DNA of 64,000 nt from assembly GCF_002277955.1 (NCBI RefSeq), contig NZ_CP018477.1, positions 2,997,206 through 3,061,205 on the forward strand. The letters run 5' to 3'. The position numbers and the translations under genes are program-made. Source of the stretch: Thermogutta terrifontis (GTDB lineage: Bacteria; Planctomycetota; Planctomycetia; Pirellulales; Thermoguttaceae). This document shows positions 1-64,000 of this stretch, one piece after another; positions within the stretch are counted from its first letter, which is position 1, and the number at the start of each line of letters is the position of its first letter. Below the pieces are notes generated by a model. The model worked only from the letters and a program-made list of their open reading frames with translations. It made no database searches and had not been told where the DNA came from.

Positions 1-2
1 TC

Positions 3-1121
3 AGACGTGCCCTGGCCACCCCGGCTTTGCAAACCGCATCGCCGGACGCAACGGATGACCGACAGGGAAACGAGTTGCAGCTCATCGGCGTTTCACCCGC
101 CATGCAAGCGGTTTTCAAGCAGATTGCCGTGGTGGCACCCACCGATTCGGCAGTGCACATTACCGGCGAAAGCGGGACAGGAAAAGAACTGGTCGCGAGG
201 GCCATTCATCACTACAGCCCTCGCCGCGATCGTCCCTTTGTTGTCGCCCACCTCGCGGCCCTCAGTCCCTCGCTCGTTGAGAGCGAACTTTTCGGCCACG
301 TGCGCGGTGCCTTCACAGGAGCCGAGTCGGATCACGTGGGGCTGCTTCAGCGGGCGAACGGGGGCACTCTGTTTATCGACGAAGTCGCCGACATTCCGCT
401 GAACGTTCAGGCCAAGTTGCTTCGAGCCTTGGAATATCGCGAATTCTGCCCGGTGGGTGGCACAAAACCGGTCCAGGTCAATTTTCGCCTCATTTCGGCC
501 ACACACCAGGATCTGCGCAGACTCGTCAGAGAGGGCGCGTTCCGACATGATTTGTTTTATCGGCTTGTGACATTCGAAATCCATCTCCCTCCCTTGAGGG
601 AGCGGAAGGAAGACATTGAACCGCTGGCAAAGTACTTTCTGGGACGGCTGGCCGCGCAATCGGGAAAGGCACCTCCGGCCTGGTCCGCGGATTTTCGCGA
701 GGCGCTTCTGGCGCGTCCCTGGTGGGGAAATGTACGCGAGTTACGGCACGCCCTGGAGCACGCCCTCATCGTCAGTCGAGGAGGCGTCCTGCATGCCGAC
801 CACCTCCCGCCAGCCCTGTCACGCAGCCAGCAGGATGTCGCGGAGGAAGAATCGCTTCGCGATTGTGTGCAGAAATGGGTGCAGCAAGCCGTGACCGATC
901 CGACCCTCGAGGGCCGACTGTACGAAGCGTTTCTCCAGCTTGTGGAACCGGTGCTCCTGGAAGCCGCCCTGGAAATCCATCGAGGCCAGTACATCCATGC
1001 GGCGCGGCATCTGGGAATTCACCGTGTCACGCTGCGAAAAAAGCTCCAGCAGTACCGAGAGCTCCGCCGGTTTGCCGATCGGTCGGCGGAGACCTCTTCG
1101 GAGGCTGATCCAAGCGAGTGA
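3..1121 (+). CDS. Sigma-54-dependent transcriptional activator, 5' end outside window
   Basis: AAA+ enhancer-binding protein that would remodel the sigma-54 RNA polymerase holoenzyme. Numbered from the TTG at 27, residues 47-54 are the Walker A motif GESGTGKE, 94-99 are GAFTGA (the sigma-54 contact loop) and 114-119 are the Walker B motif TLFIDE. The C-terminus (about 310-345) resembles a Fis-type helix-turn-helix. The reading frame stays open to the left edge, so the true start and any receiver or sensor domain lie upstream and the input signal is unknown. The TTG at 27 is unlikely to be the start. The AAA+ family call is firm; the regulon cannot be judged. Confidence 0.93.
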   Translation, partial: RRALATPALQTASPDATDDRQGNELQLIGVSPAMQAVFKQIAVVAPTDSAVHITGESGTGKELVARAIHHYSPRRDRPFVVAHLAALSPSLVESELFGHVRGAFTGAESDHVGLLQRANGGTLFIDEVADIPLNVQAKLLRALEYREFCPVGGTKPVQVNFRLISATHQDLRRLVREGAFRHDLFYRLVTFEIHLPPLRERKEDIEPLAKYFLGRLAAQSGKAPPAWSADFREALLARPWWGNVRELRHALEHALIVSRGGVLHADHLPPALSRSQQDVAEEESLRDCVQKWVQQAVTDPTLEGRLYEAFLQLVEPVLLEAALEIHRGQYIHAARHLGIHRVTLRKKLQQYRELRRFADRSAETSSEADPSE

Positions 1122-1214
1122 AGCGACTCCCTTCGGACACTCGCCCGTTTACAGGCGAGAAGGCAGCCTTCATAATAAGTGCACGAGGTTTGATAGAAGG
1201 AGGGTCATTCCACG

Positions 1215-1754
1215 ATGAGCAGCCAACAAACAATTGACCTCGCGAGCTACATCCGCTCAATCCCCAACTTTCCCAAACCGGGGATTATTTTCCGCGACAT
1301 CACGCCATTGCTGGCTTCTCCCGAAGCTCTGCGAGAAACGGTGCGGCAGCTCGCCGATGCCGTCCGCGACCGAGATGTAGAAGCCATAGCAGCCGCCGAA
1401 GCTCGGGGTTTCCTTTTCGCCGCCCCGCTCGCCCTGGAGCTGAACGTGGGGCTGATCCCCATTCGTAAGCCGGGGAAACTGCCCTCTGAAACTTTTTCTC
1501 ACACCTATACTCTGGAGTACGGAACCGACACCCTGGAAATGCACAAAGACGCCATCAAGCCGGGAACGCGGGTACTGGTGGTCGACGATCTCCTGGCAAC
1601 CGGTGGGACTGTGGAAGCGTGCTGCCGACTTATAGAGAAGGCTGGCGGAATTGTGGTCGGCTGTGCTTTTGTTATCGAACTGACCGATCTCAAGGGGGCC
1701 GAACGTTTGGCCCGATACCGCCCGGTGAGCCTCATCAAATTCAGCGGCGGATGA
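1215..1754 (+). CDS. apt: Adenine phosphoribosyltransferase
   Basis: Cytoplasmic purine-salvage enzyme converting adenine and PRPP to AMP and pyrophosphate. The 179-residue length is normal for the family. The N-terminus carries the typical IPNFPKPGIIFRDITPLL stretch (residues 16-33), and residues 120-132 (VLVVDDLLATGGT) form the PRPP-binding loop. An AAGGAGG-like ribosome site lies just upstream of the ATG. It follows the sigma-54 activator by 93 bp, a gap that holds a 6-bp hairpin (arms at 1140-1145 and 1154-1159) without a T-run. Nothing ties its expression to that activator. Confidence 0.96.
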   Translation: MSSQQTIDLASYIRSIPNFPKPGIIFRDITPLLASPEALRETVRQLADAVRDRDVEAIAAAEARGFLFAAPLALELNVGLIPIRKPGKLPSETFSHTYTLEYGTDTLEMHKDAIKPGTRVLVVDDLLATGGTVEACCRLIEKAGGIVVGCAFVIELTDLKGAERLARYRPVSLIKFSGG

Positions 1755-1857
1755 CTCCTTCCCGGGAATGACCAGGCTTGCCCGCCGGCTCTTCTGACCC
1801 TCGTCAGTACGAATCGAAGAAAGCACATTCCTGAACGGTCGAGGGGCAGATTTTCCA

Positions 1858-3324
1858 TCAGCGGACGAAAAGCGTGCTGGTGGAGCGTGCCGGACTGACC
1901 ACCGGGGTTCTCTGAAAAAACCGGGCAAGTAAGGCGGGCTGGGCTGCAAAGTCCACGTGCACGATCGACGCCACCACCTGCGCGTTGCCGATGATGTCGT
2001 ACTCGAAGCCCGGCTCCTTCACCAGGCCGGTGGAAACCGACTCGGGCTCGAACCACCACTGGGAATTCCGGTAGCCGCGTATCGCCGTGCCCGCCTCCGC
2101 CAGCCAGGTGCTCGATCGGAGCGTCACCGTAACCGGAAGTGGCTCCCCAAATCGTGGGAGACGCCGCCCCGCTGCCGGGAGGACTCCCGCCCCAGAAATG
2201 AAGCAACCGGTACTGACCTCCATCCATTCGCAGAGATACGCCGCACCGGCCCCTTCCGCATAGACCCTGCCACCCCGGCGGACGTAATCTCGGAGAGAGA
2301 CCTTCAGGCAGTGGTTTTCAGCCAGGCGAGCCGCGTGTTCCCGAGGTTCTCCACAGCCCAGGTAGACCACGTCCGTTTCTGGTGGAATACGCTCGTCCCG
2401 AAGAGGGGAGAATTCGACGATTTTGGCCCCTGCTCGCTCCAGAAGTTCCAGGGATTCCTGGAAGTAGCAACCGAACACGGCGTCCCGCGCTATCGCCACC
2501 TGGAGCCGTCCCCGAAAATCCCAAATCGTCGTGGGATCCTGGGGAAATGGCCTCTCGGCACTGGTCCGGACAATCCGCTGAAATAACCCAAAATCCCACC
2601 ACAGGGTTAGTCCTCCATCCACCCAGCACTGGGATCGGTCCAGCACGGCAGAAAGGCGATTCGGATGGCCATGATAAACGATCCCCACAAGCGGCACACC
2701 CAAAAGTATCCCCACGTCCACCACGTACTGGCTGGGTGGAATGCCGGGATCGGCATCGGTGAGGAAAAGGCCATCCAATCCGCTCGGCAAACTGCAACGG
2801 TTGGCCACAACCTGCGTGAGTTGGCGAGTACTGAAGATGGCCAACTTCGATAGACCGAGCCAATCGCAGAGCGCATCCAGATTTCCTCCAGCCCCTCGTG
2901 AACATCGGGGAAGTGCGCGGAGGCAGCAGGAAGGAGCTTTCGAGACGGACCTTTTTCCTGCGAGGTCCGCCTGTCTTTTTTCACCAGAGTCCTCCGGCTG
3001 TGCAGGCGGAAGCGATAGGCAACCGCTTGACGCCGAATTGGCCGGGGAATACTGACCGAGCACGATCGCCAAATCGGCCCGTTCCGTCCCTTCAAGAAAA
3101 AAAGAACGGCACTGGGTGGGGGTCATCAACCAACTGTCCAGATGCCGTGGAGTGGCCCCCGACCATGCCCGAAGCTCCTGAAATCCCCCGAAAGCTGCCC
3201 GGGAAAGAAACGTCTGCACATGAACCTTGCGAGCGGCAAATCCCCGGAGCAGGACCCGTAGTAAGGGCCAGGGGTCTGTTGCCCCATCCAGCGTGCCAAG
3301 GGCCAATCGGGGAACTGAAGCCAT
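1858..3324 (-). CDS. CobB/CbiA-like protein lacking the catalytic residues
   Basis: About 488 residues with the layout of cobyrinic acid a,c-diamide synthase. The N-terminal part matches the ATP-binding dethiobiotin-synthetase-like domain (ending near RHLDSWLM), and the second half matches the class I glutamine amidotransferase domain (for example ARDAVFGCYFQESLELLERA). Key sites are altered. The P-loop usually written GTHSGVGKT reads GTLDGATDP (residues 10-18). The glutaminase nucleophile motif AECGG reads AEGAG (about 356-360), so Cys is lost. The RGHEFH segment that carries the catalytic His reads RGYRNS. No other cobalamin genes are nearby. The ATG at 3324 has an AGG site 7 nt upstream; an in-frame start at 3366 is possible. 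The frame is intact, so I infer a pseudoenzyme, not a pseudogene. Confidence 0.72.
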   Translation of the reverse strand: MASVPRLALGTLDGATDPWPLLRVLLRGFAARKVHVQTFLSRAAFGGFQELRAWSGATPRHLDSWLMTPTQCRSFFLEGTERADLAIVLGQYSPANSASSGCLSLPPAQPEDSGEKRQADLAGKRSVSKAPSCCLRALPRCSRGAGGNLDALCDWLGLSKLAIFSTRQLTQVVANRCSLPSGLDGLFLTDADPGIPPSQYVVDVGILLGVPLVGIVYHGHPNRLSAVLDRSQCWVDGGLTLWWDFGLFQRIVRTSAERPFPQDPTTIWDFRGRLQVAIARDAVFGCYFQESLELLERAGAKIVEFSPLRDERIPPETDVVYLGCGEPREHAARLAENHCLKVSLRDYVRRGGRVYAEGAGAAYLCEWMEVSTGCFISGAGVLPAAGRRLPRFGEPLPVTVTLRSSTWLAEAGTAIRGYRNSQWWFEPESVSTGLVKEPGFEYDIIGNAQVVASIVHVDFAAQPALLARFFQRTPVVSPARSTSTLFVR

Positions 3325-3519
3325 ACTATTACCTGCGTATCCGTCCGAATTAGCAAATTCACTCAAATCTGCATTAGCAGCCTAGATTCGCCGGACAATT
3401 TGTGCCTCGCTGTTGGCATTTTTCGCGGGCTCCCAAGAAGAGTCAAGCGAAGAGGATTCCAGCGCAGGGAAGAGAATTCAATCACTCAGGATATATCACA
3501 GAGGTAAATGGCACGCAGG

Positions 3520-4335
3520 TTACAGTTCCCGGAGCCGGACGACCGCCTGCCGGGCCCGCTCCAGAAATGCCTGCTTTGGTTCCCCATTCTCCAGCCACAT
3601 CGGTGGACCAAAGATGACCCGCGTGAGCAGCGGCACTGGAAGAAACTCACCCCGGGGGAGGATGCGGTTCATGTTGTCCAGATAGACCGGCACAAGCTCC
3701 AGGTCCGGCCGTCGCTTGGCGAGATAATACAGGCCGCTCTTGAACGGCGCCACATCTGGTCCGAGGGTTCGCCCGCCCTCCGGGAAGATGATCACCGAAT
3801 ACTTGTCGCCCATCGCTTCCAGGATCTCTGCGATCGGGGAGTGGTGGATCTTGATCTCCTGCCGATCGATGAGAAGAGCGTTGAAAACTTCACACGCTAG
3901 ATACCGACGGACCGGATTCGCCACCCAGTAGTCCTTTGCTGCGACCGGGCGGGTGACAGCCCGCACGGCGGAAGGCAACGCCGCCCATATGACCACCGCA
4001 TCGAGATGGCTCGTATGATTGGCAAAATACACGCGTTGACATGTGTCAGGCTGACAATTCACCCAGCGAACACTTGCCCCGCTGATCAGACGGGCAATCA
4101 GCGCAAGCAGGACGCGGAGCCCCCCGGTGACCACCCTGGGTACACGGGATCCCGGAGCCCGAACTGGGTGGACACTGTCGTTTTTCACCTCCAAGGTAGG
4201 ACTGGAAGTATTCGATGTGGCCAGGATTTTCATCAATCCCAGATCGTTCTGAAGGCTCGGCGGCAAATCGCCAACGGCCGCATCTCTCCCTTGCGCCGGC
4301 GTCGCTGCAAGCGGCCCTCGTGACTTCCCCACCAC
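3520..4335 (-). CDS. 1-acyl-glycerol-3-phosphate acyltransferase (PlsC family)
   Basis: Membrane-associated acyltransferase likely to move an acyl chain to lysophosphatidate or a related lysolipid. The catalytic H-X4-D motif is NHTSHLD (His107, Asp112 from the start used here). The downstream FPEGGRT motif takes the place of FPEGTRS and should bind the phosphate group. Residues 65-85 could be a membrane segment. The start is uncertain: GTG at 4335 and GTG at 4332 sit directly behind GGGAGGA, while an ATG at 4233 would remove 34 poorly conserved residues. The substrate cannot be told from sequence. Confidence 0.86.
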   Translation of the reverse strand: MVGKSRGPLAATPAQGRDAAVGDLPPSLQNDLGLMKILATSNTSSPTLEVKNDSVHPVRAPGSRVPRVVTGGLRVLLALIARLISGASVRWVNCQPDTCQRVYFANHTSHLDAVVIWAALPSAVRAVTRPVAAKDYWVANPVRRYLACEVFNALLIDRQEIKIHHSPIAEILEAMGDKYSVIIFPEGGRTLGPDVAPFKSGLYYLAKRRPDLELVPVYLDNMNRILPRGEFLPVPLLTRVIFGPPMWLENGEPKQAFLERARQAVVRLREL

Positions 4336-4362
4336 TCCTCCCGCACACAGTTGCGAGGCTGG

Positions 4363-6618
4363 TCACGGTGCCTGCCCTATGTCTTGCGCCCTGGCGACTT
4401 CACCCGGCTTGGGAGGTTCGAACTTCCGCACCCTCACGTTTCGCAAGCGCGCCCAACCCTTCTCGCTTCGCTCAAATAATTGAGGTAATGCTCCCACGTC
4501 GAACTTCGGACCGGGACGGAAGTTCGGATCACGGACCTCAACCATTAGCGTACCATTGACCCACAGTGCCGCATAGCCGTCGGCCAGCTGGACCTTGAGG
4601 TGATTGAGCCTGAACAGCGGAGAAGGCAAGCAAATCGGCTTTTTTCCCACAGTCACCCAAATCTCGTCAGGCAGCGCAACACCCAGACGATCATCGTTCG
4701 TGGGAGCGAACTCCTCGTTCAATTCTCGGGGGACGGCGAGGCCAAGAAACACGCCGTGGTTGTGCTCATGCGTCTGGATGTCGAACTCGACCTCTAACGG
4801 CCAGGGGAAAGAGGCACGCGGCCTGATGACCGTGCGGGGATAAGAGGGGTTTGCCCGAACAACGGCCGTATTCTCATCTTCGTATGTCCAGACGCCGCCG
4901 ATGATCAACCATCTAGTAAATCCCGGATCAAATCGTAACGGACACCACTCACCGGCGTTGAATGCGAGAAGGCCTTCCAGCTCGCGAATCCAAACCGTGC
5001 AGTAAGCCCGGGACTGAGGATGGTCATCCGCTGCGTAGGCCTCTTCGAAAAGCTGTTTTGCCTTTTCCAGGACATCATTGGGGTAAGGAGGTGTGACCCC
5101 TTCCAGCATTTGCCGCGCGGCTTTGATTTTCTCCGCCCCTTTTCCCGTCAGGGCGTACATTTCGGCGATGAGCCGTGCGGGTTGCTGGTACCACGTAAAG
5201 AGGACCGGTTCGGACAGTTTTCCGCCGAGTTGGTCGGCGATCTGCCGTGCCTCTTGAAGCCGCCCGGCCCGGCAGGCGACACAGAACTTCCGGGTCATTA
5301 ACACCTCGTAGGTAGGGTAAAGGACAATTTCGCCTTGGCGGCTGGGATGCTTGATCATCCCGTCCAGGATCTCACACGCCCGTTCATACACCCCCGGCAT
5401 CCGCCACACGGGATGATCCTCGTAGATCACCTCGTTTTGGGCGAGGTGGAGCTCTTCCTCGACGTCTTCAATTGCCGTCAGAAAGAAAGCTGGAACCCGT
5501 GAGTCATACTTGCGGTAGTCCGCGGCGCGGATTGCCAGTTGATACATCTCCTCCACGCTGCCACCCCAGCGGGGGCGCAGTGCCCACAGGTACGAAGAAT
5601 AGGCGTGTAGGGAGTCTGGATCCAGCGCCACCGCCTTTTCGAACCATTCGTCCGCGGAGTCTCCAGTCTCGCCCGTCATGGCCACTCCGATCATAAGCTC
5701 GGCGGGCTCCACCCAATCCGGGTGTAGCTTGAGGGCTTCCAATAACTCCCCTTTTGCTTTCACCAGTTTCTCGTGGAAAATCGGCCATGCGGCGGGCGAG
5801 ACGTACTGGGCAAAGCGATTTCCCCGCATCCACCATCCCTCATCGATGAGGTACTGGGCGGTGATCATATGTTGCAGCCACGGGTCCATCTTTTCTTTCA
5901 CCGCCATGCAGCCCTTGTAAATCGGTTCAACTTGAGTTCGATTTTCAGGAGCGGAGCTATTTCCGAGCACGACTCGCAGTTCGAAAAACACCACGCGGAC
6001 CATCAACGGCTCCAGCGTGGGATCACACAACCGCCTTGTCACGACCCGCACAAGATCCCCGCTCAAGTTCCCTGGATTGCTGGGGAAGAGAACAGACGAC
6101 TTCACCGCAAGCGCCGAATACAGTGCCACCCAGCGTGCTTCCTCCGGGTAGCAGATCTCATCGAACCCTTTCAGAACTTGTGTAATAAACGCTTCCGATC
6201 GTAGTGCACCCTCCTGGAGAAGTGCCAGGACGTAATAACTCCTCACGAGAGGATCCCGGCACCCTTTCTCGAACAATTTTTCTCCCATGGCGGACGTGAT
6301 CCGCGGATCACGTCCCCGGGGCCGGGGGAGGAACTGAAGCTGCACCGCTCGCATGAACTCCGCGGCTTCGTCCTGCATTTCCGGAGGATCCCACGTGAAT
6401 TTCCGGTACATCTCGATATCGCGCGACCAGAGTTTGAGGGCGGCCCGCTCGAAAGGAGTGAATGGGGCCCCGGGCGTAACTTCTGGAATTTCCCCATCAC
6501 TTTCGTGGGATGCCCGACTTTCCGCTCGGATGCCTGCGTCTGGCGATGTCATTACCGCCATTAAAAAAGGCACGAGAAAAGCCGGTCCCCAAGTGTGCCG
6601 AGCAAGTGTTCTTCGCAT
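4363..6618 (-). CDS. Large secreted TPR-containing protein with C-terminal sandwich-like domain
   Basis: About 751 residues, unknown function. The N-terminus (MRRTLARHTW then a hydrophobic run) looks like a signal peptide. The ATG at 6618 was chosen over the in-frame start at 6642 because GGAGG lies 9 nt upstream of it. The middle contains TPR-like helices, clearest near EWFEKAVALDPDSLHAYSSY. The last 150 or so residues, with segments such as HGVFLGLAV and LKVQLADGYAALWVNG, look like the concanavalin-like sandwich found in DUF1080-type planctomycete proteins. It is convergent with galE and followed by plsC 27 bp downstream on the same strand. The domain calls are by eye. Confidence 0.7.
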   Translation of the reverse strand: MRRTLARHTWGPAFLVPFLMAVMTSPDAGIRAESRASHESDGEIPEVTPGAPFTPFERAALKLWSRDIEMYRKFTWDPPEMQDEAAEFMRAVQLQFLPRPRGRDPRITSAMGEKLFEKGCRDPLVRSYYVLALLQEGALRSEAFITQVLKGFDEICYPEEARWVALYSALAVKSSVLFPSNPGNLSGDLVRVVTRRLCDPTLEPLMVRVVFFELRVVLGNSSAPENRTQVEPIYKGCMAVKEKMDPWLQHMITAQYLIDEGWWMRGNRFAQYVSPAAWPIFHEKLVKAKGELLEALKLHPDWVEPAELMIGVAMTGETGDSADEWFEKAVALDPDSLHAYSSYLWALRPRWGGSVEEMYQLAIRAADYRKYDSRVPAFFLTAIEDVEEELHLAQNEVIYEDHPVWRMPGVYERACEILDGMIKHPSRQGEIVLYPTYEVLMTRKFCVACRAGRLQEARQIADQLGGKLSEPVLFTWYQQPARLIAEMYALTGKGAEKIKAARQMLEGVTPPYPNDVLEKAKQLFEEAYAADDHPQSRAYCTVWIRELEGLLAFNAGEWCPLRFDPGFTRWLIIGGVWTYEDENTAVVRANPSYPRTVIRPRASFPWPLEVEFDIQTHEHNHGVFLGLAVPRELNEEFAPTNDDRLGVALPDEIWVTVGKKPICLPSPLFRLNHLKVQLADGYAALWVNGTLMVEVRDPNFRPGPKFDVGALPQLFERSEKGWARLRNVRVRKFEPPKPGEVARAQDIGQAP

Positions 6619-6824
6619 GGCCCACCCCTCCGTTGACCTCACAAAGCAAAAACCGGGACAAGACCAATGTTATTCGGCCTCCATTGTGCCTTCCCCGACA
6701 CCTTTGCGTCAAGCATCAAATGCCGTAGATTAGACTTTTTCAAGTTATCGTTACTGGATATCACCGTCTCGCCCGGGCGGCAACCCGGTCAGCGGCGAAT
6801 TCTGCCGATTGGGAGTGCTGGTAG

Positions 6825-7820
6825 ATGAACGTGCTTGTCGTCGGTGGTGCTGGATATATTGGTTCCCATGCTGTGAAGCTGCTTGCCGAAGTCGGTCACA
6901 CCGTCGTTGTGGTGGACAATCTCAGCCGGGGACACCGCGAGGCCGTTCCCACCACGATTCCGTTTTATGAAATGCCCCTGGCCGATACCGAGGGTCTCAA
7001 ACGGGTCCTCAAGCGGTACCGCATCGAGTGCGTCATGCATTTTGCAGCCCTCGCCTATGTGGGCGAATCCGTGGAGCGCCCTCTCGCTTACTACGACAAC
7101 AATGTCGCTCAAACGGTGTCTCTCCTCCGAGCGATGGAGGCTGCAGGCGTGGACAAGATGGTATTCAGCTCCACCTGCGCCACGTATGGTGAACCGAAAG
7201 TGGTTCCGATCGTGGAGGAAACACCCCAGGAACCCATCAATCCGTATGGACGCTCCAAACTTTTTGTGGAAAAAATTCTTGCCGATTACGCAACGAGTCG
7301 TCCAGCCTTTTCCTATGCAGCGCTCCGCTACTTCAATGTGGCGGGTGCGGCGCGGGATGGCAGTCTGGGAGAGGATCACGATCCAGAAACCCATTTAATT
7401 CCCTCGCTTCTTCTGACGGCCCTAGGAAAACGTCCCCAGTTTGTCGTGTTTGGGACCGACTACCCTACCCCGGACGGCACATGTATTCGGGACTACATTC
7501 ATGTGGAAGACCTCTGCCGCGCGCACATCATGGTGATGGAGGCGCTCCAGGCGGGATCGCGGCTCATTTATAATCTGGGCATCGGCCGCGGCTATTCGGT
7601 GAAAGAGGTGCTGCACTCCGTAGAACGGGTCACCGGCCGAAAGATCCCGGTGGTGTATGGCCCCAGGAGGCCCGGCGACCCTGCCATTCTCTATGCAGAT
7701 GCTACCAAAATCCGCCGCGAGCTGAACTGGACTCCTGAGTACACAGAAATCGACGCGATCGTGGAAACCGCCTGGCAGTGGTTCAAGGATCACCCCGACG
7801 GTTACCGCCGAAAGTCGTAG
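6825..7820 (+). CDS. galE: UDP-glucose 4-epimerase
   Basis: Extended short-chain dehydrogenase that interconverts UDP-glucose and UDP-galactose using bound NAD. The Rossmann glycine motif GGAGYIG is at residues 7-13, the SSTCATYG segment at 115-122 holds the active-site Ser/Thr, and Tyr141/Lys145 form the YxxxK pair (YGRSK). The length of 331 residues is normal. GGGAG lies 10 nt before the ATG. It probably supplies UDP-galactose for exopolysaccharide or envelope glycans. Related 4-epimerases acting on UDP-GlcNAc cannot be excluded. Confidence 0.93.
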   Translation: MNVLVVGGAGYIGSHAVKLLAEVGHTVVVVDNLSRGHREAVPTTIPFYEMPLADTEGLKRVLKRYRIECVMHFAALAYVGESVERPLAYYDNNVAQTVSLLRAMEAAGVDKMVFSSTCATYGEPKVVPIVEETPQEPINPYGRSKLFVEKILADYATSRPAFSYAALRYFNVAGAARDGSLGEDHDPETHLIPSLLLTALGKRPQFVVFGTDYPTPDGTCIRDYIHVEDLCRAHIMVMEALQAGSRLIYNLGIGRGYSVKEVLHSVERVTGRKIPVVYGPRRPGDPAILYADATKIRRELNWTPEYTEIDAIVETAWQWFKDHPDGYRRKS

Positions 7821-7874
7821 CGCGAACTAACGTACTAAATGGACACCGTGGGTCAAGCACGAAAGGTGGTCACG

Positions 7875-8867
7875 ATGAAGTGCCGTTCTGCTTTCGCCGG
7901 TTGGTTGAGCGCGCTGTCGATGATTACGGTCGTGTGCGGTTCGGCTGTTGCTTATGCAGATGAGAATCGAGCGAATTCGGAGGCAGGCAAGATGCCGCAG
8001 CGCGTGGAGGACATCGTGCCGCCGGGAACAGAACCGACTGTCCTGGGAACTGGATACGGGTTCTGTGAAGGACCGGCCGCCGATGCCGAAGGAAATGTCT
8101 ATTTCTCGGACGGAAAAAACGACTCGATCTACGTTTATCGGGAAGGAAAAGGGGTGGAGCTCTTCGTCAACGACAGCACTGATGCCAACGGTATGATGTT
8201 CAACAGCAAAGGCGAACTTCTGGTCTGTGAAGGAGCTGCCCGGAGGGTTGTCGCCTTTGATGTCACAACCAGGAAAAAGCGCATCGTAGCGTCAAATTAT
8301 CAGGGAACTCCCTTCAACGAACCCAATGACCTCACCGTCGATTTGCAGGACGGTTTCTACTTCACCGACCCCAATTACCACCACCGCGGACAACCGTCGC
8401 TGATGAAAGAAGCCGTTTACTACGTGAATCCACAGGGGGAGGTTACGCGCGTTTCCGAAGTCTGTGTCCGGCCGAACGGCATCTTGCTGGATCCACGTAA
8501 TCGCTACCTCTATCTCGCCGACAATGCGGCGGGCCTCATTTATCGATATCCGGTGGTTGGACCCGGGAAGCTCGGTGAAGTTGAGAAATGGATCGATCTG
8601 GGGGCCCATCCCGATGGAATGACAATGGACGAGTGGGGAAATCTCTACGTGGCCTGTGGAAAGGCCGGAGTTAAAGTTTATACCGAGAACGGACAGTATC
8701 TCGGAACAATTGTCGTGCCTTACGCTTCGAACTGCGTTTTTGGTGGGAGGGAATTCCGCACTCTGTTCGTCACATCAGCAGACAAGTTCCTGGCCATCCC
8801 CACTCAGGTCCGCGGTGCGCCCCCTGTTGTGTGCAGGTCACACGAAAAATCGCAAGAAAGGCCGTAA
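7875..8867 (+). CDS. Secreted SMP-30/gluconolactonase-like protein
   Basis: About 330-residue exported beta-propeller. The ATG at 7875 follows AAAGGTGGT, and the N-terminus MKCRSAFAGWLSALSMITVV is a plausible signal peptide ending near AYA. The mature part shows the SMP-30/gluconolactonase signature: GFCEGPAADAEGNVYFSD, FNEPNDLTVDLQDGFYFTDP, VRPNGILLDP and HPDGMTMDEWGNLYVA. These supply the Glu, Asn and Asp ligands of the divalent metal. The family hydrolyses sugar lactones in the periplasm. It lies 54 bp after galE and may share its transcript. The exact lactone is unknown. Confidence 0.85.
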   Translation: MKCRSAFAGWLSALSMITVVCGSAVAYADENRANSEAGKMPQRVEDIVPPGTEPTVLGTGYGFCEGPAADAEGNVYFSDGKNDSIYVYREGKGVELFVNDSTDANGMMFNSKGELLVCEGAARRVVAFDVTTRKKRIVASNYQGTPFNEPNDLTVDLQDGFYFTDPNYHHRGQPSLMKEAVYYVNPQGEVTRVSEVCVRPNGILLDPRNRYLYLADNAAGLIYRYPVVGPGKLGEVEKWIDLGAHPDGMTMDEWGNLYVACGKAGVKVYTENGQYLGTIVVPYASNCVFGGREFRTLFVTSADKFLAIPTQVRGAPPVVCRSHEKSQERP

Positions 8868-9100
8868 GTCCACAGCTCACCGTGAAAAAATCGCCGTTCA
8901 ATGGCTGATCGGATATGATTACAGGATGGGGCCAAGTGAATTGAAGCTACCGTGATGGAAGGATCTATCGGCCCTGACCAGAGGGATGGTGATCCGTTTT
9001 TGACTGCGATTTACCTTATCGGGCCTCCGCCGGCCTTTCACTGTGATGGAAGGTCCGTCGCGTTGCGCACCGGGCGGGGATGTTTGCGGGATAGAGCGGT

Positions 9101-10135
9101 ATGGCTCACGGATTGCGTGGAATAACGTGGATCTCTCAGTGGCTGTGGCCGATCCGAACGCGGTGGAAACGGCGAGTCCTTTTCGAAGATGCGTTGAAAT
9201 TCATCCACGAAAGGGAGGAAACGGGGCAACCGGTCACCCCGGAAGAGCTGGCGTCGGCAATCGGCATCCCACCTAAGAGCTTACCCGGCTTCGTCGGTCG
9301 ACTCCGGGAAATAGGTTACCTGGAACCGGAGCGAGAGGGGGACAGAAATTTGCGGCTCACTGCGGAGGGGCGGCAGGAGGCCCTTCGGATTGTCCGATTA
9401 CACCGGTTGTGGGAACATTATCTTGCCGAGCAAACCGGGCTGGCGCCCGAAGAGTGGCACGCGGCGGCGCATCGCCTGGAACACTCCACCACTCCGGAGA
9501 CCGCGAACTCGCTTGCCGCCCAACTCGGATTTCCTCGCTTCGATCCGCACGGGGATCCCATCCCCACGGAAACCGGCGAGATCGTCCAGCGGGAGGGGAC
9601 GCCAATTTCGGAGAGCAAGCCGGGCGATGTGGTGCAGGTCTGCCACATCGAAGACGAGCCCGTCACCGCGTACCAGGAACTTCTCTCGCATGACTTGCAC
9701 CTTGGCACACCGCTGCGGGTGGAAAAAATCCGCCAGGACGGCGTCACCGTCCGCCATCAGGGTCAGACGATCCGTCTGTCGCCCGAGGCTTCTGCCAATC
9801 TGTGGGTCAAAGTAGCCCCGGACATTGAGTCCCGACCATGGGAACAGCCCAGGGCGACACTCGCGGACCTTCGCCTGGGAGAGGTTGGGATTGTGAAGGG
9901 GATTTCACCCCAGTGTCGTGGACTGCAGCGACGGCGCCTGCTCGACCTGGGTTTCGTGCCGGGGACCCGAGTGGTCGCGGAACTGCGCAGCCCCAGCGGC
10001 GATCCCACAGCCTACCGAGTCCGTAACACGCTCATTGCCCTGCGACGAGATCAGGCCCAGTTGATCGACATCGAGCCCGTCAAGACGGGGACCGACACAA
10101 AGTCTTTGCAGCCGGTTCAGAATCAATCGCCATGA
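9101..10135 (+). CDS. DtxR-family metal-dependent repressor fused to FeoA
   Basis: Metal-responsive DNA-binding protein carrying its own FeoA module. Residues 26-90 are the winged helix-turn-helix. Residues 100-155 are the dimerisation and metal-site domain: HAAAHRLEH gives His120, His124, Glu127 and His128, so the position that is Cys102 in IdeR is His here, and FPRFDPHGDPIP follows. Residues about 165-235 are a first SH3/FeoA-like domain. Residues 252-335 (from TLADLRLGEVGIVKG) read as a full FeoA. The stop codon overlaps the start of feoB by ATGA, so the two are translationally coupled. The family represses iron or manganese uptake when metal is plentiful. No convincing operator was found upstream. 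Confidence 0.85.
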   Translation: MAHGLRGITWISQWLWPIRTRWKRRVLFEDALKFIHEREETGQPVTPEELASAIGIPPKSLPGFVGRLREIGYLEPEREGDRNLRLTAEGRQEALRIVRLHRLWEHYLAEQTGLAPEEWHAAAHRLEHSTTPETANSLAAQLGFPRFDPHGDPIPTETGEIVQREGTPISESKPGDVVQVCHIEDEPVTAYQELLSHDLHLGTPLRVEKIRQDGVTVRHQGQTIRLSPEASANLWVKVAPDIESRPWEQPRATLADLRLGEVGIVKGISPQCRGLQRRRLLDLGFVPGTRVVAELRSPSGDPTAYRVRNTLIALRRDQAQLIDIEPVKTGTDTKSLQPVQNQSP

Positions 10136-12396
10136 AGATACTAGCGCGGCAATGTGATAGCTGTCAGCTTTGTCCGGCAGGAAGCGCGGCAGGAACGGCA
10201 CTCCTCCAGGTGGAACGCGGCCAGGCGGACTTCGTCGTCGCGCTGGCAGGCAATCCAAATACCGGAAAGAGCACGGTTTTCAACGCCCTGACCGGGTTGC
10301 ATCAGCACACGGGCAACTGGCCTGGCAAGACCGTCGCTCGGGCCGAGGGGTTTTTCACATACCAGGGGAAACGCTTCAAGCTGGTGGATTTGCCCGGCAC
10401 CTATTCCCTGATGGCCACTAGCTACGATGAGGAAGTGGCCCGTGATTTCCTCCTTTTCGGGCGGCCGGACGTCACCATCATCGTGGTGGATGCGACCCGC
10501 CTGGAGCGTAATCTGAACCTTGCCCTCCAGGTTCTGGAAATCACCGACCGTGCGGTAATCTGTCTCAATCTCATGGATGAGGCCCGACGCCACGGAATCA
10601 CGATTGATGTACCCGCTCTGGAACGTGAACTGGGAGTGCCGGTGGTCCCGGCCGCGGCACGGTTCGGGCAGGGGATCGACGAGTTGGTACAGGTTGTTGC
10701 CCAAGTGGCCCACGGAGAGCGGACATGCCGCCCTCGACGCGTCGGCGGCGAGGCCCCCAGTTTGAAAGCGGCGGTCGATCAACTCAGCCAGCTTCTCCTG
10801 GAGGCTTTCCCCGGACTGACGAACGCCAACTGGGTCGCGCTCCGGCTGTTGGACGGCGATCCTAACGTGACCGAAGCCGTCAGGTCGGGAATGCTCGGGG
10901 AACTCGGAGAGCGGGAAACGCTGCTGGATGGCTCGTCCTCGCTGTCTCGAACGGGCACGGAACAACCGGCTGGGGACTCCACCAGGGCCCTCCGGGAGAC
11001 GATCATTGAGACGGCCTCCTCCCTGCGCTGGCAGATCGGCATGGATTTCCACCAAACGCTGGTGGAGACGATCTACGCGGCGGCAGCCGAAATTGCGGAT
11101 CGCGTCGTCCGGTATGACGAGGCGCAAAAAGCGCGGTGGGAGGAAAAGCTGGACCGCATCCTCACCAGTCCCCTGTTCGGTTATCCCATCATGGTGGCGC
11201 TATTCCTCGTCGTCATTTGGATCACCGTCCAGGGGGCAAATTATCCTTCCGCATTGCTCAATTGGTTGCTGGTGGAAACCCTCTATCCAGCCGTGCGCGG
11301 GCTGTTCGTGGCGGCCGGCGCACCTTCCTGGATAACCGGTCTGCTGGTCGATGGAGGACTTCTTGCCACGGCGTGGGTCGTGAGCGTGATGCTTCCCCCG
11401 ATGGCCATTTTCTTTCCCCTTTTCACACTGTTGGAAGACCTCGGCTATTTACCGCGGGTGGCGTTCAACCTGGACCGCTTTTTCCGCTGGGCTGGCGCCC
11501 ACGGTAAACAGGCGCTGACGATGACCATGGGTTTTGGCTGCAATGCTGCGGGAGTGGTCGCCTGCCGAATTATCGACAGTCCCCGGGAACGGCTCGTGGC
11601 CATCCTCACCAATAACTTTTCGCTCTGTAACGGTCGCTGGCCCACGCAGATTCTGCTGGCCACCATCTTTCTGGGCAGCCTGGTGCCTCCCTATCTTTCC
11701 GGCGCGGTCGCGGCGGCCGGCGTGGTGGGCGTCGCCCTTCTGGGCATCATCATGACGTTCGTCGTGTCCTGGCTTTTGACCAGAACCGTCCTCCGGGGAG
11801 AGGTCTCCACGTTCCATCTGGAACTGCCGCCCTACCGGCCACCGCAAATCCTGCAAACTCTCTACACCTCATTGATCGATCGCACCCTCATCGTCCTCTG
11901 GCGTGCAGTGGTGTTCGCCTTTCCAGCGGGAATGGCCACCTGGGCTGTGGCCAACATATGGATCGGTGGCGACACACTCGCCGCTCATATCGTCCGATGG
12001 CTCGATCCCTTCGGTCGATTCGTGGGCTTGAATGGGGTCATCCTGCTGGCCTATGTGGTGGCCATCCCGGCCAACGAAATTGTTATTCCCACCATCCTTA
12101 TGCTGACAGTCCTGCTGACAGGAGCAGGCGGTATCCACGCCCAGGCCGGTGTCCTGTTTGAACCTGAAGATCTGACCCTCACAGCTCGCATTTTCCAGGA
12201 AGCAGGCTGGACCCCCGTCACCGCCCTCTGTCTTATGCTCTTCAGCCTCATGCACAACCCATGCTCGACAACCATCTATACGATCTACAAAGAAACCGGC
12301 AGCACCAAATGGACGATCGTCGCTGTCGTGTTACCGATCCTGATGGGGTTGACAGCCTGTTTTCTGGTCAATGCCACACTGGGGCGGTTCTTCTGA
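10132..12396 (+). CDS. feoB: Ferrous iron transport protein B
   Basis: Inner-membrane Fe(II) permease with a cytosolic GTPase domain. The G1 motif GNPNTGKS is at residues 40-47, G3 is DLPGTYS and G4 is NLMDE. The C-terminal half has many membrane segments, with Gate-type motifs near MGFGCNAAGVVACR and NNFSLCNGRWPT. The second usually has a Pro before the Cys, but Leu is present here. Residues 8-14 form an unusual CDSCQLC motif ahead of the G domain. It overlaps the DtxR-FeoA gene by 4 nt. No FeoC is seen downstream. Confidence 0.95.
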   Translation: MKILARQCDSCQLCPAGSAAGTALLQVERGQADFVVALAGNPNTGKSTVFNALTGLHQHTGNWPGKTVARAEGFFTYQGKRFKLVDLPGTYSLMATSYDEEVARDFLLFGRPDVTIIVVDATRLERNLNLALQVLEITDRAVICLNLMDEARRHGITIDVPALERELGVPVVPAAARFGQGIDELVQVVAQVAHGERTCRPRRVGGEAPSLKAAVDQLSQLLLEAFPGLTNANWVALRLLDGDPNVTEAVRSGMLGELGERETLLDGSSSLSRTGTEQPAGDSTRALRETIIETASSLRWQIGMDFHQTLVETIYAAAAEIADRVVRYDEAQKARWEEKLDRILTSPLFGYPIMVALFLVVIWITVQGANYPSALLNWLLVETLYPAVRGLFVAAGAPSWITGLLVDGGLLATAWVVSVMLPPMAIFFPLFTLLEDLGYLPRVAFNLDRFFRWAGAHGKQALTMTMGFGCNAAGVVACRIIDSPRERLVAILTNNFSLCNGRWPTQILLATIFLGSLVPPYLSGAVAAAGVVGVALLGIIMTFVVSWLLTRTVLRGEVSTFHLELPPYRPPQILQTLYTSLIDRTLIVLWRAVVFAFPAGMATWAVANIWIGGDTLAAHIVRWLDPFGRFVGLNGVILLAYVVAIPANEIVIPTILMLTVLLTGAGGIHAQAGVLFEPEDLTLTARIFQEAGWTPVTALCLMLFSLMHNPCSTTIYTIYKETGSTKWTIVAVVLPILMGLTACFLVNATLGRFF

Positions 12397-12949
12397 CGCT
12401 GGTTTCCCGCGTGGCGTCACGCCTTCACGACGCTGGCCCCTCTTCACTTTTCGCGGGGTTTAGCGAGAGACCAGGGCCTCTCCATGTTGCCGGGACAAGC
12501 CGTGAATTGCCTCGTCCACACGTGCGGGATTGACGAACCGCCTTCTGGCAGGGGCCATTCATGAATGGGCCTCCCGCTGAAGGAGAAACTGAATCAAGCA
12601 GCCGGAGCCGGATGAGGGACAGGAACTATCCAACGCCGGAACATGGGCCGGCGCCCACATCTCACCACACATCCTTCGGAGGACTTGCCCGCGAAAACAG
12701 AACAGTCTATCCAACCTTCAACATTGGAAGTGACAAGCACGTCCCTCCGAAATACTTTTCCAAGGGGCCGCTCGCCGTGCCCGTGGAAACGGCATCGATC
12801 TTCCAATCTCGACCAGCCGGCCCAACTCACCAGTAATCCACCCCTTAGACGCGCCAACCTGGCATGCGCGGCGCACCACAGGTAAATTGAGTTTTTGTGA
12901 CTTTTTGTGGACCCAATGGAGGATAATTCTGGTAGAACCTTCTACAGCC
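12397..12949. other. Intergenic region without a recognisable gene
   Basis: The 553 bp between feoB and the next oxidoreductase contain no credible coding frame. The open frame at 12561-12836 lacks family motifs and a ribosome site. I see no tRNA, strong terminator or repeat. The promoter of the oxidoreductase gene should lie near the right end. Confidence 0.5.
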
Positions 12950-14164
12950 ATGACACACAACGAGTCTGCAACCCCAAGGACAGAGAAGAAAACCGTCCTC
13001 GCCGGTATTGTAGGATCCGGCTTTTCGGCCACCTTTCATTTCCACTCCATCCAAAAGGTTTACGGGACTCACGTGAAAGTGGTCGGCGTATACTCCCGAA
13101 ATCAGACGGCTGCCGAACAATTTGCCGCCGCCCGGGGGATTCGTGCGTTCCCGTCGCTCGAATCGCTCCTCGATGAGGTGGAAGTCGTGCACATCTGCAC
13201 ACCGCCCGTCACGCACGAACCGTTCTCCATTGCCGCGCTCAAACGAGACAAATTTGTCATCTGCGAAAAGCCCCTGACGGGGTATTTCGGGGACGGCTCG
13301 CCCGATTTTCATGGAGATCGATTCCCCAAACAGGTGGCCTTGGATGCGGCACTGGCGAGTGTCGAGCGAATTCTCGAAGCCGAAGCGGCCAGCCGTGGAC
13401 GACTGCTCTACGCGGAAAACTGGGTCTATGCCCCCTCGATTCAGAAAGAGCGCGAAATCCTGGAAAAAACCAAGGGGCAGATTCTGTGGATTCACGGCGA
13501 GGAGGCTCACAGCGGTTCCCACTCCGAAGAATACGCCTTCTGGAAGTTCTGTGGTGGCGGCGTCCTCATCGGCAAGGGATGCCATCCGCTGACGGCCGCA
13601 CTGTACCTGAAGCGGGTGGAAGGCCGCACGCGGTTGGGAAGGCCCATCCGGCCGAAAATGGTCTCCGCGCGGACGCACGCCATCACCCGCCTGCCCACCT
13701 TTGTGGACATGGGTCACATCCGGTGCGATTACTACGACATCGACGATTTTTCGATGATCCACATTGAATTCGAAGACGGAATGATCGCCACCGTGTTCGC
13801 CTCCGACATCGTACTCGGCGGAGTTCACAACTGGCTGGAGGTCTGCGCGAACAACCATCGCACCATCTGCAACATCAATCCCAACACGGCCATGCTCACG
13901 TACAATCCCCGCGAAGAGTATTTCAAGGACATCTATGTGGTGGAAAAGATCGGCACGAAACAGGGCTGGGCATTCACCTCTCCGGATGAAGACTGGATGA
14001 CCGGTTACCCGCAGGAGATGGAAGCCTTTTATCGCACAATCGCCTACGGCGAACCTCTGGAGAGCGATAGCCGCCTGGCTGCGGACGCCATCTCCACGAT
14101 CTACAGCGCCTACGTGTCGGCGGAACAAGGGGGAAAAGCTGTCCCGGTTCGCACTTTCGATTAA
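12950..14164 (+). CDS. Gfo/Idh/MocA-family oxidoreductase
   Basis: Cytoplasmic NAD(P)-dependent sugar or polyol oxidoreductase. After a short leader the Rossmann fold starts with VLAGIVGSGFSATFH. The family EKP motif is in FVICEKPLTGYF, and the C-terminal alpha/beta domain runs to the end. GGGVLIGKGCHPLTA supplies the region where the catalytic His usually lies. The ATG at 12950 was chosen because it begins just before the conserved part; a TTG at 12887 is also in frame and no strong ribosome site settles it. There is no signal peptide, unlike the second family member at 20089. The substrate is unknown. Confidence 0.85.
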   Translation: MTHNESATPRTEKKTVLAGIVGSGFSATFHFHSIQKVYGTHVKVVGVYSRNQTAAEQFAAARGIRAFPSLESLLDEVEVVHICTPPVTHEPFSIAALKRDKFVICEKPLTGYFGDGSPDFHGDRFPKQVALDAALASVERILEAEAASRGRLLYAENWVYAPSIQKEREILEKTKGQILWIHGEEAHSGSHSEEYAFWKFCGGGVLIGKGCHPLTAALYLKRVEGRTRLGRPIRPKMVSARTHAITRLPTFVDMGHIRCDYYDIDDFSMIHIEFEDGMIATVFASDIVLGGVHNWLEVCANNHRTICNINPNTAMLTYNPREEYFKDIYVVEKIGTKQGWAFTSPDEDWMTGYPQEMEAFYRTIAYGEPLESDSRLAADAISTIYSAYVSAEQGGKAVPVRTFD

Positions 14165-14264
14165 AATCGATGGAGAAAAACGGGTCTTGCACTGGCCTGG
14201 CTGACCCTGGCAAACAAAGCGACGGATAGCGTCGCACCGAAATAGTTTGAGGCCTGCACGCATC

Positions 14265-15848
14265 ATGACAGCCGAGTATCCCGATCCCTCCTCCACGATG
14301 CGGTATCCGGTGGCCTTTTTGCTTCTTCTTTTTATGCTCGGCATTTTGCCCGGGTGGCTGTCGGTAGGTTCCACCGGACGGGGGAGCGTGGCAAGCAAAG
14401 AGACACCTCCCAAACTGTCCACACTACCGACACAACTAACGCGCGGCGAAACAGTGGCAAAGCAACCGAGTCCTCCCGTCCCGATGTCACTGGGCGAGAA
14501 AGTGCTGTCGCCACGGGAAAGTTTGCTGACCAGCGCGGCGTCTCCCTCGGAAACTCCTGGAAGAATTGCCCCGCCCACCGAGGATGAGTTTCCTCCTTCC
14601 GTACCAAGAACTCGGGAAGCACTTCTCGACGAAGCGAAAATGGTGGCCACTTCGGTGGTCCAGCGTTACCCGGAAAGCCCGCTGGCACTGGCCATCCTGG
14701 CGACCTGGCAAATGCTGACCAACCAGGACGGTGAGGCCGAACAAACCTGGCGGAAAGTCCTCGCCATGGATAACCGCTTCCTCGATGCCTATGAGGCCCT
14801 CATCCAATTGGCGGGGAAACGCCAGGATCACGACGAGGTGATCCGCCTCGCACGGAGAGTCATTGAGGTGGCCCCGCAACAGGAATTTGGGTATCTTCAC
14901 CTGGCCGACGCGTTAAGTGCCCAAGGAAAAGATGAAGAGGCGGTTGCCGTCCTGCAGGAATACGTCTCCCTCAATCAAAATGCGTCACTCGACGTTCAGA
15001 AGCTCCGGGCGAAAATCCTATTGCGATTGGGACAGTACGCCGAGGCAGAAAAGGTCCTGGACGCCATCCCCGCCCATCTTGCTGAGGCGGAATTGGCCGA
15101 ACTCCGCGCCGCTCTGGCCGCCGCCCAGGGGGATCCCGACCGGGCGGAAAAGTATCTCCAGCAGATGGAAACCGTGACCCCGTCGAAAGAGCCGGCAACA
15201 CGGTCAACCGCGGCCACCAGGTTGCCTCCCGAGATCGAAAAACTGCTGGCGGACGTCGCCCTTCTCGAAACCAAAGCCGCCAAAATGTACTACGTATATC
15301 GCGATTTCATTCGCACGGAGATTTATCTCCGTCGGGCCATCGCCCTCGATCCCAACTGCCGCGAAGCTCGCCGGGCTCTGGTCGCCTTTTACCAGGAACA
15401 GAAGCGCTATTCGCAGATGGAAAAAGCGCTTGAAGAGTGGCTTCGTGCGGAACCAGACAGACTGCAGATCTACGTGGGGTTGGCGGCCTGCTACGGCGGG
15501 CGGCGGGACTTTGAGAAAACGGAGGCGATCCTTCAGGAGGCAGCCCGGCGTTTTCCCGAAAATCCTCTCCCGCTGGCTATGCTGGCCAGACTCTACATAG
15601 ATGCCCAGCGCAAGACTGAGGAAGCCGTACCGCTGGCCGAAAAGGTCGTCAAGCTCCAGCCCATTGCCGTCAACTATCAGCTCCTGGCGGAAGCCCTGGA
15701 GGCCGTCGGTCGTACTGACGAAGCCCTTGAGGCGATCGATCAGGCCATGAAGCTCGATCCTGGCCAATCCTTATTTCAAAGCGTTCACCAGCGTCTGCTG
15801 AAAAAGGCCGGCCAAACGCCCCCTGCAAAAGAGGGCAACGCGGGGTAG
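14265..15848 (+). CDS. TPR-repeat protein, membrane-anchored or exported
   Basis: About 527 residues. A hydrophobic run ([20 protein letters not shown]) follows a short leader; the ATG at 14298 would make it a classic signal peptide. A low-complexity Ser/Pro/Thr stretch comes next. From about residue 115 there are repeated TPR units, such as [20 protein letters not shown] and [20 protein letters not shown]-like segments, ending with [18 protein letters not shown] arrays are protein-binding scaffolds, and no catalytic motif is visible. It starts about 100 bp after the oxidoreductase gene. Confidence 0.78.
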
Positions 15849-15948
15849 TCCGAGGTGGGCCAGCACGTTATCATGCAGGCGTTTTCCCTCGGGCTGGGCC
15901 AAGTGTGTGGTCAACTGTTTGATTGCGGATCATTGGGGAGGCTCACAC

Positions 15949-17544
15949 ATGACCGTTCGGATGTCTTCATTCTGTACTGTCGGATGGTTGCTGGTTGCTG
16001 CTCTTGGAGGAACCATCCGCGGCCTGCCTGCCGCGGAAGTCCAGGCCCGGCGACCGAATATCCTTTTCTGCATTGCCGACGACTGGTCCTATCCCCATGC
16101 GAGCATTTACGGCTGCCGCTGGGTGAATACGCCTGGTTTCGACCGTGTGGCCAAGGAGGGAATCCTCTTCACCCGGGCGTACACCCCAAACGCCAAATGT
16201 GCGCCCAGCCGGTCCATTATCCTAACGGGCCGAAATTCATGGCAGCTCAAGGAAGCATGCAATCACAATTGCGAGTTCCCTTTGGAGTTCAAGGTCGTCA
16301 CCGAAGTCCTTGAAGAACACGGCTATTTTGTCGGCAAGACCGGTAAAGGATGGGGACCCGGCCGGGCAAGGGATGCCAACGGGCAGCCCCGGTCGCTGAC
16401 AGGCCGATCTTTCGATCGCCGCGTGACCAAGCCCGCCACGTCCACCATTTCGCGCAACGATTATGCCGCGAACTTCGCCGACTTCCTTTCCGCCTGTCCC
16501 AAAGACCGCCCCTGGTTTTTCTGGTACGGATCCACTGAACCGCATCGGCCCTATGAATTTGGGAGCGGCCTGCGATTGACCAGCAAAAAGCTCACCGACG
16601 TGAACTGGGTTCCCTCCTACTGGCCGGATAACGACACGGTACGCACCGACTTACTCGACTATGCCTATGAAGTCGAATACTTCGATCAACACCTGCAAAC
16701 GATGTTGCGGATTCTTGAAGAAAATGGCCAATTGGACAATACGGTTGTCATTGTGACCTCCGACAACGGCATGCCCTTTCCCCGAGTCAAAGGTCAATGC
16801 TACGAGCTTTCCAACCACATGCCGCTGGCCATCATGTGGAAAAAAGGCATTTCTCGCCCCGGCCGAATCGTTGACGACCTCATCAGTTTCGCTGATTTCG
16901 CCCCCACATTCCTGGAACTGGCGGGCATCGAACCATCGCAGTCTGGAATGGCCCCCATCACCGGGAAGAGTTTCGTCAACATCCTCACCAGTGAACAATC
17001 TGGTCAGGTGGATCCTCAAAGGACCTTTGTGTTGGTGGGAAAGGAACGTCACGACGTTGGACGTCCCCATGATTGGGGTTACCCGATTCGCGGGATTCTG
17101 GAGGGTGAGTGGCTGTACCTGCGCAATTTTGAGCCAGACCGCTGGCCCGCGGGTAATCCGGAAACCGGCTATCTTAACTGCGACGGCAGTCCAACCAAGA
17201 CGGAGATTCTGCATGCTCGGCGGGAAGGTCGGAACGTTTCCTGGTGGCAGGCCTGCTTTGGAAAAAGGCCGCCCGAGGAACTCTATAACATCAAGGAAGA
17301 TCCCGACTGTGCCACGAACCGGATCGCCGATTTTCCGGAGATTGCACGCCGTCTTGCCGAGAAAATGGAAAAACGTCTTCGTGAAGAGGGTGATCCCCGT
17401 ATGTTCGGACAGGGGGCCGTGTTCGAGCAATACCCCTATGTTGATCCTCAAACGCGCAATTTCTATGAACGTTTCATGAGCGGGGAAAAGCTCCGTGCTG
17501 GATGGGTCAATCCGGACGATTTTGAGCCGCAGCCACTTCCGTAG
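15949..17544 (+). CDS. Secreted type I sulfatase
   Basis: Alkaline-phosphatase-fold arylsulfatase acting outside the cytoplasm, probably on sulfated polysaccharides. GGGAGG precedes the ATG at 15949, and residues 1-29 form a signal peptide ending near [17 protein letters not shown] holds the Asp pair (44-45) that binds calcium. CAPSR (Cys84) is the site that must be oxidised to formylglycine. Later metal-site residues appear in [12 protein letters not shown]. The length of 532 residues is normal. No anaerobic sulfatase-maturating enzyme or FGE gene is in the window. Sulfatases are greatly expanded in planctomycetes. Confidence 0.92.
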
Positions 17545-17593
17545 TTATCTTGGGTGGTGAAAAGGTGAGAAATTGCTTCGGGGAGGTGACTGG

Positions 17594-18163
17594 ATGGTCA
17601 GAGGCATCGGCAACCGGGAGGCACTTTTTCGCAACCTGCCGTGCGGAACGGGTCTGGTGCTGGTGGCGGGAGCAATCCTGCTCTGGGGTACGCCAATTCT
17701 TTCGGGAATGGCGTTTGTCGGGGAAGGTGCAGCAGCACCGTCTCCCACCGGTGGTCCAGGCGAAACTAAGCCCACCATGGCCGACAACTCGCCCTGCCTT
17801 GTCTGCCATGCCAACTTTGAAGAAGAACCGTTGAGCCGGCGGCACGCCAGGGCTGGAGTGGGTTGCGTTAAGTGTCACGGTGAAAGTCTCGATCACCGAA
17901 GTGACGAAAACAACACGACGCCACCGGACCGAATGTTCCCGCGCTCGGAAATTGATCGCGCCTGTCGAGAATGCCATCCCACGCATAACGTGCCTGCCAA
18001 ACTGGTGGTGGCCACCTACCTGGAACGCTGCCGCGAGATCACCAACCCGGAGAAATTGGTTTGCACGGGCTGCCACGGTAAGCACCGGATGAACTATCGC
18101 AGCATCGTCTGGGATAAGCGGACCGGGCGTCTGCTTGGCCCCGGCGAGAAAGCCGCCGAATAG
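17594..18163 (+). CDS. Small tetraheme c-type cytochrome
   Basis: About 189 residues with an N-terminal hydrophobic segment (residues 19-40) for export or membrane anchoring, then four CxxCH heme motifs: CLVCH (68-72), CVKCH (91-95), CRECH (124-128) and CTGCH (157-161). Additional His residues could be distal ligands. The layout resembles small NapC/NrfH-like or doubled-CxxCH proteins without matching one clearly. It lies 49 bp after the sulfatase and has no oxidoreductase partner nearby, so its electron partner is unknown. Confidence 0.8.
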   Translation: MVRGIGNREALFRNLPCGTGLVLVAGAILLWGTPILSGMAFVGEGAAAPSPTGGPGETKPTMADNSPCLVCHANFEEEPLSRRHARAGVGCVKCHGESLDHRSDENNTTPPDRMFPRSEIDRACRECHPTHNVPAKLVVATYLERCREITNPEKLVCTGCHGKHRMNYRSIVWDKRTGRLLGPGEKAAE

Positions 18164-18311
18164 TTCCTCAGAGGTGGAAGGATCACGGGATCACATGATA
18201 CTTCAGAGCCGAGCCACCCACCCTTGCCAACAGCGTTTCCATGCCGAAAACGTTTAAGCGGCACGAAAGGCCAACCCGCCGTCAACGAATGGCAAACGGC
18301 GTCCGTCACCG

Positions 18312-19154
18312 TCACGTTTTCCCGGCACGCACCCGCTGCACCTGTTCCAGGCACCGAAGCATGTACTGGATACTTTCCCGAGCAATTCGTTCTGGACCGG
18401 GACCGTAATCGAACACCTCTACCGAAACCCAGCCCTGATACCCAATCTCAAGCAGCGCTTCAAAGATCGGCACAAAATCGAGGTCGCCAAAGCCCGGGCC
18501 AAGCCGGTTTGGATCATTGGCGTGAAAGTGGACCAGGTGCTCGCGGAACGTTCGCAAAAGCGTGGGAATGGGCGTCGCTTCGCTGCACATCGCTTTGCAA
18601 TCCAGATGTAGTCTTACACGCGGCGATCCCAATTTGTTGATGATCGCGACGGCCTCCTCCGCGGTGTTGACGAAATTGGTTTCCTGGATGCCGAGCGGCT
18701 CCAGAGCAAGGATGGTGTTGGTGCGTTCAAGTTCCGGAATCAGCTTCTCAAAGACTTCCACAGCGTAATCTTCGGCTTTGGCCCGGGTCACCTGGGGGAG
18801 AACATTCCGTTGCTGAGGCGATCCAAAAACGAGAATCGTACCGCCCAGGTCAGCGCAGCATCGGGCAAGTTCACGCAGGTATTCGGCGGTTCGCTGGCGG
18901 ATTGTTTCGTCGGGCGAGGTGAGGTGAAAGCCCTCCGTCTTGGCCAGCAGCCAGTGGAGCCCCACCGTTTTCAGTCCCGCTTTTTCAATGGCCTGCCGGA
19001 TTTCCGCCCGCCGCTGCGGCGAAAGATCGGTCACGCGTTGCGCTAGCGTGAACGGCGCAATTTCGATACCCTCGTAGCCGCACTCGGCAGCAAGGGCAAA
19101 CCCGTCTTCCAACGACCGATCCTGAAAAGTTTCGTTGCAAATGGCGAATCGCAT
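18312..19154 (-). CDS. Sugar phosphate isomerase/epimerase (xylose isomerase-like TIM barrel)
   Basis: About 280-residue AP-endonuclease-2-type TIM barrel. It starts MRFAICNETFQD at 19154. Barrel strands with metal-binding acidic residues are visible: GGTILVFGSPQQR, ILALEPLGIQETNF (Glu), VRLHLDCKAMC (Asp), VHFHANDPN (His/Asp) and GWVSVEVFDYG (Glu). The family includes hydroxypyruvate isomerase, tagatose epimerase and inosose dehydratase, and the sequence does not separate these. An upstream in-frame start at 19247 would only add a low-complexity leader. It is convergent with the tetraheme cytochrome gene. Confidence 0.83.
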   Translation of the reverse strand: MRFAICNETFQDRSLEDGFALAAECGYEGIEIAPFTLAQRVTDLSPQRRAEIRQAIEKAGLKTVGLHWLLAKTEGFHLTSPDETIRQRTAEYLRELARCCADLGGTILVFGSPQQRNVLPQVTRAKAEDYAVEVFEKLIPELERTNTILALEPLGIQETNFVNTAEEAVAIINKLGSPRVRLHLDCKAMCSEATPIPTLLRTFREHLVHFHANDPNRLGPGFGDLDFVPIFEALLEIGYQGWVSVEVFDYGPGPERIARESIQYMLRCLEQVQRVRAGKT

Positions 19155-19537
19155 AAAGTCCCTCAAAAAACCGGGAAAAGATTGATCTTTACGCATCCAC
19201 CGGGACGAGGTGCCGGGCTCCCGTTTCCCTGGCATTCCCGTTGCCAATTCGGCTTGCGTGGTCCCTGGTGTTTCCCCATTTTAGATGGGAATGCCCAGTC
19301 GTTCCACAGCCCTGCTCACCCTCTGCCCCGGCCGAAAATGATGCAGACGCCCTTTCCCGCTCGGTGGAACCCATCGCACCGTTGTTTTATAATTCCCCAC
19401 AAGCCAGTCCAACTCTGCGGGCAACATCCATCGTCAGACTACCTGTTTGAAAAACCGGCTTGCACTTTCCTGCGATGATTGCTCCCCGACAACCAGGACG
19501 TTTCCCAGTGGGACTACCCTTCGAATTGCGAATGCCT
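19155..19537. other. Divergent intergenic region
   Basis: This 383-bp gap separates the TIM-barrel gene (minus) from tadA (plus) and should hold both promoters. I see no RNA gene, no repeat and no clear operator. Part of the right end could be coding if tadA starts at the in-frame TTG at 19460. Confidence 0.4.
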
Positions 19538-20008
19538 ATGGATACAAATTCGCATGAGCGTTTCATGGAGCTCGCGCTTCGCGAGGCGGAGCAGGCATTT
19601 GAAGAAGACGAAGTCCCCATCGGTGCGGTGATTGTTCATGAAAACCGGGTCATTGCTTCAGCCCATAATCAAAGGGAGCGGCTGCGGGATCCGACCGCTC
19701 ATGCCGAGATGATCGCCATCACCCAGGCCGCGGAGGCACTCCGATCATGGCGGTTGGAAGGATGCACTCTCTATGTCACGATCGAGCCGTGTCCCATGTG
19801 TGCGGGGGCCATTTTGCAGGCAAGAATCCCTACGGTGGTCTATGGGGCGGATGACCCGAAGGCGGGCGCTGTGCGTTCACTCTATCAGCTTCTGGAAGAT
19901 TCCCGGCTGAACCATCGTTGCACAGTTATTCCTGGTGTCCTGGCGGACAAGTGCACGGAGATCATCCGACGGTTTTTTCAAAAACAGCGTGCGTTGGGCA
20001 AAAAATAG
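19538..20008 (+). CDS. tadA: tRNA-specific adenosine deaminase
   Basis: Zinc deaminase that converts A34 to inosine in the tRNA-Arg anticodon. HAE (His55, Glu57) provides the first zinc ligand and the proton shuttle, and PCPMC (Cys85, Cys88) provides the other ligands. The stretch [20 protein letters not shown] is typical of TadA. The ATG at 19538 gives a normal 156-residue protein. Frames starting at 19460 (TTG) or 19532 add a non-conserved tail, and no start has a strong ribosome site. Confidence 0.93.
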
Positions 20009-20088
20009 TTCAAAATCGCCGAAACACCCGAACCTTTGCAGTGGAAAACCTGCCCGTGGGTTGTTCTCAATTTTGCAGGAGGTGAGCT

Positions 20089-21480
20089 ATGATGTTCGAG
20101 CAAACTGGCAAAAACCCGTTGATTTCGCGCACCACGCGTCGTGAGTTTCTCCGCAACGGTGCAGCAGCGACAACCATCGGGGGATGGACGCTGCTTCCTC
20201 ACGCAGCTTCCGTGGCCGAAACTCCAGCCAACGAACGAGTCGTACTCGCGATTGTGGGTTGTGGTGGTCGTGGGAGCGCTCTGGCCGGCGGGTTCCTCCA
20301 ACGCGGTGATTGCCGCATCGCCTATGTCTGTGATCCTTTTCTGCCCCGCGCGGAAGCACTGGCGAAAACGGTGGCCCAAACTCAAGGGACGGCTCCCAAA
20401 GTCGTTGATGATCTCCGCAAAGCCCTTGACGACAATACTGTGGATGCCATCGTGTCGGCCACACCCGATCACTGGCATGCGCTGAGCACTGTCTGGGCGT
20501 GCCAGGCAGGCAAGGATGTGTATGTCGAAAAGCCGGTGTCCCACAGTATCTGGGAAGCCCGCAAGATGGTGGAGGCAGCTCGTAAGTATCAGCGGGTGGT
20601 CCAAATTGGCACTCAGAATCGGAGCGCTCCCTACAATTTTGATGCAAAGGAGTACATCAGCTCGGGAAAACTGGGACGCATTCACTTGTGCCGGATCTTC
20701 AATCAGAAGTTCTGGGGAAATTTCCCGCCCAAGCCGGACAGCGATCCGCCGCCGGGTCTCAATTGGGACATCTGGAATGGCCCCGCGCCCGAGGCCCGAT
20801 ATAACTTCAACTATCAATACAACTGGCATCATTTCTGGCGGTATTCCGGTGGCGATATTGCCAACGATGCCAGCCATCAGATCGATCTTGCCCGGTGGTT
20901 GTTGGGCGTCGGCTGTCCCAGGACGGTGTACTCCGTTGGCGGGCGCTTTGATAGCGAGGGCGCAGCGGAGACACCAGACACACAGATTGCCGTGTATGAG
21001 TACGATGGACTGTTGGTAACTTTTGAACTGACCCTCTACACCCCGTACATGCTGAAAATCGACCCGGAAATCCGAGACAACGATCTGTTTCCTTACTGGC
21101 CGCAGTGTGCCACCCGAATCGAAATCTACGGCACAGAAGGCGTCATGTATGTTGGTCGTCACGGAGGGGGCTGGCAGGTCTTCGAACGGCCGAAATCCCG
21201 TCAACCGGTGGTCACAGCCCAGCGGTATGGGCGATTTCCGGATCCGGAACACAAGGCCAACTTCATCGAATGCATCAAGGCCCGCAAGCTGCCCAACGCG
21301 GATGTGGAAGAAGGCTACCGCAGCGGCCTTCTCATTCACTACGCAAACATTAGCCTTCGACTGGGGGGCGTGAAGATTGTCCTTGATCCTCAGAAGGAGC
21401 TTCCAGTTGAACCTGCCGAAGCCCATTCGCTCATAAAACGCGAGTACCGCCCGCCGTACGTGATCCCCGAAAACGTGTGA
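20089..21480 (+). CDS. Tat-exported Gfo/Idh/MocA-family oxidoreductase
   Basis: 463-residue oxidoreductase with a twin-arginine leader (TTRREFLRNGAAATTIGG), so it is probably folded with its cofactor and moved across the inner membrane. The Rossmann motif is VLAIVGCGGRGSAL, and the family EKP motif is VYVEKPVSHS. GGDIANDASHQIDLARWLLG carries the usual catalytic-region Asp and His. AGGAGG sits 6 nt before the ATG. Exported members of this family are numerous in planctomycetes and are linked to sugar processing. The substrate is unknown. Confidence 0.88.
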   Translation: MMFEQTGKNPLISRTTRREFLRNGAAATTIGGWTLLPHAASVAETPANERVVLAIVGCGGRGSALAGGFLQRGDCRIAYVCDPFLPRAEALAKTVAQTQGTAPKVVDDLRKALDDNTVDAIVSATPDHWHALSTVWACQAGKDVYVEKPVSHSIWEARKMVEAARKYQRVVQIGTQNRSAPYNFDAKEYISSGKLGRIHLCRIFNQKFWGNFPPKPDSDPPPGLNWDIWNGPAPEARYNFNYQYNWHHFWRYSGGDIANDASHQIDLARWLLGVGCPRTVYSVGGRFDSEGAAETPDTQIAVYEYDGLLVTFELTLYTPYMLKIDPEIRDNDLFPYWPQCATRIEIYGTEGVMYVGRHGGGWQVFERPKSRQPVVTAQRYGRFPDPEHKANFIECIKARKLPNADVEEGYRSGLLIHYANISLRLGGVKIVLDPQKELPVEPAEAHSLIKREYRPPYVIPENV

Positions 21481-21616
21481 TTTGAAACCCCGCTCTGCAT
21501 CGCGATTGCCAATGGGCGAGCCACGGCGGTGGACCGTTTCTCACCCATAACCTATTATGGGGATGAGAGGAGTTTTCCAAATGGAATGTCCGAAAACATA
21601 TGGTCCTACCTCGATC

Positions 21617-21640
21617 CTTGACGGTGGGCCCTCCGTCAAG
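21617..21640. other. Perfect 8-bp hairpin between genes
   Basis: CTTGACGG and CCGTCAAG flank an 8-nt loop (TGGGCCCT). There is no T-run, so this is a weak terminator candidate at best. It could equally be a structured leader of the phosphatase gene 42 bp downstream. Confidence 0.4.
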
Positions 21641-21681
21641 CTTCCGAGATCTTTCCTCAACGGCTGAGTTGGCCAAAATCC

Positions 21682-22176
21682 ATGGTCATCGATCAAATCC
21701 TCGATAACTTATTCGTGGGTTCGTGTCCGGTCGACTACAACGATGTCGAATCCCTCAAACGGGCTGGCATCACGGCCGTGTTGAACCTCCAGACGGACGA
21801 GGATATCGCCTCCCGAGATATTCACCGGTCAGCCCTTGAAACGGCGTACAGGCGGGCAGGTATCCAGGAAATTAGGGAACCGATTCGCGATTTCGATTAC
21901 GACCACCTCAGGGCGCGGCTTCCGGAGGCGGTGGCAGAATTACGGCGGTTGCTCCAGAACGGTCACAAAGTTTTCGTCCACTGCACCGCCGGGATGAACC
22001 GCTCCCCCACGGTCGTGATCGCCTATATGCACTGGGTGCTTGGATGGGACCTGTACCAGGCGGAATCCCACGTTTACGCCCGGCACTACTGCTACCCGCT
22101 TACCGCCGCCATCGCATCCCAGCCGGTCCCCACGTTTGACGAAAGCCCAAGCGACCCGGCGTGTGAATCGCCCTGA
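21682..22176 (+). CDS. Dual-specificity protein phosphatase
   Basis: 164-residue cysteine phosphatase. The signature HCTAGMNRS places the nucleophile at Cys101 and the phosphate-binding Arg at 107. Asp70 or Asp72 in the RDFDYD loop is the likely general acid. The compact single-domain size and ILDNLFVGSCP start resemble archaeal and bacterial DUSP/laforin-like enzymes. It would remove phosphate from Ser/Thr/Tyr or from another phosphorylated substrate. It is convergent with the topoisomerase gene, and no kinase is adjacent. Confidence 0.85.
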   Translation: MVIDQILDNLFVGSCPVDYNDVESLKRAGITAVLNLQTDEDIASRDIHRSALETAYRRAGIQEIREPIRDFDYDHLRARLPEAVAELRRLLQNGHKVFVHCTAGMNRSPTVVIAYMHWVLGWDLYQAESHVYARHYCYPLTAAIASQPVPTFDESPSDPACESP

Positions 22177-22229
22177 GGAGGCTTCTCGCCGAACTCGAAA
22201 ACGGGCCACGTGAAACTCCTGGGCAAGAA

Positions 22230-24332
22230 TTAGAACATCTGCAACTGCACCGGGGAATTCTTCTTCCCAGAAATCACTGTCTGCGCTGGTTCTTCGTTTT
22301 CCGGATTGACAATGATGACGGCCCCGTCAAATTCCTCCGGCGTCGGATCGTCACGGACGGGACGTCCATGCTCGTCCAGCTTCAGGTCGGCCTCAGCCGT
22401 CACGCGTTTGGCAACTTCCATGAGGTCTCGATACACTTCGTCACGGTCCACGCCTCTCATCACGGAGACGGCATTCGCCACTTCCTTGAGATAACGGAGA
22501 AAGATGTTCCGTCGTTCGCCCTGCTGACGGACCCGCAGACGTCGTCGCAGGTACATTCCCAGACGTCTGCCAACTGCTTGAAATGCCAGCCGTAATTCTT
22601 TCTGGATTTCCGGATAGGCCGCGATGGCTTCCTTGGACTCGCTGGTGAACGGCACCCATACGCTGGCAAAGTGCACGAGGAGCGTCACCGGGCCCGTCGG
22701 CAGGGAATTGCGAGACTGGCTCAACCCGTAGGGTCGCCAATTCGTGCTCATGACCGTCTGCGTGATGGCACAGGCTCCGGCCTGGAAGAGAAGCGGTACG
22801 CGGTTGGCGTAGCGGAGGACAGTCATGGTTTGTCCCTCCGTGAGGTTAACGCTTTGCAGCGCCTCACAGAGTTGCTGACGCTCCCGGGCCTTGAGTTTGG
22901 CAGGAGACATGCGCGCCTTCAGCCGTGCCTGCTGAAGAATCTTGTCCGCACCCTCGGGACCAATGCCATCGAACGTTGTCGTCAAGAACTGCCGGAGTGT
23001 TCGCGCATCCGTCTCGGCAAGCAGCTCCTCCAGAGTCTCCAGTGAGACGCGGTAAGTGGCGGGCGCTCCACCGTACGCCAGGCCGACTTCCACCTGGAAC
23101 GGATTCCCGCGATACACGGCCGGGGGACGTGTGACGGCCGTGTAAAACTCGCCGGGCACCAGTTGCCGCAGTCCCCGCAGAATGAGCTCCTCTCCAATCG
23201 GTGACAGGCAATCGGTGGCGGGCGATTGAATCTTGGTGGTTTGCAGGGCTTGAAAAAGCGCCTCGGCTTCGTGACGACCGACTCGCCGCGGATTGGCACG
23301 GCTGCTCAGCCCCGCGGTTTCGAGAATTTTTTGGGCAACCGCCGGACTGACCCGTGAGAAAGACTCCGTGAGAAAACCGCTCAAGGTGTTCGCTTTGGTG
23401 TCCTTGAGCATCGTCACCAGCCAGCCCAATTCCACCCCGTAAGGGTGAGGTTTGATTTCTTTGGGCTCGGGTGGCAACTGTTCGGCAACACGCGGGAAAT
23501 CACGAGTTTTTCCCTCGGGGTCCTGGTAGTGAAGCGTCACATGGGGATTAGCTATGGCCGTCTGGAAGAGGTACTCATCGACACTTCCCCGCCCTCGCTG
23601 GTATTTGGCCTCAAGTTCGATGGCCACCAGCGTCCCGTGTTCCACATCATTCCAGGGCAGGCCGAACGGCTGAAGAAACTCACCAATATTCTCGTTCGCC
23701 GGGATATCGACGCCGTCCCCTTTGCCGTTGACGATTTCCGGTCGGTTGTTCTTGGTGTCAATCTGAATTTGATAGAAATGGGCAGGCTTCCTCGGGCCGG
23801 TTTTGGAAACGATGCTCACCGGCTTCCCGGTGGTCAAAAGGCCGTACATCCCGGCCGCACTGATACCGATCCCCTGCTGTCCGCGACTTTGCCGAAGCCG
23901 GTGGAATTTCGAGCCGTAGAGCAGTTTTCCAAAAATGAGGGGTATTTGCTTTTTGACGATGCCTGGCCCGTTATCCTGCACGATAACGCGGTAGCGGCTC
24001 TCTCCGGTGGGATCGATGCGGACCCACACCTCGGGCAGGACGCCGGCCTCTTCGCACGCATCCAGGGCGTTATCCACGGCTTCTTTGACGGCCGTCAACA
24101 GCGCCTTGCGGGGATTGTCGAACCCCAGCAGGTGGCGGTTTTTGGCGAAGAATTCGCTGACGGAGATCTCGCGCTGTTTGGCAGCGAGGCTCTCGGCACT
24201 CACCCGCCGACGCGGTTGGCCGTTTCCACCCACCGCGGACGAAGCCTCGGACTGACCTGCCTGACGCGATTTTTCAATAGTTTGAGGACTCTGCTGGTCT
24301 TGTTTTGCGGTAGAAACTCCCATCGCGATCAC
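22230..24332 (-). CDS. top6B: DNA topoisomerase VI subunit B
   Basis: ATPase subunit of type IIB topoisomerase. The GHKL fold is clear: [10 protein letters not shown] (Glu84, Asn88), DNGPG (120-124) and [12 protein letters not shown] (150-161). [33 protein letters not shown] (in two parts, 396-418) and the ANRVPLLFQ transducer motif follow. Residues 320-368 are the H2TH segment. A second, similar segment lies at 449-497, between LAYGG and [10 protein letters not shown], where archaeal proteins are short. The start is GTG at 24332 or ATG at 24323. No Spo11-like A subunit is next to it, so it is either encoded elsewhere or missing. The enzyme is common in archaea and plants and rare in bacteria. 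Confidence 0.93.
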
Positions 24333-24588
24333 ACGTCCGTGTTGAAGCCAAAAACAGGAAAGAAATTCGCATTATAGCGATCGTAACGAGCTATGCCCAC
24401 AGGAGAGGTGTTTCACAGGCGCCACAATATCGTGAGCCCCCTCGAACTCCTTTTATAAAGTCTCACTGTTTTTGTCCAGAGTGGCCGAATCCTCTATAAA
24501 GGAGGCCCCATCCGCAGATGGCGTCGGCAGGCGGGTTTTCAGGCTGTTTCACGATGACACGGACGGACCAATGGCAGAAAGGATACGA

Positions 24589-24951
24589 ATGATGAAACGC
24601 GGAGAGAGAAACCGACAGACTATGTTGCGTTGGGTGCTGGGCGTGGCGCTGGGTCTGGCCATGGGAATGTTTTTGGGCCTGGCCCCCGCTGTGGCCCATG
24701 ACCGCGGCCATTCCGATGCCCGTAATCACAGGGCGGGGGATCTGTTCCCCAGCTACTGGGCACCGGCGGCACCGGGGGAGATTTCTGCCCCTCTTTATGT
24801 CGCTCCGGTCCCCACGCCTCCTTACGTCGGCCATACCTGGGTCACCTACCAGCCCCTTTATCCCCATGAGTTCCTCTATCCCCATCGAAAGGTGTTTGTC
24901 AGGAACAACCCTCAGGGAGGTTGGACGCGGGTGAGTGTCTGCTGGTGGTGA
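24589..24951 (+). CDS. Small secreted Tyr/Pro-rich protein
   Basis: About 120 residues, unknown function. AGAAAGGA lies upstream of the ATG at 24589. After a basic start, a long hydrophobic run (MLRWVLGVALGLAMGMFLGL) ends at AVAHD, a typical signal-peptide cleavage pattern. The mature protein is rich in Tyr, Pro, His and Trp (SYWAPAAPGEISAPLYVAP) and has one Cys near the end. It pairs with the similar small secreted gene at 25094. Such proteins are frequent in planctomycetes, where they may sit in the envelope; that role is a guess. Confidence 0.62.
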   Translation: MMKRGERNRQTMLRWVLGVALGLAMGMFLGLAPAVAHDRGHSDARNHRAGDLFPSYWAPAAPGEISAPLYVAPVPTPPYVGHTWVTYQPLYPHEFLYPHRKVFVRNNPQGGWTRVSVCWW

Positions 24952-25093
24952 AGCGCGGAAGCCGTCGCCTCGTATCGTCATTTGCCGGAAGATCACCGAG
25001 GTAACCAACGAGCCGAATTGACCGGGTTCACACGAATCCTTTTCCACATGCTCGAAGAAGGAACGTCAGCTTACGTCAACGAGGACAAAAACC

Positions 25094-25471
25094 ATGAACA
25101 CGAAGTTAACCATGACGATCGGTGTGGCGATAGCCCTCACAATGGGCCTTGCAGCCAGCCAGCTTCTCGCCGGGGAAAACACGTTCTTTGGGAAAAGGGC
25201 CGCCCGACGCGCCATGTGCACCCCATGGTATGGGGACTACTACAACGGCGCGTGGGGTGCCCCCGTCGCGGTGGTCGTTCCCCCCACTGCAGAATTTCAG
25301 ACCCATTGGGGTTGGGGAGTGGGAAACATGCGCGTGACGACCATTGATCACCAGTACAGCCGCAACTGGCCGGGACCTGCGATGGGCGGTGCCGTGCCGC
25401 TCCGTCCCACCCCGGCCTGGCCGCAGGACACGGACCAATTCGGATATTACTACATCCGCGGTCCGTGGTGA
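25094..25471 (+). CDS. Small secreted Tyr/Trp/Gly-rich protein
   Basis: 125 residues, unknown function. MNTKLTMTIGVAIALTMG starts a clear signal peptide ending near LLAGE. The mature part is short and aromatic, with WYGDYYNGAWGAP, HWGWGVGN and a YYYIRGPW terminus. It lies 142 bp after the other small secreted gene and ahead of a strong terminator, so the two probably form one unit. No catalytic motif is present. Confidence 0.65.
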   Translation: MNTKLTMTIGVAIALTMGLAASQLLAGENTFFGKRAARRAMCTPWYGDYYNGAWGAPVAVVVPPTAEFQTHWGWGVGNMRVTTIDHQYSRNWPGPAMGGAVPLRPTPAWPQDTDQFGYYYIRGPW

Positions 25472-25502
25472 GCCTTCCGCGTGCCCGACATGACAGCCTC
25501 CG

Positions 25503-25533
25503 CCCCCTGGGTTGTCGCCCAGGGGGTCTTTTT
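25503..25533 (+). terminator. Rho-independent terminator
   Basis: A 9-bp perfect stem (CCCCCTGGG / CCCAGGGGG) with a 6-nt loop is followed by TCTTTTT. It ends the small secreted protein transcript and lies between it and the convergent hydrogenase operon. Confidence 0.88.
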
Positions 25534-25577
25534 ATGACAACGGAAATCGGGCGATCGCCTGAAACTCCCCGCCGAAT

Positions 25578-27350
25578 TCAGTTCGCTTCGCGCGTGAAAT
25601 AGTGGGTATGGAGCAGGCGGTGAGACATTTCGCCCAACGGTTGTCCCAGGAATTCCGCATAGAGTTGCTGAATCTGCGGGTTCAGATGGGACTTGCGAAT
25701 GGCCTTGTGTTCATCCTCTTTCTTGAGCGCAGCGATTCGGGCAAGGCGAACACGGTGGTCCGTGTAACGGGGCTGACCGCCACCGCCGATGCAGCCGCCG
25801 GGACACGCCATCACCTCCACAAAGTGATATTCCCTCTCCCCCTTCTCGATCGCCCGAATTAACCGTTCCGCATTGGCCAGACCGTGGGCCACAGCAACGC
25901 GGAGGGTGATTCCTTCGAGAAAGCTCCACTCCGGCTTGAGCTGTGTGAGCGGGATCTCGGCCTCCTTGATTCCCTCCAGTCCGGTCAAATTGGGAACGTG
26001 AAGGTCGGGAGTGGGAAGCTCGCGGCCGGTGATCAATTCGTAAACCGTTCGCAAGGCGGCTTCCATGACTCCACCGGTATGTCCGAAAATATCGCCGGCA
26101 CCGCTGGACAGGCCCATTGGAGCGTCCATCTGTTCATCGGGGAGCGAAGCGAAGTCGATACCGGCCACACGGATCATTCTCGCCAGTTCCCGGGTGGTGA
26201 GGACCGCGTCCACGTCACGAGTTCCGCTGGCCGTCATTTCTGGCCGGGCGGCCTCAAACTTCTTGGCCGTGCAGGGCATCACAGAAACGACGAAGATGTC
26301 GTCCGGCCGCTTGCCCAGTTTGTTCGCGTAATACGTTTTGGCCACGGCGCCGAACATCTGTTGCGGCGATTTGCAGGTTGATAGATTCCCCAGAAGTTCG
26401 TGATGGAAAAACTCCATGTACTGGATCCATCCTGGGGAACAACTCGTGAACATGGGAAGTGGCGCATCCGCGCCTTCGACAAACTTTTTCCGCAACCGCG
26501 TGAGAAACTCGGTTCCCTCCTCCATGATGGTGAGATCGGCGGCAAAGTTGGTGTCAAACACCGCATCGAATCCGAGACGCCGCAGGGCCGCCACCATCTT
26601 TCCGGTGACGAGTGTGCCGGGCGGATAGCCAAAGCACTCCCCCAATGCAGCGCGAATGGCAGGAGCCGTCTGCACGATCACGAAGTTATCGGGATTGTCC
26701 AGTGCTGCCCAAACCATTTCCACGTGGTCGCGCTCGGAAATCGCGCCGACCGGGCAGATCGCCGCGCACTGTCCGCATTGCACACAGGCCACCGTGGCAA
26801 GATCCCGCCCCAGCGCGGGACCAATGACGGTGTGAAATCCGCGGAATTGCGGGAAGAGCGCGCCCACATTCTGAATTTCATTGCACACGCTCACACACCG
26901 GCGACACTTGATGCACTTGCCGCTGTCCCGCACGAGAGCCGGCGTTGAGACATCGAGCCGCTTGCGTGCCCGTTCGCCGCGGTAGCTGATCTCCCGAATC
27001 CCCAGCTCGGCGGCAAGAGATTGCAGCTCACAGTTTCCGTTGCGATCGCACGTCTGGCACTCTCCGTTGTGTTCTGAAAGAAGCAACTCCACCACGGCGG
27101 TGCGTGCTCGACGAACCCGCGATGTATTGGTGTAAATGCGCATTCCTTCCCACACCCTGGTGGCGCAAGAAGCCACCAGATTGCGGACTCCCTCCACTTC
27201 CACGACGCAGACGCGGCAAGCCCCGACGGGTTTGAGACTTTCCACGAAACAGAGCGTCGGTATCCGGATTCCGGCCTTCTTGGCGGCGCAAAGGATTGTC
27301 GTGCCTTCCGGCACTTCCATCTCGTGATCGTTGATGGCGATTCGGACCAT
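25578..27350 (-). CDS. hydA: [FeFe]-hydrogenase catalytic subunit
   Basis: About 590-residue H2-activating subunit of a soluble NuoEF-type hydrogenase. Numbered from the ATG at 27350: [2Fe-2S] Cys34/45/48/62; His94 with Cys98/101/107 for an N-terminal [4Fe-4S]; two ferredoxin clusters at Cys146/149/152/156 and 189/192/195/199; H-cluster ligands Cys304 (TSCSPGW), Cys360 (MPCTAKK), Cys516 and Cys520 (ACPGGCIGGGGQP). Ser305 occupies the position that is the proton-transfer Cys in CpI. A longer start at 27425 would abut the preceding gene's stop. No HydE, HydF or HydG maturase is in the window. Confidence 0.94.
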   Translation of the reverse strand: MVRIAINDHEMEVPEGTTILCAAKKAGIRIPTLCFVESLKPVGACRVCVVEVEGVRNLVASCATRVWEGMRIYTNTSRVRRARTAVVELLLSEHNGECQTCDRNGNCELQSLAAELGIREISYRGERARKRLDVSTPALVRDSGKCIKCRRCVSVCNEIQNVGALFPQFRGFHTVIGPALGRDLATVACVQCGQCAAICPVGAISERDHVEMVWAALDNPDNFVIVQTAPAIRAALGECFGYPPGTLVTGKMVAALRRLGFDAVFDTNFAADLTIMEEGTEFLTRLRKKFVEGADAPLPMFTSCSPGWIQYMEFFHHELLGNLSTCKSPQQMFGAVAKTYYANKLGKRPDDIFVVSVMPCTAKKFEAARPEMTASGTRDVDAVLTTRELARMIRVAGIDFASLPDEQMDAPMGLSSGAGDIFGHTGGVMEAALRTVYELITGRELPTPDLHVPNLTGLEGIKEAEIPLTQLKPEWSFLEGITLRVAVAHGLANAERLIRAIEKGEREYHFVEVMACPGGCIGGGGQPRYTDHRVRLARIAALKKEDEHKAIRKSHLNPQIQQLYAEFLGQPLGEMSHRLLHTHYFTREAN

Positions 27351-27425
27351 GGTTGCCGATTTCTGGCTGGTTGCTTCACTCACTGCGCTGGAATGCATGG
27401 CTCGTCCTACCGGAATGCGCCTCAA

Positions 27426-30400
27426 TCAAATTTCGCCTAATTGGTGTAAAACCACCTGATGCATATTGCGTTTCCCATAATCGCACCGCAGGCAGCGCCG
27501 CGCCTGACGGATGGCCACGGGCTCCGGCCAGGGCAGTTCCACTTCGTCGAAGTTGTGGCGACGTCTTTCGACCGGCAGCAGCCGGAGGGGCTCGCGAGGG
27601 GTGGGCTCCGGCTCGGCATCGGGATCAAAGGACGTTTCCACAGGATGGGGTTCCCGCCAGAAAGCGTGGTTTTCTCCTGTGAGGAACATGTCGATCCCCA
27701 CCGCCGCCCGTTCTCCGGCAGCGACAGCCTCCACCACGGACGCCGGTCCCGTCACGGCATCTCCGCCGGCAAAAATCCACCGCTGCGACGTCTGCCCGGT
27801 CACCGGATCCACATCGATGAACCCCCGACTGTTCCTGCGGAGTTCAACATCACCACAAAGGGTATCCAGGTCGAGAGTCTGCCCCACCGCGACGAGAATG
27901 TGATCTGCCGGAATACAGAAGGCTTCACCGGCTTCTTTGGGGCGGCGACGTCCGGAGCGGTCAAACTCACCCAACTGAACGGGAACACACTTGAGGCCCA
28001 CCACGCGTCCCCCTTCGGTGAGGACCTCCACGGGTGCCGTCAGGAGCTGGAGGCGCACGCCCTCGGCCTCGGCCTCCGTGATCTCCTCCTCATAAGCCGG
28101 CATAGCTTCGCGATTTCGCCGATAAACGACCACGACGCTTTCGGCCCCCAGACGGATGGCGGTGCGGGCTGCATCAATCGCGGAGTTGCCCCCGCCAACA
28201 ATCACCACCCGGCGCCCCACAGGCACCGATCCGCGGATGTTGTATGTCCGCAAGAAACTGAGCGCGTCTTCCACGCCCTGGGCATTTTCCCCGGGAATAT
28301 TGAGTTTGGCCCCCTGAGGAGCACCCACGCCCAGAAAGACCGCGTCGTAGCCCTGGGCCCGCAAACTGCTGAGTGTGAAATCTCGGCCGAGGGCCATGCC
28401 CGTGATGATCTCCACCCCCATCTGCTCGATCATGCGGACCTCTCGGGCAACGACCTCCCTGGGCAACCGATAGGCCGGGATGGCCTGGACCAGCATACCG
28501 CCCGGCCGCTGTTCTGCCTCGAAAACCTCCGGTCGGTAGCCCAGTCGGGCCAGAAAATATGCGCAGGTAAGTCCAGCGGGCCCCGCCCCGATGATGGCGA
28601 TTTTTTTCTTAGCATTTTTGGGATTTTCTCGGATTTCCGGAACTTGCAGCGTCACCTCCTGATCGACCATGAACCGTTTGATCGCGCGGATGGCCACCGG
28701 AGCGTCCAATGAGGCACGGCGGCACTTGTCCTCACACGTGTGGAAACACACCCGCGAGCAGACAGCGGCAAAGGGATTCCGTTCGCGATGGAGACGAATC
28801 GCTTCGGCGTAACGCCGCTCGGCCACGAGGGCGACAAAGCCGGGAATATCCACATTGGCAGGGCACGCGCTTTCACAGGGAGCCGCCACCATCGCCGAGC
28901 AAACTCCCGCCCGACAGTGCTTGTCGCGGATATGCTCCACGTACTCCGCGCCAAAGTGCCGAATGGTGGAAAGGACCGGGTTGGACGCCGTCTGCCCCAG
29001 GCCACACAACGATGTTTCTTTGACCATCTCGCCCAGTTCGATGAGGCGTTCCACATCGTCCTCTTGTCCCTGGCCGTTGCAGATCCGCTCCATGATTTCC
29101 AGCATCCGCTTGGTACCCACGCGGCACGGCACGCATTTGCCGCAGGATTCGTCCTGGACAAACTCCAGGAAGTATCGGGCGACATCGACCATACAACTGT
29201 CGTCGTCCATGACGATCAGCCCGCCGGAGCCCATGATGGCCCCGAGTTCCGCCAGGGACTCGTAATCCAGGGGAACGTTCAGATGCTGGCGGGGTACACA
29301 CCCGCCGGAAGGCCCGCCAATCTGCGCGGCCTTGAACGGCTTGCCGGAGGCCGTGCCGCCGCCGATGTCGTAGATCAAATCCCCAAGCGGCATGCCGATC
29401 GGGACTTCCACGAGGCCCGCATGTTTGATCCCACCGGCCAGGGCGAACACTTTCGTGCCGCGGCTTTTTGGCGTACCCCACTGCGCGTACCACTCACCTC
29501 CGCGGAGCACAATCACGGGGATATTGGCCAGTGTTTCCACGTTGTTCAGCACGGTGGGATGGTCCCACAGACCTTTTTCCACGGGAAACGGCGGCCGGGG
29601 ACGCGGCTCTCCCCGATTACCCTCGATCGAGGTCAAAAGAGCGGTTTCTTCCCCGCATACAAAAGCCCCCGAACCCATGCGGATTTCGATGTCGAAGTCA
29701 AAGCCCAAACCCAGAATGTTCTTGCCCAGCAGGCCCGCTTCTCTGGCCTGCGCGATGGCGATTTGAAGGCGTTCCACGGCCAGGGGATATTCCGCCCGCA
29801 CGTAAACAAAGCCCCGGGACGCCCCGATCGTCGCGGCAGCAATGGCGATCCCCTCGATGACACTGTGGGGATCACCTTCCAGGACACTGCGATCCATGAA
29901 GGCCCCGGGATCTCCCTCGTCGGCATTGCAGACCACATATTTGATGGGGTCCGCCTGTCGCCGGGCCGCATCCCATTTTCTCCAGGTGGGAAACCCGGCC
30001 CCTCCCCGACCGCGAAGCCCGGACTGTCGCAACGTCTCGATCACCTCGTCGGGATTCCGGTGCTGAAGCACTTTCGCCAGCGCCTGGTATCCGTCCCGCT
30101 CGATGTAGTCTTCAATCCGCGTGGGATCGATCTCCCCGCAGTTGCGAAGGACGATTTTTACCTGCCGTTTGAAGAAATCGATCTCCTCCATTCGCGCCAC
30201 GTGCCTGCCATCCGGCCGACGATGCGTGAGGCGCTCGACAATCTTTCCCTGCAGGAAATGCTCGCGAACAAGCTGGGCGGTGTCTTCCGGACGAACGTGC
30301 TCGTAAACAATATCCTCAACCATCAGAACGGGTCCGCCAAAACAAGGCCCCATGCAGCCCGTCCCGATGATCCGCCACTGTTCGCCGATCCCCATTTCCG

Positions 30401-30581
30401 CAAGGTTCTGCTCGAGAGCTTCTTTTGTGCGGAGTGATCCAGAGGCGATGCAACCGGCGCCAGTGCAGATACGAACTTCCCGACCCCCGTTCTGTTGCCA
30501 GGAACTGCGTTGTGTCCGAAGCTCGTCACGCCACTGGGTGAGCTGTTCAACACTTGTGATCCGTGGCCGGTTCATAGGCAT
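27426..30581 (-). CDS. Hydrogenase NuoF-like subunit fused to GltD-like FAD/NAD(P) module
   Basis: About 1051 residues. From the ATG at 30581: Cys39/44/76/80 form a thioredoxin-like [2Fe-2S] domain. Residues 130-545 are NuoF, with GLRGRGGAGF (188-197) and NADEGDPGAF for FMN/NADH, then ESCGKCVPC plus Cys526 for a [4Fe-4S]. A GltD-type Cys-rich linker spans about 556-635. AIIGAGPAGLTCAY (662-675) binds FAD, and VIVGGGNSAIDAA (793-805) with VVYRRNRE suggests NAD(P)H. The C-terminus carries CLRC. It would pass electrons between HydA and pyridine nucleotides. AGG lies before the start. The fused GltD part is the unusual feature. Confidence 0.9.
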   Translation of the reverse strand: MPMNRPRITSVEQLTQWRDELRTQRSSWQQNGGREVRICTGAGCIASGSLRTKEALEQNLAEMGIGEQWRIIGTGCMGPCFGGPVLMVEDIVYEHVRPEDTAQLVREHFLQGKIVERLTHRRPDGRHVARMEEIDFFKRQVKIVLRNCGEIDPTRIEDYIERDGYQALAKVLQHRNPDEVIETLRQSGLRGRGGAGFPTWRKWDAARRQADPIKYVVCNADEGDPGAFMDRSVLEGDPHSVIEGIAIAAATIGASRGFVYVRAEYPLAVERLQIAIAQAREAGLLGKNILGLGFDFDIEIRMGSGAFVCGEETALLTSIEGNRGEPRPRPPFPVEKGLWDHPTVLNNVETLANIPVIVLRGGEWYAQWGTPKSRGTKVFALAGGIKHAGLVEVPIGMPLGDLIYDIGGGTASGKPFKAAQIGGPSGGCVPRQHLNVPLDYESLAELGAIMGSGGLIVMDDDSCMVDVARYFLEFVQDESCGKCVPCRVGTKRMLEIMERICNGQGQEDDVERLIELGEMVKETSLCGLGQTASNPVLSTIRHFGAEYVEHIRDKHCRAGVCSAMVAAPCESACPANVDIPGFVALVAERRYAEAIRLHRERNPFAAVCSRVCFHTCEDKCRRASLDAPVAIRAIKRFMVDQEVTLQVPEIRENPKNAKKKIAIIGAGPAGLTCAYFLARLGYRPEVFEAEQRPGGMLVQAIPAYRLPREVVAREVRMIEQMGVEIITGMALGRDFTLSSLRAQGYDAVFLGVGAPQGAKLNIPGENAQGVEDALSFLRTYNIRGSVPVGRRVVIVGGGNSAIDAARTAIRLGAESVVVVYRRNREAMPAYEEEITEAEAEGVRLQLLTAPVEVLTEGGRVVGLKCVPVQLGEFDRSGRRRPKEAGEAFCIPADHILVAVGQTLDLDTLCGDVELRRNSRGFIDVDPVTGQTSQRWIFAGGDAVTGPASVVEAVAAGERAAVGIDMFLTGENHAFWREPHPVETSFDPDAEPEPTPREPLRLLPVERRRHNFDEVELPWPEPVAIRQARRCLRCDYGKRNMHQVVLHQLGEI

Positions 30582-30778
30582 GTAACCTGTTGGTGGCTTG
30601 TCCAAGACCGAAATTACAAAAGCCAAGACTCCGATACTTCGCGAAATTCCCTCATGATGTGGTGTCCGTCAGGAAAGCGCTTCCAGTCGAGAGCCACGAA
30701 AACGAAACACGATCTTCGCCGCTTTTTTCTCTCGTGGATTCTCCTGAAGTCCCAGAACCTCCACGGAAGCGGAAATGG

Positions 30779-31318
30779 TCATTTGTCCCCGTTGCGATAC
30801 TTCTGGAGGAGTTCACCAAGGCGGGACACCTTCACTCTTTGGTGAACGTCGTTGTCGATCATGATCACGGGAGCGAGGCCGCACGCACCAAAGCAACGGC
30901 CAACGTCCAGAGAGAAAGTGCGATCCGACGTCGTCTCGCCCACGTCGATCCCCAGTTCTTCCCGCAGCGCTGCCAGCACCTGCTTGCCCCCACGAACGTA
31001 ACACGCGGTCCCCAGACACACCCGAATCATATGCCGCCCGCGAGGCACCGTGTTGAAGAAAGAATAAAAGGTCACGACGCCGGTGACCTCGCTGAGAGGC
31101 TTGCCAAATGCCCGCGCAATCCGTTTCAAAACCGGCTCGGGCAGGTATCCGAAGATCGTCTGCGCCATCTGGAGCACGGGAATGAGGCCCCCCGGCACAT
31201 CGCGATACTGCGAGAGGATGTCGTCAAGCTGGGCGAGCTTTTCTTCTTCCGTAGCTTCCCCACAGAGACACCCTGAAGACGTGCCCGATACTGGCGTTCC
31301 AATTTTCTGTGTGTCCAC
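30779..31318 (-). CDS. Hydrogenase NuoE-like [2Fe-2S] subunit
   Basis: 179-residue thioredoxin-fold ferredoxin subunit, first gene of the hydrogenase operon. The helical N-terminal half ends in VTGVVTFYSFF. The [2Fe-2S] ligands are Cys101 and Cys106 (CLGTAC) and Cys142 and Cys146 (CFGAC). The family (NuoE, HydC, HndA) relays electrons between NuoF and the rest of the enzyme. About 200 bp without a gene separate it from the NuoF-GltD gene. The N-terminus has an extra CLC motif (17-19) of unknown meaning. Confidence 0.92.
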   Translation of the reverse strand: MDTQKIGTPVSGTSSGCLCGEATEEEKLAQLDDILSQYRDVPGGLIPVLQMAQTIFGYLPEPVLKRIARAFGKPLSEVTGVVTFYSFFNTVPRGRHMIRVCLGTACYVRGGKQVLAALREELGIDVGETTSDRTFSLDVGRCFGACGLAPVIMIDNDVHQRVKVSRLGELLQKYRNGDK

Positions 31319-31753
31319 GCGAATCCCTCCCGGCGTCTGACTCTTTAACCTGTTCCGCTCAATGAGTTGTGTCTCATATTGAAAAACTTACATCACTCTG
31401 CCGAACACGACCAGGAGCAATAGTCTCGTTTTTATTTGACAGATTGGGCAGATATTAATTCCTTTGCGTGACTAACGATCCCTGTTTCGCCAAATATATA
31501 CGTAGCAACTTTGCGACGGTTTGAACGGATTTGCCTGGGCACGACGAGCGTGCCCCTCCGATTCGCCGGAGGGACCTGCCTGTCAGGTCTGCTTTTCAAC
31601 TTCCGCACACCTCGTTTCTTCTGTCCCTGCGTCTTGCGACAGGCTTTCCTCCCGGGGAAAATCAGAGGCACAACCAGATGCTGCTGGCCGTAGCGCAGCG
31701 TGGTGCGCATGCCCCAATCTCCATCCCGCCACGCCGCATGGGAGATCATCAGG
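31319..31753. other. Divergent intergenic region holding one repeat element
   Basis: The 435-bp gap lies between the hydrogenase operon (minus) and the enolase-superfamily gene (plus) and should contain both promoters. The left third is AT-rich. The middle holds one copy of the hairpin repeat described separately. No coding frame is convincing. Confidence 0.5.
31536..31595 (+). repeat. Dispersed intergenic hairpin element, copy A
   Basis: Contains GGGCACG / CGTGCCC (31537-31543 and 31549-31555) as a 7-bp stem. At 31568-31595 a 28-nt block matches copy B at 26 positions and itself holds the CAGGTC-type stem. It lacks the third, long palindrome seen in copies B and C. Confidence 0.6.
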
Positions 31754-33124
31754 ATGAGCAAGATCACAGACATCCGCATTGTGCGTGTGAACACGAATAC
31801 CGAAGAATACGCCTACCGAACCCCAATGAAATTTGGCGGCCGGGTGGTGACCGACGTGACGCTGCGGAATGTCGTCATCGACGTGGAAACCCGGGGCGGA
31901 CGGCGGGCTCGGGGGTTCGGCTCCATGCCCGTGGGGAATGTCTGGGCCTGGCCAAGCCAAGAAGTGCCGCCCGACAAAACCCTTCAAGCAATGGTTCTTT
32001 TCGGCAGTCAGTTCCAGTCCTGGCTGGGCGAATACAAAGGTACCGGTCATCCTCTCGAAATAACCGAGGAATGGTCATCTGCCTACGACTATGTGGCGCG
32101 CTCAGTCGAGGAGCACCTGCGTCTTTCCGAACGAATGCCCCGTCTTGCCCAGCTCGTCGCAGCCAGTCCGTTTGAAGCCGCGCTCCATGACGCCTACGGC
32201 CGGGCCCTGGAACAGAACTCTTACAATGTGCTGGGCAAAGATTTTGTCAACGCAGATCTGTCACATCACCTGTCTGCAGAGTTCCGTGGCGAGTATCTCG
32301 ATCAATACACTTATCGGGAACCGAGGCCGCGGATGCCGCTCTATCACCTGGTGGGCGCGCTGGACCCCCTCACCGATGCGGATATCAAGGAACGTCTCAA
32401 CGACGGACTCCCGGAAACGCTCCCCGAGTGGATCACCTTCAATGGTCTCACGCACCTTAAGATCAAGCTCAACGGTGACGATCTTCGCTGGGATGTGGAA
32501 CGGGTCCTGGCGATCCACGCTGTGACCGCCGAGACGCAGCGCAAGCGCGGGTGCGACAGATGGTTCTACTCAGCCGACTTCAACGAACGCTGCCAGAACG
32601 TCGAATATGTCCTGGAATTCTTGACGCGGATCAAGGAGCGCTCGCCTGAGGCCTTCGAGCGTCTTCAGTATATCGAGCAGCCAACCCATCGCGATCTCCG
32701 TGCCCACCCCGAAAATCGGATGCACCGGGCAGCCGAGATCAAGCCCGTTGTGATCGATGAGTCTCTCGTGGATTTTGAAAGTCTTCTTCTCAGTCGCGAG
32801 ATGGGCTACTCGGGAGTTGCACTGAAGACCTGCAAGGGCCACTCGGAAGCCCTTCTCATGGCGGCAGCCGCGCAAAAATACAAACTGTTCCTGTGCGTGC
32901 AGGATCTCACGTGCCCGGGATATTCCTTCCTCCATTCGGCTTCGCTTGCCGCTCGCATCCCTGGCGTGGCTGCCATCGAAGGCAATGCCCGACAATACTG
33001 CCCGGCAGCCAATCGCGGCTGGGAGGATCGCTACCCTTCCATGTTCCGGATTACAGACGGAACCGTGGGAACGGCAGTTTTGAACGGGGTGGGCCTTGGT
33101 TTCGAACCACTCGCGTGGTTTTGA
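31754..33124 (+). CDS. Enolase-superfamily enzyme (mandelate racemase/muconate lactonizing type)
   Basis: About 456-residue TIM-barrel enzyme that abstracts a proton alpha to a carboxylate. KIKLNG supplies a KxK motif. Metal ligands are likely the Asp in YSADFNE, the Glu in YIEQP and the Asp in VVIDESL. LKTCKG provides a Lys on the opposite face. This pattern fits the MLE/epimerase-like subgroup more than mandelate racemase, but the reaction cannot be assigned. A GGAG site lies before the ATG at 31754. It is single, with no sugar-catabolic partner. Confidence 0.82.
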   Translation: MSKITDIRIVRVNTNTEEYAYRTPMKFGGRVVTDVTLRNVVIDVETRGGRRARGFGSMPVGNVWAWPSQEVPPDKTLQAMVLFGSQFQSWLGEYKGTGHPLEITEEWSSAYDYVARSVEEHLRLSERMPRLAQLVAASPFEAALHDAYGRALEQNSYNVLGKDFVNADLSHHLSAEFRGEYLDQYTYREPRPRMPLYHLVGALDPLTDADIKERLNDGLPETLPEWITFNGLTHLKIKLNGDDLRWDVERVLAIHAVTAETQRKRGCDRWFYSADFNERCQNVEYVLEFLTRIKERSPEAFERLQYIEQPTHRDLRAHPENRMHRAAEIKPVVIDESLVDFESLLLSREMGYSGVALKTCKGHSEALLMAAAAQKYKLFLCVQDLTCPGYSFLHSASLAARIPGVAAIEGNARQYCPAANRGWEDRYPSMFRITDGTVGTAVLNGVGLGFEPLAWF

Positions 33125-33233
33125 GGAGGCCTTCGCCAAGTTAGAGGCTCTCCCCAAGGTTCAATCACGGCTGACGGACTACACCTAAATAGTTGCTTCC
33201 GGTTGGTCTCACCGCGCCCGTCGAGCCACCTCA

Positions 33234-33746
33234 TCAGGTCGACTGACCCAGGAGTTGCTCCCGCGGGGCAGAAATCCCCTCCATACTGGGGAGCAATGCC
33301 AGGCCGACCTCGAGCGACAGATCGCCCCAATCGCATGTGAAGTGAATTGAAATGGGTGTGACGTTGGAGGGGAAGTGGACTTCGTGTTGTTTTCCCGTGA
33401 TCACGTTGGGCAAACTGACTGCCAGTTGGAACTCCTCGAGCTCGGCTTTGGCGCCCCCTGCCACCATGTTTGTGAGTTCCCCCACGGCATCCAGCACATC
33501 GTCATTGATTTCGGACATCTCCGTGCACAGGAGAGTCGAAGCGGCTTTGAGGGCCACCTCTCGGGATAAACTGAGAACCACTGCACCGACAGCTTTGCCC
33601 GTCAAGCCGATGACGCCGCTCACCTCGTGGCATGCCCGACAGTCCTCCTTCACCGTTAAACTCGTCCGCCGGACGGGACAGTTGAGCATCGTGGTAAACG
33701 TCTTCTGAAGTGATCGCATGAACGGATTGATCAATTCAGCCCGCAT
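33234..33746 (-). CDS. CheX-like chemotaxis phosphatase
   Basis: 170-residue protein of the CheC/CheX family, which dephosphorylates receiver domains such as CheY-P. The active-site ExxN motif is Glu90 and Asn93 in AVGELTNMVAGGAKAEL. The N-terminal half has the usual GLTGKAVGAVVLSLS strand pair. No CheA, CheY or chemoreceptor gene is adjacent; the nearest receiver proteins are at 54 and 59 kb. In genomes without motility, such proteins may act on other two-component systems. Confidence 0.85.
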   Translation of the reverse strand: MRAELINPFMRSLQKTFTTMLNCPVRRTSLTVKEDCRACHEVSGVIGLTGKAVGAVVLSLSREVALKAASTLLCTEMSEINDDVLDAVGELTNMVAGGAKAELEEFQLAVSLPNVITGKQHEVHFPSNVTPISIHFTCDWGDLSLEVGLALLPSMEGISAPREQLLGQST

Positions 33747-34866
33747 TGGTTCGCCTTTCGCGCCTCAGTGAGTCTCGTTCCGGACACCAACCCGTCCGGC
33801 AAAACAACTTTGGGGAAGCCAAAAACAACTAGCAGAGACCCGCTGTCCGATTCGCGTGGAGCATAGTTTCACCAAATCGCTCCGAGGCCATGCTCGGTTC
33901 TGTGATACTGAAATGTAGGCCAGCGTTCGAAGTACGGGAAGTGTTGTCGCTGTGCCTCAATATCATCCAAAAGGGGGGATCGCCCGCGTTTTTTGCATAA
34001 AAGGTAATTCTGGACCCATGCAGCCGTCCGGGAGACGCGTCAGACGATTCGGTAATGGCGGTCGACAAAACATAAGCATGGCAATCGCGAGGGTGCCATT
34101 GACCTGCACCGAAGAGATATACTCGACATGTGATCGAACTCTTGCACGGGCGATGCAACCAAATCAAGATAGCGCTCAGCTAGATTTTTCTGCCAACGAT
34201 GGATATACGGAGTTGAGGCCCATGGTCTGGAGCAAGTCTCGACCGTCCGCCTCCCCGCGGCCGAGCATTTGCCAGACCCACTGGGCCTGTTTTTGTCTGC
34301 CAACACCCTGTCTCCATCGCGCAGGTTCAACCGCAGGGGCTGTCCGATTCACAACGTGGCGGGTTTTCTTGCACTGCTGGCCGAAGTTTTCAGGAAGGGT
34401 CGAAAGGCACGCGCCGCAATAGGTGCGTTATTTCCGCGGTGCCCTGGCTCACCCCCAATTTCGCTTGCCGACAGGGACATGGACCCCCCAGAGGTTCGCG
34501 GGGGAGCGAGATTCAACTCGGAGGGACCTGCCGGTCAGGTCCGCTTTGCAAGCTTGGATAATCGATCTCACCGGTCGGGCTCCAATTCTTCGGTTCAGTT
34601 GCCGCTGAGACGGTAGGGGCAGTTCAGGAATTGCCCCTACAACCCACTGTGCCTGGGGAATGCCGTAGGGCTATGCAAAAGCAGGCAGCGGGGATGAACT
34701 GGCACCACGCCCGCTTCACGCCCAGCCCTGTGCCGGGTAAAATTGGGATTTTCCACAGGATTACACTGGACGTGCCCCAGCGCGCGGCAAATCCGCTTGG
34801 GGCATTGTCATCATGCCGGAGCATAGGCTATCAGTTGATTTCTCGAGAGAAGGTTGTTGTCGTTCC
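33747..34866. other. Long intergenic region with one repeat element
   Basis: About 1.1 kb without a credible gene. Small open frames (such as 33829-34167 minus and 33952-34422 plus) show no family motif or ribosome site. The sequence may include decayed coding DNA, but no protein can be recognised. The right part (34520-34640) is a repeat element. The rpmI-rplT promoter must lie near the right end. Confidence 0.5.
34520..34640 (+). repeat. Dispersed intergenic hairpin element, copy B
   Basis: The left part (34520-34547) matches copy A and forms a GGACCTG / CAGGTCC stem. The right part matches copy C: a shared GGTTCAGTTGCCG block, then a long palindrome at 34613-34640 whose arms are GTAGGGGCA(G)TTC and GAATTGCCCCTAC. 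Confidence 0.7.
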
Positions 34867-35061
34867 ATGCCCAAGCAAAAGACAAAGAAAGCCGCGGCAA
34901 AACGGTTTAAGATCACGGCCACGGGAAAGGTGAAACACCGAAGTGCCGGCACAAGCCACCTGGCGACGCGGAAGTCAAAAAAGCGGCGCCGGCAGCTTCG
35001 GGGAACGGATCTCCTTTCCAAAGTAGAGGCCAAGCGGATCATCCCGCTCATTCGTACCTGA
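34867..35061 (+). CDS. rpmI: 50S ribosomal protein L35
   Basis: 64-residue basic protein of the large ribosomal subunit. It starts MPKQKTKKAAAKRFKITATG and contains the family stretch HRSAGTSHLATRKSKKRRRQL. The ATG at 34867 gives the standard length; an in-frame start at 34813 would add a non-conserved leader. The partner rplT follows. The usual upstream infC is not here; repeat-bearing intergenic DNA is found instead. Confidence 0.96.
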   Translation: MPKQKTKKAAAKRFKITATGKVKHRSAGTSHLATRKSKKRRRQLRGTDLLSKVEAKRIIPLIRT

Positions 35062-35209
35062 TGGGCCCGTCGCCGAATAAAGGGCCATTCGTGGCGCAAT
35101 TGGGGAGTGGTGTCCGCACGCTTTGTTTGAGATTTTGCGGGACGGGCAGGGTTAAACGCCTTCAGGCTGCTGAAGGGGCCTGGTTCCCGCTTGCTGAGGG
35201 AGTCATACC

Positions 35210-35584
35210 ATGCGAACCAGAACGAGTGCAACGCGCAGACGCCGTATAAAAAAGCTCTTTCGTCGGGCAAAAGGCTTCGTAGGCGGACGCAGGCGACTCC
35301 TGAGAACTGTCAAGGAAACTCTGATTCGGGCAGGGGTCTACGCGTACCGGGACCGTCGGGTTCGGAAGCGCGAATTCCGCCGCTTGTGGATCACCCGCAT
35401 CAGTGCCGCCGTCCGTCAGCGAGGTATGCTGTACAGCCGATTTATCGATGGGCTGAAGAAGGCGGGTATCGAACTGGATCGAAAGAGCCTCGCCGAAATG
35501 GCGGTCAACGATCCCGAAGGGTTCGATCGGGTCGTCGAGCAAGCCAAGGCAGCGCTCCAGGCCGCCGGCTCACCGCTCTGGTAA
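35210..35584 (+). CDS. rplT: 50S ribosomal protein L20
   Basis: 124-residue rRNA-binding protein needed early in large-subunit assembly. The long basic N-terminal helix [15 protein letters not shown] and the C-terminal [21 protein letters not shown] are diagnostic. GAGGGAG precedes the ATG. It is co-transcribed with rpmI (148-bp gap) and ends at a strong terminator 92 bp downstream. Confidence 0.97.
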
Positions 35585-35676
35585 GGCGCGGCTGATTGTA
35601 CTAACGGATGGGACCCCGGCGAACCGAAGGCCGTAGTCCGCTAATGGCAGGGTTTGGAAGCAAAAACGATCACCAA

Positions 35677-35707
35677 AGGAGCAATTTAGTGGTTGCTCCT
35701 GTTTTTT
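35677..35707 (+). terminator. Rho-independent terminator after rplT
   Basis: AGGAGCAA and TTGCTCCT form a perfect 8-bp stem with an 8-nt loop, followed by GTTTTTT. It ends the ribosomal protein transcript before the convergent methyltransferase gene. Confidence 0.85.
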
Positions 35708-35787
35708 GCTATTGTGATACCCCGGGTACACGGATTCGCTTATCGGAGCAGCGGGGCGCTTTGTGTGTGGTCCGCGGGCGTGCGCTT

Positions 35788-36549
35788 TCACATCCCCGTC
35801 TTGATCACCACGGCATGGCCGTTGAGGTTATGCACGACCACCCGACCCGGCTGCCCGCGGAGACTCTCGACGAAGCGGGTCACTCCCGCGCACAGGCTGA
35901 ATCCATAATCGTCGAAAACAATAACCCCGCCGGGCGACAGCCTCGGCCAAACCCATGCGAAACACTCCGCTGCGGAGTCGTGGGTGTCCACATCAATATG
36001 GCAAAACCGAATGGGGCCAGGTGGAATCAAAGAGCCTGTTTCGTCCGGAAAAATTCCCGGAAGAATCTCGATGCGGGTAACCCCCAATTTCTCTGCAAGC
36101 TGCTCAACGATTTCGGGCGAGGCGTCCGCGTGTTCGCCTCCTTTGTAGAAAGTGTCGCTCTCCGAGGCCTTGACGACACCCCTGAATGTATCGCACAGGA
36201 AAATTGGGGAATCAATTCCCAGTTGCAGGGCACGATAGGCCAGGAGGACTCCTGTTCCGCCCCGCCAAACTCCCACTTCCAAAAGTATCCCCGCGACCGA
36301 GCGAACTTCCGCCAACAGCGTCCACAGTTCCCAGCACCGGTAGCGGTCCACGAGCGTGTGGTTGCGAATTTTTTCGTGAACCATTAAAAACTCATCATCG
36401 CCCAACCACGGGGCGTAATCGGCATACGGATGAATATCTTCGACGGGCGTGTGGCCGGCCGAAAAACGCGGGATGCGACGCACCTCGAGCCCAAAACTGC
36501 GGATAATCCCCTTCGCAAACTGCCGCCAGTTTGCCGATGTTTTGACCAT
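35788..36549 (-). CDS. TylF/MycF-like class I methyltransferase
   Basis: 253-residue SAM-dependent O-methyltransferase-like protein. The SAM-binding motif is LLEVGVWRGGTG, followed by IFLCDTF. HIDVDTHDSA provides the acidic metal/cofactor loop, and VIVFDDYGF the family's post-motif. Macrocin O-methyltransferases methylate sugar hydroxyls, so a glycan or small-molecule substrate is likely. No biosynthetic cluster surrounds it. Confidence 0.83.
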   Translation of the reverse strand: MVKTSANWRQFAKGIIRSFGLEVRRIPRFSAGHTPVEDIHPYADYAPWLGDDEFLMVHEKIRNHTLVDRYRCWELWTLLAEVRSVAGILLEVGVWRGGTGVLLAYRALQLGIDSPIFLCDTFRGVVKASESDTFYKGGEHADASPEIVEQLAEKLGVTRIEILPGIFPDETGSLIPPGPIRFCHIDVDTHDSAAECFAWVWPRLSPGGVIVFDDYGFSLCAGVTRFVESLRGQPGRVVVHNLNGHAVVIKTGM

Positions 36550-36855
36550 GCGAATTGCCTCTCTTCTTTATCTTCTCATCTGGAGTACTAGACCTGTCTG
36601 TCCTGTTTCCTGCCGCCCTGCTCATCGGCTCGTTACATGTCAAACTTTGACGATTTTTCAAATATCAGGCGATTAGTCATCATTGATTAATGGAATGGAA
36701 ATACGACAATCTCGAAGCTGGATTCCCCCGGAACCGGCGGTACAATGATGCGCGTCCCGGGTCTGCGGTTGGGTGTAAGCCCGCACCCGGGGAGTGATCG
36801 ACACAGGCTGAATGCGGCACTTGTCCTGAATGAGAGAAGCGAGGAGGTCCGGACC

Positions 36856-37737
36856 ATGATGAACGTTTCGCGACGAGCGTTTTTGGCAGGGATGGCGGCA
36901 GCGGGGAGCGCTGCTTTGGCGGGTCGGTGGACATTCGGCCACCCGCACATGCCCGACATTAAAAGCGGGGTGGATCGCATCACCCTGGGACGAACGGGTC
37001 TGAAGACTTCGGTGCTCGGTATCGGCACAGGCACCGTTGGAGGAAGTCAGCAACTGGCAATGGGCAGTGACAACTTCACCAAAATGGTCCGTCACGCCCT
37101 TGATCGCGGCATCCACTACATCGACACGGCCGATAACTACAGCACCCACATCTTTGTTCGTTTGGCGCTCCAGAAGGTGCCTCGAGAAAAGTATTTCATC
37201 CAAACCAAGACCCGCGCGAGAAGTGCCGAGGTCCTCCACGCCGATATCGAGCGGTTCCGCCGGGAACTCCGGGTGGACTATATTGACTCCGTCCTGATGC
37301 ATTGCATGACCACGCCCACATGGCCCACCGAGATGCGTCCCGTCATGGATGCACTCTACGAGGAAAAGCAGAAGGGACGGGTGAAAGCAGTGGGTGTTTC
37401 CTGCCACGGATGGGAGCCACTCGTTGCGTCCGTGGATGTCGATTGGGTGGACATTCAGCTCGCTCGGATCAACCCCTTCGGCATGAAGATGGACGGCAAG
37501 CCGGAAGATGTGGCGGCAGTCCTCAAGAAGATGCACGACGCTGGCCGGGGTATCATCGGGATGAAAATCTACGGGGAGACGGGCCTCAACTCCCGCGATG
37601 AGCGACTTCAATCTCTCAAGTACGTTTTGGGCCTGGGTTGTGTGGACTGTTTCACAATCGGTTTCACCAGCATTGAGCAGATCGACGAAACATTGAATCT
37701 GATCGAACAGGCGCTCCAGCAGGGAGTCCACGCCTGA
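36856..37737 (+). CDS. Tat-exported aldo/keto reductase
   Basis: About 293 residues. GAGGAGG precedes the ATG at 36856, and the leader NVSRRAFLAGMAAAGSAALAG is a twin-arginine signal. The barrel starts RITLGRTGLKTSVLGIGTG. DTADNY holds the catalytic Asp/Tyr, and the conserved Lys and His appear to lie in FIQTKTR and SVLMHCM. Downstream, GRGIIGMKIYGE and FTIGFTSIEQ match the family's cofactor loops. Exported AKRs with Tat signals are common in planctomycetes; the substrate is unknown. Confidence 0.86.
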   Translation: MMNVSRRAFLAGMAAAGSAALAGRWTFGHPHMPDIKSGVDRITLGRTGLKTSVLGIGTGTVGGSQQLAMGSDNFTKMVRHALDRGIHYIDTADNYSTHIFVRLALQKVPREKYFIQTKTRARSAEVLHADIERFRRELRVDYIDSVLMHCMTTPTWPTEMRPVMDALYEEKQKGRVKAVGVSCHGWEPLVASVDVDWVDIQLARINPFGMKMDGKPEDVAAVLKKMHDAGRGIIGMKIYGETGLNSRDERLQSLKYVLGLGCVDCFTIGFTSIEQIDETLNLIEQALQQGVHA

Positions 37738-38338
37738 CTCTCACGATCAGGTTGAAAACGCCGTGGGGGGCCGGGGTGAAAGCCGACCCCCCAATCTTTT
37801 TGGGGGGACGCCTTCCGCGACGTCGTTTTGTCCATTGCATACCCCGGGAAACAAAACAACTCCCCGGTTTGCTGCCGACATCGAGACTTTCCAAACTGTC
37901 CAGAAAAAACCGGAGGCCTGCCTCTTGCGTTACATGAACACTTTGTGCGTGTTCACTCCAATCAAAAACGATTCTTTTGCGCAGATTTGCTCCCGATTCG
38001 CGTTGTCCTATTGCTTAAACTCTGGCGTCGGGCTGTGAGCCAATGGCATTCCCGACCTCCCTCATCACCTTCGCAACCAATCCGCTTATAATCCATTGAT
38101 GTGGACAGGTAACTTGTGCCTGTAATAAACGGCACACATTGGGAGGGGCTCACACCCACTTGCAGGCCCCATGGTAGGTTGCGGTTGCAAGGGGTCGCGT
38201 CCGGGCGGGCTCTCCCTTGGTTTGGGAGGTCTGGTGCGCCTCCGATTGTTCGGACCAACTGGGGTCGCCGTGTTTGGGAAGGTCCCGATCCCGGTGGTGA
38301 CATCGCGATCAATTCCGGCAGTGGTTCAACAACTCGGT
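37738..38338. other. Intergenic region upstream of the respiratory operon
   Basis: The 601-bp gap begins with a terminator for the aldo/keto reductase and must contain the promoter of the ACIII-oxidase operon. The plus-strand frame from 38171 is continuous with actA but lacks homologous features before 38339. No RNA or repeat is seen. Confidence 0.5.
37764..37801 (+). terminator. Rho-independent terminator
   Basis: A GC-rich hairpin (TGGGGGGCCGG paired with CCGACCCCCCA, one mismatch) is followed by ATCTTTTT. It lies 26 bp after the aldo/keto reductase stop. Confidence 0.78.
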
Positions 38339-38995
38339 ATGTCCAAGCCTTACTTACCATTGTGGTTCGATCGTGCTCGCCCCCTCTTTGGAGCGATCCT
38401 TCTGTTTGTGCCGCTTTATCTCCTGGGCGTCGCGTGGTTTGCTGCCGATCCGCAAACGATCGACATCGGCTACTCCCCGACGCAACCCGTCCCTTTCTCC
38501 CACGCCCTCCATGCAGGCGAACTGGGATTGGATTGTCGCTACTGTCATACCACCGTGGAAAAAGCAGCTCATGCGGCAATCCCGTCCACGGAAATTTGCA
38601 TGAACTGCCATGATCGGATCGCGCCGAACAGTCCCAAACTGGCACTGGTGCGAGAAAGTTACGCCACCGGCCAGCCGATTCCCTGGGTGCGTGTCCATGA
38701 TTTGCCCGATTTTGTTTATTTCGACCACAGTGCCCACGTCAACCGCGGCGTCAGTTGTGTGGAATGCCACGATCGTGTGGACCGCATGGAACGTGTCTAT
38801 CAGGCAAGGACTTTGCGAATGGGTTGGTGCTTGGAATGCCATCGCAATCCCGAGCCACACCTCCGTCCGCAGGATCAGATCACCAATCTCGCCTGGCAGG
38901 CGGGATCTCCGGAAGAACAGCAACGAATAGGTGAAGAATTGCGACGGAAAAACAACATTCAACCCTCGACGAGTTGTTCGACATGTCATCGATGA
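38339..38995 (+). CDS. actA: Alternative complex III subunit A, pentaheme cytochrome c
   Basis: 218-residue membrane-anchored periplasmic cytochrome, first gene of the ACIII operon. Residues 15-35 are a membrane anchor. Five CxxCH motifs start at Cys66, Cys87, Cys140, Cys164 and Cys213, matching the five hemes known for ActA. It would take electrons from the quinol-oxidising part of the complex and hand them on to ActE and the oxidase. The stop overlaps actB by ATGA. The ATG at 38339 removes a long non-conserved leader; the ribosome site is weak. Confidence 0.92.
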   Translation: MSKPYLPLWFDRARPLFGAILLFVPLYLLGVAWFAADPQTIDIGYSPTQPVPFSHALHAGELGLDCRYCHTTVEKAAHAAIPSTEICMNCHDRIAPNSPKLALVRESYATGQPIPWVRVHDLPDFVYFDHSAHVNRGVSCVECHDRVDRMERVYQARTLRMGWCLECHRNPEPHLRPQDQITNLAWQAGSPEEQQRIGEELRRKNNIQPSTSCSTCHR

Positions 38996-41900
38996 GTCGC
39001 CAAGGTGAGCCAACTGCCGGTAATAGCCCGCGCTACTGGCGGACACTGGACGAATTGGCAGATACTCCGGAATTCCGTGAATGGATTGCCAAGGAGTTTC
39101 CTCACGGTGTGGCCCTCGAGGGCCTTTCCCGACGGCGGTGGCTGCAACTGATGGCCGCCTCGTTTACCCTCGCCGGCTTAGCCGGATGCCGCTGGGAAAA
39201 AACGGAAATCGCCCCATTCGTTCATCGCCCGGTTGGTCGAATCCCGGGCAAGCCCGAACGCTTCGCCACCGCCATGGACTTATCCGGTGAAGTGACGGGG
39301 CTGGTGGCCACATGCGTGGACGGACGGCCAATCAAGTTGGAAGGCAACCCCATTCATCCAACGAGCCTGGGGGGAACGGACAGCTTCGCCCAGGCTGCCG
39401 TCCTGCAACTTTACGACCCGGACCGAAGTCGCGATGTCGTCGCACGTTCCGACGGACAATGGGTGGTTCGCTCTTGGGAGGACTTCACGGCGGCCCTGCG
39501 GCAACGGATCACGGCCACACCCAATGGGGAAAACTGGGTGTTTGTCACTTCGGCGACGTCCTCCCCCACTGTGCGGCGATTGCGGAAACTTCTCGAACAG
39601 CGCTGGCCGAAGGCACAGTGGTTCACCTACGAACCTGTTCATGACGACTTTGTCCGCAGGGGGACGCGGAATGTGTTCGGAGTGGAAGCCCGCCCTGTCT
39701 ATCGGCTGGATCAGGCCAGAGTCATCCTCGCGCTGGACGCCGACCTGTTTTTCGAGTCGGCGGGACATGTCCGGGCTGCCCGGGACTTTGCCGCCACGCG
39801 AGACGGAAACCCTGACCGCATGTCCCGGCTTTATGCGGTCGAAACCCGCTGGACCCTGACCGGTTCGTCCGCGGACCATCGGTTGCCACTCCCTCCTGGC
39901 GAAATCTCCGCGTTTGTGGCTGCATTGGAAACTTGTCTGGCAAGACTCGCCGCCGGGGAATCGCTGCCGGATATCGGCTCCACCTCCGATCAATCGCCCA
40001 GGTCGCAGTATCGTGCAGCATTTCTCAAAGCAGTCGCGGAAGATCTATGGCAACACCGAGGCCGCTCCGCGGTGGCGGCAGGGACCTGGCTGGCCCCGGA
40101 AGTGCATGCGGCTGTCGCGCGGATCAACAGAATGCTGGAAAACCTGGGTGGGCCAGTTTTGTATATCCCCGTATCCGACCCCATGCTTGCCCGGTCCGCA
40201 GAAAGCCTGCAGGCACTCCACGAATTGCTGGCATCCGGCAACGTGCAGAACATTTTGTTTGCCGACACGAACCCTGTCTACAGCGCTCCAGCGGCGATGA
40301 AGCTGCACCAGCTTGTCGAGCGGGTGCCGTTTTCCGTCCACCTTGGTCTTTACGCCGACGAGACGGCCCTTTCGTGTCGCTGGCACGTTCCCATGGCCCA
40401 TTTTCTGGAAACCTGGGGCGACGCGGAGACCTGGGACGGCACGTACACCGTCATGCAGCCCATGATCGCTCCGCTTTGGGGCGGCAAAAGCCTCATTGAA
40501 TTGCTCGGGCTGTTCCTTGATCCGCGAAAGAGTGCTCAAGATTGGGTGCAGGAGACATTCCAAACGCGGTATCCCCACACGCAGGGTTCGGACTGGGAGA
40601 GATGTCTTGCCCAGGGGCTGTTCCGGGACGGGACGGGTCAGCTCAATTCGCTCACCGAGCTGGCTGACTCTGCGAAGAAGGAGAGTTTTCCAGATGCCGT
40701 GGAACGCTTTATGGCGGGTGACAAACCTACCGAGGATGCTGTCTCCGTCCTGCTCACCGCGGACTACTCGGTGTACGACGGTCGGTTCGCCAACAACGCG
40801 TGGCTCCAGGAGTGGCCCGACCCGGTGACCCGCCTCACCTGGGGAAACGCTGCCGTGATGGGCGTGGAGACCGCTCGCGGCCTGGATTGTAAAGACGGTT
40901 CCGTCATCCGGCTTGAAGTGAACGGTGCCGCGCTCGTTTTGCCGGTGGTGGTCGTGCCCGGGATCCCACCGCAGACGGTCATTGTTTCCCTGGGCTACGG
41001 GCGAACCGCCGCAGGTCATGTGGGGGGCCTGGCTACCGAGAACATCCCCTCCGTGGGAGTTAACACCTATGCGCTTCGATCACACGCTTCCCAGTTTGTT
41101 TTCTCCAGTGTCAAAGTGACGAAACTGCCCGACAGCCAGCCGCTGGCCAGTGTTCAGGACCATCATCTCATCGACCGAATTGGTCTCCAGGGACGCGTGG
41201 AGCGGTTAGGGGAACTGGTGCGGGAAGTGACCTTGCAACGATTGACCGATCCCCATGAGCCGTATTCCGCGGAGGAGGTGGTGCATCATCCTCCGCTCGA
41301 ATCGCTTTGGCCTGAACATGCTTACGAAGGTCATCGCTGGGGCATGGCGGTAGACCTCTCGAAGTGCATCGGTTGCGGTGCATGCGTCGTGGCCTGCCAG
41401 GCCGAAAACAACATTCCCGTGGTCGGACCGGCGCAGGTGATGCGAAGTCGCGAGATGCACTGGATCCGCATTGATCGCTATTTCACCGGGGCTCCCGAAA
41501 ATCCTCGCACAGTGCATCAGCCGGTCATGTGTCAGCAGTGCGAGTTGGCGCCGTGCGAACAAGTTTGTCCCGTGGCCGCCACAGTCCACAGCCACGAGGG
41601 ACTTAACGACATGGTCTATAACCGGTGTATCGGCACCCGATATTGCGCTAACAACTGCCCCTACAAAGTTCGGCGGTTTAATTACTTCTATTATCACAAG
41701 GATTTGGACAATCCGCGGAATGAAGTCCAGAAAATGGTATACAACCCCGAGGTGACAATCCGTTCTCGGGGGGTGATGGAAAAGTGTACCTACTGCGTCC
41801 AGCGGATCCAGAATGCCAAAATCGAGGCCAAAAACGAGCGCCGTCCGTTGAAAGACGGTGAAATCCAAACCGCGTGCCAGCAGGTGTGTCCGGCGCAGGC

Positions 41901-42096
41901 GATCGTCTTCGGCGACCTGGCCGACCCCAAAAGCGCGGTCGCTCAACTCCATCATTCAAATCGCGCCTATGGAATGCTGGCAGAACTGAACGTCAAGCCG
42001 CGTACCAAGTATCTCGCACGGGTTCGCAACCCTCATCCGGCACTGCAAGCAATGGAAAGTGAGCCATCTGCTGCAAATCGGGAACATACCGCATAA
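38992..42096 (+). CDS. actB: Alternative complex III subunit B, molybdopterin-like plus iron-sulfur
   Basis: About 1034 residues. A RRRWLQLMAASFTLAGLAGC leader (Tat-like with lipobox) directs export and anchoring. The large N-terminal part is related to molybdopterin oxidoreductases, which in characterised ACIII binds no cofactor. From about residue 790 a ferredoxin-like part carries CIGCGACVVAC, CQQCELAPCEQVC, CIGTRYCANNC, CTYC and CQQVCPAQA, enough for the known Fe-S clusters. The ATG at 38992 overlaps actA by 4 nt; starts at 38974 and 38983 are alternatives. Confidence 0.93.
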   Translation: MSRQGEPTAGNSPRYWRTLDELADTPEFREWIAKEFPHGVALEGLSRRRWLQLMAASFTLAGLAGCRWEKTEIAPFVHRPVGRIPGKPERFATAMDLSGEVTGLVATCVDGRPIKLEGNPIHPTSLGGTDSFAQAAVLQLYDPDRSRDVVARSDGQWVVRSWEDFTAALRQRITATPNGENWVFVTSATSSPTVRRLRKLLEQRWPKAQWFTYEPVHDDFVRRGTRNVFGVEARPVYRLDQARVILALDADLFFESAGHVRAARDFAATRDGNPDRMSRLYAVETRWTLTGSSADHRLPLPPGEISAFVAALETCLARLAAGESLPDIGSTSDQSPRSQYRAAFLKAVAEDLWQHRGRSAVAAGTWLAPEVHAAVARINRMLENLGGPVLYIPVSDPMLARSAESLQALHELLASGNVQNILFADTNPVYSAPAAMKLHQLVERVPFSVHLGLYADETALSCRWHVPMAHFLETWGDAETWDGTYTVMQPMIAPLWGGKSLIELLGLFLDPRKSAQDWVQETFQTRYPHTQGSDWERCLAQGLFRDGTGQLNSLTELADSAKKESFPDAVERFMAGDKPTEDAVSVLLTADYSVYDGRFANNAWLQEWPDPVTRLTWGNAAVMGVETARGLDCKDGSVIRLEVNGAALVLPVVVVPGIPPQTVIVSLGYGRTAAGHVGGLATENIPSVGVNTYALRSHASQFVFSSVKVTKLPDSQPLASVQDHHLIDRIGLQGRVERLGELVREVTLQRLTDPHEPYSAEEVVHHPPLESLWPEHAYEGHRWGMAVDLSKCIGCGACVVACQAENNIPVVGPAQVMRSREMHWIRIDRYFTGAPENPRTVHQPVMCQQCELAPCEQVCPVAATVHSHEGLNDMVYNRCIGTRYCANNCPYKVRRFNYFYYHKDLDNPRNEVQKMVYNPEVTIRSRGVMEKCTYCVQRIQNAKIEAKNERRPLKDGEIQTACQQVCPAQAIVFGDLADPKSAVAQLHHSNRAYGMLAELNVKPRTKYLARVRNPHPALQAMESEPSAANREHTA

Positions 42097-42148
42097 GCAA
42101 ATTCATCAGCATTCGATGTAAGACCACCAGGGGGAAAGAGAACCTTCC

Positions 42149-43600
42149 ATGGGCCTGGCGTCAATGATTTCCAGACAACCTGAAGTGGACAACACGATCA
42201 GCGATCCCACCTCGCGACCACCGCTTGTCATAGGCCAGCACGATTTTGCAACGGTGACAGAAACGGTCGCGCGGATTCCAGAGCGACCCAGGGCCACGCT
42301 TGCCTGGAAAGTCAGCTTTGCCGTGGCAGCTTCCCTGGCCGCGATGTTCATCGCCCTGACGGGTTACCTTTTTGTGACGGGCATTGGAATCTGGGGCAAC
42401 AACAGCCCCGTGTTCTGGGGATTTCCCATCGTCAATTTCGTGTTCTGGGTGGGGATCGGTCACGCGGGCACGCTGATTTCGGCCATCTTATTTCTCTTCC
42501 GTCAACACTGGCGGACAAGTATCAACCGCTTCGCGGAAGCGATGACCGTGTTTGCCGTGGTCTGTGCCGGGATCTTTCCCGCGATCCACGTGGGGCGCGT
42601 GTGGTACGTTTACTGGCTGGCACCTTATCCCAACCCAATGGGCATGTGGCCAAACTTCAGAAGTCCCCTTTTGTGGGACGTGTTTGCCGTTAGCACATAT
42701 ATGACCGTTTCCGTCTTATTCTGGTACCTGGGGATGATCCCCGATCTGGCCACTCTCCGCGATCGAGCAACTCGCCCGCTGCCAAGGTTACTGTACGGCC
42801 TGTTTTCGCTGGGTTGGTCAGGGTCGGCGCGACACTGGCACCGATTTGAGAAGGCGTATCTCTTCTTGGCGGCTTTGGCGACGCCTCTTGTTCTCAGCGT
42901 GCACTCCGTCGTGAGCTTCGACTTTGCCGTCTCTGTAATCCCCGGCTGGCATACCACCATCTTTCCGCCTTACTTTGTGGCGGGGGCAATTTTCAGTGGC
43001 TTCGCGATGGTGGTCACTCTCATGGTGCCGGCACGAGAGTTTTTTGGACTTAAGGAACTCGTCACACTCCGTCATCTGGATAACATGAATAAATTTATTC
43101 TCGCGACCAGCTTCATGGTCGGTTATGCTTACCTCATTGAAGTCTTCATGGCATGGTACAGCGGGAATAAATACGAGCTCTTCACTTTTCTCAATCGGGC
43201 ACTGGGCCCGTATGCCTGGGCATACTGGACGATGGTCATTTGCAACGTGGCGATTCCTCAACTCTTCTGGTCTAAAAAATGCCGGACTACACCCTGGATG
43301 ATGTGGATCATCGCCATATTTGTGAATATTGGAATGTGGTTTGAACGCTTTGTCATCATCGTAACTTCGCTCAGTCGCGATTTTCTCCCGGGGAGCTGGG
43401 CTCTTTACAAACCCACGATCATTGACTTTCTCATGCTGATCGGCAGTTTCGGAATATTTTTTACTCTGTTTCTGCTCTTCTGCCGGTATCTGCCCATGGT
43501 GGCGATGGCCGAAGTGAAAACCGTGTTGCCCCAGGCCCATGTCCATCACCGTCATGCCGCGGAAGAGCACGCGCCTTCCGAACTGGAATATTCGCGATAA
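42149..43600 (+). CDS. actC: Alternative complex III subunit C, NrfD-like membrane protein
   Basis: 483-residue polytopic membrane protein of the NrfD/PsrC family with about ten membrane helices, ending in a His-rich tail ([11 protein letters not shown]). In ACIII this subunit forms the quinol-binding site with ActB. Typical segments are [21 protein letters not shown] and [23 protein letters not shown] precedes the ATG. It starts 52 bp after actB. Confidence 0.93.
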
Positions 43601-43644
43601 AAAAGTTCGGTCATAGTACGTGAACGCACCACGTTAGAGACGTT

Positions 43645-44979
43645 ATGAACGACAATAGTCACAGCCCCACGAAACCGAATTCGCACCAGCCACACTATGT
43701 GGGCGTCGTGGCTCGGTTTGGCTCTCCTGCCGACCTGCTGGCAGCGGCACGGCAGATTTCAGCGGCCGGCTACCGTTACTGGGATTGCCATACTCCGTTC
43801 CCGATCCACGGCCTTGATCGGGCCATGAAAATCCGGCCCACAATTCTCCCCTGGCTGGTGGCGGGGGCGGGAGCGATGGGAGCACTCGGTGCCCTGGTCC
43901 TGCAATGGTGGGCCAACGGAGTTGCCTATCCCCTCAACATCAGTGGAAAACCATTTTTCAGTCTACCGGCTAACGTTCCTATCATCTTCGAACTGACAGT
44001 GCTGTTTGCCGCCCTCACCGCCTTTTTCGGCGCAATTGTGCTTAACGGATTGCCCCGCCTCCTCTATCCGGGGAGTACGGCAGCTTCATTCGCTCGGGTG
44101 ACAACCGATGCATTTCTGGTCTCGATCGAGGCTAAAGACCCTCAGTTTCATCCGGAGCGAACGGCCGAATGGCTGCGAAATCTTGGCGCGGAAAGTGTGG
44201 AACTGTGCCCCGCCCCGGAAGGCGATACTACCATCCCGGTGGCCATCAAACGTGGATTGCTGGTGCTGGCCGTTCTGGCGCTCCTGCCGCCGCTGTTCAT
44301 CGCTCTGGCACGACAGCACACCACGGAAACTCCCCAGGAAAAGCCCCGCATTCACATCATCAAAGACATGGACTTTCAGCCCAAATATCAGACGCAGGCC
44401 GTTAGCCCGCTGTTTGCCGACCGTCGGGCGATGCGTCCGCGAGTGCCGGGGACTGTCCCGTTCGATCCTCACTGGGAGCCCCCACCGGAGGGATTTCTCA
44501 CGGGGAAAATCGGCAGCGACTATCTCACTGAATTTCCGATCCGGGTAACCGAGGAAGTCATGCGGCGCGGCCGCGAACGGTATGACATTTACTGCGCAAC
44601 ATGCCACGGCTGGACGGGTGAAGCGGGGCCGTACGACGGCATGACCTCCCGCCGGGCCCGTGCCCGCGGTGAAGCGACGTGGGTTCCGCCCGCCAGCCTC
44701 ACCGGCCAGGCCGTCCGCGAACAACCCGTGGGCAAAATCTTCGAGACGATCACCCAGGGCGTGGTTCGCGAGGGTGTTTACAGCATGCCCCCCTACGCTG
44801 TCCAAATTCCGCCGGAGGATCGCTGGGCCATCGTGCTGTATGTCCGGGCACTCCAACGGGCTCGCGCGCCGTACCCGGAGGATTTTCAAGAAGCGGCGGC
44901 CACTGCATCCACGGCAGGTCGCGGCCTCATCCATGACGAACCCATGAACAGCAACCTCGCAAAAGATAGACGGCCGTAA
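43645..44979 (+). CDS. Fused alternative complex III subunits D and E
   Basis: 444 residues joining two subunits that are usually separate. Residues 17-190 are ActD (DUF3341), starting YVGVVARFGSPADLLAAA and holding two membrane helices at 68-92 and 113-135. A further helix at 204-222 leads out to a periplasmic ActE-like monoheme cytochrome c, with heme motif CATCH at 317-321 and a possible axial Met in YSMPPYA. The fusion fixes the stoichiometry of the two subunits. It starts 44 bp after actC with no break or frameshift between the domains. Confidence 0.9.
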   Translation: MNDNSHSPTKPNSHQPHYVGVVARFGSPADLLAAARQISAAGYRYWDCHTPFPIHGLDRAMKIRPTILPWLVAGAGAMGALGALVLQWWANGVAYPLNISGKPFFSLPANVPIIFELTVLFAALTAFFGAIVLNGLPRLLYPGSTAASFARVTTDAFLVSIEAKDPQFHPERTAEWLRNLGAESVELCPAPEGDTTIPVAIKRGLLVLAVLALLPPLFIALARQHTTETPQEKPRIHIIKDMDFQPKYQTQAVSPLFADRRAMRPRVPGTVPFDPHWEPPPEGFLTGKIGSDYLTEFPIRVTEEVMRRGRERYDIYCATCHGWTGEAGPYDGMTSRRARARGEATWVPPASLTGQAVREQPVGKIFETITQGVVREGVYSMPPYAVQIPPEDRWAIVLYVRALQRARAPYPEDFQEAAATASTAGRGLIHDEPMNSNLAKDRRP

Positions 44980-45030
44980 GAATAACGAGCGAATAAAGCG
45001 AAGAGTATTTTACCTTTGACGATGTCGTAG

Positions 45031-46281
45031 ATGGGATCGGTAATGCAAGCGACAGAATTGATGGATACCAATTCCACGGTTCAATCCGCGATGAACCCCT
45101 CAACGACGGGGGTGTCTCGGGCACCGCAGATCTGCATTATTGGCGGAGCCATCGCGATCGTTCTGGGCTTTGTGCTGTCCAGCAGTTCTCCGGCCGGGTG
45201 GTTGCAGGATTATCTTGTGCACTACACTTTCCTGGTAAGCATCACGCTTGGGGCACTGTTTTTCGTATTTCTTCAACATTTGACCCGTGCCGGCTGGAGC
45301 GTCACGGTCCGTCGTACCGCGGAACTGATGGCCGGGACCACTCCGATGCTAGTGGCCGTCGCTTTTTTACCTATCGCTGTCACTTTGTTTATCGATGGAT
45401 TGAACCTTTATCCCTGGGCGGCTAGCGATTTCTTTCTCCACCATGCTGAATTACGCCATAAAACGATCTATTTGAATATTCCCTTCTTCTTATTGCGGGC
45501 AGCTTTTTGCCTGGCGGCATGGTGGTGGCTGGGGCGATTTTACATGACTCGGTCCCTGGCACAGGATACAGATGGGGATCCGCGCTGGACACTGGTTATG
45601 GAAAAATGGAGCCCCGCGGCTGCCCTTCTCTTCACAGTGACCGTGACCCTGGCTGCCTTCGACTGGGTGATGTCGCTTGCGCCCGCGTGGTACAGCACCA
45701 TCTTTCCGGTGTATATCTTTTCCGGATGCGTTGTGGGGGGACTGGCGGGCCTGATCCTGATTCTTTTACTCGCTCAGGCTCTTGGGTTCCTATCTCACCG
45801 CGTTGTGACTGTTGAGCATTATCATGATCTGGGAAAACTTCTTTTTGGATTTGTCATTTTTTGGGGATATATAGCGTTTTCGCAATACATGCTCATTTGG
45901 TACGGAAATATTCCCGAGGAATCTCAGTTCTATTTGCCACGGCAACAGGGAATATGGTTGTATGTATCATTGGGTCTTGTTTTCGGTCATCTGCTCATTC
46001 CACTGGTGGGAATGATGCCCCGGGCGATCAAACGCAATCCCTGGACGCTGGGATTCTTCGCCGTATGGTTGCTGGTATTTCATTGGCTTGATCTGTACTG
46101 GTTGATCAAACCGAACTGGCATCCCACTGTCGGTCCCCTATCACTGATTGGTGGAATCCTTGGCGGTGTGGGCGTGTTCGGAATCGTGATCGCAATCGTT
46201 CTGAAAGGTTTGACACGCTATCCCCCCATTCCGGTGCGGGATCCGCGTCTGAACGAGGCGATCCACCATGAGGTGGTTTAA
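45031..46281 (+). CDS. actF: Alternative complex III subunit F
   Basis: 416-residue polytopic membrane protein related to NrfD/ActC, with about ten helices. LKLYPWAASDFFL-like and WVMSLAPAWYSTIFPVYIFSG segments are typical of ActF. In solved complexes it packs beside ActC, and its role in proton transfer is debated. Candidate starts at 45031, 45043 and 45061 are all in frame; only the short N-terminal tail differs. Confidence 0.9.
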   Translation: MGSVMQATELMDTNSTVQSAMNPSTTGVSRAPQICIIGGAIAIVLGFVLSSSSPAGWLQDYLVHYTFLVSITLGALFFVFLQHLTRAGWSVTVRRTAELMAGTTPMLVAVAFLPIAVTLFIDGLNLYPWAASDFFLHHAELRHKTIYLNIPFFLLRAAFCLAAWWWLGRFYMTRSLAQDTDGDPRWTLVMEKWSPAAALLFTVTVTLAAFDWVMSLAPAWYSTIFPVYIFSGCVVGGLAGLILILLLAQALGFLSHRVVTVEHYHDLGKLLFGFVIFWGYIAFSQYMLIWYGNIPEESQFYLPRQQGIWLYVSLGLVFGHLLIPLVGMMPRAIKRNPWTLGFFAVWLLVFHWLDLYWLIKPNWHPTVGPLSLIGGILGGVGVFGIVIAIVLKGLTRYPPIPVRDPRLNEAIHHEVV

Positions 46282-46338
46282 AATGAAGCGTTACAACATC
46301 AGTGATGGCAAAATCGCGTAACTTACAGATGGTGGCAA

Positions 46339-46794
46339 GTGATGAACAGCCAAACTGTCCCCGATACTGAAATTGAACTCCAGGTACAGGGCGAAAAGGA
46401 CGTTAATGCGACCCTGATTGGTCTTATTGGATTTGTGGGAGCACTGATCGTTTTTGCAATTATTATTCTGCTCCAGGTGATTTATTACGCCTGGGTGAGC
46501 CGGATTGAAACGCGAAACCGGCAGGTGCTTCCAGAAGAGATTGTCACAGTCAAGACCGAGCAGCAACTCCGTCTGGCGGCAGCGGCATCCCAAGCCGGGA
46601 AGGAAGCGGGCGTCCTCCCCATCGATCAGGCCATGCGGCTGGTACTTCGCGACCTTCAGGCAGGGCGGCCAGCGGCCGAAATTGGGGGCAGAATGCAGCC
46701 GCCCGCTCCAGCCCCTGAACCCAACGAAAAAACTGGCCAAACCACGCAGGAGGTTAAATCGCCAGAAAAACCGACCAGCAAGATAAAAAATTGA
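46339..46794 (+). CDS. Small single-span membrane protein in the ACIII operon
   Basis: 151 residues, unrecognised. One membrane helix (about 26-52, LIGLIGFVGALIVFAIIILL) is followed by a soluble part with the stretch EEIVTVKTEQQLRLAAAASQAG and a Pro/Lys-rich tail. Its place between actF and the SCO gene suggests an accessory subunit or assembly factor. The segment AMRLVLRDLQAG resembles small proteins encoded in other ACIII or oxidase operons, though I cannot name a family. Confidence 0.72.
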   Translation: MMNSQTVPDTEIELQVQGEKDVNATLIGLIGFVGALIVFAIIILLQVIYYAWVSRIETRNRQVLPEEIVTVKTEQQLRLAAAASQAGKEAGVLPIDQAMRLVLRDLQAGRPAAEIGGRMQPPAPAPEPNEKTGQTTQEVKSPEKPTSKIKN

Positions 46795-46943
46795 AATTTG
46801 CCCGACATTTGTTGGAGAGATCGTGATCTAAGGCATACAATTCCAAAAGAGTCGAGCGGGTGGTAATGTCGAATCCCGCGTGTTGAATGAGTGCCCTTAA
46901 CACACCAGCGTGGCAATAAACCTCTCTTCGGGAGGAAGTGAAC

Positions 46944-47831
46944 ATGTTGCGAAGCCGAGGCTTCACGATATTCCTGGTCTGCGGGCTGATCCTGCTGGGC
47001 TCAAGAGTGAACGCCCAGTTGTCCCAGACTGCGCCCAACGAACTGGAGGGCGTTGGCGTAGACGAGAAACTCGGTAGCACGCTCCCGCTGGATCTGGAGT
47101 TCACAACCTCCGAGGGGCAGCCCGTCCGTTTGAAGGATCTGTTCGACGGAAAAACACCCGTGCTGCTGACTCTCAATTATTCGAATTGCCCCAAGCTGTG
47201 CCATCTTCAGCTCAACGGCCTTTTCGAAGGGCTGGAATCTCTCGATTGGACACTCGGCGGCAAATTCCGCATGATCACGGTGAGCATCAATCCCGAGGAG
47301 ACGACGGAGCGGGCAGCCGCGACCAAGCGGCACTACCTGACTGCTTACCAGCGCCCGGAAGCGGACCGCGGATGGTTCTTTTTGACGGGCAAAGAAGAGA
47401 ATATCAAGCGTTTGGCTAACAGCGTGGGCTTCTATTATCGCTACGATCAGGCAACCAAACAATTTATTCATCCGGCAGTGACCATTGTATGCACGCCGGA
47501 AGGCAAAATCTCCCGTTACCTTTACGGGGTAGAATATCCTGCTCAAAATATTCGCCTGGCCCTTTTAGAAGCGAGCGAAGGTAAAATCGGCACGACCACC
47601 GACCGTATCCTCATGTTCTGCTTTCATTATGACCCCGCCCGGGGAACCTACACCCTGGCAGCCTACCGCCTGATGCAGTTAGGAGGTGTTCTCACGGTCT
47701 GTGTCCTGGGGACGGTTTTGGCGGTGTGGTGGTGGCGGGAACGAACACAGCGCAATCCAGGCAATAGTGCCCCCGAAACACATGGAGTCAATGTAACTTC
47801 ACAGGCTGACGATTCTTGGGCCGAACAATAA
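46944..47831 (+). CDS. SCO1/SenC copper chaperone
   Basis: About 295-residue thioredoxin-fold protein that delivers copper to the CuA site of CoxII. The CxxxC motif is Cys82/Cys86 (CPKLC), and the partner His is probably in QFIHPAVTIV. Residues 1-24 form a signal peptide, and a second hydrophobic segment (LGGVLTVCVLGTVLAVWWW) near the C-terminus is a membrane anchor. GGGAGG lies before the ATG at 46944. It sits directly ahead of coxB, as expected for its job. Confidence 0.92.
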   Translation: MLRSRGFTIFLVCGLILLGSRVNAQLSQTAPNELEGVGVDEKLGSTLPLDLEFTTSEGQPVRLKDLFDGKTPVLLTLNYSNCPKLCHLQLNGLFEGLESLDWTLGGKFRMITVSINPEETTERAAATKRHYLTAYQRPEADRGWFFLTGKEENIKRLANSVGFYYRYDQATKQFIHPAVTIVCTPEGKISRYLYGVEYPAQNIRLALLEASEGKIGTTTDRILMFCFHYDPARGTYTLAAYRLMQLGGVLTVCVLGTVLAVWWWRERTQRNPGNSAPETHGVNVTSQADDSWAEQ

Positions 47832-47896
47832 AAACTTTCAGAGCAATTTCCTATCATGAGTGTTCGGTTCGGTTGTCCTGGTCAGATTGAACGAGT

Positions 47897-48925
47897 ATGG
47901 ATCCCTCACAAATAACCAATCATTTGACAGGCAACTCAATCGCGGGAGTTCTACCGCTGGTACAAAGCGGAAGCTTCTGGCTACCACCCGCCGGGTCCAC
48001 AACGGCATCGGCCGTGGACTGGCTGTTCTATTTTTTGTTCTATGTGGCTGCGTTTTTCTTTCTGTTGATTGTCACCTTGATGACGCTTTTTGTCCTTAAA
48101 TATCGTGCGCGTCCTGACCGGGATGCGCCCGAACCCTCCCCCAGCCACAATACCTGGCTCGAGCTGACCTGGTCTGTTATTCCCACAATGATCATCATAT
48201 TCATTTTCGCGGTTGGGTTTGCTGGATACATGGAGATGCGGACACCGCCAGCGAATGCCTATGAAATCCGCGTGACGGGCCAGAAATGGAAGTGGTTTTT
48301 TACCTATCCAACAGGATATGTTGATGAGAATCTCCACGTGCCTGTGGATCGTCCCATCCGCCTTGTGATGACCAGTCGCGATGTCATCCACAGTCTCTAT
48401 ATTCCGGCCTTTCGACTCAAGATGGACCTCGTGCCCGGGCGATACACATCCACCTGGTTTCAAGCGATCCAGCCCGGCGAGTACGATCTTTTATGCGCCG
48501 AGTACTGTGGAGACAATCATTCTTCGATGCTTGCCAAGGTTATCGTGCATCGGCCCGGTGAGTTTGAAAAATGGCTGGAAGAGGCCTCTAACTTCATGAA
48601 AAACCTCTCACCGGTGGAGGCTGGGCAGATCCTCTATCAGCGTCAGGGTTGTGCCCAGTGTCATTCGATCGACGGCTCCGCAAAGGTGGGACCTACCTTT
48701 CTGGGACTTTTCGAAAGCCAGGTCAAGCTCGCGGATGGCACTACCGTAACGGCCGACGAGAACTATCTGCGCGAGTCCATCCTGGTGCCGGATGCCAAAG
48801 TTGTGGCAGGATTTCGACCGCAGATGCCCCCGTACCAGGGGCTCCTCGATGAGGACAAAATTGCTGCCCTTATTGAGTTTATTAAATCGCTAAAATCGGA
48901 ACAGTCGGCTGGAGGACATAACTGA
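47897..48925 (+). CDS. coxB: Cytochrome c oxidase subunit II with fused cytochrome c
   Basis: 342-residue caa3-type subunit II. Two membrane helices (about 41-68 and 93-112) precede the cupredoxin domain. CuA ligands are His165, Cys200, Glu202, Cys204, His208 and Met211. A C-terminal cytochrome c domain has CAQCH at 252-256, with Met310 as the probable axial ligand. It takes electrons from ACIII or soluble cytochromes and passes them to CoxI. Its stop overlaps the coxA start (TGATG). Confidence 0.95.
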
Positions 48926-50790
48926 TGGTTACCGAAGTTACGGAACCCAGGCCGGTGGCCCGCTCGACGCCGCCCGACTATCTTCACGACGGGCGTGGGA
49001 TCTGGTCGTGGCTTTTCACCCTCGATCATAAGCGGATCGGGGTCATGTATCTTGTGGGCATTTTGACCTCGTTACTTCTGGGGGGAGTTTTCGCACTCCT
49101 CATTCGCACTCACCTGGCCATCCCGGCACTGGTTCACCAGCCTGGTCAAGCAACGTCTACCGCCGGGAGTGCCGCCGTGGTTGTGGGGCCGAGTCAGCCG
49201 GTTCCGGCCAATACTTCCACCGGGCAGGATGCCGCGGCCCAAATGGTGGCTGAATCCGAAGCGGCTACTGCTGCCAGCACCGTCCAGCCGACACCCCCGC
49301 GCTATCTTCTAACGCCAAAGGAATACAATCGCGCGTTTACTCTTCATGGCGCGATTATGATATTCCTGGTCATTATCCCGGGGATTCCTGCCGCCCTGGG
49401 TAACTTCGTGTTGCCGCTCATGCTGGGAGCCAAAGACGTGGCGTTTCCGCGTCTCAACTTGATGAGTTTTCATTTATGGCTAATTGGTCTCGTGTTTTTC
49501 CTGGTCGTGCTGTTCACGGGAGGACTGGACACGGGATGGACTTTTTATACTCCCTATAGCACGACTACCGATACCCGCGTCACAACGGCAGTGGTAGGCG
49601 CGTTTATTCTGGGATTCAGCTCTATATTTACCGGGATTAACTTTATCGCCACCGTTCATTTCCTGCGTCCGCGGGGCATGAGCTGGTTCCGGATGCCGCT
49701 CTTTGTCTGGTCCCTCTACGCCACGGCAATTATTCAGGTCCTCGCCACACCGGTGCTGGGCATCACGCTGCTGCTGATTGCTTTAGAGAAGAATCTCGGG
49801 CTGGGTATTTTTGACCCCAAGCTGGGTGGGGACCCGGTGCTCTTCCAGCACTTTTTCTGGTTTTACTCTCACCCGGCGGTCTATATCATGATTTTGCCCG
49901 GAATGGGCATTATCAGTGAACTGATTTCCACCTTCAGCCGCAAGCATATATTCGGATATCGCTTCATTGCCTTTTCCAGCGTGGCCATCGCCATCCTCGG
50001 TTTTCTCGTCTGGGGACATCACATGTTTACCAGCGGGCAATCGCGGCTGGCCAGCATGATCTTCAGTGCGCTTACTTTCAGCGTGTCCATTCCTTCCGCG
50101 ATTAAAGTCTTCAATTGGTTGGCGACCATGTATAAAGGGCGGATCTCGCTGCAAACACCGATGTGCTATGCCCTTGCGTTCATTCTTCTGTTCGGTATTG
50201 GTGGCCTGACAGGTCTGTTCCTTGGCGCCCTGGCCACCGATGTCCACCTCCACGACACCTACTTCGTGGTGGCACACTTTCACTATGTGATGTTTGGCGG
50301 GACGCTTGTCGCCTTCCTCGGTGGCCTTCACTACTGGTGGCCGAAGATGACGGGCAAAATGTACAACGATACCCTCGGCCGTTTGGGAGCGCTTTTGATA
50401 TTCCTCGGTCTCAATCTGACATTCTTCCCGCAATTTGTCTTGGGTAGCCGAGGGATGCCGCGTCGGTACTTCGATTATTCCAGTTTGCTTGATCGGCATC
50501 CCGAATTTGCGGGTCTCAATCTGATGTCTACCGCGGGGGCATATCTGACGGCCATTGGGCTGATCGTGGCGGCCGTCTGTCTGCTGGGTTCTTTATGGTG
50601 GGGTAGGAAGGCACCGCCCAATCCTTGGGGGTCGGCTTCCCTGGAGTGGCGATGCCCTTCCCCTCCCCCCAAAGAGAATTTCCTCAGTCCTCCCGTCATA
50701 ACGCCGGCTTTCGATCCGTACGACCTCGATCAGGTGGTGTACGATCCGGAAACACAGGGTTACTGGGTGCGCCAGACCGCAATCACGTGA
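48925..50790 (+). CDS. coxA: Cytochrome c oxidase subunit I
   Basis: 621-residue heme-copper oxidase core. [17 protein letters not shown] carries the low-spin heme His. [17 protein letters not shown] contains a CuB His and the cross-linked Tyr, and WGHHMFTSG the other CuB His pair. [17 protein letters not shown] has the high-spin heme and second low-spin heme His. The YSHP pattern fits an A-type oxidase. An Ala/Thr/Pro-rich insert lies at about residues 70-125, between the first two helices. GGAGG precedes the start, inside coxB. Confidence 0.96.
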
Positions 50791-50885
50791 GGCGAAAAGA
50801 GGATGCGCACTGCAATATGACTTTCATGGTTGCGAGTATTGAGAATTCCGGTTTTTCTAAACGTTAGTTCTCCGTTTTTGCGGCG

Positions 50886-51734
50886 ATGACGATGGCAACA
50901 CACTCCGTTGAAGTTCCGGAACAACATCACCCAACTGGGGAACACGATCACCATGCAGGTGAGCATCCTGCATACCTGGCCCATCATTTCGACTCCATGG
51001 CCCAACAGTTTGCGGCCGGCAAACTGGGGATGTGGATCTTCCTGGTGACGGAAATCCTCTTTTTTGGCGGACTCTTTTGCGCGTACGCCGTCTATCGCGC
51101 GAATCATCCGGAAGTTTTTGTCTACGCCCACCACTTTCTGGACAAAAACCTCGGCGCGCTGAACACCGCGATCCTCATTTTTAGCAGTTTCACAATGGCC
51201 TGGGCGGTGCGAGCCGCGCAACTGGGACAGCAACAAACATTGCGGCTGTGCTTGATAACGACGCTCCTCTGCGCGGGCGCGTTTCTCGGGGTGAAATATG
51301 TCGAGTATCGCCAGAAATGGGAGCACGGCCTCCTCTGGGCAGGCTGGTACCATCCCCACGTCACCAATGCTGAGCACCACGGGGATGCTGCTCCGAAACC
51401 CTCCTCACCGGCGACCGCGCCAACTGCTGTCCAAGCCACAACATCAGGACAAACACCCGAGCCCACCACGGCGGCAACGGCGGGTGAACACTCCGAATAC
51501 CCCGGTGAGCCGCGTCTGGCCGGTGTCTTCTTCAGCATTTATTTCTGCATGACAGGCCTTCACGCCCTGCACGTCGTCGGAGGCATGATCGCCATCACGT
51601 GGCTTCTCATCCGCGCCTTTCAGGGGGTGTTTGGTCCGGAATACTACGGGCCGGTGGACTACGTCGGCCTTTACTGGCACCTTGTTGACATGATCTGGAT
51701 TTATCTGTTTCCGCTCCTGTATTTGATTCACTGA
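50886..51734 (+). CDS. coxC: Cytochrome c oxidase subunit III
   Basis: 282-residue membrane subunit. [22 protein letters not shown] and [19 protein letters not shown] are family signatures, and [20 protein letters not shown] closes the protein. An Ala/Pro/Thr-rich linker of about 55 residues (roughly 155-210) separates the fourth and fifth helices and is longer than usual. The N-terminus is His-rich. It lies 95 bp after coxA. Confidence 0.94.
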
Positions 51735-51795
51735 GAACGGGGAGGAACCTCCGCTCAGGGAAACAACTGCTGAACTGAGAGGCTTTGCAAAAGGA

Positions 51796-52146
51796 ATGAG
51801 TATGACGTCACAGCAGGTAAACCAGGCACATCATGCGGGAGGACACGTGGTGCCAGGACATGTCCTGGTGGCCGTCTTTATTGCGCTCCTCGTACTCACG
51901 GCCCTGACGGTAGCCGCCACATGGGTCGACCTGGGACCGGGAAATCTTTTTGTAGCAATTGGAATAGCAACGGTTAAAGCTGCCCTGGTTGCTCTATTCT
52001 TCATGCATTTGCGGTACGATCACCCATTCTATGGGCTCGTGTTCACGTTGGCGATACTTTTCCTGGCACTTTTCCTGGGATTAACGCTGGTGGATGTCCG
52101 ACAAACATTTCCTGAAGTGCAGGCCGCACTGGAAAACCCGGTGTGA
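51796..52146 (+). CDS. Cytochrome c oxidase subunit IV, prokaryotic type
   Basis: 116-residue small subunit with three membrane helices (about 20-40, 50-73 and 80-97). AAWVDLGPGN-like and VKAALVALFFMHLRYDHPFY stretches are typical of the family. It stabilises the oxidase near subunit III. Last gene of the operon; start at 51796 or the in-frame ATG at 51802. No clear terminator follows. Confidence 0.9.
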   Translation: MSMTSQQVNQAHHAGGHVVPGHVLVAVFIALLVLTALTVAATWVDLGPGNLFVAIGIATVKAALVALFFMHLRYDHPFYGLVFTLAILFLALFLGLTLVDVRQTFPEVQAALENPV

Positions 52147-52404
52147 TCTTGGCAGACACCGCGTCAAGGACATTCGGCGGCCGACTTCTCCGCCAACGTT
52201 CTTTGTTTGAATGAGCCCCCACCTTAGGGCACGCTCGGTCGGGGCGTCTGATACGCGGCAAGTCAATGGTCGACCACAAATTTTCTGGATTATTTAAACC
52301 GACCCCGGTTATAATGAATGTGCGGTGGAAGGTGTCCGGTTTGTAGACGACCGGGATCGCGCAGCTTGTCTTTCTGGGACTCGTCAAAAAAACGGGAGGG
52401 TGCC

Positions 52405-53142
52405 ATGGTGGACATTCGAGAACCGCGGATTCGGGCGGCGGCTGAGCGGGAAATGGCCAAGTGGTCTGCGGCCCAGCAGATTGCGGAACGGGTGATCCGC
52501 TTCGACGAAGCACACGCGAGTCAAAAGCAACTCGGTCCGTTCATTACCATTTCTCGGCAGGCAGGTTGTGGGGCGGAAGAAATCGCCCAGCGAGTCGGCG
52601 AGAAACTTCATTGGGACGTTATCGACAAAAACGTGCTCGACACCATTGCTCAGAGGTTTTGCCTGGAACGAAGCCAGTTGGAATCGATTGACGAGTCCCC
52701 GAGCAACTGGGTGCGGGACACGCTGGGACAGTGGCTGGATCCGCACGTCATTTCCAGCGATAAGTTCCTCGCCTGCCTCGAACGCGTGGTTTGGGCGGCT
52801 GCCCGAAAAGGACAGGTCATCTTTGTGGGCAGGGGGATCCGGTTCGTCTTGCCGGATAACGCCGGACTGGCTGTGCGGATTGTGGCCTCGGAAAAGTATC
52901 GCGTGGCGAGAATTCAGAGAGAGAAGGGGCTCAGCGAGGCCGAAGCCCGCCGTTTCGTGCAGGAACTGGAAGCGGCTCGGCAACGATTCGTCCAGCAGTT
53001 CTTCCATAAGGATGTGAGCGATCCTCAATGGTACGACCTCGTCCTCAATGTGGAGCGCTGGGGCGTGGAGACCACGGCGGATCTGATCGTGGCAGCTTGG
53101 AAGGCTCGGGAGGCTTCCCTCTTGGCAAAACAACTGAGTTAG
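52405..53142 (+). CDS. Cytidylate kinase-like family protein
   Basis: About 245 residues of the AAA_26 'cytidylate kinase-like' group. FITISRQAGCGAEEIA (46-61) takes the place of the P-loop, and VIDKNVLDTIAQRFCL and VGRGIRFVL match the family. Whether it phosphorylates CMP is unproven; several members act elsewhere or are uncharacterised. GGGAGG lies before the ATG at 52405. It follows the oxidase operon after 258 bp and is likely separate. Confidence 0.82.
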   Translation: MVDIREPRIRAAAEREMAKWSAAQQIAERVIRFDEAHASQKQLGPFITISRQAGCGAEEIAQRVGEKLHWDVIDKNVLDTIAQRFCLERSQLESIDESPSNWVRDTLGQWLDPHVISSDKFLACLERVVWAAARKGQVIFVGRGIRFVLPDNAGLAVRIVASEKYRVARIQREKGLSEAEARRFVQELEAARQRFVQQFFHKDVSDPQWYDLVLNVERWGVETTADLIVAAWKAREASLLAKQLS

Positions 53143-53361
53143 CCGGCTGGGGGCGATTGGGGACATGCGGCAAAGAAAATTGCGGTCGGCACGCGGCAAG
53201 CCATAACCACGCGACCGAACTCTGCCTCTTGCAAGTTGCAAAAATCGCGTTATGATAGGGTCCAACTGGTGGGGGTGCCCGGTAAATCGTTACAGGCCGT
53301 TGGAAGGAAGGTTTTTAGCCGAGGTTCCCCATCCAGGAAGCTGGAGAAGCGAGCAGCGGCA

Positions 53362-53739
53362 ATGACACAATCCGACAACGTTAAATTGGGGGAATTCCGT
53401 CACATCGACGTGTATGAAGTGGACGATGTGACGGTTGTTCATTTCAAGGAAAGCCGAATTACCGACGACCTGGGGATCCAGGAACTGGGGCAGGAACTGT
53501 TCTCGCTGGTAGATCAGGGCAATCGGACGAAGCTTTTGCTTAATTTCGCCAACGTGCAATTTCTTTCCAGTGGCGCTTTGGGAAAACTGAGGGCTTTAGA
53601 GAACCGGGTATCCAAACGGGGTGGCGTTGTCAAACTCTGCTCAATTAACCCCAATATTTACGAAGTCTTCAAAATTACCCGGTTTGACACGATCTTCCAG
53701 ATTTTCAAGACCGAAGCTGACGCCCTGGCCAGCTTCTGA
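53362..53739 (+). CDS. STAS-domain anti-sigma factor antagonist-like protein
   Basis: About 125 residues, a single STAS domain of the SpoIIAA/RsbV kind. LLLNFANVQFLSSGALGKL contains the Ser (69 or 70) that is phosphorylated by a partner kinase in the family. No anti-sigma kinase or sigma factor gene is adjacent. The ATG at 53362 leaves out a 42-residue leader that has no family match. It precedes the csrA-like gene by about 540 bp. Confidence 0.86.
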   Translation: MTQSDNVKLGEFRHIDVYEVDDVTVVHFKESRITDDLGIQELGQELFSLVDQGNRTKLLLNFANVQFLSSGALGKLRALENRVSKRGGVVKLCSINPNIYEVFKITRFDTIFQIFKTEADALASF

Positions 53740-53843
53740 GGTCTCTTTCGTCTGATCATCTTCCTGGCCATCTTGTCCCCTGGCCGGTTCAAAAATTGAT
53801 CTTGGCCAATTTCTGGGAAATTGTTAAAAAGGCAATTGTTCAC

Positions 53844-53857
53844 GGACAAGGATGTCC
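53844..53857 (+). promoter_or_regulatory. Candidate CsrA-binding hairpin 1
   Basis: GGACA and TGTCC form a 5-bp stem presenting AGGA in the loop. The plus-strand sequence GGACAAGGATGT agrees with the known CsrA high-affinity consensus RUACARGGAUGU at 11 of 12 positions. Confidence 0.5.
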
Positions 53858-53874
53858 CCTTGCATGTCTGTCTT

Positions 53875-53885
53875 GTCAGGATGAC
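53875..53885 (+). promoter_or_regulatory. Candidate CsrA-binding hairpin 2
   Basis: GTCA and TGAC enclose GGA as a minimal loop, 17 nt after hairpin 1. The pairing of sites at this spacing is what CsrA dimers favour on bridging targets. The short stem makes it weaker than hairpin 1. Confidence 0.38.
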
Positions 53886-54282
53886 TCAGCGGATCATCCG
53901 GCGACCAGTTGAGCCGCCGGACGCTCGGTTTTGCCGCGTATTGCAGTGATCGTTTTCGAAGGGCAGGCAAGCTGCTGCGGCACGCTGGCAGGCTGAAAAT
54001 TTGAGAAGGTGAATTTGCTGTAAGAGCGTTCCGCCCTGCGCCTCCAGAAAGCCTCCAGAAATTCAATTTATGGCAGGTGGCGTGGAGTGTTACGCCTGTT
54101 CTGCGTGCCAGAAGGCAACCTGTGCTGAGATTCATTTCCAGAACCGAAAACCCAAAATTACCGTAACTACACCACGAAAACTTGACAACCACCACACCAG
54201 GCTCGTCGTAGCAAACGGAGTGGAGACGCCCAGTACGATGTGACATCGTTCTGTGGACGCCAAACAAGGAAAGGAGGACGTC

Positions 54283-55116
54283 ATGTTAGTGCTGACCCGC
54301 CGAGAAAACGAACGGATTGTGCTTCCCACCGTGCACACGTCTATTCAGGTGGTGCGGATTTCGGGATCGACTGTGCGATTGGGAATTGATGCGCCGCCAG
54401 AGGTGCCAGTATTGCGGGAAGAATTGTTGGAGACGTTCCAACAAGAGACTGCGATGTCCCAACGGGCTTCCACGCAGGCTTCCCTTCAACGAAACACCCC
54501 GCCGCAACAGCGCGATTCCTCAGCCAATGAACTACCGATTAAGACCCACCAGGCGTACGAGAAGATCTTGGATTGCCTCGTCGTAGCTCTGGAGTATGCG
54601 GATGTCCAATTAACCCAGGGCAACCTTGAGCTCGCCCGTCAAACGATTCAGAAGGCTCTGGTGCACCTTCACGAAACTCGGCAGCAGGTGGGTGCAGTCG
54701 GGCAGGCGGATTGTTCCATGCAAGCCGCTCAAACGCACCAGGAGCGCGTCGCACTGGTCGTTCAAAACGTCAAGAAGAGCCAGCGCCCCATCGCGGCGGT
54801 CCTGGAGCGGGCGGGATTCAAGGTTAAGATCGTGCCCAATGGGTGTCAGGCCCTGGATTATCTGGCCAAGCATGCCCGTCCCGATCTGATTATCTTCGAC
54901 TTTGATCAGCCGGTGCCTTCCCGAAAAACGCCGTGTGACACCGCGCGGACGTTGCGTGAAATCCGAGACAATCCAGATTTGAGGGGCGTCAAAGTGATCG
55001 CGCTTGGATCACGCAGCCCCGCTGAATTGCAGGTGACCATCGGTCCGCACGGTGTGGATCAATGGATCCAGACGGCTCATCAGGCGGAAACGTTCATCCG
55101 CGAACTCAATTTGTAA
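54283..55116 (+). CDS. CsrA fused to a degenerate response-regulator receiver domain
   Basis: 277 residues. Residues 1-52 are a full CsrA (MLVLTRRENERIVLP ... VRLGIDAPPEVPVLREEL), an RNA-binding post-transcriptional regulator with the conserved Arg in LREEL. A Ser/Gln-rich linker (53-88) leads to a two-helix segment (89-135). Residues 154-275 match a receiver fold: Asp206 in IIFDFDQP is kept, but the usual Asp pair is Gln161/Asn162, the Thr is Gly242 and the Lys is Thr264. It is therefore unlikely to be phosphorylated normally. AAAGGAGG lies before the ATG at 54283; an in-frame start at 54253 would destroy the CsrA N-terminus. Ordinary CsrA is about 60-75 residues. Confidence 0.86.
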   Translation: MLVLTRRENERIVLPTVHTSIQVVRISGSTVRLGIDAPPEVPVLREELLETFQQETAMSQRASTQASLQRNTPPQQRDSSANELPIKTHQAYEKILDCLVVALEYADVQLTQGNLELARQTIQKALVHLHETRQQVGAVGQADCSMQAAQTHQERVALVVQNVKKSQRPIAAVLERAGFKVKIVPNGCQALDYLAKHARPDLIIFDFDQPVPSRKTPCDTARTLREIRDNPDLRGVKVIALGSRSPAELQVTIGPHGVDQWIQTAHQAETFIRELNL

Positions 55117-55143
55117 GGTAGGCTCAGAAGAACGCAATTTCCC

Positions 55144-56043
55144 GTGGCTGAGCGCTCTGACTTTTCCGTGGACACGACGTGGCTGACCCGGGATGGTATC
55201 CGGCTGGTAGGACGTCTCTGGGAACCACGCAACTTCTTACCTCGCGCCCGCATTTTCGGGCTGCACGGAATTCTTGAACACTGCGGCAGGTATGAGTGGT
55301 TTGCCAGCCAGTTAACGGCTCGCGGCTACAGTCTGGAAATGATCGATCTGCGGGGACACGGACGCTCGGAAGGTCCGCGGGTCAGCGTCCGCGATTTTGA
55401 TCAGTATCTTGAGGACCTGGACGACGTCAACCAGCAACTCCGCGAGGTCGGCCGGGCACCGGATTTTCTCTTTGGACACAGCATGGGGGCCGGGCTAGTG
55501 ATCCTCTGGTGTGCCACCCGACGCCCACCCGTTAGAGGCGCTATTCTCAGTGCTCCGCCTGTGACAATAGCAGTCCGCATCCCGCGATGGCTGATCGGGC
55601 TGGGACGATTTCTTGTGAGAGTCTTTCCGGAAATTCGCCTCGTTCAGTTAAAAACGGCGCGGCGTTTCGGTCAGCATGCCGTGTCGCGGGATCCAGCGGT
55701 GCTTAAAGCCCTTCGCGAGGATCCTCTCGTTTATCGTGGGCGTTTCCCGCTGCGAACCGGCCTGGGGCTCATCGACCTCCAGGAAAAACTCCAGCAGGTC
55801 GCCATCAATTTTGAGACGCCTTTTATTTTGCTCCAGGGCACAGGCGATAAACTTTCTTCCGCGAGTGGTGCTCAACTCTTCTACGAACGCGCAGCCGCTG
55901 CCGACAAGACGTTACGGCTATATGATGGGCTCTATCACGAAGTCCTCAGTGAACCGGAGAAAGACCTGGTCATCGCGGAGGTGCTCCGTTGGCTGGATGC
56001 CCACTCGACCGAACCGTCGCCGGCGCGCGACCAGCCGCCCTGA
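55144..56043 (+). CDS. Alpha/beta hydrolase, monoacylglycerol-lipase-like
   Basis: 299-residue serine hydrolase. The nucleophile elbow GHSMGAG gives the catalytic Ser; the Asp is likely in ILLQGTGDKLSS and the His in YDGLYHEVLSEPE. RGHGRSEGPR is the oxyanion-side motif of monoacylglycerol lipases and lysophospholipases. It starts with GTG 27 bp after the csrA fusion and may share its transcript. Confidence 0.86.
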   Translation: MAERSDFSVDTTWLTRDGIRLVGRLWEPRNFLPRARIFGLHGILEHCGRYEWFASQLTARGYSLEMIDLRGHGRSEGPRVSVRDFDQYLEDLDDVNQQLREVGRAPDFLFGHSMGAGLVILWCATRRPPVRGAILSAPPVTIAVRIPRWLIGLGRFLVRVFPEIRLVQLKTARRFGQHAVSRDPAVLKALREDPLVYRGRFPLRTGLGLIDLQEKLQQVAINFETPFILLQGTGDKLSSASGAQLFYERAAAADKTLRLYDGLYHEVLSEPEKDLVIAEVLRWLDAHSTEPSPARDQPP

Positions 56044-56808
56044 CAGTCGCGGCGACCGCCCCCACCGTCCACAATCAGGCAGATGGACTGCGTCGCTCTG
56101 CGGGGAGTCTCCAGGGAGTTGCCTATCAAGTGTTCGCCTTTGGCCGGCAGCACGGTGTGCTCGCTTCGTCGTGCACAAGAGTCATCTCCCTTCAGAGTGC
56201 CTCGGGAAAAAAGCGCTCGTTACGGCCCGTCATGAAAGTTGAATTATTTTGTCTCGCTGGCAACGTCAGGCCCGAAGAACGCCCCGGCCTGGCTGTTCTC
56301 TGTGAGATTTCGGCACACTGCCTCACTGCACAAACAGCCATCTGTGCCATCCCGGATGACATGAGAAACGTCGTTTTCTGGATCTTGCGTGGCAATTCGC
56401 GGGGACGTCGCCACAGCGTGTCGAAAAGTCGGAATTGTGGGAGAGGTCTCAAAGCCGTGTAGACCGGAGGAACATAGAGCGGCGGCACGGGCATCACTAG
56501 CGCACCACCTTCCAGATGGGACGGAATAAGAGACCCTTGAATGGCATCATTAGCTTTGAATGGGCAGCACGCTGCGGGAGTCAGAACCGGGGCATGTCTT
56601 GCGAAAGCAGGATAACTGGGAAAGAATGGCAAAAGCGTACACCGAGTTGTAACAACGTCTTGCGCAGTTTCTCTGTGTTGTGAATTTGCTCAATTCCTTC
56701 AACGAGAGTATCTCCCCTGAGTTGGTTTGTGGGTCCTGTAAATGCGTCGGCTGAGGAGCTGACGCCCATTTGTGGTCCGTATGTGGTTCCAAGTTGGAGG
56801 TTGCTGCG
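56044..56808. other. Intergenic region without a recognisable gene
   Basis: 765 bp. Open frames such as 56192-56632 (minus) lack family motifs and ribosome sites. No RNA or repeat is identified. The promoter of the lipoprotein gene should lie in the right part. Confidence 0.45.
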
Positions 56809-57276
56809 ATGAAACGTCTGGTTGCCTTGTTCGTGGCTCTGGGATTGTTGGTGGCTGTGGTCGGCTGCCCAAAACCGGCCACCCAAACCGAAAAAGGAAA
56901 GACGCCCGCTGCCGGTACGACTCAAAAGGCAGCCCCGGGCGAAACTCAACCCGCCGGTGAGGAGAAGCCTGCTGAGCCGCAGGGAGCAGCCGAGCAGAAA
57001 GGGCCGGAACTCCCTGCTCCATCAGCGCCCGGGGAAGTGACGATGCCGCCTGCTCCTGAACAGCCTGCTGCCCAACCGGCTGAGCAGAAACCGGCCGAAC
57101 AGCCCGCGGCCCAACCCGCTGAACAGAAGCCGGCTGAACAACCGGCAGCTCAGCCTGCCGAGCAGAAGCCCGCGGAGCAACCCGCTCCTGCCGAACAGAA
57201 GCCTGCAGAACAAAAACCAGCCGAACAGCCGGCACCTGCCGAACAGAAGCCGGCGGAACAGCCTGCCCAGCAGTGA
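56809..57276 (+). CDS. Small lipoprotein with Pro/Ala/Glu/Gln/Lys repeats
   Basis: 155 residues. GGAGG precedes the ATG at 56809. The lipobox signal MKRLVALFVALGLLVAVVGC predicts lipidation at Cys20. The rest is low complexity: from about residue 83, units built on PAEQKPAEQ and PAAQPAEQK repeat to the C-terminus. Such chains are extended and may span the periplasm or bind polymers. A strong terminator follows, so it is monocistronic. Function unknown. Confidence 0.72.
   Translation: MKRLVALFVALGLLVAVVGCPKPATQTEKGKTPAAGTTQKAAPGETQPAGEEKPAEPQGAAEQKGPELPAPSAPGEVTMPPAPEQPAAQPAEQKPAEQPAAQPAEQKPAEQPAAQPAEQKPAEQPAPAEQKPAEQKPAEQPAPAEQKPAEQPAQQ
57055..57272 (+). repeat. Tandem coding repeats in the lipoprotein gene
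   Basis: Imperfect repeats of roughly 24-48 bp encode PAEQKP/PAAQ units. Third-position changes between units show that they have drifted and are not a recent perfect expansion. Confidence 0.75.
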
Positions 57277-57352
57277 GCCAGGGTTTGGCAGCTTTGGCAA
57301 CCGTGCCCATTTGATTCGACAGGTCTCCTGTCCAAGTAATTTTGAGACTCAG

Positions 57353-57386
57353 CGCGAGTCCCTCGTGGGACTCGCGTTCTTTTTTG
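57353..57386 (+). terminator. Rho-independent terminator
   Basis: A perfect 10-bp stem (CGCGAGTCCC / GGGACTCGCG) with a TCGT loop is followed by TTCTTTTTT. It ends the lipoprotein transcript. Confidence 0.9.
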
Positions 57387-57553
57387 GTTTGCGTTCCTTA
57401 CCTTGGGCAAGTCGCAGGTTCTTTCAATGAAAGCGGCAAGTTGGTGGCCTGCGTAAGTCGGCCAACGGTTTCCGCGATATAATGGCATCATGAGGTGTGA
57501 TTAAAGACTCGACACCAGATAACCCAAGTGCGCCGATAAAGATTCTTCGATTT

Positions 57554-58873
57554 ATGCCAACACTTCGTACCATCACGCTCGGATGCAAGGTCAATCAGTA
57601 CGAGACGGAATACCTCCGCCAGGGTTTCCTGCGCCTGGGATATCGGGACGCCGGGCAGGATGAACCTGTGGATCTGGTCATCTTTAATACTTGCACGGTC
57701 ACGCATCAGGCGGACGCGGAGTGCCGAAAGATTCTCCGCAGGCTCGCCCGGGAGCATCCTGAAGCCGAGGTGATTGTAATGGGCTGCTTCGCGGCAAAAG
57801 CGGCGGACGAAATTGCGTCGATGCCCGGCGTCTCGGAGGTGCTGACCGACAAACGCCAGATGCGGGAGTGTCTCGCCCGGCGAGGGCTCGTCGATGTGCC
57901 CACGGGGATTGCCTTTTTTGCTCGGCGGCATCGTGCCTACGTGAAGGTTCAGGACGGTTGCGTTTTGCCCTGCACGTACTGCATTATTCCCCAGGTGCGG
58001 CCGGGATTGTGGAGCCGCCCCGTGGAAGACATCCTCCTGGAAGTGCGGCAACTGGTGGACAACGGTTATCGGGAAGTGGTACTCACAGGGGTTCACCTGG
58101 GGCTGTTTGGCCGTGGACCGGGCGACGACCGAACAATGGATCTGGCGGAACTCGTTTCCCGGCTTCTCAACGTAGATCGTCGTTTTCGTATCCGCCTTTC
58201 AAGCCTGGAAGTCAATGAAGTCAGCGATCGCCTGCTGGAATTGATGGCAGAAAATCCCGAACGGATCTGTTCCCACCTTCATATCCCTTTGCAGAGTGGG
58301 TCGCCAAAAATTCTAAAGCGGATGCGGCGTCGGGCAGACGTGGAATACTACTTGCGGCGGTGTGAACGCGTTAAGCAACTCCTTCGCGACCCGGCCATCA
58401 CGACGGATATCATGGTTGGCTTTCCCGGAGAGACGGATGCCGATTTTGAGGAAACCTGTCGGGTTGTAGAATCGGTCGGATTTGCAAAGATTCACATTTT
58501 CCGATTCAGTCCAAGAGAGGGGACTCCCGCCGCCGAGTATCCCGATCAGGTTCCCGAACACGTCAAAAAGGAAAGATCATCGTACCTGGAGCAACTCGCG
58601 CAGCAAGTCAGACGGCGCTACATCGGTGAACTCATCGGAGGGAGTCTTCAGGTTCTTTGGGAAGATCTCGTGACCGATCCGGAAGGCCGCCCGAAGTGCC
58701 TGCTGGGCATGTCCGACCGATACATCCCTGTCCGATCGCATGCCAGTATGGGCGAATTGGGAGAGTTGGGTCAGGTGGATGTGGACGGATTTGATGGCGA
58801 ATTTCTTACAGCTCGCGGGCAGGATGCCTCGTTGGACCTGACACTCTTGAATGCAACGGCCGACCGCCTATAG
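57554..58873 (+). CDS. mtaB: tRNA t6A37 methylthiotransferase
   Basis: About 439-residue radical-SAM methylthiotransferase that makes ms2t6A37 in tRNAs. N-terminal cluster ligands are Cys11, Cys47 and Cys78. The radical-SAM motif CVLPCTYC gives Cys136, Cys140 and Cys143. The ITLGCKVNQYETE start is typical of MtaB, where MiaB and RimO differ, and the C-terminus looks like a TRAM domain. The ATG at 57554 was taken over an in-frame start at 57497. Confidence 0.9.
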   Translation: MPTLRTITLGCKVNQYETEYLRQGFLRLGYRDAGQDEPVDLVIFNTCTVTHQADAECRKILRRLAREHPEAEVIVMGCFAAKAADEIASMPGVSEVLTDKRQMRECLARRGLVDVPTGIAFFARRHRAYVKVQDGCVLPCTYCIIPQVRPGLWSRPVEDILLEVRQLVDNGYREVVLTGVHLGLFGRGPGDDRTMDLAELVSRLLNVDRRFRIRLSSLEVNEVSDRLLELMAENPERICSHLHIPLQSGSPKILKRMRRRADVEYYLRRCERVKQLLRDPAITTDIMVGFPGETDADFEETCRVVESVGFAKIHIFRFSPREGTPAAEYPDQVPEHVKKERSSYLEQLAQQVRRRYIGELIGGSLQVLWEDLVTDPEGRPKCLLGMSDRYIPVRSHASMGELGELGQVDVDGFDGEFLTARGQDASLDLTLLNATADRL

Positions 58874-59153
58874 ACCCGCCATTTTGGGGAGCGGTGTTGA
58901 AATAATTCGGCCAAGACGCCATCATAAGGGGAGTGATGATCCATCCTGGTTTGTGAAGCCCCCGGCATAAATGGTGGTCTATCGCGTAAGCAAAAGGTGA
59001 ATTTAACTCCACATGCGGGTTCCGGAGCAGGTTTCCCCGTCGAGCCCGTGAGGAATTCCCGCCCAAAAACGTTGCGGAAGGTCCGTGAGCGTCGATCGCT
59101 TCACACGGTTTTTCCGCCAGAGAGAAGTTCCCTCCTGAGACGAGGATACGGCA

Positions 59154-59612
59154 ATGGCTGTGCGAAAGTCGAGCAGCATTGGAGATCAATCCGTGCGGGA
59201 CGAACCGACGGCGACGGCAGTAGAAACGTCCCCGGCATCCACGCCCCGACGCAAACGCATTCTGCTTGTCGATGACGATCCGGAGATCGTCGAATCGATG
59301 CGGGTGGCCCTCGAGGCGATGGGCTATGAGGTCCTCATTGCGCGGGACGGAAACCAAGGGCTGGCCCTGGCAGATACTGAAAATCCGGACCTTGTCATTC
59401 TCGACATGATGATGCCCAAGCGAAGTGGTTTCCTGGTTCTGGAGCGACTTCGTCAGACACGCAAGGTCCCCGTCCGGGTCATTATGATCACCGCCAACGA
59501 GGGAAGTCGGCACAAGGCGTACGCTGAAATGCTGGGCGTGGACGATTACATTCGCAAGCCATTTGCCATGGATCGGCTGCTGGACAGCGTTCGGCGGTTG
59601 CTGGAAAGCTGA
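59154..59612 (+). CDS. Single-domain response regulator
   Basis: 152 residues: a 32-residue charged leader and one intact receiver domain. All key residues are present: Asp40/Asp41, phospho-acceptor Asp84 (ILDMMMP), Thr113 and Lys135 (YIRKPF). There is no output domain, so it probably acts by protein contact or phosphorelay. No histidine kinase is adjacent. Confidence 0.9.
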   Translation: MAVRKSSSIGDQSVRDEPTATAVETSPASTPRRKRILLVDDDPEIVESMRVALEAMGYEVLIARDGNQGLALADTENPDLVILDMMMPKRSGFLVLERLRQTRKVPVRVIMITANEGSRHKAYAEMLGVDDYIRKPFAMDRLLDSVRRLLES

Positions 59613-59719
59613 GCCGGAGAGTCGTGGAAGGATGGACGCAGACTCTCGGGTTGTGGGGCCAACCACTTGCCAGCGCTAGCCGAGATGATGCTAAATAAAC
59701 TGCTGTTGCTAATCACACC

Positions 59720-60028
59720 TCAGAGGCGAATTCCCCGGGCGGCTGCCAGTTGAATGATCGCTCTTTTGAAGTATTGAAACTTGTATTTTGGTTTTCTCTT
59801 CGCCCAGAGATAGGCTGATTGAAGGAGTTCGGGAGGCAGGCGTCCGGCTTTAACCAGCTCCACGACGTAGGCAATAAAGCCTTCCTCTTCCGGTGACGCC
59901 GTGTGGAGAGACGCTTTGAGCACCTCGGGATTGAGCCATTCGGGAGTGTCGGCCCAGCAGGTTCGCTGGAACAACCACCCACCTAAAAAAGCAGTGCCCA
60001 CCGTCTTTAGAGCTGTGCGGCGATCCAT
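59720..60028 (-). CDS. Small exported protein with Tat-like signal, function unknown
   Basis: About 102 residues. MDRRTALKTVGTAFLGGWLF is a twin-arginine-like leader ending near CWADT. The mature part is short and helical, with AKRKPKYKFQYFKRAII near the end. An in-frame start at 60073 would put 15 residues ahead of the signal, so 60028 is preferred. No known family is recognised; the size and Tat leader resemble accessory subunits of dehydrogenases, but no partner is beside it. Confidence 0.58.
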   Translation of the reverse strand: MDRRTALKTVGTAFLGGWLFQRTCWADTPEWLNPEVLKASLHTASPEEEGFIAYVVELVKAGRLPPELLQSAYLWAKRKPKYKFQYFKRAIIQLAAARGIRL

Positions 60029-60561
60029 GATTTGCACCCTGGATAGGATTCTGGCTGTAACTCCGCGCGTCAACCAACTTCAGCGTTTTTCCACGTGATG
60101 GATACTACCGCCAGTGCGGCCGCTGCGACAAGGCCAAAATTCTCTGTTTAAGCTCGCTTCTTGCGATGAGTCGAAAAACTTTGGGTAACCAACCGGGAGA
60201 TCATGCTGAATCAGTTTCCGTGGGCACGACACGCGTGCTCCGCCGAAGGATTGCTCGTCGAAAGCCGCGTGTCAGGTCACATTTTCCAAATATTTTTGGA
60301 AAACGCATTTTAACGACCGGGCTCCGACCGCTTGGTTCAGTTGCCGGATAAGCGGTAGGGGCAATTCATGAATTGCCCCTGCAACACATTGCCTTCTCAG
60401 CGATCCTCGCAAAAAACGGGATAAGATAGGAAGATCATCTGGCACTTCCATTGCTTGCGATTCCATAATGGCAGGAAATCTGCTGCACATGGGCAATGGC
60501 CTCCTTTACGCTTACGAAGGAAAGTAAAAACTCTCCTGCCTTTCGAAAAAAGGGATTGACA
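60029..60561. other. Intergenic region with one repeat element
   Basis: 533 bp between the small Tat protein (minus) and the PQQ-repeat lipoprotein (plus). It holds repeat copy C and, at its right end, the lipoprotein promoter. The in-frame stretch from 60496 could extend that gene but has no ribosome site. Confidence 0.5.
60222..60382 (+). repeat. Dispersed intergenic hairpin element, copy C
   Basis: The left part begins with a GGGCACG / CGTGCTC stem like copy A. The right part shares the GGTTCAGTTGCCG block and the long palindrome (60355-60382) with copy B; its arms are GTAGGGGCAATTC and GAATTGCCCCTGC. Confidence 0.68.
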
Positions 60562-63207
60562 ATGAACAGGCGTGCCGACGTTGGAGCAGCAATGCGAACT
60601 CGACCGCCATCAATACCCCGGCAATCAACCGCCCAGCCAGAAAAGATTGTCGCCGTCGTTTTGGTCATTGTTTTCAGCACATGGTGGATATGCGTCAGCA
60701 GTGGTTGTCGGAAGCCGGTCATCACTCCCGAAGCGAAGCCCTGGTCGGCCGCCGAAACGGATCCATTGGAAACGGCTTCCGACCTGGAACAATGGCCCAT
60801 GTTTCGCGGTCCATTTGCCCAGGGAATCGGGGTGAACGCCCATCCGCCGATCCAATTCTCGCTGCAACACAACCTCAAGTGGAAAGTCCCGGTTCCCGGC
60901 AAAGGCAACAGCTCACCGGTGGTGTGGGGTGATTTCGTGTTTGTCACTTCGGCCGTCGGGAACGATCGGGAACCAGTCGGAGTCGTTCTTGCCTTTCGTC
61001 GCTCCGACGGCCAATTACTGTGGCGGCGGGAGGTGGGCCGACTGCAGGGCAAAACCCATCCCAAGAATGGTTACGCGTCACCCAGTGTAGCCACCGATGG
61101 AGAGCGAGTCGTCGCGTTCTTCGGTTCCGCAGGTTTGATCTGTTGTGACTTCGAGGGTAATTTCCTGTGGCAAAAACCGCTGGGTCCGCAAGAGCATATC
61201 TATGGGGTGGCCGCCAGCCCAATTATTGTGGGAGACACCGTGATCCAACTGTGTGACCGGGACGAGCATTCCTTCCTGATCGCTGTTGACAAGCGCACCG
61301 GGAAAGAAGTGTGGAGAACCCCTCGGGATTCCACCGGCTGCTGGACGACGCCCGTGCTCGTGCCCCTGGAGAAGAACCTCTCCTACCTGGTGGTAAACGG
61401 CGGTGAGGTGGGCAACGTCGGCCAACTGACGATTTACGACTCCCGCACGGGCCGTAAGCTATGGTCCTACGACGGGTTAGAAACCCTCGTCACCCCGGTT
61501 GCCCTGTTCCGCAACCAAACACTTTTCAGTCTGAGCGGTCGCAACGGGCCGATCCTGGCCTTTCATCTCGAAGGACAAGAGAGATCAGTGCGGGCCGAAC
61601 TCCTTTGGCGGTTGCCACGTGGTGGCCCGTACATCCCCTCCGGCATTGTCTATCGCAATCGTCTGTATGTGCTATCCGATCTGAAGTGGCTGACCTGTTA
61701 CAATCCGGGGAACGGTGAGGTTGTCTGGCGAGCTTCGCTGGAAGGGACGTTCACGGCTTCGCTTGTGGCGGCCGATGGCCGATTGTATGCCGTCAACGAA
61801 CGGGGCGTGGTCTTTGTTGTCGCGGCAGGAGATGAATTCCGACTGCTTGCCCGCAATGACATCGGCGGCCAGTGCCTGGCCACGCCCGCGGTGGTCGATC
61901 GTGATTTCGTTCTGAGAACGGCTGAGGCGCTCTACTGCTTCAGTGAGCCTGGGGGCTCGGAAAATGTCAAACAGGGAAACTCCAAGCCTGCTGCCAGTCG
62001 CTCTCAAGATGCCGAAAGGCATAAGGACTCTCCGACTGTGCCATCCGGAACCACGCTCCACAACAGCGTGGCCGAACCGACATCCGCGGAGACGGCGGTG
62101 GATATCGTCTCCGGATCTGATTGGCCAGTGTTTCGAGGCACGCTCACGGCCACTGGCCTGGCACTGGGTCGATTCGACCGGCCGCCTCGGCAGGCGTGGG
62201 TCTTCACCGCCGAGAACGATTCATTCACAGCCACGCCGGTGGTGGCCGAAAACACCGTCTTCCTGGGTGGCAATGAAGGCAATTTTTACGCCGTGGACTT
62301 GCAAACAGGACAAAAGCGCTGGGCGTGGAAGGCACCTGCCGGAATCGTTGCGCCCGCTTGTTATTGGAATGGCCATGTGTACGTAGGAGATGTTAATGGT
62401 GGCTTTCACTGTCTCCGCGCGGAAACCGGCGATCCCGTGTGGCAACTTGAAGTGGCCGGAGAAATTGACGGGGGGCCCAGCTTCGCCACGCTGCCCTCGG
62501 GCAAACAGGTTGTGGTGTTTGGATCGCAGGACACATTCCTCTATTGCGTTGATGCACAAAGTGGGGACATCTTGTGGAAAGGCGGTGGCCACGATCAGAT
62601 TCGCTGCACACCTCCCATCGTGGAGGGACGCACATTCATCGCTGGATGCGATGGAAAACTGCATGTCTTGGAAATCCACGATGGCAAGGAAATCGCCGCG
62701 ATCGACCTGGAAGGGCCGACTGGCTCGACACCCGCGGTGGTGGGCCCGCTGGCCTATGTAGGCACGGAAAATGGTGTCTTTTTTGGTATCGACTGGAAGC
62801 AGGCAAAAGTCGTGTGGCGTTACGACAATGAGAACGATGGCGGAGCCTTTCGGGCGTCCGCGGCGGTGAGTGAGCGCTACGTTGTGGTGGGCAGTCGAGA
62901 CAAAGCCGTCCACTGTTTTGACCGCATTACCGGCCGACATTTGTGGCGATTTCCTACGCGGCGCTATGTGGATGCGTCGCCGGTCATTGTGCGGGCAACA
63001 CAGGATGCGGATCCTGACAATGATTTGGTCCTGGCAGCCTCGTTGGATGGTCATCTTTATGCCATTCGTATCAGGGACGGACAGTCGCCGTGGTCGCTCA
63101 CCGTGGGCGGCGCCATCTCGGCATCCCCGGTTGTCGTGCAAAACGCTCTGCTGGTGGCCACCGAAGACGGAGACCTTTTGTGTTATCGCGCCGCCATCGA
63201 GCCGTAA
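60562..63207 (+). CDS. PQQ-repeat (BamB-like) beta-propeller protein, probably anchored
   Basis: About 881 residues. A short basic leader and a membrane segment (KIVAVVLVIVFSTWWICV) are followed by SSGC, which could be a lipobox variant. The body has repeated Trp-motif blades, such as GKEVWRTPRDSTGCW, GEVVWRASLEGTFTASLVAA, GQKRWAWKAPAGIVAPA and GDILWKGGGHDQI. A Ser/Thr/Pro-rich linker at roughly residues 470-530 separates two propellers. Many planctomycetes encode such proteins; they may organise the outer membrane or bind polymers. PQQ binding itself is not implied. Confidence 0.84.
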   Translation: MNRRADVGAAMRTRPPSIPRQSTAQPEKIVAVVLVIVFSTWWICVSSGCRKPVITPEAKPWSAAETDPLETASDLEQWPMFRGPFAQGIGVNAHPPIQFSLQHNLKWKVPVPGKGNSSPVVWGDFVFVTSAVGNDREPVGVVLAFRRSDGQLLWRREVGRLQGKTHPKNGYASPSVATDGERVVAFFGSAGLICCDFEGNFLWQKPLGPQEHIYGVAASPIIVGDTVIQLCDRDEHSFLIAVDKRTGKEVWRTPRDSTGCWTTPVLVPLEKNLSYLVVNGGEVGNVGQLTIYDSRTGRKLWSYDGLETLVTPVALFRNQTLFSLSGRNGPILAFHLEGQERSVRAELLWRLPRGGPYIPSGIVYRNRLYVLSDLKWLTCYNPGNGEVVWRASLEGTFTASLVAADGRLYAVNERGVVFVVAAGDEFRLLARNDIGGQCLATPAVVDRDFVLRTAEALYCFSEPGGSENVKQGNSKPAASRSQDAERHKDSPTVPSGTTLHNSVAEPTSAETAVDIVSGSDWPVFRGTLTATGLALGRFDRPPRQAWVFTAENDSFTATPVVAENTVFLGGNEGNFYAVDLQTGQKRWAWKAPAGIVAPACYWNGHVYVGDVNGGFHCLRAETGDPVWQLEVAGEIDGGPSFATLPSGKQVVVFGSQDTFLYCVDAQSGDILWKGGGHDQIRCTPPIVEGRTFIAGCDGKLHVLEIHDGKEIAAIDLEGPTGSTPAVVGPLAYVGTENGVFFGIDWKQAKVVWRYDNENDGGAFRASAAVSERYVVVGSRDKAVHCFDRITGRHLWRFPTRRYVDASPVIVRATQDADPDNDLVLAASLDGHLYAIRIRDGQSPWSLTVGGAISASPVVVQNALLVATEDGDLLCYRAAIEP

Positions 63208-63250
63208 TATGAGTTAAGATGGGCAAAAATCATTGTGCGCGGAGATGAGT

Positions 63251-64000
63251 ATGATTTTGCCGAAGTCCTCCGAGCTCAACGATCCCGAGTTTGACCGGAA
63301 GTTAGAGGAGCTGAAAGCCCGTCTGCCCCGGCCGGTCATCTGGCTTGTTGGAAAGGCCCAGGCGGGGAAGACGTCGATCGTCCATGCCCTCACGGGCGAC
63401 CCTCGTGCGGAAATCGGAAAAGGATTTGAGCCCTGCACGAAATCATCTTGGCGTTATCCGTTCCCGAGCCATGAGTCGCCTCTTCTGGAGTTCCTGGACA
63501 CGCGCGGTCTTGGCGACGCCGATTACGATCCCACGGAGGATCTGCAATGGCACGAGCAAGACGCACACCTCGTGATGGCCGTCATGCGGGCGGACGATTC
63601 CGGGCGAGAGGCTGTTTGCAACGTGATTCGTGAGGTGATGCGGCGGCATCCCGATTGGCCGGTGATCGTGGTGCAGACATGCCTTCACAGGCTCTATCCC
63701 CCGCAGGAGCGGCGTCACATTCTCCCGTATCCATTTGATCGTGAGCCCTTCCCGCCGGAAGTGCCGCAAGACCTTGCCCGTGCCCTCACTGAGCAACGTT
63801 CGTGGTTCCCGAGGGACAAGGTCCGCTTTGTAGCCATTGATTTTACGCTGCCCGAAGATGGATACACCCCGCAGTTTTATGGCTTGGAGCAACTCTGGCA
63901 GGCCATCGAGGATGCCTTTCCGGTGAGTATCCGGGCGATGATCGCGGCCACCCAAGAGCTGCGTCGTCACGCGGGAGCCCTCCATTCGCAAAAGGCACAG
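63251..64000 (+). CDS. P-loop GTPase, 3' end outside window
   Basis: The frame from the ATG at 63251 is open to the right edge (250 codons). G1 is GKAQAGKTS (34-42), and G3 is DTRGLGD (83-89). The Thr of G2 is probably in the PCTKSS stretch (61-66). It looks like a YfjP/YeeP-type GTPase with the region around residue 115-200 less conserved. The C-terminus, which could carry a DUF697-type membrane domain, is not visible. Start is 44 bp after the PQQ-repeat gene. Confidence 0.8.
   Translation, partial: MILPKSSELNDPEFDRKLEELKARLPRPVIWLVGKAQAGKTSIVHALTGDPRAEIGKGFEPCTKSSWRYPFPSHESPLLEFLDTRGLGDADYDPTEDLQWHEQDAHLVMAVMRADDSGREAVCNVIREVMRRHPDWPVIVVQTCLHRLYPPQERRHILPYPFDREPFPPEVPQDLARALTEQRSWFPRDKVRFVAIDFTLPEDGYTPQFYGLEQLWQAIEDAFPVSIRAMIAATQELRRHAGALHSQKAQ

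Follow-up and report, generated by a model that had tools for sequence, protein, structure and literature searches.

A probable second H2TH domain, diverged from the enzyme's own, in the transducer of Thermogutta terrifontis topoisomerase VI subunit B

Topoisomerase VI subunit B and its transducer insert

How a type II topoisomerase detects a second duplex in its cavity before spending ATP is not fully understood. The closest described relatives of the enzyme examined here are the archaeal topoisomerase VI B subunits (Top6B) of M. mazei (2q2e/9o0g) and S. shibatae (1mu5/2zbk), in which, as in Pirellulales, a GHKL ATPase domain, an H2TH domain, and a transducer follow each other in that order. 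The M. mazei H2TH contacts DNA through R263, K268, and K308, according to the accessible text of PMC5922973 and PMC13040014. In the former, crossing sensing is assigned to a KGRR loop in the cavity, the H2TH bending and gripping the G-segment; the closed cavity is seemingly too small for DNA, and strain on, or engagement of, the T-segment was proposed to aid gate opening (PMC5922973). Among planctomycetes, the AlphaFold model of P. staleyi Top6B was described as having an "alpha-helical bundle" projecting into the central cavity, which the accessible part of that paper names neither an H2TH nor a duplicate (PMC11302465, NAR Genom Bioinform 2024). No title or abstract opening in the open literature surveyed gave the element either name, and "second H2TH" did not occur as a phrase in the open-access papers searched. 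Very probably, going by the accessible text of PMC11302465, the P. staleyi bundle is the same element as the insert described below. The present analysis would give an identity, that of a reworked H2TH copy, to a helical bundle already in print.

The window, a 64,000-nucleotide stretch of T. terrifontis DNA, contains a Top6B gene with the following features (positions are those of the window).

22230..24332, minus strand: Top6B (type IIB topoisomerase VI, subunit B), 700 amino acids, GTG start as listed
23802..24107, minus strand: GHKL ATPase domain, residues 76-177 (Pfam HATPase_c stretch)
23214..23450, minus strand: H1, the canonical H2TH segment, residues 295-373, probable source copy of the insert
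23229-23375, minus strand: core of H1, residues 320-368
22815..23066, minus strand: H2, the 84-residue insert in the transducer, residues 423-506, almost certainly a second H2TH
22842-22988, minus strand: core of H2, residues 449-497
22959..22967, minus strand: hairpin of H2, Gly456-Ile457-Gly458, as read from the codons (H1 equivalent, Arg327-Val328-Ser329)
22845..22847, minus strand: Asn496 of H2, counterpart of H1 Lys367 and of M. mazei K308, which touches DNA
22518..22814, minus strand: remainder of the transducer past the insert, residues 507-605 (the Pfam Topo-VIb_trans stretch is 498-605)

The protein was recognized as topoisomerase VI B by its GHKL, H2TH, and transducer succession, aligned along the length of archaeal Top6B. 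M. mazei Top6B shared 44-45% identity with the T. terrifontis Top6B model over 487-504 aligned residues, and residues 46-422 and 496-624 aligned with M. mazei residues 6-363 and 364-492. The insert follows the "...VEVGLAYGG" of the transducer, in agreement with the initial annotation, which had placed a second H2TH copy there, after LAYGG, at a point where the archaeal protein is short. The latter held for the two solved species: M. mazei and S. shibatae align on both sides of the insert, have nothing comparable to it, and have a short turn in place of the 84 residues, their H2TH being single. A Top6A partner is present in the genome (PF04406 match at C1:3733941-3734147, E 3.6e-16, in a 389-residue frame). 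It lies about 0.7 Mb away from Top6B on the T. terrifontis chromosome; hence, the two subunits are not encoded in a common operon here.

Similarity, predicted fold, and distribution of the insert

The initial annotation had proposed a duplicated H2TH on the basis of a 49-residue ungapped alignment with about 18 identities. Over H1 residues 320-368 and H2 residues 449-497, the count was exactly 18 identities, with 29 positives. The similarity extends to 79 ungapped columns (295-373 against 424-502), or almost all of 423-506, indicating that the entire H2TH segment was copied, including the helix that precedes the H2TH. Within the rest of Top6B, the segment that aligned best locally with the insert was H1, with a Smith-Waterman score of 118 against a maximum of 52 among 2000 shuffles of the insert, and z was at least 8.4 in 125/125 locus rows with both copies parsed (the locus rows hold repeats of the same gene, with 104 distinct proteins among 130 rows). 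The insert profile, run against the T. terrifontis genome at E<=10, picked out just two segments, namely H2 (136 bits) and H1 (47.6 bits, E 7e-12). Against PDB sequences, the profile, built from 35 inserts, placed archaeal Top6B at the top (E 9.6e-8 to 1e-4), followed by uS13 (0.018) and Fpg (0.24). Profile, Pfam, and pairwise comparisons thus agreed in relating the insert to H2TH domains, and residues 423-506 are almost certainly a second H2TH domain.

The AlphaFold2 model spanning residues 44-690 has a mean pLDDT of 84.2, and in it each of the four H1 helices begins 129 model positions before its H2 counterpart (259/388, 274/403, 287/416, and 310/439). Predicted alone, the insert had a mean pLDDT of 83.5, and in a Foldseek search of this model against the PDB the top 14 rows were all Top6B, with a best E of 1.3e-4 and an rmsd of 1.4-2.1 across 70-72 columns. 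After these, at E 0.08 or weaker, came TFB1M, Fpg, NEMF, and ribosomal chains (S13, judging by the chain names). VIA-align of the insert gave Z 13.4 and rmsd 3.1 over 82 residues with the M. mazei H2TH (9o0g_B 237-318), compared with Z 8.5 for NEMF and 8.3 for MutM. The insert is therefore predicted to adopt the H2TH fold, with the H2TH of Top6B as its best match, in support of the annotated duplication. Top6B structures were part of AlphaFold training, so the predicted fold depends in part on homology; the sequence tests are independent of this. Both segments being short and helical, a chance resemblance or an artefact might be suspected, but the shuffles and row-wise z scores refute it for T. 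terrifontis Top6B, and the constant helix register and the fold match to the Top6B H2TH leave it a negligible probability. For ribosomal uS13, the sequence and fold matches to the insert were weak, and kinship beyond the fold class is unsupported.

Within Pirellulales, a Top6B match was obtained in 179/197 genomes and H2 in 174/197 at E<=1e-20. Loss of H2 in the remaining 5 of the 179 was considered and ruled out: a contig end cuts the gene in all five, with the edge of the insert visible in two. Outside the order, H2 was found in 0/380 sampled genomes of the phylum. In a phylum-wide set of 392 genomes, matches of the H2 type (>=127 bits) occurred in 11, all of them Pirellulales, out of 12 Pirellulales sampled, the twelfth being without a Top6B match; the best match below the H2 type reached 54 bits, within the range of Top6B H1. 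A scan of public genomes with a single peptide pattern, which more diverged inserts could escape, returned 135 relatives, the best 80 of the 135 being labelled as planctomycetes, except for two labelled only "bacterium". The insert was also present in a Pirellula sp. locus and a Blastopirellula marina locus.

The linker between the two transducer strands was compared across 170 loci, of which 159 had Top6B; its length was parsed in 154, and the other 5 also have the insert. By script count, it measured 85-86 in 130 Pirellulales rows and 12-65 in 24 other planctomycetes (12-13 in 17/24, 36-65 in 7/24). The longer linkers outside Pirellulales, in those that were read, were unrelated in sequence to the insert; at two such loci (L007 and L008), the insert appeared from the alignment to be present, and this was rejected because the linker is charged and unrelated. 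The comparison with archaeal Top6B, represented by the two solved species, and with other planctomycetes thus gave a short or unrelated linker at the insert site, as the initial annotation had supposed for archaea. The structure-based alignment comprised 46 rows, namely T. terrifontis and 45/59 loci; a locus of the same gene (L001), two partial proteins (L012 and L013), and eleven others were left out. As part of the overall explanation set out below, which is given an even chance as a whole, the insert would have been kept since the ancestor of Pirellulales in a turn that joins two strands of the transducer. Since the enzyme also occurs without H2, in other planctomycetes, nature provides a with/without pair (84 residues against an 11-residue linker).

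Two further observations concern these loci. The transducer turn between AYG and RFANRVP accepts other insertions in planctomycetes, and the Top6B matches of three draft genomes (L037, L040, and L058) contain one in-frame stop apiece.

Origin of the second copy

On the similarity searches, duplication of Top6B's own H2TH is favoured over capture from elsewhere, and H2 probably arose in this way. Capture from another H2TH protein, of the MutM/Fpg, NFACT, or S13 type, is unlikely, although several results pointed towards it. Pfam NFACT_N matched 35/35 inserts scanned, with a best value of 4.2e-7. With a MutM profile, median bits were higher for H2 (25.7) than for archaeal H1 (21.2) or Pirellulales H1 (11.8). 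A tree rooted on MutM-like rows set H2 outside all Top6B H1 rows, including the archaeal ones (83/92), a placement that carries a long-branch warning. Against capture, the insert profile favoured Top6B by a wide margin in the PDB sequences, in the fold, and in the T. terrifontis genome itself, and hhalign gave 9.2e-18 for H2 with H1 against 4.9e-12 for H2 with MutM, values that are pairwise and not mutually calibrated.

Among the NFACT_N matches listed in 31 Pirellulales genomes, none went beyond model positions 152-250; some lay in H1 or H2, others in different frames. Those other frames were mostly about 300 residues long, and a MutM-like GIGN hairpin was seen by eye in 9/10 of those fetched; these rows are labelled MutM on account of that motif and of their NFACT_N/H2TH match. 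Since H1, H2, and MutM-like frames are all matched, the model recognizes H2TH domains generally. For the T. terrifontis insert, the match covered positions 174-239 of 456 (66 positions) at 25.8 bits against a cut-off of 31, so that the insert does not qualify as NFACT/RqcH. The identity suggested by the Pfam name was thus rejected: only the H2TH part of the model was matched, H1 was matched as well as H2, and the insert alone fell below the cut-off. No RqcH chain was returned by the insert-profile search of PDB sequences at E<=10, a result not counted as evidence. On Top6B frames, where neighbouring matches are summed, NFACT_N exceeded its cut-off in 16/31 Pirellulales genomes, which constitutes an annotation pitfall. 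MutM/Fpg shares the fold of the insert (Z about 8), and a GIG-type hairpin is common to H2 and nine of the MutM-like Pirellulales rows; its sequence match was weaker than that of the Top6B H2TH, however, and the glycosylase context is absent around the insert.

The MutM-rooted tree comprised random draws of 22 H2 rows, 22 Pirellulales H1 rows, and 18 other H1 rows, together with two archaeal and two T. terrifontis rows and 9/10 MutM-like rows, the tenth (L081) having been left out for its wrong frame. In an unrooted tree from which the MutM-like rows were removed, along with S. shibatae and an odd row (the H1 of L165), H2 formed one clade (100/100) and the Pirellulales H1 rows lay on one side of a branch (93/97). 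A topology joining H2 to the Pirellulales H1 stem was not rejected in the tree without MutM-like rows (p-AU 0.331). Column by column, H2 was about equally like Pirellulales H1 (summed match 20.6) and the H1 of other planctomycetes (19.3), having 319 Gln and 345 Arg in common with the former and 315 Arg and 348 Pro with the latter. The domain is short, and a dated tree of the duplication is accordingly beyond its reach.

Divergence and possible function of H2

By alignment, R263, K268, and K308 of M. mazei correspond to residues 322, 327, and 367 of H1 and 451, 456, and 496 of H2. Among distinct Pirellulales sequences, the K268 counterpart was basic in 96/96 H1 and 0/101 H2, and that of K308 in 93/96 H1 and 0/101 H2. 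At both positions, the insert therefore lacks the basic residues of a Top6B-type DNA-contacting H2TH. It also lacks a basic residue at the R263 position (7/123 H1 rows, 0/130 H2 rows, with the same gene counted more than once), a position that is seldom basic in H1 too and so does not discriminate between the copies. Mean net charge was +4.6 for H1 and -0.05 for H2, in rows that include same-gene repeats. The initial annotation had suggested that a second DNA-binding H2TH could alter how the enzyme senses DNA crossings; with the K268 and K308 counterparts never basic and H2 net neutral, this found no support. Furthermore, since crossings are sensed by the KGRR loop and the H2TH grips the bent G-segment, the analogy with the H2TH does not transfer directly to crossing sensing.

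The two copies appeared to be under comparable constraint, though for a role of H2 other than that of H1: across 2000 sampled pairs of rows, identity averaged 0.555 for H2 and 0.562 for H1. A near-invariant D-x-R-x-x-R-Q-F stretch was present in H2, with Arg444 and Arg447 each in 101/101 and Asp442 in 100/101. Of the distinct sequences, 96/101 H2 and 0/96 H1 contained a helix-hairpin-helix-type Gly-hydrophobic-Gly hairpin. Such a hairpin is the feature with which helix-hairpin-helix and H2TH proteins meet phosphates. Pfam HHH_5 was listed for 9/35 inserts, and the T. terrifontis insert scored 15.3 bits against a cut-off of 27. As judged from sequence, contact of H2 with the DNA backbone through this hairpin is possible. 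The same residues allow the opposite: with a net charge of about zero and non-basic K268 and K308 positions, H2 may not touch DNA at all.

The explanation that best accounts for the data overall, to which an even chance is given, is that a duplicate of the enzyme's own H2TH was placed in the transducer and kept across the order, that the two copies divided their roles, and that H2 makes contact with the T-segment. After the duplication, H1 would have continued to hold the arm of the bent G-segment with its basic residues, whereas H2 would have lost these and gained the Gly-hydrophobic-Gly hairpin and the invariant D-x-R-x-x-R face. Located as in the P. staleyi AlphaFold model, H2 would project into the central cavity and narrow the chamber, and its hairpin would touch the backbone of a captured T-segment. 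Occupancy by the T-segment could then be felt directly by the transducer strand that carries H2, and the signal could be passed from that strand to ATP hydrolysis and gate opening. The duplication, the predicted fold, the distribution, and the residue swap come from the present analysis, and the cavity location is taken from the accessible text of PMC11302465. That H2 in the cavity narrows the chamber, touches the T-segment backbone, and signals to ATP hydrolysis and the gate is put at a little short of an even chance. Contact with the T-segment in the cavity is thus the preferred, though unproven, function of H2; the DNA contact and the coupling are both inferred.

A structural strut on the transducer, or a dimer-contact pad fine-tuning how the B dimer closes, in either case with no contact to DNA, is a possible but less probable alternative. 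As a strut, H2 would pack its invariant Asp442, Arg444, and Arg447 face against the sheet or the partner subunit. The near-zero charge of H2 and the loss of both basic DNA-contact positions make such a role almost as likely as contact with the T-segment, and the D-x-R-x-x-R-Q-F stretch could well be a protein interface. It is the hairpin, present in nearly all H2 and in no H1 sequences, that tells against it, since a purely structural element would not have needed to acquire one. A second clamp on the G-segment, acting like H1, is improbable: H1 and H2 have their fold, family, and enzyme in common, but the K268 and K308 counterparts, basic throughout or nearly so in H1, were basic in none of the 101 H2 sequences, and the reported location of the bundle faces the cavity and not the outer path of the G-segment (accessible text of PMC11302465 and PMC13040014).

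For T-segment contact, the preferred function, a more specific proposal may tentatively be made, although it is doubtful at present: the duplicated H2TH would be divided between DNA segments, the old copy gripping the bent G-segment outside and the new one, fitted with a backbone-binding hairpin and joined to a transducer strand, feeling the T-segment in the cavity. If this is true, duplication of a domain would have yielded a T-segment sensor in its own right, among lineages that use topoisomerase VI in place of topoisomerase IV. Irrespective of its exact role, the duplicate of a domain known to handle DNA is located on the transducer, the relay from ATP to gate, and was retained across a whole bacterial order.

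The genomic context bears on whether the H2-bearing enzyme is at work in the cell. Two matches to PF00521 (GyrA/ParC family) were found in 14 of the 18 Pirellulales genomes (of 197) without a Top6B match, the best of the two at full strength and the second spanning most of the model in the eight of these 14 that were checked and in genome G423; the other 4 have one match and are drafts from genera whose other members have Top6B. Among the 179 Top6B-bearing genomes, 173 had one PF00521 match, 2 had none, and 4 had two. In these 4, the best E-values were much weaker (1.1e-101, 2.5e-93, 1.9e-72, and 8.0e-70), and the pairs look like one gene split between contigs. The GyrA-family gene of T. terrifontis is located as follows.

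C1:3791494-3792900: GyrA-family gene

Topoisomerase VI and a second type IIA (GyrA/ParC-family) enzyme thus seem to replace or exclude each other within Pirellulales, and topoisomerase IV was reported to be missing from the families to which T. terrifontis and P. staleyi belong (PMC11302465). This exchange, together with the reported absence, suggests that the H2-bearing topoisomerase VI is probably a working decatenase.

Residues 246-249 of T. terrifontis Top6B are RGRG where M. mazei has the KGRR crossing-sensor loop, with one basic residue fewer, and RGRG replaces KGRR in T. terrifontis and in at least 104/130 Pirellulales rows. Elsewhere in the window, two neighbouring minus-strand open reading frames at 25578-27425 and 27426-30626 encode 615 and 1066 residues, respectively. 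Judged by eye from the translations, the former resembles a [FeFe]-hydrogenase-type subunit and the latter a fusion of a NuoF-like protein with a glutamate-synthase-type flavoprotein.
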